DNA of 36,257 nt from positions 1 through 36,257 of IMG/VR virus record IMGVR_UViG_3300013427_000006, one strand, 5' to 3'. Shown here in pieces: positions 1-36,257 of the stretch. Position 1 is the stretch's first letter. The number at the start of each line of letters is the position of its first letter. The notes under the pieces were generated by a model, which saw only the letters and a list, made by a program, of their open reading frames with translations, made no database searches and was not told the origin of the DNA. The position numbers and the translations under genes are program-made. Source of the stretch: a virus.

Positions 1-600
1 TGCTTCGTCTCCCTACGCCGCTACACCAACAGCACCGGCGGGTGGACCTGCGCCGAGGGCTGGCACAACGCGATGGCACCCTTCGGTACCGTCCCGGCCG
101 AGATCGACGACGAGGGCATCATGCGCGCCCAGGCCGCCGAGGCCGACCACGGCGACCCGCGCTGGCCGACGCACTGCGAGCGGGGCTGCGGCTACGCCTT
201 CACCGAGGCCGACCGCTGGCAGATGTTCACCGACCGCGGCTACGTGAACCCGGCCACCGGCCAGACCTACGCCAAGCGGGACTTGCCGCCAGGAGCGACC
301 TACAGTGCGCTGTGGTACCGCAAGTTCTACGACAAGCAGACCCCTCCGGATGACGGCATTACCCTGTGCGTGAAGTTGCCCAACGGCTCGGACTGGTGTG
401 TCGACTCGCAGGCGTCCAACTGCGACCGCAAGGGTGAGGAGCACTCGTGCTGGGTGCGCGAGGGCGACCCGCGCCAGTGCAACGTTACGGTCGGCAAGGG
501 CGGCAATGCGGGGGCCAACACCTGTACCGCCGGGGCGGGCTCCATCCTTTCCGGTGACTACCACGGGTTCCTCACCGCTGGTGTGCTCACCGCGGGCTGA
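1..600 (+). CDS. Conserved phage protein of unknown function, 5' truncated
   Basis: The frame is open from the first base and ends at TGA 598-600, so the gene begins before the window; about 199 codons are visible. The product is rich in Cys, Trp and Gly with no membrane segment. It looks like an actinophage protein found between the head genes and the tail genes (the SGDYHGFL stretch near the C-terminus is the part that looks familiar), but I cannot name a function. Cysteine pairs near the middle and C-terminal third could bind metal or form disulphides. Its place just before the tail operon suggests a virion-related or packaging-adjacent role; that is inference from position only. Confidence 0.75.
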   Translation, partial: CFVSLRRYTNSTGGWTCAEGWHNAMAPFGTVPAEIDDEGIMRAQAAEADHGDPRWPTHCERGCGYAFTEADRWQMFTDRGYVNPATGQTYAKRDLPPGATYSALWYRKFYDKQTPPDDGITLCVKLPNGSDWCVDSQASNCDRKGEEHSCWVREGDPRQCNVTVGKGGNAGANTCTAGAGSILSGDYHGFLTAGVLTAG

Positions 601-613
601 GCAGCTGCCCGTT

Positions 614-641
614 TGTGGCGTGTCACATGCTCCAGGTGACA
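614..641 (+). promoter_or_regulatory. Copy 1 of a 28-base dyad motif heading a late operon
   Basis: This site lies in the 172-base gap (601-772) that holds no gene. It starts with TGTGGCGT and ends with CAGGTGACA, and contains an inverted repeat TGTCAC-N9-GTGACA (621-626 / 636-641). The same pattern recurs at 13621-13648 (20 of 28 identical) and 36144-36171 (21 of 28 identical); 16 positions are invariant in all three. All three copies are intergenic and head a late-type gene run. A role as an operator, an activator-dependent promoter or an RNA hairpin is inference. A weak -10-like TAACGT at 650-655 follows. Confidence 0.5.
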
Positions 642-772
642 GCGGGCGCTAACGTGGGCGTGAGCAGCGGACCGCGCCGCTGACCCGGGTAGAAGCAAGA
701 ACGCGCGGACGACGGCACGCCCAACCTGTGGACGCCGCGGCTACCAAGAGCCCACCCACAGGAGCACCCCAC

Positions 773-994
773 ATGCAAACCGTCATCATGACGAACCCCG
801 GACTGCCCGGCGATGAGCGAGCGGTCACCACACCTGAGGCATTCGAGCAGGTCTGGTCCGGTAAGGGCTGGGAGCTCGTGCAGGACTCCCCTGCCGACTC
901 GCCCACCCCCAAGACCCGGCCCGCACGCAAGGCCGCCGCACCCAAACCCAAGCCCGCCCAGGCACCCGTGACCGACCCCGAGATCGGAGCCTGA
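773..994 (+). CDS. Small protein preceding the major tail protein
   Basis: A 73-residue protein. The ATG at 773 is chosen because AGGAG at 760-764 sits 8 bases ahead; the longer in-frame reading from 728 has no such site. The N-terminal half is a compact globular-looking segment (VWSGKGWELV near residues 27-36), and the C-terminal half is a Pro/Ala/Lys-rich tail likely to be disordered and positively charged. Small proteins of this style occur in actinophage head-tail modules. The gene ends one base before the next start, so it is co-translated with the tail tube gene. Function is not known; a connector or decoration role would be a guess. Confidence 0.7.
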   Translation: MQTVIMTNPGLPGDERAVTTPEAFEQVWSGKGWELVQDSPADSPTPKTRPARKAAAPKPKPAQAPVTDPEIGA

Positions 995-995
995 C

Positions 996-1490
996 ATGGG
1001 CATGTTCTTCCGCCGCGGCACCACCGGCGTCCGCTTCGTCCCCACCATCGTGGCCATCGCCGCACCCACCGCCGCTGAGCTCACAGCCGGAACCGACCTC
1101 CGCGCGGCCATGGCCGCGATGGAGGGCTTCGAAACCTCGCTGAACCGGATCAACCAGCCGTTGCTGAAGTACAAGCAGGAGGTCCAGATCGACGGCCCCC
1201 AGCAGTTCGGCGACGCCAAGATCACCCTCATCGAGGACGACGGCACCGGCGCCACCGGGGACGACCTGGAACGCAAGACGATCTACACCGCGCTGGCGGA
1301 GCAGGCCACCGGGTTCATCGTCATCAACCCCGCGGCCAACTCGTTCGTCGCCGCGGCCAAGGTCGAGGTCTGGCCCATCCGGATCGGCTCCAAGAACCGG
1401 TCCTTCTCCCTGGATGCCGAGCCTGCCCGGTACGTGTGCGAGCTGGCGATCACCGGGGCCCAGGACAAGAACGCGGTCGTCGCCGCGTAA
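996..1490 (+). CDS. Probable major tail protein (tail tube subunit)
   Basis: A 164-residue protein. It has the size, position (directly before the chaperones and tape measure) and character (mixed beta-rich, few Cys, no membrane segment) of a siphovirus tail tube subunit, which would polymerise as stacked rings around the tape measure. The strands around KYKQEVQIDGPQQFGDAKI and the tail of the protein resemble actinophage tail tube proteins, but I assign it mainly by synteny. The two strong hairpins in the following 240-base gap fit a highly expressed gene whose message is partly terminated or stabilised at its 3' end. The alternative is a head-tail joining or stopper protein. Confidence 0.65.
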   Translation: MGMFFRRGTTGVRFVPTIVAIAAPTAAELTAGTDLRAAMAAMEGFETSLNRINQPLLKYKQEVQIDGPQQFGDAKITLIEDDGTGATGDDLERKTIYTALAEQATGFIVINPAANSFVAAAKVEVWPIRIGSKNRSFSLDAEPARYVCELAITGAQDKNAVVAA

Positions 1491-1582
1491 CCCCCGTTCC
1501 CCCGACCCCACCTGTCGCCGGTGCGTGTCCACCCGCAGGGCCCTTCCCTCGCCTGTCCGTCGGTCATCGGGCCGTTGGCGGG

Positions 1583-1605
1583 ACCCGGGCGGGCACGGCC
1601 CGGGT
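1583..1605 (+). terminator. GC-rich hairpin after the tail tube gene
   Basis: ACCCGGGC (1583-1590) and GCCCGGGT (1598-1605) form a perfect 8-base-pair stem with a 7-base loop, 92 bases after the tail tube stop codon. No U-tract follows, so this is a stem-loop that may act as a weak terminator or mRNA 3'-end stabiliser. It lies in the gene-free stretch 1491-1730. Confidence 0.4.
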
Positions 1606-1681
1606 TCCGCGTGCGGGCACACGCGCCCCGCGGCCGGACACGCCCGGCGGTGGTGGGGTCGGGTCCCGCCCAGCCCACAAG

Positions 1682-1706
1682 GGGGGTTCCCGGCCCGGGA
1701 ACCCCC
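1682..1706 (+). terminator. Strong hairpin just ahead of the chaperone gene
   Basis: GGGGGTTCCC (1682-1691) pairs perfectly with GGGAACCCCC (1697-1706) around a 5-base loop. It ends 9 bases before the AAGAGGAG ribosome binding site (1716-1723) of the next gene. No T-run follows. It could attenuate read-through from the tail tube gene or protect processed mRNA ends; the sequence alone does not distinguish these. Confidence 0.45.
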
Positions 1707-1730
1707 AGCCCAACCAAGAGGAGCCCAGCG

Positions 1731-2426
1731 ATGACCGCACGTAAGCCCACCACCAGGAACCCGGCCCGCAAGGCCACCGCACCCAAGCCGGCTGCCGTGG
1801 CCACAGCAGCCCTTGTACCGCCCAGGGTGCCGACCGACCGGCTCGGCAAGCTACCCCGCCGGGTCACCGTCGGGATCTACCTGGACGACACCGCCGTCGC
1901 AGCAGTCGTCGACGCCGACGCCGACCTGACCGCCGCCCGGGAACGCCTGGACGCCTCCAGGCCCCGCCGGATCGCCGAAGCCCGCGCCGCCGCCACCCCC
2001 GAAGACGTCATCGGCCAAACCCTGGTCGACCAGGTCCACGACCTCGACGCGCAGGCTCTCGCCCCCCTCGAGGAGGCCGCCACCGCCGCCCTGGACGCCC
2101 TGGACGCCGCCACCAGGTGGTTCACGTTCCGCGGCCTGGGCCGCACCCCCTACCGCGAGCTGCTGGAGAAGCACGCCGCCCGCGACGTCGACGACCAGGT
2201 CATGGCCGACCTCGGCCAAGGCGACAACGCGCCGTACAACCTGGACACCTTCCCGCCTGCCCTGGTCCAAGCGGCCAGCATCGACCCGGTCCTTGACGGC
2301 GACGACATCGCCACCATCTTCGACGGCGACACCTGGAACGGCGTCGAGGTCAACACCCTGGTCTCCTACGCCCAGCTGGCGCAGTCCCAGGCGCCGGTGG
2401 CCGACCCGAAACGGCACCGGGGCTGA
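1731..2426 (+). CDS. Tail assembly chaperone, upstream ORF
   Basis: A 231-residue protein starting at ATG 1731, 7 bases after AAGAGGAG; the in-frame codons upstream to 1521 lie in the hairpin-rich gap and are not used. The first 35 residues are Lys/Ala/Pro-rich, followed by an acidic, helical body. Near residues 165-185 it carries a FPPALVQAA segment of the kind seen in actinophage tail assembly chaperones. Chaperones of this class coat the tape measure before tail tube polymerisation. It sits between the tail tube and tape measure genes, the standard place. The ORF ends in a frame that a -1 shift would move into the downstream ORF, which is open back through the stop region. Confidence 0.75.
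   Translation: MTARKPTTRNPARKATAPKPAAVATAALVPPRVPTDRLGKLPRRVTVGIYLDDTAVAAVVDADADLTAARERLDASRPRRIAEARAAATPEDVIGQTLVDQVHDLDAQALAPLEEAATAALDALDAATRWFTFRGLGRTPYRELLEKHAARDVDDQVMADLGQGDNAPYNLDTFPPALVQAASIDPVLDGDDIATIFDGDTWNGVEVNTLVSYAQLAQSQAPVADPKRHRG
2405..2411 (+). promoter_or_regulatory. Candidate -1 ribosomal frameshift site
   Basis: In siphoviruses the second chaperone is usually made by -1 frameshifting from the first. Here the downstream frame is exactly -1 and stays open across the upstream stop (TGA 2424-2426). CCCGAAA, read CCG AAA in the upstream frame, is the best candidate I see, but only the Pro codon re-pairs cleanly (CCG to CCC), so it is not a canonical slippery heptamer. Low confidence. 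Confidence 0.25.
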
Positions 2427-2437
2427 TCGGGGAGCTC

Positions 2438-3100
2438 ATGCGCACGGACCAGGGCGACTACCAGGGTGACGACGGGACCATCACCGTTGCCCTGGCCGCC
2501 CTGGACCGCCCCGGGTTCGACGCCCTGGTCGAAGCCCACCCGCCCACCCGGGCGAAGGACCTGTGGCAGGAAGCCACGTTCGCCCCGGCGCTGATCGCCG
2601 CGTCCGTCACGTCCTGGTCGGTGGGCTGGGCCGACGAGGACCCGCACCAGCTCGGGCGCATCGACGTGGCCACCGCACGCACCTGGTGGGACGACTGGCC
2701 GGTCGACGCCGCCGAAGACCTCTTCACCCGCTGCGTGAACCTGAACATCACCAGCATCGAGTGGGCCCGCCGCCGCCTGGACCGCGACCCGCGCCTGGCC
2801 GCTGAGGTCGCCTACTGCGCCGGCGCCGGCATCCCCCACTCAGCCTTCCTGGGCTGGGCTGAGCGGGACCAGGACCTGGCCCTGGCCGACAAGGTCCGGG
2901 CGGCTGACCGGTGCCCCGGCTGCAACGTCCCGGCCGACCTGATGGGCGACCCGGAGGCCTTCGAGGTGGTCTCGCAGGCGTGCGTGCACTGTGAGGCCAA
3001 GGCCCTGGCTGAGGCGTCCATCCCCGCCGAGCACCGGCACCGCTACCACCACCACCTCAAAGCCACCGGCCACGTCGACGACCAGACCCGGGGGGCCTGA
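2438..3100 (+). CDS. Tail assembly chaperone, downstream ORF
   Basis: Read from ATG 2438 the protein has 220 residues; as a frameshift product it would extend the upstream ORF. A GGGGAG at 2429-2434 is only 3 bases from the ATG, too close to be a good ribosome binding site, which favours the frameshift route. A segment HPPT...FAPALIAAS near residues 35-57 echoes the FPPALVQAA segment of the upstream ORF, and IPHSAFLGWAERDQDLAL (about residues 132-149) is typical of actinophage chaperone C-domains. Two CxxC pairs (CPGC and CVHC) near residues 160-190 probably bind zinc. It ends 3 bases before the tape measure start. Confidence 0.75.
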   Translation: MRTDQGDYQGDDGTITVALAALDRPGFDALVEAHPPTRAKDLWQEATFAPALIAASVTSWSVGWADEDPHQLGRIDVATARTWWDDWPVDAAEDLFTRCVNLNITSIEWARRRLDRDPRLAAEVAYCAGAGIPHSAFLGWAERDQDLALADKVRAADRCPGCNVPADLMGDPEAFEVVSQACVHCEAKALAEASIPAEHRHRYHHHLKATGHVDDQTRGA

Positions 3101-3103
3101 GTC

Positions 3104-6100
3104 ATGGGCGTTCGCGTCATTGGTGTCCGGATCACCGCGTCCGACGCTGACCTGGACCGGCGCCTCGCCCACGCCAGAACGTCCATCGCGTCCTTCGCCC
3201 GGGACGTGGAGACCGGGCAGCGGGGCGCGACCAAGGCCATGGCGGGCACTGAGGCCGCCACCGCGAAGCTCGGGGCAACATCGGAGCGCACCGCGGCGAA
3301 GTCCCGCACGTCCTCACGGTCCACAGCCACTGGCATCCAGGCTGTGGGGATCGCAACGGCGAAGGCCGCCGACGAGGCCGATCGGCACGCCAGGATGGCC
3401 CTGCGCCTGTCCGAGTACTACTCCGTCGGTAGTCTGCGGGTAGCCGCCGGGCTCGGGTTGGGTGCGGCCGCGGCCTTCATGTTCGGGCGTCAGCTGCTCA
3501 CCGCGTTCGCCGGCGGCATCCAGCTGTCCGCTCAGTTCGAAGCCCAGATGCGGAACGTCAACTCCATCACCGGGATGACCGAAGCCGCCTACGGCGCCCT
3601 CTCCCAGAAGGTCCTGGACCTGTCCACGACCCTGCCCCAGGAAGCCACCGTCCTGGCCGCCGGCCTGTACGACATCGCCTCCTCCGGGTTCCAGGGCGCG
3701 GCCGGCCTGCAGGTCCTCGAGGCATCCGCACGGGCCGCCTCCGCGGGCATCAGCACGACCGCTGTGGCCGGGCAGGCCATCTCCGGGGTCCTGAACGCCT
3801 ACGGCCTGTCTGCGGCCAGCGCGAAGGACGTAAGCGACACCCTGTTCCAGACCGTGAACCTGGGCGTCCTGACGTTCGACCAGCTCGGCCAGGGCATCGG
3901 CGACGTCATCGGCACCGCCGCCGCCGCCGGGATCAGCATCGACGGCGTCGGCCAGGCCATCGCCACGATGACCAAGGCCGGGATCAAACCAGCCGAAGCC
4001 TTCACCGCCCTGAACCAGCTGATGGCCCAGATCATCACCCCCGGCGACGCCCTCGCCGCGGTGTTCAAGTCCCTGGGGTACGAGTCCGGCGCGGTCGCAC
4101 TAAACAGCAAGGGCCTGTCCGGGGTGATGGCCGACCTGCAGAAGGTCACCGGCGGCAACGTCACGACCATGTCGGCCCTGTTCACCGACATCCGGTCCCT
4201 GAAGGGCGCCCTGGCTTTGACTTCCGACCAGGGCAAGCTGTACACCGGCGTAATCGCCGGCTGGTCGGCCGCGCACGCAGGTGCCGGGGCCACCGCGGTG
4301 GCGTTGGCCGAGCAGATGAAGTCCGCGTCCGCCCAGTGGGCCCTGGTCACCAACGCGGTCAAGGCCGGGACCATCGAGGTCGGCCTGCACCTGCTGCCGG
4401 TGCTGACCACCCTGATGAAGGCCATGATGGACCTGGCCCGGGGGGCGGCACCCGACCTGCAGGCCGGGGTGCGGGACCTGACGCCCCTGTTCTCCGCGTT
4501 GTGGGCCATCGGCGTGGACGTGGTCACCATGCTGCGGACTATCGGCCAGGTTGCCGCACCAGCCGTTGGTGCCCTCGCGGCCCTGGCCGGTGGGGTCGTC
4601 ATCGAGACCTTGACCAAGCTCGTCCAGGTCCTGGCTTGGGCGACCGGTGAGGTGGCCGACCACAAGGAGGTCGTCCTGGCGTTGGCCGCCGTGTATGCCG
4701 CGTCCCTGCTGCCCTCGGTGGGCGCGGTGACGATCGCGTTCAACCGGATGATCCTGACCCCCGTCGTGTTGGGTCTGGCCTCGGTGAGGACGGCCGCTGA
4801 GGGTGGCACGGTTGCCCTGAAGGCCATGACCGCGTCGATACTCACCTTGCAGACCGTCGCCACCCTGGGCCTGGCTGCGGCCCTGTTCGCGGCGTTCCGC
4901 GGGTTCACGGCCCTGGACGACGCGGCCGCCAAGGCCAAGGACACCTTCGAGAAGATGGGCACCGGCATCGACGTCCTGGACCCGGCCAAGATGCAGGCCG
5001 GGATCGACACCCTGATGAAAGTCATGGTGTCAGCGAATGAGGTCGGGAAGCAGTACACCGGCGTGTTGGGAATGATCAAGAGCGCATGGTCTGAGACTGC
5101 GGGCGACGGGTCCGTCGGAAAGATCGCCGAAGACGGGAAAGCCGCCGCTGAAGCCTTCACCCTGGCGAATCAGCGGTTCAAGAACGCAACCACGAACCTG
5201 GCCGTCCTGCGGGGCCAGACCAATCTGACCGACGACGCGCTGATCAAGCTCGCGAAGAACCAGGGCATCGACCTGACCAAGGCACCCAAGGACATGGGCG
5301 ACGAATACACCAAAGTGACCAGCTACGTCCGCGACCTGGAGAAGCAGACCGGGATCAGCGCCAAGGCCATGGGTGGGCACATCGGCACCGACATCGAGGC
5401 CATGAAGGCCTTCGCCGACGCGATCCAGGCCGCCCAGGACAAAGTCTCCAAGTCGTTCACCGCCGGCACTGACGTGCTGGGCACGTTCGACCCGGTCGCG
5501 GCCGCCGAGAAGGTCAAGACCGCGCAGGAGACCCTGGACAAGGCCCGCCAGGCCCAGGCTGACGCTGCGGGCAAGGTCGGCGCCAAAGGCGCCACCACGG
5601 TGGCCCAGCAGCAGCAGCTCGCCAGGGCTGAGCAGGCCGTCCACGACGCCACCGGCAAGTCCGCCGCCAAGCTCGGCAAAGCCCGCCAGGCCCTCTCCGA
5701 CCTGCAGGCCCGCCTGGCCGCCAAGGGCAAGACCACCGCAGCTGATGGTGAGCAGCTGGCCAAGGCCGCGGACGACGTCGCCAAGGCCCGCACCGACCTT
5801 GCCGCAGCCCGGGCCGCGTCCGGGACCGCGGGGCTGCGCGCCGCCTACGCGACCAGCATCGCGGACGCGACCAGGTTCTCCCGTGACCTGACCACGGCCA
5901 CCGCCAAGGGCCTGGACTACCGGGTCGTGGCCAAGCTCCTCGAGCAGGGCCCCAAGACCGCCGGCCCGATCCTGCAGACGATCCTCTCGGATCATTCGGG
6001 GGCGATGATCAAGATGGTCAACGACTCCGAGTCGGCGCTGTCGGCCCTGAACGTCATCGTCGTGGCCCAGGCCCGGCTGACGGCGATCGCCGTGGCCTCG

Positions 6101-6889
6101 TCGACCGACCAGGCCATCCGTGACCTGCCGGCCGCGATGCAGATCCAGCAGGCCGCGATGCTCGACAAGGGCAAGGTCACCCTCGAGCAGCTGTCCCGAA
6201 AGCTCGGGATCTCCCAAGCCGAGGTCAAGCGGATCGCCGACGCCAACGGCATCAACATCGCCGCGGGTCTGGCGCCGGCCCAGGCGGCGATCGACAAGGT
6301 CGGCAGGGGCGCCCGCGGCAAGGTCAGCGTCGACACCACCGGGGCCTCAGCCGCGGTGACCAACCTCGGGCGCCAGCTGGACATCCTGGACGCCCGCACC
6401 GTCACCATCCCCGTGTCGCTCAGCTTCGGTAAGGGCCTGGAGGGGTTCCCGGGCAAGGCTGCGGACAACGTGATCGTGCCCAACCCGCTGGGGCCGTTCG
6501 CGCCGAAGAAGCCCAAGTGGGGCGGCTCTGAGGGCGGCGTGGTCCCGGGCATGTTCCTGGGTCCGAAGGTCGACAACGTGACGATCCGGGCGAACCCGCG
6601 CGAGTACCTCCAGTCCGTCGCCGCGCATGACTTCTACGGCACCGCGTTCATGGACGCAGTGAACAAGCGGCGCCTGCCTCGGTATGCCGACGGTGGCGCG
6701 CTGGGCTCACGGGTGGCCTCGCCGTGGGGCGGCGGCGCGGTCCAGGTCGTCAAGGTCCCCATCAACGAGACCCGCACCCGCACCCACGAGTTCTCTCAGC
6801 ACATCGAGCACGCCACCTTCACCGACCGGGATGACGGTCTCCGGGCGCTCGACGAGCAGGTCCGGATCCGCAACCTTGGGAGCCAGTAA
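3104..6889 (+). CDS. Tape measure protein
   Basis: A 1261-residue protein, the longest in the window. Residues about 140-300 match the TP901-type phage tail tape measure core (FEAQMRNVNSITG, then SGVLNAYGLSA and repeated Ala/Gly helices). Hydrophobic helices follow near residues 470-600, then long Ala/Lys/Gln-rich coiled-coil segments (about 790-920) and a Gly-rich C-terminus. Tape measure proteins set tail length and travel through the tube at DNA ejection. By the usual rule of about 0.15 nm per residue the tail would be near 190 nm; that is an estimate. The start at ATG 3104 follows a G-run and lies just after the chaperone stop. It overlaps the next gene by one base. Confidence 0.95.
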   Translation: MGVRVIGVRITASDADLDRRLAHARTSIASFARDVETGQRGATKAMAGTEAATAKLGATSERTAAKSRTSSRSTATGIQAVGIATAKAADEADRHARMALRLSEYYSVGSLRVAAGLGLGAAAAFMFGRQLLTAFAGGIQLSAQFEAQMRNVNSITGMTEAAYGALSQKVLDLSTTLPQEATVLAAGLYDIASSGFQGAAGLQVLEASARAASAGISTTAVAGQAISGVLNAYGLSAASAKDVSDTLFQTVNLGVLTFDQLGQGIGDVIGTAAAAGISIDGVGQAIATMTKAGIKPAEAFTALNQLMAQIITPGDALAAVFKSLGYESGAVALNSKGLSGVMADLQKVTGGNVTTMSALFTDIRSLKGALALTSDQGKLYTGVIAGWSAAHAGAGATAVALAEQMKSASAQWALVTNAVKAGTIEVGLHLLPVLTTLMKAMMDLARGAAPDLQAGVRDLTPLFSALWAIGVDVVTMLRTIGQVAAPAVGALAALAGGVVIETLTKLVQVLAWATGEVADHKEVVLALAAVYAASLLPSVGAVTIAFNRMILTPVVLGLASVRTAAEGGTVALKAMTASILTLQTVATLGLAAALFAAFRGFTALDDAAAKAKDTFEKMGTGIDVLDPAKMQAGIDTLMKVMVSANEVGKQYTGVLGMIKSAWSETAGDGSVGKIAEDGKAAAEAFTLANQRFKNATTNLAVLRGQTNLTDDALIKLAKNQGIDLTKAPKDMGDEYTKVTSYVRDLEKQTGISAKAMGGHIGTDIEAMKAFADAIQAAQDKVSKSFTAGTDVLGTFDPVAAAEKVKTAQETLDKARQAQADAAGKVGAKGATTVAQQQQLARAEQAVHDATGKSAAKLGKARQALSDLQARLAAKGKTTAADGEQLAKAADDVAKARTDLAAARAASGTAGLRAAYATSIADATRFSRDLTTATAKGLDYRVVAKLLEQGPKTAGPILQTILSDHSGAMIKMVNDSESALSALNVIVVAQARLTAIAVASSTDQAIRDLPAAMQIQQAAMLDKGKVTLEQLSRKLGISQAEVKRIADANGINIAAGLAPAQAAIDKVGRGARGKVSVDTTGASAAVTNLGRQLDILDARTVTIPVSLSFGKGLEGFPGKAADNVIVPNPLGPFAPKKPKWGGSEGGVVPGMFLGPKVDNVTIRANPREYLQSVAAHDFYGTAFMDAVNKRRLPRYADGGALGSRVASPWGGGAVQVVKVPINETRTRTHEFSQHIEHATFTDRDDGLRALDEQVRIRNLGSQ

Positions 6890-7326
6890 TGGCGATCGCC
6901 GACCTTGACGCGTCCGTGCGGATCCTCACCTCGGCCGGCGCCTTGGTGTTGGACCTGACCGAAGCGGCCGGGTACGACCTGGTCGACCTGGGTGTCCCGG
7001 ACCGCACCTGGCGCCGGGTCACTGCGACATCCCCATTCGTCGACGGTGAGCACCTGGTCGCCGCCGTCCTGGAGGCCGGGGCGCACACCATGGCCTACCG
7101 GGTGTCCGGGGCCAACTGGGGGCAGGTCCAGGACCGCCGGCAGGCCATGGTCGACGCGGTCGAGGCGTGGGCGTGGCTGCTGGAGGTCACCATTGGCGGG
7201 GTCCGCTACCTGTGGGCCGCGTCACGGGCCGACTCGTCCGGGCCGTTGGAGAAGTTTGCGGCGATCGCCGGTCAGAACGTCATCACGATCAAGGTCCCGG
7301 TCCAACCAACCCCGACCATCAGCTGA
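6889..7326 (+). CDS. Minor tail protein (distal tail-like position)
   Basis: A 145-residue protein. The ATG overlaps the last base of the tape measure stop codon, with GGGAG at 6878-6882 as ribosome binding site. The gene directly after the tape measure usually encodes a distal tail or minor tail protein that caps the tube. The sequence is beta-rich with no Cys and no membrane segment (for example TMAYRVSGANWGQVQDRRQA near residues 67-86). The length is short for a full distal tail protein, so it may be only the N-terminal ring domain equivalent. The assignment rests on position and general character. Confidence 0.65.
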   Translation: MAIADLDASVRILTSAGALVLDLTEAAGYDLVDLGVPDRTWRRVTATSPFVDGEHLVAAVLEAGAHTMAYRVSGANWGQVQDRRQAMVDAVEAWAWLLEVTIGGVRYLWAASRADSSGPLEKFAAIAGQNVITIKVPVQPTPTIS

Positions 7327-7342
7327 GGAAAGGAAAGTCGCC

Positions 7343-7750
7343 GTGCATCTTCCCGACGCTCAGGTCCACATCGCCCTGGAGGCGCTGTGGCGTTCCGGGG
7401 GCACCTGCTACGCCGGGCTGTCCATCACGGTCCCGGACGAGCACGTGACCGCTGGCTCGGTGACTGAGGTGGTTGCGGCGTCCTACCAGCGGGTCGCCCT
7501 GGCTACCACCGCCGCCGGTTTCGCTGCGGCCGCAGCCCGTGCCATAGAGACGGTCGTGGACACCACCTGGGCCGCGCCCGGCGCCTACGACTGGGGGGTG
7601 CTGCTCGCGATCGTGCTGTGGTCCACGGCCACGAAGGGCACCGGGGTCCCGGTCGGTGCGGTGCGCCTGGCTGAGGGCGGCGTGTACGTCGAGGCTGGCG
7701 GGTCCGCACCGGACGCCCCAGCTGGTCTGATCCGATTCGAAGCACTATGA
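7343..7750 (+). CDS. Minor tail or virion structural protein
   Basis: A 135-residue protein. The GTG at 7343 is chosen because a purine-rich GAGGAAAGGAAAG lies just upstream; the longer reading from 6992 would run through the previous gene. The pattern (short helix, YAGLS strand near residue 21, an Ala-rich centre, then VPVGAVRLAEGGVYVEAGG) resembles small actinophage tail proteins whose C-terminal half is a beta-sandwich. It is followed by another gene of similar size and design. Exact role unknown; probably a baseplate or tail-tip component. Confidence 0.6.
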   Translation: MHLPDAQVHIALEALWRSGGTCYAGLSITVPDEHVTAGSVTEVVAASYQRVALATTAAGFAAAAARAIETVVDTTWAAPGAYDWGVLLAIVLWSTATKGTGVPVGAVRLAEGGVYVEAGGSAPDAPAGLIRFEAL

Positions 7751-7769
7751 CACCCAAGGAGATCCACTG

Positions 7770-8198
7770 ATGGCGATAACAGCAAAACTATTCGGGCTGG
7801 CGATCAAGTCGTTGGCGAACAAGGAGATCGACTGGGACACGGACACCGTCAAGGCGGTCCTGTGCTCCGCGACGTACACGCCCGACCAGGATGCGCACCA
7901 GTACGCATCGTCCCTGACGAACGAGCTCGCGGGTGGCGGGTATGCGCGGGTGACCCTGGCGGGGAAGACGACGACGTACACGGCGGGCACGAACACTCAC
8001 ATGCTCGACGCCGCGGACTTCTCCTTCCCCGCCCTGACGGGCACCTTCCGCTACCTCATCTACCTGATCGACACGGGGGTCGCGGGCACGTCCCCGCTGG
8101 TCGCCTACGTGGACTTCGGCGCCGACCAGACCGCGACTGCTCAGGACGTCAACATCACACTCGACGCCGCCGGCGTCGTGTCCGTCGTCGTCGCGTGA
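7770..8198 (+). CDS. Minor tail or virion structural protein
   Basis: A 142-residue protein with a good ribosome binding site (AAGGAGAT, 7755-7762). The order of elements is MAITAKLFGLAIKSLANKEI, then a strand with VKAVLCSATYTPDQD, a GGGYARV motif near residue 55, and a C-terminal stretch rich in valine and threonine. That layout is common in actinophage structural proteins encoded after the tape measure. No enzymatic motif is visible. A structural, host-contact role in the tail tip is likely but inferred from family resemblance and neighbours. Confidence 0.65.
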   Translation: MAITAKLFGLAIKSLANKEIDWDTDTVKAVLCSATYTPDQDAHQYASSLTNELAGGGYARVTLAGKTTTYTAGTNTHMLDAADFSFPALTGTFRYLIYLIDTGVAGTSPLVAYVDFGADQTATAQDVNITLDAAGVVSVVVA

Positions 8199-8225
8199 CG
8201 CACCCCACTACCTCGGAGGTTTGAC

Positions 8226-8675
8226 ATGGCTCAACACATTGCCCGCGTGAGCGCGGTTGCTGCGGCGTCGGCTGCGGCCAAGACGGTTCTGCAGGTCGTG
8301 GCCGGCACGGTGCGCCCACTCATCAAGGCCTGGGAGGTGTCCTTCGACGGCGCGGACTCAACCAAGACCCCGGTGCTGGTGGAGCTGATCCGGCAGACCA
8401 CCGCTGGCACGTCCTCAGCGCTGACGTTGGTCAAGCACGACGAGGCGTCTGAGGCTGCGATTGCCACGGCGTTGCAGACGTTCACCGCTGAGCCGACCGC
8501 TGGCGACATCCTCGCATCCGTCTACCTGTCCCCTGCGGGTGGGATCTACTCCTACCAGTTCCCCCTCGGTGACGAGCCCCCGGTGGCTGCGTCGGGTCGG
8601 ATCGGCATCCGGGTCACCACTGTGGTGGGGTCGGGCATGCCGAACGTCGCAGCGTGGCTCAAGTTCTTGGAGTAA
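8226..8675 (+). CDS. Phage structural protein of unknown function
   Basis: A 149-residue protein with a strong ribosome binding site (GGAGGT, 8215-8220, five bases before ATG). The central part (IKAWEVSFDGADSTKTPVL near residues 34-52, then ELIRQTTAGT) belongs to a family I recognise from phage and prophage tail regions that has no assigned function. It is beta-rich, without Cys or membrane segments. It sits among minor tail genes and probably contributes to the tail tip or fibre. The gene ends 4 bases before the next start. Confidence 0.65.
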   Translation: MAQHIARVSAVAAASAAAKTVLQVVAGTVRPLIKAWEVSFDGADSTKTPVLVELIRQTTAGTSSALTLVKHDEASEAAIATALQTFTAEPTAGDILASVYLSPAGGIYSYQFPLGDEPPVAASGRIGIRVTTVVGSGMPNVAAWLKFLE

Positions 8676-8679
8676 CCAC

Positions 8680-9459
8680 ATGGCTGTTGCTTTTGTTAGA
8701 AACCACACTTCGGGTGTAACCCAAACAGGTGGAACGACGATTGCGGCCACCATCGCCACCGCCGACGTGGCGATTGGAAACGTGCTGGTCGCATGGATGG
8801 CCTTCGACAACGCCACCACTACTACCCCCACGGTCAGCGGCCTGAGCAAACCGGGCGGCGAAACTAACTCGTGGGCACGGATCGGCGCAGTTGACTCCGC
8901 GAATGCGGGCAGTGCCACCGGTGTGCGCGGCGAGATGTGGGCCATCAAGACGACCGTTGCGTGGGCGGTTGCAACCGCTGTCACGGCGACTCTTTCGCAA
9001 TCCCGGGCATCCAAGGCTATCTTGCTGTCGGAGTTCTCCGGTGTTGACGTCACGCTGCGTGGCACCGTTGGCGCTGGAAACACCACGAACACCACGACCT
9101 CCCCGCCTACCGCCTCAACTTCGGGCACGGCTCTGGTCGCGGGCGACCTGGTGCTTGGTGGGGCGGCGCTTGACTTTGGCAGTTCTGCAACCGTTACCGC
9201 CGACGCCGACACGTCCAACGGTTCATGGGCGGGCGCGGCAGTCGCGTCCACCGGCAACAACTCCAGCAGTTCAGTCACGGCCACCGTGCAGCACAAGATC
9301 GTCACCGCTACGGGCGTGCAGACATTCAACCCCACGTTCAGTGCTTCGTCTGACGCAGGCGTAGTTGTTGCCGCCCTTGTGGCCCAAGTTGTTCCGGTGC
9401 CCCCGCGTCGTGCCACCATCGTCGCCTCACAGGCGGCCCAACGCGCCTCAAGGTGGTAA
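8680..9459 (+). CDS. Ser/Thr/Ala-rich minor tail protein
   Basis: A 259-residue protein starting at ATG 8680; the upstream in-frame codons overlap the previous gene and are not used. Composition is dominated by Ala, Thr, Ser, Val and Gly, with alternating strand patterns throughout, as in secreted or virion beta-sandwich domains. The C-terminus switches to a basic, Pro/Arg segment (VPPRRATIV) that resembles the basic N-terminus of the next protein. Base composition is visibly less GC-rich than in neighbouring genes (for example the opening GCTGTTGCTTTTGTTAGA), a possible sign of recent acquisition. Likely a fibre or receptor-contact protein; the specific role is unknown. Confidence 0.65.
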   Translation: MAVAFVRNHTSGVTQTGGTTIAATIATADVAIGNVLVAWMAFDNATTTTPTVSGLSKPGGETNSWARIGAVDSANAGSATGVRGEMWAIKTTVAWAVATAVTATLSQSRASKAILLSEFSGVDVTLRGTVGAGNTTNTTTSPPTASTSGTALVAGDLVLGGAALDFGSSATVTADADTSNGSWAGAAVASTGNNSSSSVTATVQHKIVTATGVQTFNPTFSASSDAGVVVAALVAQVVPVPPRRATIVASQAAQRASRW

Positions 9460-9462
9460 CCA

Positions 9463-12400
9463 ATGGCCGGACGTAGGGCAGGCAGAGGGTTCCTCCTCAA
9501 ACCGGGCCGTCCGCTCTACCGCAAGACCCTTGCCCGCACTCTGAGGTTGTTGCTGCGCACCAACCTGATCACGAACCCGTCCGCCACCGCCAGTACGTCC
9601 GGGTACGGCATCAGCGCGGGGGTCGGCGGTGTTGCCGCGATCACTCGCCCGCTGACAGGCGGTCGCAACAATGGGCCGTACGCTCGCGCAACGTGGTCGA
9701 CAGCGCAGACCGGCACTCCCGGCAACGCCGGGTTCTTCATCACCCCGCGGCCTTCAGCCTCACCGGGGGAGTATGTGTCGGGTCGGGTGTGGGTGCGGTC
9801 CTCGATCACCCAGCGGATCACCTTGTACCTCCAGTATCTGAGCGCCACCTTTGTCGACTTGCTGTCGACGAACTCTGCTCCTGTCGTCCTGGTCGCGGAT
9901 ACCTGGACTGAGCTCACGCTGCCTCAAGCGTCCGCCGCACCAGCAGGCACTACTCAGATACAGACGCTGTTCTACGCCATCAACGGGACCGGCGCTCAGC
10001 TGTGGCCGATCGGGGCGACGCTCGACTTCGACGAGGTGATGGTCACCAAGGGTCTCCCGTTCGCCCTCGGCCCTTACTTTGACGGGTCGAGCTCAGCGTC
10101 AGCAGACGCGACCTACGCATGGACCGGCACGGCGGATGCCTCGACGTCGACGGAGTCGGGTTCGGTTCTTGCCATCCCTGCAGCGACTGCCACTGCGAGC
10201 GCGCCACCACCCAAGATCCCGCTGCTACTCGCCGCACCCGCAGCCCACGCCACTGTCTCGGCCCCGGTGCCGTTCCTGTCGATGGCGCTCGTCGGGTGGA
10301 CCGCCGACCAGTCGCAACGCACCCTCCTCGACATTGTGTCCACCACCGGGGAGCTGGACTACACCCCGCCGCTAATGCTCCCACCCGCCGGGATGGTCGA
10401 GCGGCCCATCGTGCGGGACAGCATCATCCTGGACCCGGCCGACGTGGTCATCGACGCGAACGGTCGGGCCCGCGCCCCAGCCGGGTCCTACACCGTGGTG
10501 GGCGGCACCGTGGGCGTGCCGCACCTGCTCATCGGCGGCCGGGACGTCACGTACTACCGGGGGGTGCCCGCCGGGCTCGGGCGGGACCGTCAGGAGGGCC
10601 CGTTCGGGGACTGCACCCTCTCGCTGGACCTGCCGTGGCTGACCCCGTTCGACAACCCCGGGGCCGGTGCCCTGGCCTGGCTGAAGGCCGGCGCCCCGGT
10701 GGAGATCATCCTCAAGAACGGGGCGGTCACCAAACACGTCTGGGCTGGTCACCTGGTCTCCGACGACGGCGGCAACGACGAGCACGCCGCCCGGACCACC
10801 TGGGCGGCCTCCGGTGCCCTGTGGCAGGCCTCCACGTTCGGTCACCGGGTGCCCACGATCATGGACCCCACTGACATCGGCACCGTGATCGCCCGTTCCC
10901 TGAACGGGGTCGTCGCCCGGCGTTACCCGAGCCTGAGAGCCCCCGCGACCGGGATCAACACGATGGCCCGCGGCAGTAGTGACGACTCTGAGATGGCCTA
11001 CGTCCAGTCGCTCCTGGCCACCGCCTGGACAAGCTCGACCCAGTGGACGGTCGCCAAACGGGTCAACACCGCCCGCACGTACGACATCAAGCTCAAGGAC
11101 GTGGCCACGGTTCACCACACGGTCACCGTGGGCGCCCCCGGCGTGGACGTGACCCTCTCACGGGACCTCACGTCGACCGCCAACGCCCTGTTCGGCCGCG
11201 GCATCGCCCCGTCGGGGTTCGCGTGGGCGGGTTGGTGCTACCCGAACTTCATGGCCGACGACGCGCCCGCCTACCCGTACGCCTCCGGGGCGACCGTGAT
11301 GAGTATCGGGGACAGTGACGGCGGGACGCTGACCGGTGACGGCGTTTCGGCCTGGCAGCGGCGGGTCAACGAGTTGAACCTGACCGGGAACGTCGGCGTG
11401 GACGGGGTGTACAACTCCGGCGACGCGGCCGTGTGCCGGGGCATCCAACACGCTTACGGGCTCCTCGTGGACGGTATCGTCGGCCCGCAGACGTGGGATG
11501 CGACGTTCGCTGTCGGCTCCTCCGGCGGGGACCTGACGGGGGCATACCGGCGGCCCCTGGCCATCGACCCGGCCACCGAGCCGAACCTGTACACCCCGAC
11601 GGGGGCTATCGCCGGGCCCAACCCTGCGTATGCGGGTGCGATGCGCTGGGAGCGTGACACCGACTACGGGCCCGGTGTCACCAAAGCTGAGGCCACCGCG
11701 TCGGCAGTCTTGGAGCTGGCCCGGGACAAGGACCCCGCCCTGACCGGCACCATCACCCTCACCACTGACCCCCGCGAGGGCTCCAGGTTCTACGCGACCC
11801 CCGGCCAGAACATCCAGGCCCTGGGTTACAACGGGACCAACCCGGTCCTGCACGTCGCCGCCGTCGACCGCGACTGGGCGGCCCTAACCGTCACCCTGGC
11901 CGTGGATGAGCACGCTAGGGACGCCATCACATGGGCCGCCATCCGGGGCCGGGACAAGGAGGCGATGCTCGACCCCGCCCGCCGGCCCGGGCGCACCAAC
12001 CGGCGGTCCCGTCAGGACCAGGACCAGATCGTCCCCTTCGACGGCGAGAGTGATGGGGGAATCATCCCCCGGCACGCCATCTACGGCGGCCTGTGGACGG
12101 TCATCCACATCCCCCTGTCCGAGGCCGGTCAGGTCGCGAAGCTCGACGTGCGGTCCCAGTCGCCGGCGGCGCCGTTCTGCATGGCGTTCTTCGCCGGACC
12201 GGTCACCCCAGCCCACCTTGTCCGGCTCGTCGGCGACCCGCTGTCGGGCACCAACCCGTTCGGGCGCACCGAGGCCGCAGCTGACGCGTTGGACGACCTC
12301 GGGCTGATCGAGGCGCTCGGTGGGCCAGGGTCGGCTGCCGGGTACTGGCCGGGCCAGGAAGGCTCAGGAAGCCTGACCGGGCGGTTGAAGGACACCGGTG

Positions 12401-12504
12401 GTTTCACCTACAACAGTGTCAAGGGTGGCTGGGTGTGGGTCGCTGAGTGGTCCCCGACGTCGACGTTCATCAGTGGTCGGATCTACCCGGCACCGATCCA
12501 GTGA
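9463..12504 (+). CDS. Large tail hub/baseplate protein with inserted peptidoglycan-binding domain
   Basis: A 1013-residue protein. After a basic N-terminus, residues about 35-210 (from LRTNLITNPS) look like a carbohydrate-binding-type beta-sandwich. Residues about 310-600 and 700-840 have the layout of a tail hub or tail-associated protein (GPFGDCTLSLDLPWL, WKAG-type strands, IMDPTDIGTVIARSL). An inserted segment at about 625-690 (AWQRRVNELN, GVDGVYNSGD, LLVDGIVGPQTWDATF) is a PG_binding_1-like repeat. The protein therefore probably contacts cell-wall glycan and peptidoglycan during adsorption or penetration. No lytic catalytic motif is seen. It overlaps the next gene by 4 bases (GTGA). Confidence 0.75.
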   Translation: MAGRRAGRGFLLKPGRPLYRKTLARTLRLLLRTNLITNPSATASTSGYGISAGVGGVAAITRPLTGGRNNGPYARATWSTAQTGTPGNAGFFITPRPSASPGEYVSGRVWVRSSITQRITLYLQYLSATFVDLLSTNSAPVVLVADTWTELTLPQASAAPAGTTQIQTLFYAINGTGAQLWPIGATLDFDEVMVTKGLPFALGPYFDGSSSASADATYAWTGTADASTSTESGSVLAIPAATATASAPPPKIPLLLAAPAAHATVSAPVPFLSMALVGWTADQSQRTLLDIVSTTGELDYTPPLMLPPAGMVERPIVRDSIILDPADVVIDANGRARAPAGSYTVVGGTVGVPHLLIGGRDVTYYRGVPAGLGRDRQEGPFGDCTLSLDLPWLTPFDNPGAGALAWLKAGAPVEIILKNGAVTKHVWAGHLVSDDGGNDEHAARTTWAASGALWQASTFGHRVPTIMDPTDIGTVIARSLNGVVARRYPSLRAPATGINTMARGSSDDSEMAYVQSLLATAWTSSTQWTVAKRVNTARTYDIKLKDVATVHHTVTVGAPGVDVTLSRDLTSTANALFGRGIAPSGFAWAGWCYPNFMADDAPAYPYASGATVMSIGDSDGGTLTGDGVSAWQRRVNELNLTGNVGVDGVYNSGDAAVCRGIQHAYGLLVDGIVGPQTWDATFAVGSSGGDLTGAYRRPLAIDPATEPNLYTPTGAIAGPNPAYAGAMRWERDTDYGPGVTKAEATASAVLELARDKDPALTGTITLTTDPREGSRFYATPGQNIQALGYNGTNPVLHVAAVDRDWAALTVTLAVDEHARDAITWAAIRGRDKEAMLDPARRPGRTNRRSRQDQDQIVPFDGESDGGIIPRHAIYGGLWTVIHIPLSEAGQVAKLDVRSQSPAAPFCMAFFAGPVTPAHLVRLVGDPLSGTNPFGRTEAAADALDDLGLIEALGGPGSAAGYWPGQEGSGSLTGRLKDTGGFTYNSVKGGWVWVAEWSPTSTFISGRIYPAPIQ

Positions 12505-13535
12505 CCTGGTCGGAGTGGATCCAGGCACCGGACTACCTGACCGCACCGGACGCCCTGAACGCCCCCTATTACGGTGTCATGGACTCCGACGCCACTGACT
12601 ACGCTCACTCGGGTGGCCCGGTCAACACCGCGACCGTCGTCGCAGGGTTGCAGACAATAGCGGCAACCGGCGCCAGCCCCTTCGATCCGGGCGGCAACAC
12701 GAACATCCGAGCTAGCGTCATTGGGACCACGGAGCAGAACCCCGAAGACTTCGGCGGCTATCACCATGACTGCGAGGTCGCGTTCGCGCAGACCGTCGCC
12801 AACCTGACCATCCCCACCGCCACCATCCTCGCAGCGCGAGACGCCTACCCTCCGACGCTGTCCGCGCTCACCGAAGGTGTCGACTTCACGCTCATCCCCG
12901 ACACCAGCGACTTTGTGGAGTACGAGCCGACCTCGAGCACCCTGATCGGGTGGCAGGACTGGGTTGTGCCGCTGCGCTGCGTCGAGACTTTCAACGGCAT
13001 GGTCGTCCCGCAGGCCGCGCCCGTCCGTGTCGCCTACGCCGACCCACCCATCACAGACTGGGCATTCGGGGGCATCCCGCCCTGGCAGACCTACGGTGCA
13101 GGCACTGAGCTCGCCACCCTCACCACGGCCCTCGGCGCCCCCGGTGACTACGTCACGACCGGCGTGGACTGGGGTGTGGTCAGCCGGGACACCACTGCCA
13201 ATGTCACGATCCCCCTGTCCGTGATGGGTGTTGCTGCGGCGGTCTCCCTGTTCATGCAAGCCACCCACCTCGGTGGCGGGGCTGTGCCGGGTGTGGTCGA
13301 TGTTGGTGGCGGACCTGCGGGCGGGATATGGGGCGTCGAGTCCAACCTCGACCACACCGTTCCCATGCAGTACGCCTACCGGATGCCCCGGTTCCGGTAC
13401 TGGAAGATCACCCCGGCACCGTCAGCGATCCCGCTGCGTCAGGTCCAACGCGACGACGGCCTCGGCCGCTCCGTGGTCCGCGCCCGAGGTACTCACTCCG
13501 TGCAGAAGTCCATCCGCCAACGCGGCTACCGGTGA
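12501..13535 (+). CDS. Minor tail protein, possible receptor-binding or baseplate component
   Basis: A 344-residue protein. The GTG at 12501 overlaps the preceding stop as GTGA, the usual junction in this genome; an in-frame ATG at 12447 would overlap the hub gene by 58 bases. The sequence is rich in aromatic residues, Pro and Asp and is beta-structured, with a repeated HDCEVAFAQTV / VTIPLSV strand style and a basic C-terminus (VRARGTHSVQKSIRQRGYR). I do not recognise a family with confidence. As the last gene of the tail operon before a regulated gap and the lysis genes, it is a good candidate for a host-recognition protein. Confidence 0.65.
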   Translation: MTWSEWIQAPDYLTAPDALNAPYYGVMDSDATDYAHSGGPVNTATVVAGLQTIAATGASPFDPGGNTNIRASVIGTTEQNPEDFGGYHHDCEVAFAQTVANLTIPTATILAARDAYPPTLSALTEGVDFTLIPDTSDFVEYEPTSSTLIGWQDWVVPLRCVETFNGMVVPQAAPVRVAYADPPITDWAFGGIPPWQTYGAGTELATLTTALGAPGDYVTTGVDWGVVSRDTTANVTIPLSVMGVAAAVSLFMQATHLGGGAVPGVVDVGGGPAGGIWGVESNLDHTVPMQYAYRMPRFRYWKITPAPSAIPLRQVQRDDGLGRSVVRARGTHSVQKSIRQRGYR

Positions 13536-13620
13536 ACGGCGCCGCCCCAGCCTGAGCGTCCGGCACCTTCCCACGGCGGGTCAGGCGCGCGCCAAGGCAA
13601 CCCCCGCCCTACTCTGGTCG

Positions 13621-13648
13621 TGTGGCGTACCCGATGCCACACGAGACA
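13621..13648 (+). promoter_or_regulatory. Copy 2 of the shared 28-base dyad motif, ahead of the lysis region
   Basis: It lies in the gap between the last tail gene and the membrane-protein gene. It starts TGTGGCGT and ends CGAGACA. It also carries its own perfect inverted repeat, CGTGTGGC (13619-13626) and GCCACACG (13636-13643), with a 9-base spacer, the same spacer length as the inner dyad of copy 1. Identity is 20 of 28 to the copy at 614 and 18 of 28 to that at 36144. Placement ahead of a new functional module supports a regulatory role, which is inferred. Confidence 0.5.
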
Positions 13649-13669
13649 CCCACGGGCAGGAGAGCGACG

Positions 13670-13744
13670 TTGTCCCCCTCACAGACGCCACCCACCGACC
13701 TCTCACACGGGCCCCTCAATACCCCTGGAAGGTGCCGCCAATGA
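13670..13744 (+). CDS. Possible 24-codon leader peptide
   Basis: A TTG start at 13670 lies 6 bases after AGGAGA (13658-13663). The reading frame ends at TGA 13742-13744, overlapping the ATG of the membrane-protein gene as ATGA, the junction used throughout this genome. The peptide is Pro/Thr/Ser-rich with no recognisable domain. It could couple translation of the downstream gene or be a chance ORF; the downstream gene also has its own GGAAGG site. Only 22 bases separate it from the 28-base dyad motif. Confidence 0.3.
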   Translation: MSPSQTPPTDLSHGPLNTPGRCRQ

Positions 13745-14487
13745 CCGACGCTCCGATATGCCCGTTCGTCAATAGGGGCGGTCACTCCCCACTTGACCCG
13801 AGCGCCAACGTCGCCGACCTTGTCGAGGGGGCGACAAAACGGCTCGACGACCTGCGAGACGTAGAGCACAAGGCCAACCAGCGGGCACACAAGTCCGCGC
13901 GGCATGAGGTCAATACTCAGGCGAAGACGCTCCGGCGCGAGATGAAACTACGCGCCCGGTACGAGGCGAAGCTGAGCCTGGCCGAGTCCCAACGCCTCGA
14001 CTCCATCCGCAACGTCGACGTCGCCGCCTCTGCTGCGGACAGGTTGGTGCAGGAGACAAGGGCGACCACACTGGCCACCGCACAGAACGCCTCAGCCGAG
14101 GCGCTGCGTGGGCAGGTTGCCACGACCGCTGCCGCGCAGACCATCGCCTTGGACAACAAGATCGCCCCGGTCCAGAAGGACGTCTCCGACCTGCGCGAGA
14201 CACAGTTCAAACAGCAGGGTGAGCGGGCTCAGGCCATCGAGTCCAGGGTGGACAGCCGAGACGCCGCCGCAGAGATGAAACCGATCATCGACGCCTTGGA
14301 GAAGCTGACGTTGGCTCAGGCCCTGGCTGCCGGAGGCAAGGCCCAGAACGTGGAGTCCCGCGCCCGGTCGGGCAACGTCGGCCTCTGGGTCGGTGTGGGT
14401 GTCGCCGCCATCAGCGCCGTCGTCGCGTTCTCATCGATGCTGCTCGCTGCCGCCGCGATCATCGTGACCGTCCTGCTGACCAAGTAG
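13741..14487 (+). CDS. Coiled-coil protein with C-terminal membrane anchor
   Basis: A 248-residue protein starting at ATG 13741, with GGAAGG at 13727-13732. Residues about 25-190 are an almost continuous charged helix (Lys/Arg/Glu/Ala, few Pro or Gly), predicted as coiled coil. Residues about 210-247 form one long or two short hydrophobic helices (VGLWVGVGVAA through IIVTVLLTK). The soluble part would be on one side of the membrane and tail-anchored. Its place immediately before the endolysin suggests a lysis accessory (holin-like or envelope-spanning) role, but tail-anchored virion proteins also occur here. No signal peptide is seen. Confidence 0.65.
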   Translation: MTDAPICPFVNRGGHSPLDPSANVADLVEGATKRLDDLRDVEHKANQRAHKSARHEVNTQAKTLRREMKLRARYEAKLSLAESQRLDSIRNVDVAASAADRLVQETRATTLATAQNASAEALRGQVATTAAAQTIALDNKIAPVQKDVSDLRETQFKQQGERAQAIESRVDSRDAAAEMKPIIDALEKLTLAQALAAGGKAQNVESRARSGNVGLWVGVGVAAISAVVAFSSMLLAAAAIIVTVLLTK

Positions 14488-14539
14488 CCCCCACAAGCTC
14501 CTTTTCAACCCCGCGAACACCCACTCAGGAGGTAAGCCA

Positions 14540-15367
14540 ATGTCCGAGATCCTCAGCCCCAACAAGTACACCGGCAGACGGGCCGCCATCCGCCTGGTCG
14601 TCCTGCACACCATGGAGGTCGACGAGCTCGGCTCCGCAGCCGAAGCCGTCGGCCGTGCCTTCGCCAACCCCGCCCGCCAAGCCTCCGCGCACGTCGGCGT
14701 CGACACCGACTCCGAATGCCGCTACGTCGACGACCAGGACACAGCATGGGCCACCCCCGGCGCCAACTCCGACGGCCTCCAGCTCGAGATGGCCGGACGC
14801 GCCGGGCAGACGGTCGGCAACTGGGCCGACGTCACCTCCCACGCCATCCTCGAGCGCGCCGCACAACGCACCGCGACCTGGTGCCGCACCTACGGGATCC
14901 CTGTCCGCCGCCTCACCGACGCCGAGCTGGCCGCCGGCGCTCGCGGCATCATCGACCACCACGCCGCCACCAGGGTGTACGGCGGGACGCACTGGGACGT
15001 CGGCGAGCACTTCCCCTGGGCGTGGTTCCTGGCCCGCGTCCAGTACCTGGTCGGTGGCGCAGTCCACCCACCCCAGACCAAACCGTCTGTGCCGCCGGCT
15101 ACCCGGATCCGCCTGGTCGTCGACGGCGTCTTCGGGCCACGATCTCGGGCCCGCCTCCAGCAGTGGGCCGGCGTGCGCATTGACTCCAACCCGCTGACCA
15201 AGGCGGACTGGGTCGCAGTGCAGAGGAAGTTCGGCGGTCTCAAGCTCGATGGCGACCCCGGCAGGAAGACGTGGACCCGGATACAGCGGGTCACCGGGGC
15301 GCACGTGGACAGCTGGCCCGGACCGGACACGTACCGGCACCTGCAGGCATACCTCAACTCGCACTAG
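14540..15367 (+). CDS. Endolysin: N-acetylmuramoyl-L-alanine amidase with peptidoglycan-binding C-terminus
   Basis: A 275-residue protein behind a strong AGGAGGT (14527-14533). Residues about 15-170 form an Amidase_2-type zinc amidase: His-23 in LVVLHTME, His-140/141 in IIDHHAA and Asp-153 in THWDVG fit the metal and catalytic positions. The enzyme cleaves the bond between muramic acid and the stem peptide. Residues about 190-270 contain a PG-binding-type repeat (VVDGVFGPRSRARLQQW, then LDGDPGRKTWTRIQ) as in many actinophage lysins. No signal peptide is present, so release depends on the adjacent holin, whose gene starts 9 bases downstream. No separate mycolyl-arabinogalactan esterase (LysB) is seen, so the host may lack a mycolic acid layer. 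Confidence 0.92.
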   Translation: MSEILSPNKYTGRRAAIRLVVLHTMEVDELGSAAEAVGRAFANPARQASAHVGVDTDSECRYVDDQDTAWATPGANSDGLQLEMAGRAGQTVGNWADVTSHAILERAAQRTATWCRTYGIPVRRLTDAELAAGARGIIDHHAATRVYGGTHWDVGEHFPWAWFLARVQYLVGGAVHPPQTKPSVPPATRIRLVVDGVFGPRSRARLQQWAGVRIDSNPLTKADWVAVQRKFGGLKLDGDPGRKTWTRIQRVTGAHVDSWPGPDTYRHLQAYLNSH

Positions 15368-15375
15368 GAGACATC

Positions 15376-15603
15376 GTGTTCAACTTCGTAGCCAGCTACT
15401 TCACTCCGGTCCGGCGCAAGTGGGCCAAGGACGTGTCTGAGAGGGTCGCCTGGACGGCAGCGGAGGTCGTCCTGTCCTATGTCGTCGTGTCCAGCATCGG
15501 CCTGCCCCAGTGGGCCGTGATGCCGGCCACCGCAGGAGTCGCGTGGCTAAAGGGTGTCGTCGCCCGACATGTTGGCGATCCGACCTCGGCCGCAATCGGC
15601 TAG
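15376..15603 (+). CDS. Holin, r1t-like
   Basis: A 75-residue protein. The GTG at 15376 is preceded by AGGAG at 15366-15370, which overlaps the endolysin stop codon. Two hydrophobic helices (about residues 24-43 and 45-62) are separated by a short turn, and the C-terminus VVARHVGDPTSAAIG strongly resembles r1t-family holins of actinophages. Holins accumulate in the inner membrane and open lesions at a set time, releasing the endolysin. The pairing lysin-holin is standard. Confidence 0.85.
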   Translation: MFNFVASYFTPVRRKWAKDVSERVAWTAAEVVLSYVVVSSIGLPQWAVMPATAGVAWLKGVVARHVGDPTSAAIG

Positions 15604-15605
15604 CC

Positions 15606-15728
15606 ATGCCTGACGAGGCACCTCCGCACCACAAACCACCCGGTCCGCACCAGTGCCCCTGGTGCGCCAACGGCCTCCCGCACCCGCCCCCCATCCGCGT
15701 CCACGTCCCACCGCAGCCCGAGCACTGA
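15606..15728 (+). CDS. Small Pro/His-rich CxxC protein
   Basis: A 40-residue ORF beginning 2 bases after the holin stop, so probably translated by coupling; no separate ribosome binding site is evident. It is very rich in Pro and His with a single CPWC pair and could bind metal. I do not recognise a family. It might be a lysis-region accessory or a chance reading frame. Confidence 0.4.
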   Translation: MPDEAPPHHKPPGPHQCPWCANGLPHPPPIRVHVPPQPEH

Positions 15729-15729
15729 C

Positions 15730-15834
15730 ATGAAACACGACGACCAATGCGAACTCGCCAGCCCGCTGTACCGAGACTTGGGAGTTTTGGCCCTGTCTGT
15801 GAAGCGCGAACCTCAACACGTTGCCTCCGGGTGA
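15730..15834 (+). CDS. Tiny ORF at the end of the lysis operon
   Basis: A 34-residue reading frame starting one base after the previous stop (TGACATG junction, the same spacing as the exonuclease-RecT junction). Codon composition shifts to lower GC toward its 3' end, next to the convergent XRE gene. No family is recognised; it may be a degraded gene end. Weak support. Confidence 0.25.
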   Translation: MKHDDQCELASPLYRDLGVLALSVKREPQHVASG

Positions 15835-15871
15835 GCGGTTGGAATCCTGGTCGTTCATGGCCGGGAGGATG

Positions 15872-16510
15872 TCAAAGTCGCAGGTGGTCCTTGAGCCGGG
15901 CGACCAGCACCTGGTCGTAGGTGTCGGCGGCCGGGTCGGCCACCGCGGCGACCACCTGCGCCCGCGGCGGCATGCCGCCTTGGCCGGCCAGCGCCCGGCG
16001 GGCCAGCATCAGGGTGACCAGGTTCTCGTCGGCCATCCCCGCGGCCCGGGCCCGGTCGGCCTGGGCTCCGGACTCGATGACCTGGGCGGCCGGCCGGGCC
16101 CCGGGAATGTCCGCCGGGGTCGGGGTCGAGCTCGCTGCGGTCGCCCGCTTGGGTCGCTCGCGTGCGGCCAGCAGGGCCCCGACCATGTTCACGATCAGCC
16201 GCCGCTCGGCGGCGTTCAGCTCGCTGGCGCGCTCGGGCAGGACGAACGGGGCCCGGACGGTCGCCTCCGACCCGTTGGCCGCCCGCAGCTTGCTGATCGG
16301 GATGCCCAGGGTCTTCGACAGTGCGGTCAGGGTGCCGGGGCGGACCCGCACGGACTGTCCGTGGGCGATCCGCGCGAGCTGGGAGTGGCTGATAGCCCCG
16401 TCGGTGCGCCGCGCCGCCTCTCGTCTCGACAGGCCTTTGCGTTCGAGGGCTGCGACGACCAGGTCCGCGACAGTCGGGGGTTCGTCAATGGGTGGCGTCG
16501 TGGGTGTGAT
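15872..16510 (-). CDS. XRE/Cro-type HTH regulator beside attP, with no canonical start codon
   Basis: The frame encodes a DNA-binding domain (ADLVVAALERKGLSRREAA, then ISHSQLARIAHGQ and LSKTLGIPISKLRAANG) followed by an Ala/Arg-rich C-terminal half. The first conventional start (GTG 16351) falls inside the HTH. Upstream the frame stays open to a TAG that overlaps a perfect AGGAGG (16521-16516). The only initiation candidates between them are ATC at 16510 (5 bases after the AGGAGG), ATT at 16489 and CTG at 16462. I give the ATC start, about 212 residues. The gene is convergent with the lysis genes and reads away from the tRNA-like attP core, so in a prophage it would lie at the end opposite the integrase, a usual site for lysogen-expressed genes. 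Confidence 0.6.
   Translation of the reverse strand: MTPTTPPIDEPPTVADLVVAALERKGLSRREAARRTDGAISHSQLARIAHGQSVRVRPGTLTALSKTLGIPISKLRAANGSEATVRAPFVLPERASELNAAERRLIVNMVGALLAARERPKRATAASSTPTPADIPGARPAAQVIESGAQADRARAAGMADENLVTLMLARRALAGQGGMPPRAQVVAAVADPAADTYDQVLVARLKDHLRL
16489..16508. repeat. 20-base direct repeat, copy 1 (left of attP)
   Basis: The 20 bases TGGGTGGCGTCGTGGGTGTG here are identical to those at 16729-16748, 240 bases away, with attP between. This copy lies in the N-terminal codons of the XRE gene. They could be integrase arm-type sites or a relic of recombination. Confidence 0.55.
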
Positions 16511-16529
16511 CGGGTCCTCCTAACTTGGG

Positions 16530-16577
16530 CGGGAAAGGCTCCTGGCTGGCGTTTGCGCTGGTCAGGAGCCTTTCCCG
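16530..16577 (-). terminator. Stem-loop immediately after the tRNA-like attP core
   Basis: Perfect 15-base inverted arms (16530-16544 and 16563-16577; GGGAAAGGCTCCTG type) flank an 18-base loop. On the minus strand it begins directly after the CCA end of the tRNA-Thr segment, as a tRNA terminator would. After integration it would lie downstream of the rebuilt host tRNA gene and could end its transcript before the XRE gene. It could equally end transcripts arriving on the plus strand. Confidence 0.6.
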
Positions 16578-16628
16578 TGGAGCCGCCTATCGGAATCGAA
16601 CCGATGGCCTATTCATTACGAGTGAATC
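16578..16628 (-). other. attP: attP core: 3' half of a tRNA-Thr(CGT) gene
   Basis: Read on the minus strand this is a precise 3' tRNA half: anticodon stem ATTCA/TGAAT around loop CTCGTAA (anticodon CGT), T-arm ATCGG-TTCGATT-CCGAT, acceptor strand AGGCGGC, discriminator T and CCA. The sequence further upstream does not contain a D-arm or a GCCGCCT acceptor strand, so it is not a whole tRNA. Tyrosine integrases commonly use tRNA 3' halves as the core, and the integrase gene stops only 85 bases away. The predicted attB is the host tRNA-Thr(CGT) gene, which integration would leave intact. Confidence 0.85.
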
Positions 16629-16712
16629 GTCGGCCGTTTCGCGTGGGTCCCTGACCTGCGGAAACCTAGTTTCTGAGCACGAGAACAATCCGTGCAGTGT
16701 CGCGGTTGTCCG

Positions 16713-17969
16713 TCATTGGCCGCGCCCGTGGGTGGCGTCGTGGGTGTGGGTGGGTGGCGCGAACACCGACGCGGCCAGCCCGTCGACGGCCGCCCGGACG
16801 ATCCCCGCCCGCACGTGCGAGTACGTGTTCAACGTCACGCTGATCTGGGAGTGGCCCATCAGCTCCATGACCACCCGGGGGTGGATGTTCGCCTCGAGCA
16901 GCAGCGTCGCGACGGTGTGCCTGGTCCCGGCGTGCTGCACAACCGTTCGCACCCCCGCCGCGGCGGTCAGGGCGTGCCAGTCGGCCAGGTCCTGCTCGGG
17001 GCGCACCGGCAGGCCGGTCTTCCCGGTGAACACCCACCCGCCCGGGGCCCACGCCGGCCCGGCCACCAGGCGTTCGGCCAGCTGGGCTTTGCGGTGCTCG
17101 CGCAGCGCGGCCACCAGCTCGGGCGGGGCGGCGATGTCGCGGATCGAGTCGTCGGACTTGACCGGGCGCCGGACCATCCCGCCACCCTTGGCCCGGTGCG
17201 CGCGCGCCTTCACGGTGATGACCCCGGCGTCCAGGTCGACGTCGTCCCAGACCAGGGCCAGGACCTCACCCTGGCGCATCCCGGTCAGCAGCCCGATCAG
17301 CCACCGCACCCCGGACCGCCTGCTCGCGGCCGCGCCCACGATCTTGGTGACCTCCTCCAGGGTGTAGGAGTCGCCGCGCTGGCGGCGCACCGGCGGCGCG
17401 TCGACCACGTCCGGGTTCAACGTCGTGTAGTCCCGCGCTGCCACCCGCAGGGCCCGGCACAGGATCCGGTGGGCCTTCAGCACCGACGACGGTGCCAGGG
17501 GCGGCCGGCACGTCCCGCAGTGCCCACCCTTGGCGCCAGGGCAGTCCGCCCGCCCACACGGGCGGCCGGCGGCCATGACCGCGTACGCGGCCTCGAGGTG
17601 GTGGGCGCGCAGGGTCGTGTCGAGCTTGCGGCGCCCCAGCAGCGGGACCAGGTGGTGGGTGGTGATCGAGGCGTACGCGTCGTAGGTGTTCTCGGCCACC
17701 CGGCCCTTCGCGGACGTGGTCAGCCAGTACGTCAGCCACGCCCCCAGCGTCGGGGTCCGCCCCTGTGGCAGGGCCCCGCCGGCCATGTCGGCCTTCAACG
17801 TGGCCAGCAGCTCGTGGGCGACCCGCTCGCTGGGCGCGGACCGCTCCCTGGACCGCAGCCGGCCGCCCTCGTCGACCTTCTTGACCCGGGCGACCCACCG
17901 GCCGTCCGAGCTGCGCCGGAACACGGACCCCTCACCGTTGGAGCGCTTCAACGCCCGGCCGCGGGCCAT
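16713..17969 (-). CDS. int: Tyrosine integrase
   Basis: A 418-residue protein starting at ATG 17969, two bases after the lipoprotein stop codon; a longer reading from GTG 18026 would overlap that gene. The N-terminus (SNGEGSVFRR...GRWVARV) is an arm-binding AP2-like domain, the core-binding domain spans about 65-185, and the catalytic domain about 195-395. It shows Arg-232 (TGMRQGE), Lys-271 region, Arg-350/His-351, GHS around His-373 and Tyr-383 (LNTYSHV). The expected H-x-x-R box reads HAGTR, with His one residue early. A Cys cluster (C138, C143, C151, C154) in the core-binding domain may bind zinc. It catalyses attP x attB recombination. Confidence 0.93.
   Translation of the reverse strand: MARGRALKRSNGEGSVFRRSSDGRWVARVKKVDEGGRLRSRERSAPSERVAHELLATLKADMAGGALPQGRTPTLGAWLTYWLTTSAKGRVAENTYDAYASITTHHLVPLLGRRKLDTTLRAHHLEAAYAVMAAGRPCGRADCPGAKGGHCGTCRPPLAPSSVLKAHRILCRALRVAARDYTTLNPDVVDAPPVRRQRGDSYTLEEVTKIVGAAASRRSGVRWLIGLLTGMRQGEVLALVWDDVDLDAGVITVKARAHRAKGGGMVRRPVKSDDSIRDIAAPPELVAALREHRKAQLAERLVAGPAWAPGGWVFTGKTGLPVRPEQDLADWHALTAAAGVRTVVQHAGTRHTVATLLLEANIHPRVVMELMGHSQISVTLNTYSHVRAGIVRAAVDGLAASVFAPPTHTHDATHGRGQ
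16729..16748. repeat. 20-base direct repeat, copy 2 (inside the integrase 3' end)
   Basis: It is identical to 16489-16508. It encodes part of the PTHTHDATH tail of the integrase, beyond the catalytic tyrosine. The pair brackets the attP core at similar distances (about 70 and 100 bases). Confidence 0.55.
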
Positions 17970-17971
17970 CC

Positions 17972-18322
17972 TCAAACCCCGACGGCTTTGCATGCCGCGA
18001 CGAGTTTCGTCGCGGCACTTATCCACGCACCGGTGGCGAAATAGAGGCCTGTGGCCTCGTCAGTCATAGACGCAGTCAGTAGCGAGCGAGCGTTGTCTCT
18101 GACCCCTACGTTCTTCGACCTAGATGCGTTGTCGTCGACCTCCTGGATCCTGCCCTGTGCCTCCCCGGTCGTCACCGTGCGATCGGCGATCTCGGTCAGC
18201 ACCTTACGGAAGTGCCCGCAGGCGAGCTGGGCTGAGGCATCTGCCTTCGGCGCGACCTCTCCACATCCGGCCAGGATCAGTGCCGCCACAGCCACGGTGA
18301 CGCAGGCGAGGGCTGGTTTCAT
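17972..18322 (-). CDS. Small lipoprotein, candidate superinfection exclusion protein
   Basis: A 116-residue protein with a textbook lipoprotein signal: positively charged start, hydrophobic helix and lipobox LAGC with Cys-20. The mature part is about 97 residues, mostly helical, with three further Cys (CGHF, VAACK among them). The ATG overlaps the repressor stop (ATGA), and the stop lies two bases before the integrase start, so it is in the lysogeny operon and should be made in lysogens on the outer face of the membrane. Lipoproteins in this slot block DNA entry of related phages in Streptococcus phage TP-J34 (Ltp). The analogy is positional; no sequence similarity is claimed. Confidence 0.75.
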   Translation of the reverse strand: MKPALACVTVAVAALILAGCGEVAPKADASAQLACGHFRKVLTEIADRTVTTGEAQGRIQEVDDNASRSKNVGVRDNARSLLTASMTDEATGLYFATGAWISAATKLVAACKAVGV

Positions 18323-18777
18323 CGGGACGCACTCACGTCTTTCCTGGGCGTTCGGGGGGAACCCTGCGGCCGCATGCCCCGCACCACCTCCAGTTTGATC
18401 TCGTCGAAGTCCTTGCGGAGCCCGGTGACGTTCGTCTGGATCGCGAGGACCGCAGCCAGCAGCTGCGCGTTGCTGACCTCGGTTGTCGTGGAGGTCTCGA
18501 TCGCCGCGAGGTAGGCCGCGCTCTCCCACTCGGTGTCGATGGGTGGCGGGTCGGCCCCCATCGACACTGCCCTGATCGTTCCTGGTGGCCACCCCAGCGC
18601 CTCCTCGATCTTTCCCTGAGTCGCAGTCTTGGGCCACCGCTGCTCGAGCAGGAAGTCGCCGATGGTGCCAGTGTCCGTGCCGGTCCTGGCGATCAGGTCG
18701 GTGTTGTTCCATTTTCGGTAGGCCAGGACGGCAGCGACGGCACCGGTTGCCCGTCGCTGCCCCGTCGTCTGTGCCAT
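18319..18777 (-). CDS. Immunity repressor (HTH)
   Basis: A 152-residue protein starting at ATG 18777 with GAGG 8 bases upstream; an in-frame ATG at 18846 would begin inside the operator palindrome. Residues about 10-62 form the DNA-binding part (AVLAYRKWNNTDLIARTGTD, then TIGDFLLEQRWPKTATQGKIEEALGWPPGTI), a type seen in actinophage immunity repressors. The C-terminal half is helical and may dimerise. There is no RecA-cleavable peptidase domain, so induction would not be by LexA-like self-cleavage. It is divergent from the Cro-like gene across a 213-base control region and heads the operon repressor-lipoprotein-integrase. Confidence 0.8.
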   Translation of the reverse strand: MAQTTGQRRATGAVAAVLAYRKWNNTDLIARTGTDTGTIGDFLLEQRWPKTATQGKIEEALGWPPGTIRAVSMGADPPPIDTEWESAAYLAAIETSTTTEVSNAQLLAAVLAIQTNVTGLRKDFDEIKLEVVRGMRPQGSPRTPRKDVSASR

Positions 18778-18804
18778 CTTGTGGGCCTCGTTTCGACTGC
18801 ATGC

Positions 18805-18838
18805 CTTGATGTTCCCGGAATCACTAGGGAACATCAAG
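18805..18838. promoter_or_regulatory. Palindromic operator in the repressor leader
   Basis: CTTGATGTTCCC (18805-18816) and GGGAACATCAAG (18827-18838) are perfect 12-base inverted arms with a 10-base spacer, 28 bases ahead of the repressor ATG. The same GTTCCC half-site occurs twice inside the Cro-side promoter, so this is a probable repressor-binding site controlling the leftward operon. On the minus strand TTGATG with GAACAT 17 bases on could be its promoter, embedded in the palindrome. An mRNA hairpin is the alternative. Confidence 0.6.
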
Positions 18839-18954
18839 AGGGACAAATCTGTACACCGGGGCAGACATCCGGGAATACAGCGGCGAAACTACGCGGCTGT
18901 CGCTGGCTCTCACCTGCGGAAACACAGATCTTCGTCACTCTTACCCGGTACTAC

Positions 18955-18983
18955 TTGACACGTTCCCATGTGTTCCCTACAGT
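18955..18983 (+). promoter_or_regulatory. Rightward early promoter with two repressor half-sites
   Basis: TTGACA (18955-18960) and TACAGT (18978-18983) are separated by exactly 17 bases, a near-consensus sigma70-type promoter. The spacer holds two direct GTTCCC copies (18962-18967 and 18972-18977) 10 bases apart, matching the half-site of the upstream palindrome. The predicted start of transcription falls at or within two bases of the ATG at 18991, so the first message is probably leaderless. Confidence 0.7.
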
Positions 18984-18990
18984 TCTGGGC

Positions 18991-19251
18991 ATGAGCCTGA
19001 AGAATCTCACCGACGCAGAGAAGGCCGAGCGCACGCGCACCGGTGCCACGCTGCGGACGCTGCGCGAGATCCGCGGTTGGAAGCTCGGCACCTTCGCCAC
19101 CGAGATCGGCATCTCGTATGCCTACCTGTCCAACATCGAGGCCGGCCGCAAGCCGCTGACCAACCAGATCCTCGCCAGGAGCGCACTGCTCCTGAAGGTC
19201 GAGCAGATGGCCATCACCCACCCGCGCAGCGAGTCGGCGGTCGCGTCGTGA
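18991..19251 (+). CDS. Cro-like XRE regulator
   Basis: An 86-residue protein. ATG 18991 is chosen although no ribosome binding site precedes it, because the promoter places the transcript start there. Residues about 18-72 are a classic five-helix XRE domain (TLRTLREIRGWKLGTFATE, then ISYAYLSNIEAGRKPL). It is the first rightward gene opposite the repressor, the position of Cro, and probably represses the lysogeny promoter during lytic growth. It overlaps the excisionase gene by 4 bases. Confidence 0.82.
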   Translation: MSLKNLTDAEKAERTRTGATLRTLREIRGWKLGTFATEIGISYAYLSNIEAGRKPLTNQILARSALLLKVEQMAITHPRSESAVAS

Positions 19252-19448
19252 ACGCGCGCACGGCCGCCCCAGGCCTGGCGCCGCTGGCCTACACCATCCC
19301 CGAAGCCGCAGCCCTGCTCGGCGTCGGACGCACCACCGTGTACGAGCTGATCCGCTCCGGTGAGCTGGCTTCGATCCGGATCCGCCGCGGCCGCCGCGTC
19401 ACCCGGGCCGCGATCGAGGCGTACCTGGCCGACCGCACCGCCGCCTAA
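19248..19448 (+). CDS. xis: Excisionase (MerR-like HTH_17)
   Basis: A 66-residue protein with GTG start overlapping the previous stop as GTGA. The whole protein is one winged-helix DNA-binding domain: YTIPEAAALLGVGRTTVYELIRSG followed by the basic wing IRIRRGRRVTRAAIEAYL. This is the layout of Xis-type recombination directionality factors, which bend attL/attR and make the integrase excisive. Its place directly after the Cro-like gene and opposite the integrase operon fits. A simple transcription regulator is the alternative. Confidence 0.78.
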   Translation: MNARTAAPGLAPLAYTIPEAAALLGVGRTTVYELIRSGELASIRIRRGRRVTRAAIEAYLADRTAA

Positions 19449-19475
19449 CCCCACCAAACACAAGGAGATCTCGTT

Positions 19476-19679
19476 ATGGACCCAGGAACAGGCCGCCTGT
19501 ACGCCTCACTCAGCGAGGCCCAGATAGCAGGCGTCACCAACGCCGTCCAGCTCTTCGGCCGCCACGAGGACATCGAGCGGATCAGCACCGCCGTGGCCTC
19601 CATGTGGACCCGCGAGCAGAAGGCCGCCCGTAACGCCAAGAACAAGGCCGCACGGACAGCACGCCGCAGCAACCGCTGA
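19476..19679 (+). CDS. Small basic protein of unknown function
   Basis: A 67-residue protein with a good AAGGAGAT site (19462-19469). The N-terminal 45 residues are a mixed helix (SEAQIAGVTNAVQLFGRHEDI) and the C-terminus is a run of Lys, Arg and Ala (about residues 46-67), suggesting nucleic-acid binding or a disordered tail. No family recognised. It stands alone between two short gaps, outside the long coupled gene chain that follows. Confidence 0.7.
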   Translation: MDPGTGRLYASLSEAQIAGVTNAVQLFGRHEDIERISTAVASMWTREQKAARNAKNKAARTARRSNR

Positions 19680-19695
19680 CCCTCAGCACGAAACC

Positions 19696-19738
19696 GGACC
19701 CCGACCCGGCCCGCCTCCACAGCAGCCGGACCGGGGCC
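19696..19738 (+). terminator. Imperfect GC-rich stem-loop
   Basis: GGACCCCGACCCGGC (19696-19710) can pair with GCCGGACCGGGGCC (19725-19738) with one or two bulges. It lies in the gap between the small basic protein and the long early operon and may reduce read-through. No T-run follows. Confidence 0.3.
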
Positions 19739-19762
19739 CGTAACACACAGAAAGGTTCGCAC

Positions 19763-20185
19763 ATGTTCCTCCACACAACGACCGACACCACCACCACCGG
19801 CGTCATCGCACGCCGTGTCGTGGCCGGCCGGTACACGATCCACCTGGGCGAGGTCCGCATCGGCCGCGTCTTTGGCGACTACGAGATCGGCTTCACCGCC
19901 TACGACAACGACGGTGCCACCCTGGGCCGCCACGAGTCCCTCCAGGACGCCATGGGTGCAGTCCATCTGGTCCACACTCCACGCCACCGCCCCGGTGCCG
20001 GCATGAGCACCCTCACTCCCGGAACGATCTTCGACACCCCATTCGAGCAGGGGTGCGAGGTCATCACGGAGCCAGACGAACAAGGCCGCTTCGATGCCTA
20101 CGACTCCGAGCGGGTTGTGTGCAGCTTCTGCACCGTCATGGTCGTCGGCCACCCAGACTCGACGGCTGCCCCGGTGTCGGCATGA
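19763..20185 (+). CDS. Hypothetical protein, first gene of the coupled early chain
   Basis: A 140-residue protein with AGAAAGG at 19749-19755. The first part (residues about 1-75) is beta-rich (VVAGRYTIHLGEVRIGRVFGD), the second half begins near an internal Met at residue 81 and contains a CSFCTVMVVGH segment. The two halves look like separate small domains; an internal ATG at 20003 could restart translation of the second. Neither half is recognised. It overlaps the exonuclease gene as ATGA. Confidence 0.6.
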   Translation: MFLHTTTDTTTTGVIARRVVAGRYTIHLGEVRIGRVFGDYEIGFTAYDNDGATLGRHESLQDAMGAVHLVHTPRHRPGAGMSTLTPGTIFDTPFEQGCEVITEPDEQGRFDAYDSERVVCSFCTVMVVGHPDSTAAPVSA

Positions 20186-21216
20186 CCACCACCAGCACCG
20201 TGCAACGCGCCGAGTCCGGCCCATGGGCCAACCCGGGCGCGGACCTGGTCCTGCGCGCCGACGCACCCCGCGAACAGTGGCTCGCGGCGCGGCGCCTGGG
20301 CATCGGCGGGTCCGACGCCTCCGTGATCGCCGGCGTCGGCTACGGCAGCAGGTATGCCCTCTGGCTGGACAAGACCGGCCGCGCACCCGAGGAGCGCGTC
20401 ACCGAACAGATGCGCTGGGGGACCCTCATGGAGCCCGTCCTGCGTCAGGTGTTCACCGAGGACACCGGCCTGGTCGTGCACCGCCGGGGCCTGATGCGCT
20501 CCAAGACCCACCCCTTCCAGCAGGTCAGCCTCGACGGGAACGTGGGCGACGGGGGGATCTTCGAGTCCAAGACCACGAACTGGCGCCTGAAGGACCAGTG
20601 GGACGACGACCAGGTGAGCGACCACGCCGAGGTCCAGGTCCAGCACGGCCTGGCCGTCACCGGACGTTCGCACGCCCACGTCGTGGCCCTGATCGACGGG
20701 TCCAACTTCCAGGTCCGGCGCGTCGAACGCGACGACCACTTCATCGCCCTGCTCACCGAGATGGAGGAGGAGTTCTGGACCCGGTACGTGGTGGGCGACA
20801 CCGAACCCCCGGTCGACGCGGCCGCGCTGCCGGCGATCAAGACCCGCTGGGCGCTGGTCGAGCGCGACCTCACGGTCGCCGACACCGAGCTCGTCGCCCC
20901 CCTGCTGGCTGACTTCCGGGCCGCCAAAGCCGCCATCAAGGCCGCGCAGGAGCAGGCCGACCTCCTCGAGGCGCAGGTCCGTGAGCTGATCGGGTCCGGT
21001 GAGGTCCTGGTCGCCGGGGGCCTGGCCTGGGCCACGTGCGTGGCCAACGGCACGTTCGGCCTGCGGCGGTTCACCGCCGAGCACCCCGACCTGGCCGCGG
21101 CGCTGACAACCAAGCCCGCGTTCGACCTGGACCGGGTCAAGACCGAACACCCCGACCTGTACGCCACCTACCGGGCGCGCGTGCTGCGCCCGATGACCAC
21201 ACCGAAGGAGATCTGA
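20182..21216 (+). CDS. YqaJ-type 5'-3' exonuclease (viral recombinase)
   Basis: A 344-residue protein starting at ATG 20182, overlapping the previous stop. It has the lambda-exonuclease/YqaJ fold signature: RLGIGGSDAS (residues 38-47), Glu-84 in WGTLMEP, Asp-118 in SLDG, Glu-128 and Lys-130 in FESK, and a QVQHGLAVTG segment. These residues bind Mg and cut one strand of double-stranded DNA from the end, producing 3' overhangs. With RecT in the next gene (one base apart) it forms a two-component recombination system for replication, circularisation or recombination with resident DNA. The C-terminal third is a helical region (AAKAAIKAAQEQADLLEAQ). Confidence 0.9.
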   Translation: MTTTSTVQRAESGPWANPGADLVLRADAPREQWLAARRLGIGGSDASVIAGVGYGSRYALWLDKTGRAPEERVTEQMRWGTLMEPVLRQVFTEDTGLVVHRRGLMRSKTHPFQQVSLDGNVGDGGIFESKTTNWRLKDQWDDDQVSDHAEVQVQHGLAVTGRSHAHVVALIDGSNFQVRRVERDDHFIALLTEMEEEFWTRYVVGDTEPPVDAAALPAIKTRWALVERDLTVADTELVAPLLADFRAAKAAIKAAQEQADLLEAQVRELIGSGEVLVAGGLAWATCVANGTFGLRRFTAEHPDLAAALTTKPAFDLDRVKTEHPDLYATYRARVLRPMTTPKEI

Positions 21217-21217
21217 C

Positions 21218-22144
21218 ATGGGTGCCAACCTGGCCGAGCGCGTCGCGGGTAACGCCGTCGAACAGTCCAACCAGCCCACCATCGGGCAGGTCATCGCCCG
21301 GATGCAACCCGAGCTCGCGCGGGCCCTGCCCAAGCACCTGGACGCCGACCGGATGGCCCGCCTGGCCCTGACCCTGGTCCGCCGCGACCAGCTCGAGGCC
21401 TCCAAGACCGGCCGCCGCGACACCCTCGCGCGGTGCTCCCCGGAGTCGTTCGCCGGGGCCCTGCTGACCGCGGCCGCACTCGGCCTGGAACCGGGGGTCG
21501 ACGGGGAGGCCTACCTGGTCGCGTACAAGTCGGAGTGCACCCTGATCGTGGGCTACAAGGGCATGGTGAAGCTGTTCTGGCAGCACCCGCTGGCTCAGCA
21601 CGTCGACGCCCAGGCCGTATACGAGGCCGACGAGTTCGACTTCCGGAAGGGCCTGGACCCGTTCCTGAACCACAAGCCGGCGCTGCTGGAGGACCGGGGC
21701 AAGATCGTCGCGTACTACGCGGTCGCCAAGCTCACCACGGGCGCCAGTTCCTTCTTGGTGCTCTCTCCCGAAGAGGTCAAGACGCTGCGTAGCGGCAACG
21801 TGGGCCCGTCGGGGCGGATCCCTGACCCGCAACGGTGGATGGAGAAGAAGACTGTCCTGCGGCAGCTGTTCAAGCTCCTGCCGAAGTCGACCCAGCTGGT
21901 CCAGGCGTTGGAGGTTGACGAGCGTTCCGGGCGTGAGCTGCAGGCCGAGCTGGTCGACGCGCGCCGGCAGATCGAAGCCGCAGCAGCCACCGTGGGCCCC
22001 CCGCCGCCCGCGCCGGGCCCGCCTGCGGGGGTTGACCGGGTCACCGGTGAGGCCGGGGCCGGCTACCGGGCCGTGGACGACCCGGCCTCTGACGCGGACG
22101 CTGAGGCCGACGAGGCATGGCGCGCCGACGGTGGCGCGGCATGA
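21218..22144 (+). CDS. recT: RecT-family single-strand annealing protein
   Basis: A 308-residue protein. The core, residues about 20-225, matches the RecT pattern: IARMQPELARALPKHLDADR, CSPESFAGALLTAAALGLEPG, CTLIVGYKGMVKL and a WMEKKTVLRQLFKLLP segment. The C-terminal 80 residues are Pro/Gly/Asp-rich and likely disordered. RecT coats the overhang made by the exonuclease and anneals it to complementary DNA. Its start is one base after the exonuclease stop. Confidence 0.92.
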   Translation: MGANLAERVAGNAVEQSNQPTIGQVIARMQPELARALPKHLDADRMARLALTLVRRDQLEASKTGRRDTLARCSPESFAGALLTAAALGLEPGVDGEAYLVAYKSECTLIVGYKGMVKLFWQHPLAQHVDAQAVYEADEFDFRKGLDPFLNHKPALLEDRGKIVAYYAVAKLTTGASSFLVLSPEEVKTLRSGNVGPSGRIPDPQRWMEKKTVLRQLFKLLPKSTQLVQALEVDERSGRELQAELVDARRQIEAAAATVGPPPPAPGPPAGVDRVTGEAGAGYRAVDDPASDADAEADEAWRADGGAA

Positions 22145-22335
22145 AAAAGGACGACGTGGTTCGAGGCGAGCCGAAGCCCGGTGATCAGGCTTTGCACAAG
22201 AGCAACCAACTGGACTCACGGCCGGTTGCTCGGGTCGAGGGTCGTCTCGTCTGGATCCTCATCGGCGACACCGAGGCAGGGCCCTATCCCAGGGAGAACT
22301 ACACCTACCACCGGACGCTTCGGGACAAGTCGTGA
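22141..22335 (+). CDS. Small hypothetical protein
   Basis: A 64-residue protein beginning at ATG 22141 (ATGA overlap with recT). It is charged and lysine-rich at the N-terminus, then beta-like (VARVEGRLVWILIGD) with aromatic residues at the C-terminus (ENYTYHRTL). The spacing of strands would suit a small SH3-like barrel. No family recognised. Confidence 0.6.
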   Translation: MKKDDVVRGEPKPGDQALHKSNQLDSRPVARVEGRLVWILIGDTEAGPYPRENYTYHRTLRDKS

Positions 22336-22682
22336 GCACCGACGTGGTTGGTCCGGTCAACGTCGTCCACTTCGGCCCCTTCGGCCGGGCCGGGTCCGTC
22401 ATCTACACCCCGCCGGGGAACACCTGCGACCCCCGCTACGACGCGTGCACCAGCCACCACGTGGCCTGTGACTGCCGGGAAGCGGAGATGGCTGAGCAGC
22501 GGGCCGAGTGGCGTGACGAGTACAAGGGCGTCCAGGAGGCGTTCGACCAGGTCCTCGCCGGGCACTCCACGGCCATCATGGGCGCGCCGAACCCGTACAC
22601 CGGTGAGAGCGACAACCCGTGCGCGTGCACCGGCTGCCAGATCGCCCGCCTGCTGGGCTACTACCCGCGGCGGGCGTCGTGA
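22332..22682 (+). CDS. Cys-rich hypothetical protein
   Basis: A 116-residue protein with GTG start overlapping the previous stop. It has seven Cys, in groups CDPRYDAC, CDC and CACTGC, with several His nearby, suggesting one or two structural zinc sites. The middle is a charged helix (REAEMAEQRAEWRDEYKGV). The pattern resembles phage zinc-knuckle proteins but I cannot assign a function. Confidence 0.6.
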   Translation: MSTDVVGPVNVVHFGPFGRAGSVIYTPPGNTCDPRYDACTSHHVACDCREAEMAEQRAEWRDEYKGVQEAFDQVLAGHSTAIMGAPNPYTGESDNPCACTGCQIARLLGYYPRRAS

Positions 22683-22972
22683 CCACCGAGGTTGACCTGC
22701 GCACCCGCGAAGCCCTCGACGAGGGCCTGGACCAGCTCCGGCACGGTTGGACCCCGGCCGAGGTTGTCTGCGTCCTGATGGACGCCTACCTCTCAATCGA
22801 GGACCTGCGGGTCTGGTGCGACTCCTGCGACGAGGAGATAACGGGAGTTCCGGTCCGGGATCCAGTTGAGGCGTTGTGGCTGCCACGTGGGGGATCGCGG
22901 TTCTGTTGCCGTTGGTGCCTGGCCGTTTACGACGAGCGGCGGATCAGCGCAGCAGGAAACGGTGCGTCATGA
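22679..22972 (+). CDS. Small zinc-ribbon-like protein
   Basis: A 97-residue protein with GTG 22679 (GTGA overlap); upstream in-frame codons overlap the previous gene. An N-terminal helical part (LDEGLDQLRHGWTPAEVVC) is followed by a treble-clef-like pair CDSC (about residues 51-54) and CCRWC (about 78-82), likely binding one zinc. Function unknown. Confidence 0.6.
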   Translation: MTTEVDLRTREALDEGLDQLRHGWTPAEVVCVLMDAYLSIEDLRVWCDSCDEEITGVPVRDPVEALWLPRGGSRFCCRWCLAVYDERRISAAGNGAS

Positions 22973-23301
22973 CCCTGCAGCAGTCCCTGGCAGGGGACCT
23001 CTTCTGGGGTGTTGTCAACGCCATCGTCCTGGTGTGGGTCGCCGTCGGCGTCCTGGCTCTGATCCAGCGGGTACGTCGACGCCGCACAGCTAGGGACGCT
23101 TCCACCTGCCAGATCGGCGCCTGCAGGGGCGCCCCGTACGCAATCTACGGGCGGCACCCCGCCGGTGCCATCATCGTCTGCCAGGGGCACGCCGAGGACC
23201 TCCAAGCTGCGGTTCGGCGACGCCGGGACGAGGCCGTGTACGACCAGGACCTAGACCCCGGGTCAGACATGGCGCTTTGGGACCGGGAGATGCAGTCATG
23301 A
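22969..23301 (+). CDS. Single-pass membrane protein with cytoplasmic domain
   Basis: A 110-residue protein starting at ATG 22969. Residues about 10-33 form a transmembrane helix (FWGVVNAIVLVWVAVGVLAL) followed by an Arg-rich stop-transfer (QRVRRRR), so the C-terminal 75 residues are probably cytoplasmic. That part has a CQIGACRGAP motif and a CQGHAEDL motif, a CxxxxC plus CxxH set that could bind a metal. No family recognised. A membrane protein among early genes might act in exclusion or host takeover; that is speculation. Confidence 0.6.
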   Translation: MTLQQSLAGDLFWGVVNAIVLVWVAVGVLALIQRVRRRRTARDASTCQIGACRGAPYAIYGRHPAGAIIVCQGHAEDLQAAVRRRRDEAVYDQDLDPGSDMALWDREMQS

Positions 23302-24476
23302 CCGCCCTGGCCGCGACCACGTTCGAGGAGCTGCCGATCGGGGCGATCGCCCCGCATCCCCAGCAGGTCCGTCACGACCTCGGCACGCCCGAGCAGATGG
23401 ATGAGATGGCCGCCAGCATCGCCGAGCTGGGGATCGTCGAACCGTTGATCGTGGCCCCGCCATTCTCCGCCAAGGGCAGGAAGACGTCGTGGCGGTACAC
23501 CCTGATCGCCGGGCAGCGCCGCCTTGTCGGCGCTGTTGCCGCCGAGCTGACCACGGTGCCGTGCATGGTCCGCCACGACCTGGACACCCCCGCCAAGCAG
23601 CTGCTGGTGATGCAGATCGAGAACGACCACCGCAAGGGCCTGCGGGTCACCGAGCAGGCTGACGGTTACCAGGCGCTCTTCGAGCTCGACATGGCCCCGG
23701 CGTTGATCGCCAAGAAGCTCGGCCGGACCCGCGCGTTCGTCGAGGGCCGCCTGTCTATCTCCGGCCTGCCGGCGCGGGCCCGGGACGGGGTCGACCACGG
23801 CCAGCTGACCATTGCTGACGCGTTGGAGCTTGCGGCGTTCACCGACCCGGACGTGGTGGAGGACCTGGCGCGGTTCGTGGGGACCGCGTCCTGGGTGTGG
23901 CGGTTGCACGAGGCCAAGGGTGACCGGGACCGCGCCCAGGCCGCCAAGAACACCCCACCGAAGGGCCCAGCCAAACTGGTCGAGGACGTCCCGGCGCCGG
24001 CGACGGACGTGCCCACCGCAGTGGGCACCGACCCGGCCGACCCGGCACCCGAAGTGATCCCGGAGGGCCGCACCGCCCGCGCCGCACTACTACGAACCCT
24101 GGACACCGCCGCCCGGGTCCGCCACGCCCACCTCGCCAAAGTCATCACCGCCGGCGAAACAGACGTCGCCCTGGTCATCGCCCGCGCCCGGGTCACCCAG
24201 GCCGCCAAGGACGCCCTGTACGACCAGTCCGTCGTCGACCGGGTCCTATGCCCGGTCGGCCCGGACTACGTCGCCACCATCAAGGCGATGACCCTACCCC
24301 AGGCCGTCATCGCCCTGGACGTCCTGCTCGGGTTGGCCCGCGACGCCGACCTGGCCCGGTCTGCGTCCGCGTGGCGCCAGACCTCAACTGCTGGGTGGCG
24401 CCAGCACCTGGCCGCGGTGTTGGGCTACACGTGGTCGGCGGCTGAGGTTGAGCTGCTCGGGGATGACCCGTCGTGA
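23298..24476 (+). CDS. ParB/Spo0J-like nuclease-fold protein
   Basis: A 392-residue protein. ATG 23298 is used because of the ATGA overlap. Residues about 10-105 match the ParB N-terminal domain (LPIGAIAPHPQQVRHDL, IAELGIVEPLIVAP, TLIAGQRRLVGAVAA, and VMQIENDHRKGL), which in ParB binds CTP. Residues about 105-175 give the HTH (YQALFELDMAPALIAKKLGRTRAFVEGRLSI, read in two parts). A Pro-rich linker and a helical C-terminal domain follow. Phage ParB-like proteins of this kind occur in early regions. There is no ParA partner in the window, so plasmid-type partition is not supported; a DNA-binding or regulatory role is likelier. Confidence 0.85.
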   Translation: MTALAATTFEELPIGAIAPHPQQVRHDLGTPEQMDEMAASIAELGIVEPLIVAPPFSAKGRKTSWRYTLIAGQRRLVGAVAAELTTVPCMVRHDLDTPAKQLLVMQIENDHRKGLRVTEQADGYQALFELDMAPALIAKKLGRTRAFVEGRLSISGLPARARDGVDHGQLTIADALELAAFTDPDVVEDLARFVGTASWVWRLHEAKGDRDRAQAAKNTPPKGPAKLVEDVPAPATDVPTAVGTDPADPAPEVIPEGRTARAALLRTLDTAARVRHAHLAKVITAGETDVALVIARARVTQAAKDALYDQSVVDRVLCPVGPDYVATIKAMTLPQAVIALDVLLGLARDADLARSASAWRQTSTAGWRQHLAAVLGYTWSAAEVELLGDDPS

Positions 24477-24739
24477 ACATCACCGAGGCCAGCACTGTTC
24501 TGGCGCTCCTGCACCACCTCGACGGCAGTCAGCTGCTTGACGAGCCCGATCTCACCGCGGACCTGGTCATCCTCCACGACCAGGCCGTGGTGAGGGCCGG
24601 CGGATCCTTCTCCCTCGACGAGGACACCCTGTGCGACACCCTCACCGAGGTCGCCCAACGGTTCGCGGACGCCGACTACTACAACGACGAGCCTGCGCGC
24701 CCCATCGAGAACGTGCCCGTGGGCGGTGACCGCCTATGA
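24473..24739 (+). CDS. Acidic hypothetical protein
   Basis: An 88-residue, strongly acidic helical protein with GTG start overlapping the ParB-like stop as GTGA. It has no Cys, membrane segment or catalytic motif (for example LLHHLDGSQLLDEPDL). The charge and size suit a DNA mimic or protein partner, but that is not demonstrable here. Confidence 0.55.
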   Translation: MNITEASTVLALLHHLDGSQLLDEPDLTADLVILHDQAVVRAGGSFSLDEDTLCDTLTEVAQRFADADYYNDEPARPIENVPVGGDRL

Positions 24740-24930
24740 GCACCAACGAGATCCAGGTCGACGACACCGTGCGCATCGGCAAGGGCACGGTGCTCTGGCG
24801 TGTCCACAACTTTTGGACACACACCCCAACCGGCACACGCTTTGCGGCTCTGAGAGGCGGCGGCGGGTACTCCACCACCAGCGTCACCCTCGACCGGCTC
24901 ACCGTCGTCACCAAGGCGGACCAGTCATGA
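24736..24930 (+). CDS. Small beta-rich hypothetical protein
   Basis: A 64-residue protein (ATGA overlap). VDDTVRIGKGTVLWRVHNFW followed by TRFAALRGGGG and SVTLDRLTVV reads as a small SH3/KOW-like barrel. Similar short proteins are scattered in actinophage early regions without known function. Confidence 0.6.
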   Translation: MSTNEIQVDDTVRIGKGTVLWRVHNFWTHTPTGTRFAALRGGGGYSTTSVTLDRLTVVTKADQS

Positions 24931-25199
24931 GGATCACCGGCCACCACGCGCGCACCGGAGTCCCGTTCGTCCGGACCTCCTGCAAGATCCTCGGCGACAA
25001 GCAGATCGACACGTTCGAGGCGATGCTCGCCATGACCAGTCTCAAGCCCCACGAGCTCGTCGCCGACATCGTGCTCGCCGCGATCCAGAAGGGTCAGACG
25101 GATCCCAAGGTGCAGCAGGTCGAGGCGTGGCTCAAAGAGAGCCGTCAAGGCCGGGACCCGATCGGGCTGTACGTCGTCAAGGACGTGGCCACACCATGA
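24927..25199 (+). CDS. Hypothetical protein
   Basis: A 90-residue protein starting at ATG 24927 (ATGA overlap). It is mostly helical after a short N-terminal strand, with LGDKQIDTFEAMLAMTSL and HELVADIVLAAIQKGQ as the main helices, followed by a charged linker. This pattern may be a ribbon-helix-helix-like or dimerisation unit, but no family is recognised. It precedes the WhiB fusion gene with a 4-base overlap. Confidence 0.6.
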   Translation: MRITGHHARTGVPFVRTSCKILGDKQIDTFEAMLAMTSLKPHELVADIVLAAIQKGQTDPKVQQVEAWLKESRQGRDPIGLYVVKDVATP

Positions 25200-25903
25200 G
25201 CACCCCTATGACGCATGGCCCATTCCAGGTGTCCGCGCTCGTCGATCTGGCTGGGCCAGAGCACCCGGCATTCGGGGCGTTCGCGTTCTTCGACCAGCCC
25301 TGGGTCGAGGACGCCTTGTGCGCCCAGACCGACCCAGAGGTTTTTTTCCCCGAGAAGGGCGGCTCGACCCGTGAGGCCAAAGCCGTCTGCGCTGCGTGCT
25401 TCGTGGCCGCGGAGTGCCTCGACTACGCCCTGACCGCCGGCGAACGTTTCGGGATCTGGGGCGGGTCCTCCGAACGCGAACGCCGCAAGCTCACCGGCAC
25501 CACCGCCCACACACAACGTGTAACCAACCCTCGCCTACCCGAAAGGACCCCTCCCGTGCCCACCATCACAGTCCTGCTCATCCCCGCGGACCCCGACCAG
25601 CCCATCACCTGGTTGGACATCGACTGGGGCCTGGAAGCGTTCCAGCACCTGGTCGGCGGCCAGGTGCAGGTCGTCCCCCTGAACGTCCCCGGCACCAACC
25701 TGTGGTGCAACGAAGACACCACCGGCCTGAACCTGGCCACCAACGCCCGCGCCACCACCCTCTACCACGAAGCCGGTGGCATGCCCGGGGTCGACGTCCT
25801 AGGTGACACGTTCGTCACCGGACGCGCCGACGCCGACGGCGAAACCCTCGGCGTGACCTTCGCCCAGGCCCAGCTGCTCCTGCCCGAGGCACCGCCGTCA
25901 TGA
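25196..25903 (+). CDS. WhiB-type regulator fused to a DUF3846-like domain
   Basis: A 235-residue protein. Residues about 35-100 are a WhiB domain: four Cys at 42, 65, 68 and 74 (C-x22-C-x2-C-x5-C) to hold a [4Fe-4S] cluster, then GIWGG at 86-90 and the basic ERERRKL. WhiB proteins bind sigma factor and alter promoter choice. After a linker, residues about 121-230 match DUF3846 (TVLLIPADPDQ, HLVGGQVQVVPL, LWCNEDTTGLNLATNARAT, LGDTFVTG). DUF3846 is normally a free-standing phage/plasmid protein. GAAAGG then GTG at 25556 lies in frame at the domain boundary, so a separate DUF3846 protein could also be made. Confidence 0.85.
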   Translation: MSTPMTHGPFQVSALVDLAGPEHPAFGAFAFFDQPWVEDALCAQTDPEVFFPEKGGSTREAKAVCAACFVAAECLDYALTAGERFGIWGGSSERERRKLTGTTAHTQRVTNPRLPERTPPVPTITVLLIPADPDQPITWLDIDWGLEAFQHLVGGQVQVVPLNVPGTNLWCNEDTTGLNLATNARATTLYHEAGGMPGVDVLGDTFVTGRADADGETLGVTFAQAQLLLPEAPPS

Positions 25904-26661
25904 GCACCATCGAGATCACAGCAGCGACCAAGGTGACGATGTTGAAGCAACTGGTCGCGGGCAAGGACCTCGAGTTCGTGGCCACCACCACGAGGGTGCC
26001 CCGCGACACCGTCCTGGACATCGTCTCCAACCACGGTTACCCCGACCACGACCGCATGGGCTGGGCGATCGACATGCTCATCCAGGGCGGCGACAGCATC
26101 CCGGTCCGCCCGGCCGACAACCACCGCGGCACACCCCTGGACCCGGCCGCTGTCCAGGCGATCGCCCGAGCCAATGCACAGTCAAATGGGCAGCGCCCCA
26201 ACCCCCGAGCACCCGGCTACGCCCTCACCCCACCAGCGCCCACAGGCCGCCCGGCACACACCTCGGTCAGCGAGCTGCTGCACCAGGCTGGCGAGTCCGA
26301 CCTCGCCCGCACCCGGAACCTGGGCGCCAAGATCAGCGCCCTCCTGGCGGACCTCACCGAACGCCTGGTCGACGAGCAGGAAGCCCACGAAGCCAAGGTG
26401 GCGGCTGAGAAGGCCGCGGCCGCGGTTGCCGCGCGGATCGCCGTCCTGCAGGCCGAGATCGCGAAGCTGAAACGGCGACCGGTCAGGACCACCATGGTGG
26501 CCGGGCCGGGTCGGTCGAAGACCCTGCCCCGCAACGCGCACCCCGGCGTGCACCCCTGCGCTGTCGTTGGCTGCGCCCGGACGTTCGACACGGCCCAGGG
26601 CGCCGCACTGCACCAGCGGCGCGCCCATGAGGGGTACAACCCGAACGCCGGCCCAGCATGA
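25900..26661 (+). CDS. HTH protein with C-terminal C2H2 zinc finger
   Basis: A 253-residue protein (ATGA overlap). The N-terminal 50 residues (LKQLVAGKDLEFVATTTRVP, then TVLDIVSNHGYPDHDRM) form a helix-turn-helix of an actinophage type. A Pro-rich linker leads to a long coiled coil (about residues 140-200, alanine and glutamate rich). The C-terminus has a classical-spacing zinc finger, C220-x4-C225-x12-H238-x4-H243 (CAVVGCARTF...LHQRRAH). The arrangement suggests a dimeric DNA-binding regulator with two contact modules. It lies between WhiB and another HTH gene in the regulatory block. Confidence 0.75.
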   Translation: MSTIEITAATKVTMLKQLVAGKDLEFVATTTRVPRDTVLDIVSNHGYPDHDRMGWAIDMLIQGGDSIPVRPADNHRGTPLDPAAVQAIARANAQSNGQRPNPRAPGYALTPPAPTGRPAHTSVSELLHQAGESDLARTRNLGAKISALLADLTERLVDEQEAHEAKVAAEKAAAAVAARIAVLQAEIAKLKRRPVRTTMVAGPGRSKTLPRNAHPGVHPCAVVGCARTFDTAQGAALHQRRAHEGYNPNAGPA

Positions 26662-27590
26662 GGACAGACGTCGTCAGGGTTGTCAGCTACTGCGCGTGCG
26701 GGTACGCGACCAAACCCTGCTCCCCCTCCCAGGCCGCGTACTCGTTCGGTCGTCACTCCTGCGACAACCACCGCGAACGGGTAGCCCGCCGGCAGCGGCG
26801 CCTCGACCGGCTCGCCGCGTCTGGTCCCGAGCAGCCCTGCACCCACCCGGCGGGGCACGTCCACGGCACCTACGTCGCCTATGTCATCGACCTCTGCCGG
26901 TGCCGCCCCTGCCGCGACGCCAACCGTGCCTACGAGGCCAGCCTGACCAGGCGCACCATGTACGGCCACGCCGCCTACGTCGACGCCGCACCGGCCCGCG
27001 CGCACATCGAAGCGCTCACGGCCGCCGGGATGGGGCTGAAACGGATCGTCGCCGTCTCCGACATCTCCCAAGGCCTGCTCTGGAAGCTCATCTACGGCAA
27101 GACCCGCCCTGACGGCACCCGCACACCCTCCAAACGGATCCGCCCGGTCACCGAGGCCGCGATCCTTGCCGTGAGGCTCGACCTTGCCGCCGGCGCCCGC
27201 ATCGACTCCGCCGGCACGGCCCGCCGGATCCAGGCCCTCGTCGCGGTCGGCTGGTCACAGTCCCAGCTCGCGGCCCGCCTGGGCATCGGCCGGTCCAACT
27301 TCACCGCGATCGCCCAGGGCCGCACCGAGGTCACCGTGGCCCGCGCGAAGGCCGTCTCGGCCCTGTATGAGCAGCTGTGGGACCAGGTCCCTGAGCACGA
27401 GCAGTGGCGGGCACACATCGCCTACAGCCGCTCCCTGAACTACGCCGCGGCCGCCGGGTGGGTTGTTCCGATGGCGTGGTCGGAGGAGACCATTGACGAC
27501 CCGGCCGCGCGCAGGCCCCGCAGGGCGCGTCGATCTGCTCGAGCGGATGGAACTCACCGGTCCGCGGCGCAGCTGGCGGCCGCCTCATGA
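26658..27590 (+). CDS. Actinophage HTH DNA-binding protein (paralogue A)
   Basis: A 310-residue protein. The N-terminus has Cys/His-rich stretches (SYCACGYATKPC, then DLCRCRPCRDANRAYEA at about 77-93) likely to bind zinc. The middle contains HTH segments: GMGLKRIVAVSDISQGLLWKL (about 124-144, read in two parts) and GWSQSQLAARLGIGRSNFTAI (about 197-217). The C-terminal third has an Arg/Ala-rich tail. I recognise the family as one often found next to WhiB genes in actinophages. It resembles the gene at 27898 in order of elements. Confidence 0.7.
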   Translation: MRTDVVRVVSYCACGYATKPCSPSQAAYSFGRHSCDNHRERVARRQRRLDRLAASGPEQPCTHPAGHVHGTYVAYVIDLCRCRPCRDANRAYEASLTRRTMYGHAAYVDAAPARAHIEALTAAGMGLKRIVAVSDISQGLLWKLIYGKTRPDGTRTPSKRIRPVTEAAILAVRLDLAAGARIDSAGTARRIQALVAVGWSQSQLAARLGIGRSNFTAIAQGRTEVTVARAKAVSALYEQLWDQVPEHEQWRAHIAYSRSLNYAAAAGWVVPMAWSEETIDDPAARRPRRARRSARADGTHRSAAQLAAAS

Positions 27591-27901
27591 TGCGCACCCT
27601 GCCAGCGAACGCGGCGTGGGGGCAGGTCCGGCACATCCCGCATCTGAGCTACCGCCAGTTCGACTACTGGACGAACAAGAACTACATCTGGGCGTCGTGG
27701 GCGCCGGGGTCGGGCAACCCGCGGACGCTGCCGCCCGGCGAGGTCGCCGTCGTGGAGGTCATGGCCGCGCTGGTCCATGCCGGGGTGGTCCCGGCCGTCG
27801 CGGCTGTCCTGGCCCGCGAGCTGGCCGGGGGTGGGGTGGGGACGCTGGGGGCGTTCCAGGTCACCCGCGCCAGCAGCGCCCAGGGTGGGGTGGGCCGGTG
27901 A
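27587..27901 (+). CDS. MerR-like HTH protein
   Basis: A 104-residue protein (ATGA overlap). Residues about 18-42 (IPHLSYRQFDYWTNKNYIW) have the MerR-type recognition helix and turn pattern, in which tyrosine and tryptophan are conserved. The rest is a helix-rich region (EVMAALVHAGVVPAVAAVLA). No effector-binding domain is present, so it is a compact DNA-binding protein. It sits between the two related HTH genes. Confidence 0.7.
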   Translation: MMRTLPANAAWGQVRHIPHLSYRQFDYWTNKNYIWASWAPGSGNPRTLPPGEVAVVEVMAALVHAGVVPAVAAVLARELAGGGVGTLGAFQVTRASSAQGGVGR

Positions 27902-28752
27902 GCGAGATGGTCTGCATCAGGCGGCCGCTTTCGACGTGGACGTCGTGCCGGTGCCCGCCGTGCCGGGCGTTGACCCACCGCCTGGTGAAGCTGGCCGGTG
28001 CGGGTGCTTTGCCACGCCCGGACCCAGCCGCCGCGTGGGCCCGGATCGACGCGTGGACTACCGCGGGGTACTCACCGGCGTGGATCAGCACGGCGTGCGG
28101 GCTGCAGCCCCGCAACATCGAGTCGGCGCTGACTGAGCGCCGGGCCGGGCACGTCCGCAAGCTCGGCGCGAAGGCCGCGGCCATGGTCCTGGCCGGGGAC
28201 ATCCGTGCGGGTTCGGCCGGGTTCGGGCCCACCCTGGGTGCGCGCCGGCGCCTACAGGCCCTGGCCTGCCACGGCTTCGACACCAGCAGGCTCCAGGCCT
28301 TGTCCGGCATACATTTTGTGACCCTGGCTGCGATCCGCCGCGGCGCCACCACGAGTGTGTCCGCGGCCCACCACCGCACCATCGTGGGCCTGTATGAGGG
28401 CCTGTGCGGGCAGTTCGGGACCTCCGGGGCGGCCAGGGCGCGGGCCGCGCGCCTGCGCTGGGTGCCGCCCTGGAGCTGGGACGACATCGACGACCCCGGC
28501 GAGCACCCTGCGCGCGGAAACGCGTTACACGTAACCCGTAGCGACCAGGTCCTCGACCAGGTCGCGGTCACCCGCGCCTGCGCCGGTGAGCGGGTGGGTT
28601 TGACTGTCGCTGAGCGCACCGCTGCGATCACCATCCTGGCTGCTCGTTGCTTGTCCGACGCGCAGATCGCCGCCCTGCTGGGCTGCACGGACCGGACCGT
28701 GGCCAGGCACCGGGCGGCCCACCACATCCCCACCCGGTGGCACGCCGCATGA
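27898..28752 (+). CDS. Actinophage HTH DNA-binding protein (paralogue B)
   Basis: A 284-residue protein with GTG 27898 (GTGA overlap); in-frame codons upstream to 27463 overlap two other genes. It repeats the plan of the 26658 protein: a Cys motif CRCPPCRAL near residue 18, a helical HTH region (AWTTAGYSPAWISTACGL), a second HTH (CHGFDTSRLQALSGIHFVTL) and a W-x-D-x-IDDP motif (WSWDDIDDP; the 26658 protein has WSEETIDDP). The C-terminus adds a third HTH (CLSDAQIAALLGCTDRTVAR), absent from paralogue A. Role: DNA-binding regulator. Confidence 0.7.
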   Translation: MSEMVCIRRPLSTWTSCRCPPCRALTHRLVKLAGAGALPRPDPAAAWARIDAWTTAGYSPAWISTACGLQPRNIESALTERRAGHVRKLGAKAAAMVLAGDIRAGSAGFGPTLGARRRLQALACHGFDTSRLQALSGIHFVTLAAIRRGATTSVSAAHHRTIVGLYEGLCGQFGTSGAARARAARLRWVPPWSWDDIDDPGEHPARGNALHVTRSDQVLDQVAVTRACAGERVGLTVAERTAAITILAARCLSDAQIAALLGCTDRTVARHRAAHHIPTRWHAA

Positions 28753-29096
28753 CCCCCGTTGCCACGGCCCTGGCGTTGGCCCACCCGACACACCCCGCCC
28801 AGGGGCGTACCGGGTGGGTCCTTGACGCGGCGTGCGCGGGCCAGCACGAGCTGTTCGACACCGCCGCGGCCCTGCCGGTCAACGCGAGCGCGACCCGCGT
28901 CCGGGCCCACGACCGGGCGGTGGCCGCCGCGCGGGGCATCTGCCATACCTGCCCGGTCCGGCGAGCCTGCGAGGTCGCCTCCATGGGCGTCTACGAGGGG
29001 TTCATGGCCGAGCTTACGGAGGCCGAGCGCGACACCCGCTGGTACGCCACCAGGCACGCCGGCGGGCCGCCCAAGACCGACGATCGGGAGGTCTGA
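28749..29096 (+). CDS. Second WhiB-like protein, divergent
   Basis: A 115-residue protein (ATGA overlap). The Cys pattern is C29-x35-C65-x2-C68-x5-C74 (ICHTCPVRRAC), so it can hold an iron-sulphur cluster, but the first gap is longer than in the WhiB fusion (22). The GIWGG turn that contacts sigma factor is replaced by VYEGFMAEL. It may therefore have lost or altered the usual sigma partner. It overlaps the replication protein gene by one base (TGATG). Confidence 0.75.
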   Translation: MTPVATALALAHPTHPAQGRTGWVLDAACAGQHELFDTAAALPVNASATRVRAHDRAVAAARGICHTCPVRRACEVASMGVYEGFMAELTEAERDTRWYATRHAGGPPKTDDREV

Positions 29097-29713
29097 TGGC
29101 ACGCGAGCACGCCCGGTTACTCACCAGTATTTGGGGCGACGAAGACTGGCTTGCCCTAAAAAGCTCACACCAGATTTTGTACCTAGCCTTGTGCGCTTCA
29201 CCTGACCTGTCCTGGTGCGGCGTACTTCCTTTGGTCCCCCGCCGACTTGCCGACGTTTCTTCCGACATGAGCGAGGCCAAAGTCCGGGTCGGATTCGCCG
29301 TCCTGGAGTGCTCCAGGTTCATCGTCACCGACCGTTCGACCGCTGAGATCCTGGTCCGCACCTACGTCCGGCACGACGGGATCCTCAAACAGCCGAACGT
29401 GACAAAAGCAATGGTCAGAGCGCTAGGCCGGGTCCACTCACCGGTCCTGGCCGAGGCCATCAAGACCGAGCTGGCGCGCGAGCTCAGGGCCGACCCGGAC
29501 GCCGCCGGGTGGCGGATGATGCGTGACAAGTTCGGGGTCCTGTTCGCCGACCTCACAGCCAGACCCTTACGCGAACCCATCGGGGAACCCTTCGCCGAAC
29601 CCATGTCCAACTCCCTTCCCCCCTCACCCCTCCCCCCTCCCCCAACTACACCTGAACCGCCTTTCCATCATTCGTCCAGTTCCGTAACGCGCGAGCTCAG
29701 AGCGACCCGATGA
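29096..29713 (+). CDS. Winged-helix replication-associated protein
   Basis: A 205-residue protein. It starts MAREHARLLTSIWGDEDW and continues LKSSHQILYLALCASPDLSW, the layout of small actinophage DNA-replication initiator-like proteins with an N-terminal winged helix. The region to about residue 105 (TYVRHDGILKQPNV) is the conserved part. The C-terminus is Pro-rich and low complexity. It is the only replication-associated gene identified here; no polymerase or helicase loader is seen in the window. Confidence 0.7.
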   Translation: MAREHARLLTSIWGDEDWLALKSSHQILYLALCASPDLSWCGVLPLVPRRLADVSSDMSEAKVRVGFAVLECSRFIVTDRSTAEILVRTYVRHDGILKQPNVTKAMVRALGRVHSPVLAEAIKTELARELRADPDAAGWRMMRDKFGVLFADLTARPLREPIGEPFAEPMSNSLPPSPLPPPPTTPEPPFHHSSSSVTRELRATR

Positions 29714-30096
29714 GCCCCCCCACCCGGGCCCAGCTCGAAGCCCTCACCGCCCTCCTGGGCCAGCTCCGCCACGACTGGGACACCCCCGGCATCCGCGCCG
29801 CCCTGGCCCGCGCCGCCCACCTCGGCACCGCAACCGACATCGCCATCGCCGCCTGCCGTATCGCCGCCAACCCCGACGCCCACACCCCCGGCCTCATCCC
29901 CCAGCCCGGCACCCACTGGCAAGGCACCACCACCGGCCTCCGACCCGCCCCGATCATGTGCATCCGCCACCCCGACCAGAACGCCGGCCACTGCCTCAAA
30001 TGCTTCGCCGCGAGAAGGCCCCCACCCGCCTCATTCGCAGTCCCGAAACGAGAAGCCCACGCACAAAACCCCGCCCCCCAGGAGGCCCCAGCATGA
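29710..30096 (+). CDS. Conserved hypothetical protein
   Basis: A 128-residue protein (ATGA overlap). The N-terminal half (LEALTALLGQLRHDWDTPGI, then ARAAHLGTATDIAIAACRIA) is helical and resembles a family next to replication-type genes in actinophages. The centre has a possible zinc group: CIRHPDQNAGHCLKC. The Pro-rich C-terminus is likely disordered. An AGGAGG at 30079-30084 within its end serves the next gene. Confidence 0.6.
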   Translation: MSPPTRAQLEALTALLGQLRHDWDTPGIRAALARAAHLGTATDIAIAACRIAANPDAHTPGLIPQPGTHWQGTTTGLRPAPIMCIRHPDQNAGHCLKCFAARRPPPASFAVPKREAHAQNPAPQEAPA

Positions 30097-30944
30097 CCAA
30101 CGACCGGGCAATCACCACCGACCTCATGGTCCGCCTGCGGCGCCACTACATCAAACCCGGAGACCCCCTACCCGGCGGCATCTTCGTCCCCGAAGTCGGC
30201 TTCAACGGCGGCGGCACCCGCCGCTGCGACGCCATCTACGTCGGCTTCACCGGCGCATCCGGACGCCAGCTCATCGGCCACGAAGTCAAAGCCTCCCGCG
30301 CCGACTGGCTCACCGAGCTCGCCAAGCCCGGCAAGGCCGACGCGTGGGCCGACCAGTGCCACGCCTGGTGGATCGTCGCCGCCCCCGGCGTTGTCAAGCT
30401 CGACGAGCTCCCCAACGGATGGGGCCTGCTCGAGCCCGGCCCAAAGACCCGGACCCGGATGGTCGTCCGTGCCCACGCAACCAACCACCCCGAACGTGTC
30501 CCATCCTGGCTGGCCGTCCGCTCGGTCATGTCCCGCTTCGACACGCTGCGAGCCGAAACCATCGGCGCGGCAAGGTCGAAAGCCCACCAGGACGCGACGG
30601 CCCAGGTCGACGAGCGGGTCGACCTGGAAGTCGAGTATCGGATGCGCGGCCGCGCCGACGCCGTGGCCCTCCAGGCCAAGCTCGACCAGATCGAGAAGGC
30701 CCTCGGCGCCACCATCGATGTGAACGCCCATTCCTGGTGCCCGTCCGGGACCCTGACCCTGACCGACCTCACCCGCGTCGGTGACGCCGCCCGAGCCGGC
30801 CGCAAAATACATGAAGCCCTCGCCGAACTGGCCCGCCCCTACCACACACCCCTGGCCACCGTCCGGGGCCAGCTGGACCGGCTGCAAGCCGCCCTGGACG
30901 CCTGCCAGGACCTCGCAGTCGCCACGGTCGGACAGGCATCATGA
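30093..30944 (+). CDS. MmcB-like PD-(D/E)xK nuclease-fold protein
   Basis: A 283-residue protein (ATGA overlap, strong AGGAGG upstream). The N-terminal 130 residues show the MmcB/PD-(D/E)xK pattern: Asp-46 in RRCDAIYVGF, Glu-64 and Lys-66 in GHEVKASRADW, and then DAWADQCHAWWIVAA. This is a nuclease fold implicated in DNA repair. The C-terminal half is helical, with long Arg/Ala/Glu stretches and a short linker WCPSGTLTLTDLTRV. It might process DNA ends during replication or recombination together with RecT. Confidence 0.75.
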   Translation: MTNDRAITTDLMVRLRRHYIKPGDPLPGGIFVPEVGFNGGGTRRCDAIYVGFTGASGRQLIGHEVKASRADWLTELAKPGKADAWADQCHAWWIVAAPGVVKLDELPNGWGLLEPGPKTRTRMVVRAHATNHPERVPSWLAVRSVMSRFDTLRAETIGAARSKAHQDATAQVDERVDLEVEYRMRGRADAVALQAKLDQIEKALGATIDVNAHSWCPSGTLTLTDLTRVGDAARAGRKIHEALAELARPYHTPLATVRGQLDRLQAALDACQDLAVATVGQAS

Positions 30945-31144
30945 CCGGCGTCGTACCGGTGGTTGAACCAGGCCCCCCAACCACCCATGAAACCGAGAAC
31001 CATTCCCAAGTACGGGCCTGCCGCGAATGCGGCTGCACCGACGACTACGCCTGCGCCGGCGGCTGCTGGTGGCACGACCTCGACCCGACCGGCTTCAAGG
31101 GCGGCCCCCTGTGCTCCCGCTGCGCCCGCATGGGGTTCAAATGA
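30941..31144 (+). CDS. Small zinc-binding protein
   Basis: A 67-residue protein (ATGA overlap). CRECGCTDDYAC, GGCWWHDLDP and LCSRC provide seven Cys and match a widespread phage zinc-knuckle family. It probably binds one or two zinc ions. Function is unknown for the family. Confidence 0.75.
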   Translation: MTGVVPVVEPGPPTTHETENHSQVRACRECGCTDDYACAGGCWWHDLDPTGFKGGPLCSRCARMGFK

Positions 31145-31614
31145 GCGCCCCGGTCCGGATCCAGCTGCGCCGCACCAAGGGCTGGCGCAAGCCCGAGGGT
31201 GCCGTCGTCGTGAGCCGGCCGACCAAATGGGGCAACCCGTTCGCCTACCACGATCGCATGGGCGGCCTCGTCCACTACGGCCCTCGACACCTTGAGCGCT
31301 TCGGGCGCGAGTGGGACTTCGAGGGCAGGATCAGCGCGAACGGCACGCACCATGACATGTGGTACTCCCCAGACGACATCATCGAGACGCACGTCCGGTG
31401 GGCAACGCGTGCCGAGGTTGTCGAGCTGTTCCGGCTCACACTCACCGCGCCGACACCGGGGATGCGGATGGCGTACCCGACCCGGGCTGGGCACTTCGCC
31501 GAGTTCCAGTTTCACGAGATCCGCGCTGATCTCGCGGGCAAGGATCTCGCCTGCTGGTGCCCGCTCGACCAGCCGTGCCACGCCGACGTCCTACTCGAGC
31601 TGGCGAACCAGTGA
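31141..31614 (+). CDS. DUF4326 domain protein
   Basis: A 157-residue protein (ATGA overlap). The hallmark elements are present: VVSRPTKWGNPFAY near residues 21-34 and the C-terminal LAGKDLACWCPLDQPCHADVL. This DUF is common in phages, usually with Cys/His residues near the C-terminus; the biochemical role is unknown. Here the centre has an insertion (about residues 45-110) compared with short family members. Confidence 0.85.
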   Translation: MSAPVRIQLRRTKGWRKPEGAVVVSRPTKWGNPFAYHDRMGGLVHYGPRHLERFGREWDFEGRISANGTHHDMWYSPDDIIETHVRWATRAEVVELFRLTLTAPTPGMRMAYPTRAGHFAEFQFHEIRADLAGKDLACWCPLDQPCHADVLLELANQ

Positions 31615-32132
31615 AAGCGCTGACGATCTATCAGCCGTGGGCCACTCTCATCACCCTCGGGGTCAAGCGGATGGAGACCAGGTCCTGGGACACCAAGGTC
31701 CGCGGCCCCGTCGCGATCCACGCCGGGCTGGCGTGGCCGTGCCGGCTCGGGCAGCGGGTCGAGGTCGGGCCGTATGAGGTGGAGCGGGACCAGTCCGGCC
31801 TGCTGCTACGCGGTCCGTTCATGGCCTGGCCCTACCGGCTGCCCATGGGCGCCGTCGTGGCGATCGGGGACCTGTTCCAGACCCGCTCCACGACCAACCC
31901 CGAGCACTGTCCTGACGACTGGGAGCGGTCCCTTGGCGACCACTCCCCGGGCCGGTTCGCGTTCTCGTTCGCGTCCATTTCCCGGATGGTCGAGCCGATC
32001 CCCGCAGTGGGTCGCCAGCGCTTCTGGGCCTGGGACATGCCTGCCGGCCTGGTCCTGCGCGCCGTCGCCAGGCTTGCCGTGCCGCCCTCGCGGCCCGTCG
32101 TGGACGTGCCCGTGGCCGGTGACCACCTATGA
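31611..32132 (+). CDS. ASCH domain protein
   Basis: A 173-residue protein with GTG 31611 (GTGA overlap). The N-terminal TIYQPWATLITLGVKRMETR and later GPVAIHAG, MGAVVAIGDL and the closing FWAWDMPAG strands match ASCH proteins, a beta-barrel fold related to PUA domains that binds RNA or modified nucleosides. Similar genes adjoin DUF4326 genes in other phages. Substrate unknown. Confidence 0.85.
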   Translation: MKALTIYQPWATLITLGVKRMETRSWDTKVRGPVAIHAGLAWPCRLGQRVEVGPYEVERDQSGLLLRGPFMAWPYRLPMGAVVAIGDLFQTRSTTNPEHCPDDWERSLGDHSPGRFAFSFASISRMVEPIPAVGRQRFWAWDMPAGLVLRAVARLAVPPSRPVVDVPVAGDHL

Positions 32133-32323
32133 CCACCAAGGGCATGCCCACAGGAGACCAGCTCGAGCAGGTCTTCCACGCCGCACTGACCGCCGGTGAC
32201 GCCGAGGGTGTGGAGGCCGCGCTGACCGTCATGGTCGGTGTCGACCCCCGCCGGGCCGCGCGGTTGTACGACGACCTACGGACCGCGGTGCGGGTGGCCC
32301 CGTTCATCGAGGCCAAGCCATGA
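32129..32323 (+). CDS. Small helical hypothetical protein
   Basis: A 64-residue protein (ATGA overlap). It is two or three helices (LEQVFHAALTAGDAEGVEAA, DPRRAARLYDDLRTAV) with no motif. It lies between ASCH and VRR-NUC genes. No family recognised. Confidence 0.6.
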   Translation: MTTKGMPTGDQLEQVFHAALTAGDAEGVEAALTVMVGVDPRRAARLYDDLRTAVRVAPFIEAKP

Positions 32324-32711
32324 GGTCCACGATCACCACCTCCGACTACCGGGCCGCGCAAGCCCGGGCGATGTCCGAGGACGAGCTCCTGGCCACCATC
32401 CGCGAGATCGCCGTGACCCTGGGCTGGCGTACGTACCACACGCACCGCTCTGACCGCTCCGAGCCGGGCTGGCCTGACCTGGTTCTGGTCCGTGACAGGC
32501 GGCTCCTGATCCGGGAGCTCAAGTCGATGACCGGCCGCGTCACCCCCGCGCAGGACGAGTGGCTGACCGACTTGGCGATCGCTGGTGTTGACGCCGGCGT
32601 GTGGCGGCCCATTGACCTTCTCTGCGGCGTGATCCTCACCCAGCTGTCCGAACCCGGCCTAATCGTCACCACCTGCACCAACCCCGCCCACAACCAGCCC
32701 AGGAGAACCCC

Positions 32712-32715
<4 letters not shown>
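32320..32715 (+). CDS. VRR-NUC domain nuclease
   Basis: A 131-residue protein (ATGA overlap). It is a minimal VRR-NUC nuclease: an N-terminal helix, HRSDRSEPGWPDLVLV with Asp-53, IRELKS with Glu-66 and Lys-68, and a conserved Gln in VTPAQDEWL. These phage nucleases are thought to resolve branched DNA. Cys in CTNPAHN near the C-terminus is extra. AGGAGA near its 3' end serves the next gene. Confidence 0.88.
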
Positions 32716-33907
<1,192 letters not shown>

Positions 33908-33911
<4 letters not shown>

Positions 33912-34168
33912 GCACCGCTCAGGAGCGCGCCGAAGCCGACCTTGACGACGCCGACCGCTACCCATTCGGCATCGCGATCACGGTGCCCACTCCTGGGGTC
34001 ACGATCGCGATGGCGACCGTCTACGGACCGGCCAACGACACAGCCCTAGCCGAAGCCAACGCCACGATCGAGCGGGTCCGGGCGCTGCTCGGCGACCGTG
34101 ACGGGGCGCTGTGGGCTGTCCGTGGTGTTCGTGAGGCCGACATCCGCGCCGCGCTGGACACCCGGTGA
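33908..34168 (+). CDS. Small hypothetical protein
   Basis: An 86-residue protein (ATGA overlap). It has a beta-like centre (PFGIAITVPTPGVTIAMATV) flanked by acidic helices, with a helix TIERVRALLGDRDG near the middle. No Cys. Family not recognised. Confidence 0.55.
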
Positions 34169-34500
34169 GTCACGGGACGTGCCGGGACTGCGGCGGCTCG
34201 TTCCTGTGGGCACGCACCCCCAAAGGCGCCCTCATGCCCATCGAACCAACCCGCCGCCAGGACGGTGACACCACCGCGAACGTCGCCGCCTACCGGACCG
34301 GCGCCGGTGGCGTGTTCGCCCGCGTCCTCAAAGACGGCGAGGTCCCGGACGGCAACGAGTGGCGCACCGTGGCCCACGTCGTGGTGTGTCCCGCCGCTGT
34401 ACAGGCCAGGGCGGCCCGTAAGGGCGCGCTCAATGGTGTGATCCCCTTCCCCAGTGCTCGGGCCCGAAGGCGCCGCGCCAACGGGGTGAGCCCGCCGTGA
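34165..34500 (+). CDS. Zinc-knuckle protein (paralogue of the 35367 gene)
   Basis: A 111-residue protein with GTG 34165 (GTGA overlap). It begins CRDCGGSFLWARTPKGALMP and later VVVCPAAV. The order CxxC, WA, then a MPIEP motif is shared with the product at 35367 (CRECSRPVIWAK and IPLDKEP), indicating common descent. The C-terminus is basic (RARRRRANG). Role unknown, probably one structural zinc. Confidence 0.65.
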   Translation: MSHGTCRDCGGSFLWARTPKGALMPIEPTRRQDGDTTANVAAYRTGAGGVFARVLKDGEVPDGNEWRTVAHVVVCPAAVQARAARKGALNGVIPFPSARARRRRANGVSPP

Positions 34501-35015
34501 ATCTCCTCGGGTTCAAGGCGCAGAACCACCCGCAACAGACCCTGTCCTCAGAGCCAACGCGCGACGTTGACGACTATGCAACCCACCCGAGGCACTTCGA
34601 GACCTACGCCGAGCGATTCGGTGAGTTCACGCTCGACGTCGCCGCAGCGGCGCACAACACGAAGTGCGAGCGGTTCTTCGACCGAGCGACGGATGGGCTC
34701 CGGCAGTCATGGGCCGGCGAGCATGTCTGGTGCAACCCGCCCTACTCCGCGATCGAGCCGTGGGTCCGCAAGGCATGGGTTGAAGCGCCCGGGACGCGCG
34801 GCATCGTCATGCTGCTCCCGGCCACCCGCACCGAGCAGAAGTGGTGGCAACGGCAGGTCGAACCCCACCGTGACCGCCCCGGATCCGACTTCTGCGTCGA
34901 GTTCCTCCCCGGCCGGATGCGCTTCATCAGGCCAGGCCAACTCGATGTCGGGCCCCACGAGCGCCCCCCGTTCGGATGCTGCTTGCTCATCTGGGAAGGG
35001 GTGAGCCCGCCGTGA
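34497..35015 (+). CDS. Phage DNA N6-adenine methyltransferase (Dam-like)
   Basis: A 172-residue protein with GTG 34497 (GTGA overlap). It shows the phage Dam pattern: DDYATHPRHFETYAERFGE, then TLDVAAAAHNTKC, VWCNPPYSAIEPWV with the NPPY catalytic motif, and a C-terminal strand GRMRFIRPG. It transfers a methyl group from S-adenosylmethionine to adenine in DNA and may protect phage DNA from host restriction. No matching restriction gene is seen nearby, so it is an orphan methylase. Confidence 0.85.
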   Translation: MNLLGFKAQNHPQQTLSSEPTRDVDDYATHPRHFETYAERFGEFTLDVAAAAHNTKCERFFDRATDGLRQSWAGEHVWCNPPYSAIEPWVRKAWVEAPGTRGIVMLLPATRTEQKWWQRQVEPHRDRPGSDFCVEFLPGRMRFIRPGQLDVGPHERPPFGCCLLIWEGVSPP

Positions 35016-35173
35016 TGACCCTGGTGCAGCTCGCCGAGTACTTCCGCGACCAAGCGGTCGAGTGGGCTGACATCGACGCCGACCAGTCCACCCTGTGGAC
35101 CGCGCTGGCCGGCGACGTCGACGACTACCTGGGCACCAACGACGACACGGTCCTGCCCGGGTTGCTGCCGTGA
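35015..35173 (+). CDS. Very small acidic protein
   Basis: A 52-residue protein. ATG 35015 shares one base with the methylase stop codon; an in-frame GTG at 35012 gives a 4-base overlap and one more residue, and either may be used. Sequence is acidic and helical (MTLVQLAEYFRDQAVEWADI), ending before the next GTG. No family recognised. Confidence 0.55.
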   Translation: MTLVQLAEYFRDQAVEWADIDADQSTLWTALAGDVDDYLGTNDDTVLPGLLP

Positions 35174-35370
35174 AACTGCTCGAGGCGATCGCGTTCATCC
35201 CGCTGCTCCTCCAGGACCGGGCCGACGAGCTGCGCGAGGAGGTCGACGCCGACCGCTACGCCGGCCAGCAAGCCGGAATCCGCGACGAGGATCTGGCCCG
35301 GTGCGGGGACCTGCGGCTGGCCTGGGCCGACCTCCTCGACGTCATCGCCGACCCCCGCCGCCGCCGATGA
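35170..35370 (+). CDS. Small acidic protein
   Basis: A 66-residue protein with GTG start overlapping the previous stop. It is helical and charged (LLLQDRADELREEVDADRYA), with one Cys and an Arg-rich end. Upstream in-frame codons overlap the previous gene. Unknown function. Confidence 0.55.
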   Translation: MKLLEAIAFIPLLLQDRADELREEVDADRYAGQQAGIRDEDLARCGDLRLAWADLLDVIADPRRRR

Positions 35371-35672
35371 GCGTCTGCCGAGAGTGTTCGCGGCCGGTGA
35401 TCTGGGCCAAGTCGGTCAACGACGTGGCCATCCCACTGGACAAGGAGCCCAGCATCGTCGGCAATATCCGGCTGCTCGCCGGGATCGCGCACAAAGTCCC
35501 ACCCTCGGGGCTGCCGATCGAGGACGACGACGCCTGGACTTGCCACCTGGACACGTGCACGAAGAAACGCACCTTGGCCGCCGTGACGGACGCGCGCCCG
35601 CGGTGCGGGTCGTGCGGGCTGGTCATGGACCCCCTGTGTGACCCCGGCCAGACCACCCACCCCTGCTGCTGA
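35367..35672 (+). CDS. Zinc-knuckle protein, last gene of the coupled chain
   Basis: A 101-residue protein (ATGA overlap). It has CRECSRPVIWAK at the start, CHLDTC in the middle, and CGSCGLVMDPLCDP plus a closing CC near the end, enough for two zinc sites. The N-terminal third is related to the 34165 product. It is followed by a 13-base gap, breaking the long run of overlaps. Role unknown. Confidence 0.65.
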   Translation: MSVCRECSRPVIWAKSVNDVAIPLDKEPSIVGNIRLLAGIAHKVPPSGLPIEDDDAWTCHLDTCTKKRTLAAVTDARPRCGSCGLVMDPLCDPGQTTHPCC

Positions 35673-35685
35673 AAGGCCCCACCTG

Positions 35686-36126
35686 ATGAGCGAAACACCC
35701 ACCCCACACGCCGACGAGCGCGGCTTCGTGTTCGCCACGTACCCGCCGGTGCCGGTCGAGCCGCCCGTGCCCATGCCGACCGCGGTCCGTGTCGGTCCAG
35801 TGACCTACCGGGTCACCACCGACCCCGACGACTGGGTGCGCGTCGAGCACAAGGTCCAGACCAAAGGCGACTACGGCCACACCCTGAACATCGAGGCCAC
35901 GATCTACATCAACCCCGAAGCAACACCCGACGTGCAACGCGTGACCCTCTGGCACGAGGTCATGCACGCCCTGTGCACGGCCGTCATGGGCTCCCCCGAC
36001 TGGCGCGGCCTCGGCAAGAAGAAGGACGCCAGGGAGGAAGCCGTCGTCTCAATGCTCGAGTCGCCGATCGTCCTGGTGCTGCGGGACAACCCGGGCCTGG
36101 TCGCGTACCTGACCGCCGTCCCGTGA
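35686..36126 (+). CDS. Putative zinc metallopeptidase-like protein
   Basis: A 146-residue protein. ATG 35686 is preceded by GAAAGG (35671-35676). After a Pro-rich N-terminus, residues about 34-100 are beta-rich, ending in LWHEVMHAL with an HExxH motif (His-90, Glu-91, His-94); acidic residues Glu-118/119 in REEAVVSML could be the third ligand. The fold order recalls ImmA/IrrE-type peptidases found in phages, though no linked HTH target is visible here. It may be a structural zinc domain without activity. It ends the rightward early region, 17 bases before the dyad motif. Confidence 0.7.
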   Translation: MSETPTPHADERGFVFATYPPVPVEPPVPMPTAVRVGPVTYRVTTDPDDWVRVEHKVQTKGDYGHTLNIEATIYINPEATPDVQRVTLWHEVMHALCTAVMGSPDWRGLGKKKDAREEAVVSMLESPIVLVLRDNPGLVAYLTAVP

Positions 36127-36143
36127 AAACCCGCCAGGTCGGT

Positions 36144-36171
36144 TGTCGCATGTCGCGTACCACAGGTGACA
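36144..36171 (+). promoter_or_regulatory. Copy 3 of the shared 28-base dyad motif, before the next operon
   Basis: It begins TGTCGCAT and ends CAGGTGACA and is 21 of 28 identical to the copy at 614. It lies in the gap 36127-36257, in which I find no gene. The window ends in GGAAAGG, a probable ribosome binding site for a gene just outside (likely the start of the packaging/head operon, by order in related phages). A downstream TGCGACA (36178-36184) is the inverted form of TGTCGCA (36144-36150). Confidence 0.5.
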
Positions 36172-36257
36172 CCTTGTGCGACACTCAGGATCAGCACCCA
36201 GGCATCTGGGACCACCGCGCCCCCACCGTTGCCCGACGGCCCGCGCTTTCGGAAAGG

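What the first reader, a model, noticed from the sequence alone, without database searches (positions are those of the whole stretch)
16713..18777. Lysogeny operon repressor-lipoprotein-integrase, with a candidate exclusion lipoprotein
The lipoprotein gene overlaps the repressor stop by 4 bases and ends two bases before the integrase start, so all three should be made together in lysogens. A small exported lipoprotein in this slot is the arrangement known for superinfection exclusion in phage TP-J34. No recognisable homology supports it, so it may be a new exclusion protein.
Basis: partly seen in the sequence, partly recalled or inferred. Interest (0 to 1): 0.62.

Follow-up and report, generated by a model that had tools for sequence, protein, structure and literature searches.

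The report
Prophage lipoprotein in the lysogeny operon
In an actinobacterial virus that can lie dormant in its host, a small surface-anchored protein is encoded between the dormancy switch and the integration enzyme, where it may help guard the infected cell against rival viruses; it is not the known guard protein it was compared with, but it resembles little-known proteins of Gordonia and Streptomyces phages.

Summary
On the minus strand lie an HTH regulator (18777-18319), a lipoprotein (18322-17972, ATGA overlap) and a tyrosine integrase (17969-16713, 2-base gap). attP (3' end of tRNA-Thr) lies beyond the integrase, so integration leaves the trio intact. The lipobox is real: the only one among all ORFs of at least 60 aa in the window. 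Two corrections. (1) It is not Ltp: no Pfam hit, no Ltp hit in the PDB, no two-repeat architecture, neutral mature protein. (2) It is probably not an orphan. Folded without its signal peptide it gives a confident four-helix bundle (pLDDT 87). This matches an unannotated Streptomyces phage Hiyaa protein, which proves to be a lipoprotein with the same Cys...Cys and W-x2-A pattern. That set extends to lipoproteins of temperate Gordonia phages Jojo24, Santhid and Reyja, encoded next to repressor and integrase. The link to the window protein is suggestive: 1-3 of 2000 shuffles score as well, but profile E-values are weak. Exclusion of superinfecting phages is the most likely role, by position, export and precedent, but unproven. 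The 'repressor' label is uncertain: a second repressor-like gene lies just across attP. Expression in lysogens is inferred.

The parts
18319..18777 (-). HTH regulator, likely CI-like repressor (152 aa), first gene of the operon
   Evidence: 31% to immunity repressor of prophiGD11-1 over the N-terminal half, E 5e-3; phrog_7241 regulator, 0.0026; NCBIfam EspM, partial, 1.2e-7; divergent from a Cro-like gene
17972..18322 (-). Lipoprotein P0001 (116 aa; lipid Cys20, further Cys35 and Cys111), candidate exclusion protein
   Evidence: (four-helix bundle, pLDDT 87)
16713..17969 (-). Tyrosine integrase (418 aa)
   Evidence: nearest relatives are integrases of Streptomyces plasmids/integrative elements (3e-42)
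16579..16645 (-). attP core: 3' part of a tRNA-Thr(CGT) gene, downstream of the integrase; the tRNA-derived stretch is unchanged in the sister contig L006
   Evidence: (89% to tRNA-Thr of prophiT36-2b over 16580-16625)
16489..16515 (.). Direct repeat copy 1 (likely integrase arm-type site, P or P' side)
   Evidence: D1, 89% over 27 nt; 20-mer exact, only two copies, also in L006
16729..16755 (.). Direct repeat copy 2 (other arm); read in a different frame from copy 1
16530..16577 (-). Strong hairpin between attP core and the next HTH gene, with one compensatory A-U to U-A change in L006
15872..16510 (-). Second repressor-like HTH gene, on the far side of attP; apparent ATC start after AGGAGG
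   Evidence: phrog_20450 transcriptional repressor 7.5e-9; immunity repressor of Gordonia phage Leroy, 1e-5
18805..18838 (.). Operator-like inverted repeat CTTGATGTTCCC-n10-GGGAACATCAAG upstream of P0002
18955..18983 (+). Sigma-70-like promoter of the divergent Cro-like gene, with two GTTCCC sites in its spacer
18991..19251 (+). Cro-like HTH protein (86 aa)
   Evidence: HTH_31 9.3e-10
19248..19448 (+). Xis-like HTH_17 protein (66 aa)
   Evidence: phrog_66 excisionase 1.1e-11

Best explanation
The three genes form one lysogeny operon. The lipoprotein is made with the repressor in lysogens, exported, lipid-anchored through Cys20 to the outer face of the membrane, and folds into a small four-helix domain whose first and last helices are probably joined by a Cys35-Cys111 disulfide. 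There it most likely acts as a superinfection-exclusion protein that hinders DNA entry of other phages, working like Ltp but with a different domain. Shown: the gene layout, the lipobox, attP lying outside the trio. Predicted: the fold, the disulfide, the distant kinship with lipoproteins of Hiyaa-type and Jojo24-type phages. Inferred: co-transcription, expression in lysogens, and exclusion itself.
For: Gene order and couplings. Lipobox unique in the window. Confident four-helix fold of the mature part. Foldseek: Hiyaa protein prob 1.00, TM 0.65 at rank 2 and a protein named 'Lipoprotein' (ctWDo30) prob 0.99 at rank 3. Hiyaa gp53 is itself a lipoprotein with the same Cys and Trp pattern; alignment with P0001 equalled by 1-3 of 2000 shuffles. 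Relatives of Hiyaa gp53 and Keanu gp51 in Gordonia phages Jojo24, Santhid, Reyja (E 0.01-0.2, reciprocal 1e-3) sit codirectionally after immunity repressor and integrase. Ten columns invariant over all seven. Precedents: ltp in the same slot, transcribed in the prophage and blocking DNA injection (PMC3952083); CarolAnn genes 43/44 co-expressed with the repressor and defensive (PMC6426606); RexAB genes between repressor and integrase in Sidious.
Against: No functional or expression data. The profile of the relatives scores P0001 only at E 0.17-2 among about 5,600 ORFs, although as best non-member, and hhalign probability is low. P0001 against the Gordonia proteins directly is not above chance. 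None of these relatives has a known function, and the Hiyaa-type ones lie among replication genes of phages with no annotated integrase or repressor, so lysogeny linkage is not universal. In the Gordonia phages a strong hairpin separates integrase and lipoprotein.
Confidence: 0.5

Rival explanations
1. A lysogenic-conversion (moron) lipoprotein that changes the host surface or physiology for the host's benefit, without excluding phages.
For: Same position, export and expression are expected. The gene has lower third-position GC than its neighbours (0.73 against 0.84-0.96), which suits recent acquisition. Relatives in Hiyaa-type phages lie outside any lysogeny module.
Against: A gene kept by phages without annotated integrase or repressor (Hiyaa, Keanu, Galactica) more likely serves the phage during infection than a long-lived lysogen.
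Confidence: 0.27
2. An immunity lipoprotein that protects the lysogen from an exported polymorphic toxin.
For: Several immunity proteins of M. abscessus prophages are predicted lipoproteins and lie near att sites (PMC8092301; LpqN-type lipoproteins beside a toxin in prophiT36-2b).
Against: No toxin or WXG100 gene is next to P0001; the gene sits inside the repressor-integrase operon; the Jojo24-type relatives also lack a toxin neighbour.
Confidence: 0.06
3. On ancestry: the four-helix lipoproteins of Hiyaa and Jojo24 type are unrelated to P0001; it is an orphan lipoprotein, and fold and Cys pattern agree by convergence. (This rival concerns kinship, not function, and can hold together with any of the others.)
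For: Profile E-values 0.17-2 and low hhalign probability; four-helix bundles are common; the Hiyaa protein was the pick of a large library.
Against: A blind structural match turned out to be a lipoprotein with both cysteines and the W-x2-A in register; shuffles rarely reach the alignment score (1-3 of 2000).
Confidence: 0.3
4. P0001 is a spurious or untranslated reading frame in a gap between two genes.
For: Lower third-position GC than neighbours and no good ribosome site; no close homologue in any collection.
Against: Lipobox, ATGA coupling, exact fit between two genes, and a confident fold from a single sequence.
Confidence: 0.03

Closest known systems
Ltp of Streptococcus thermophilus phage TP-J34 (superinfection-exclusion lipoprotein; PMC3952083)
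   Same: Small lipoprotein encoded in the lysogeny module between integrase and CI-type repressor, transcribed against the lytic genes; membrane-anchored outside the cell.
   Different: Ltp has two repeated helical (HTH-like) domains with important negative charges and belongs to a widespread named family; P0001 has one disulfide-type four-helix unit, net charge 0, no Pfam hit and no sequence match.
Lipoprotein gp29 of Gordonia phages Jojo24 and Santhid (gp30 of Reyja)
   Same: Lipoprotein of similar size with the AC-x2-F, W-x2-A and C-x3-G positions; encoded codirectionally with immunity repressor and tyrosine integrase.
   Different: Order is repressor-integrase-lipoprotein with a strong hairpin before the lipoprotein; direct sequence similarity to P0001 is not above chance; function unknown.
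gp53 of Streptomyces phage Hiyaa (Keanu gp51, Galactica gp51, Spocter gp52)
   Same: Lipoprotein; predicted fold matches (prob 1.00, TM 0.65); both cysteines and the Trp in register.
   Different: Lies between helicase and DNA polymerase genes of phages with no annotated integrase; annotated only as hypothetical; function unknown.
RexAB-like genes 43/44 of Gordonia phage CarolAnn (PMC6426606) and rexAB of Gordonia phage Sidious
   Same: Defence genes co-expressed with the immunity repressor (CarolAnn) or lying between repressor and integrase (Sidious).
   Different: A cytoplasmic plus a four-pass membrane protein acting after DNA injection; not lipoproteins.
Single membrane protein of phage Charlie that excludes Che9c DNA injection (as cited in PMC6426606)
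   Same: One membrane protein of an actinobacterial prophage that stops DNA entry.
   Different: Described as a membrane protein; its sequence was not compared here.

Membership tests
Ltp superinfection-exclusion lipoproteins (TP-J34 type) | Signal peptide with lipobox | tested here: met
Ltp superinfection-exclusion lipoproteins (TP-J34 type) | Gene between integrase and CI-type repressor in the lysogeny module | tested here: met
   TP-J34 order int, ltp, metalloproteinase, crh in PMC3952083
Ltp superinfection-exclusion lipoproteins (TP-J34 type) | Sequence similarity to the Ltp family (Pfam models; solved Ltp structure) | tested here: not met
   no Pfam family at E<=1; no Ltp among PDB sequence matches
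Ltp superinfection-exclusion lipoproteins (TP-J34 type) | Two repeated helical domains | tested here: not met
   model shows one unit of four helices, 10-27, 33-48, 53-72, 79-94 of the mature protein
Ltp superinfection-exclusion lipoproteins (TP-J34 type) | Acidic surface that contacts the tape measure protein | tested here: inconclusive
   mature net charge 0; surface patches and partners not tested
Ltp superinfection-exclusion lipoproteins (TP-J34 type) | Blocks DNA injection of superinfecting phages | not testable with these tools
   needs an infection assay
Hiyaa gp53 / Jojo24 gp29 lipoproteins (unnamed set found here) | Lipobox, Cys in first and last helix, W-x2-A before the last Cys | tested here: met
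   ten invariant columns over seven proteins, including both Cys and Trp
Hiyaa gp53 / Jojo24 gp29 lipoproteins (unnamed set found here) | Same four-helix fold | tested here: inconclusive
   Foldseek prob 1.00 and TM 0.65 to the Hiyaa protein but E 0.17; its identification with gp53 rests on length and pattern
Hiyaa gp53 / Jojo24 gp29 lipoproteins (unnamed set found here) | Significant sequence or profile match | tested here: inconclusive
   1-3 of 2000 shuffles for Hiyaa gp53; profile E 0.17 and 2; Jojo24 directly at chance
Integration-dependent immunity systems of mycobacterial phages | attP inside the repressor gene | tested here: not met
   attP core 16579-16645 lies between integrase and the second HTH gene, in neither; definition from PMC8092301
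Tyrosine integrases with tRNA attachment | Phage_integrase domain and attP matching a tRNA 3' end | tested here: met

The most novel reading that the evidence does not exclude
P0001 founds, with the Hiyaa- and Jojo24-type proteins, a new family of disulfide-stapled four-helix lipoproteins used by both temperate and integrase-less actinobacterial phages to keep rival phages from injecting DNA, by a mechanism different from Ltp.
Probability: 0.33. Interest if true: 0.6.

Novelty: new variant of a known kind. Interest (0 to 1): 0.42.

Why it matters
Few exclusion proteins of actinobacterial prophages are known. Phages of these hosts are used or studied for therapy, and prophages that block infection are a practical obstacle. 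A small lipoprotein set found next to repressor and integrase in several phages gives a short, testable list of candidates, some of them in Gordonia terrae 3612, a strain with working genetics (PMC6426606).

Tried and rejected
Direct homologue searches with P0001: phages, plasmids, viral contigs and genome contigs gave nothing. Degenerate codon patterns for the AC-x-HF motif gave only unrelated frames. The first structure job, with signal peptide, was too poor to use (pLDDT 60). PDB sequence matches to coronavirus spike helices and to centromere protein S were judged helix-composition matches and rejected. Relatives through RecT (L010-L012) have unrelated lysogeny modules. The sister contig L006 shares attP and the integrase end but stops inside the integrase, so it cannot show the lipoprotein slot. 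Integration-dependent immunity was considered and rejected, since attP is in neither HTH gene.

Full report
What is there. The window is a whole IMG/VR record of 36,257 bases with the genes of a temperate actinobacterial siphovirus: major tail protein, a 1,261-aa tape measure protein and tail genes, endolysin, then the lysogeny region, then RecE-like and RecT-like recombination proteins, ParB-like and replication genes. At 16,713-18,777 three genes run on the minus strand against the rest: an HTH regulator P0002 (18777-18319), a lipoprotein P0001 (18322-17972) whose ATG overlaps the P0002 stop as ATGA, and a tyrosine integrase P0003 (17969-16713) that starts two bases after the lipoprotein stop.

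Is the lipoprotein real? Yes, with high probability. MKPALACVTVAVAALILAG|C passes the Gram-positive lipoprotein pattern; no other ORF of at least 60 aa in the window does, with any start, and 0.2% of codon shuffles of the gene do. Third-position GC is highest of the three positions though lower than in its neighbours. The mature part, folded alone without an alignment, gives pLDDT 87 and pTM 0.78 with four helices; with the signal peptide attached the same program gave only 60.

The switch and the attachment site. Upstream of P0002 lie a divergent Cro-like gene and an Xis-like gene. The 213-bp gap holds a perfect 12-bp inverted repeat, a sigma-70-like promoter and four GTTCCC/GGGAAC half-sites against 0.08 expected (a motif picked after the fact). 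P0002 is therefore probably the CI-like repressor by position, but its own similarity to immunity repressors is weak. attP is the 3' part of a tRNA-Thr(CGT) gene, 16579-16645, downstream of the integrase. Integration therefore leaves the trio whole. The same 20-bp word stands on both sides of the core, once in the end of the integrase gene and once in the start of the next gene, read in different frames, and is kept in the sister contig L006: most likely the integrase arm sites.

A second repressor-like gene. Beyond attP, after a strong hairpin with a compensatory pair change in L006, lies another HTH gene (16510-15872). It matches repressor families (7.5e-9) and the immunity repressor of Gordonia phage Leroy (1e-5) better than P0002 matches any immunity repressor. 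In the free phage it follows the integrase; in the prophage it would follow the host tRNA-Thr. So the label 'repressor' for P0002 is likely but not proven, and the claim that the trio is made in lysogens is an inference from position and from precedents.

What the lipoprotein is related to. Sequence searches with P0001 find nothing, and no Pfam, NCBIfam or PADLOC model applies. The model of the mature part, however, matched an uncharacterised 112-aa protein of Streptomyces phage Hiyaa (prob 1.00, TM 0.65, E 0.17) and a protein named 'Lipoprotein' of Siphoviridae sp. ctWDo30 (prob 0.99). The 112-aa gene product in the Hiyaa genome that fits, gp53, is a lipoprotein (LLASGC) with AC-x2-F, W-x2-A and C-x3-G in the same order (that it is the listed UniProt entry is inferred from length and pattern). 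Its alignment with P0001 is equalled by 1-3 of 2000 shuffles, but a profile of the Hiyaa-type proteins ranks P0001 only at E 0.17, as best non-member among 5,527 ORFs. Keanu gp51, of the same set, leads to lipoproteins of Gordonia phages Jojo24, Santhid and Reyja (E 0.01-0.2; reciprocal E 1e-3 to Galactica gp51). In those phages the lipoprotein gene follows immunity repressor and tyrosine integrase on the same strand. Seven proteins share ten invariant columns, among them the lipid Cys, both other Cys and the Trp. With the Gordonia proteins in the profile P0001 is still the best outsider but at E 2, and P0001 against Jojo24 gp29 alone is at chance. I put the kinship at about 0.7. The set is rare: of 19 phage records searched whole with it, only the Hiyaa and Jojo24 records matched.

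How it most likely works. Ltp of TP-J34 lies in the same slot, is transcribed in the prophage and blocks DNA injection from outside the membrane (PMC3952083). Genes co-expressed with the repressor defend Gordonia against other phages in CarolAnn (PMC6426606); [quoted passage not shown] Sidious carries RexAB-like genes between repressor and integrase. By position, export and this precedent, exclusion is the leading role for P0001 (about 0.5). That relatives occur in phages without an annotated integrase or repressor fits a protein that works for the phage during infection. The domain differs from Ltp: one four-helix unit with a probable Cys35-Cys111 disulfide, net charge 0, no repeat. The target, whether incoming tail parts or a host membrane protein, is unknown.

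Verdict. Observation confirmed; interpretation partly supported. It works perhaps like Ltp but is not an Ltp. The new point is a small, scarcely annotated lipoprotein set that recurs beside repressor and integrase in Gordonia phages, where it can be tested directly.

Noticed in passing
window 15872-16510 (-): The second repressor-like HTH gene has no ATG/GTG/TTG in a plausible place; an ATC codon stands 5 nt after a perfect AGGAGG, and this start is unchanged in L006. A rare start codon on a regulator, if true.
   Followed up: partly
window 16489-16645 (-): Integration would move this HTH gene from behind the integrase to behind the host tRNA-Thr gene, with a strong hairpin in between: a possible integration-dependent change of its expression without truncating any gene.
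   Followed up: partly
window 16489-16508 and 16729-16748: Exact 20-bp direct repeat flanking the attP core, in two genes and two reading frames, kept in L006: probable integrase arm sites.
   Followed up: yes
L006 11138-12057 (-): In the sister contig the second HTH gene is split: it stops after about 122 aa and the remainder follows as a separate frame with a GTGA overlap, whereas the window has one fused protein.
   Followed up: no
window 16713-17969 (-): The integrase is closer to integrases of Streptomyces plasmids and integrative elements (E 3e-42) than to those of any listed phage record (best about 3e-25), although the phage genes around it are ordinary.
   Followed up: partly
L050 3785-3935 (Jojo24): Between integrase and lipoprotein lies a very stable hairpin, followed by TACAGT about 9 nt before a likely lipoprotein ATG: possibly a terminator plus a leaderless promoter of its own.
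   Followed up: partly
window 32712-33911 (+): The encoded protein has a long Ala/Val/Asp low-complexity stretch (VADAVADAAA...) that looks like an expanded repeat.
   Followed up: no
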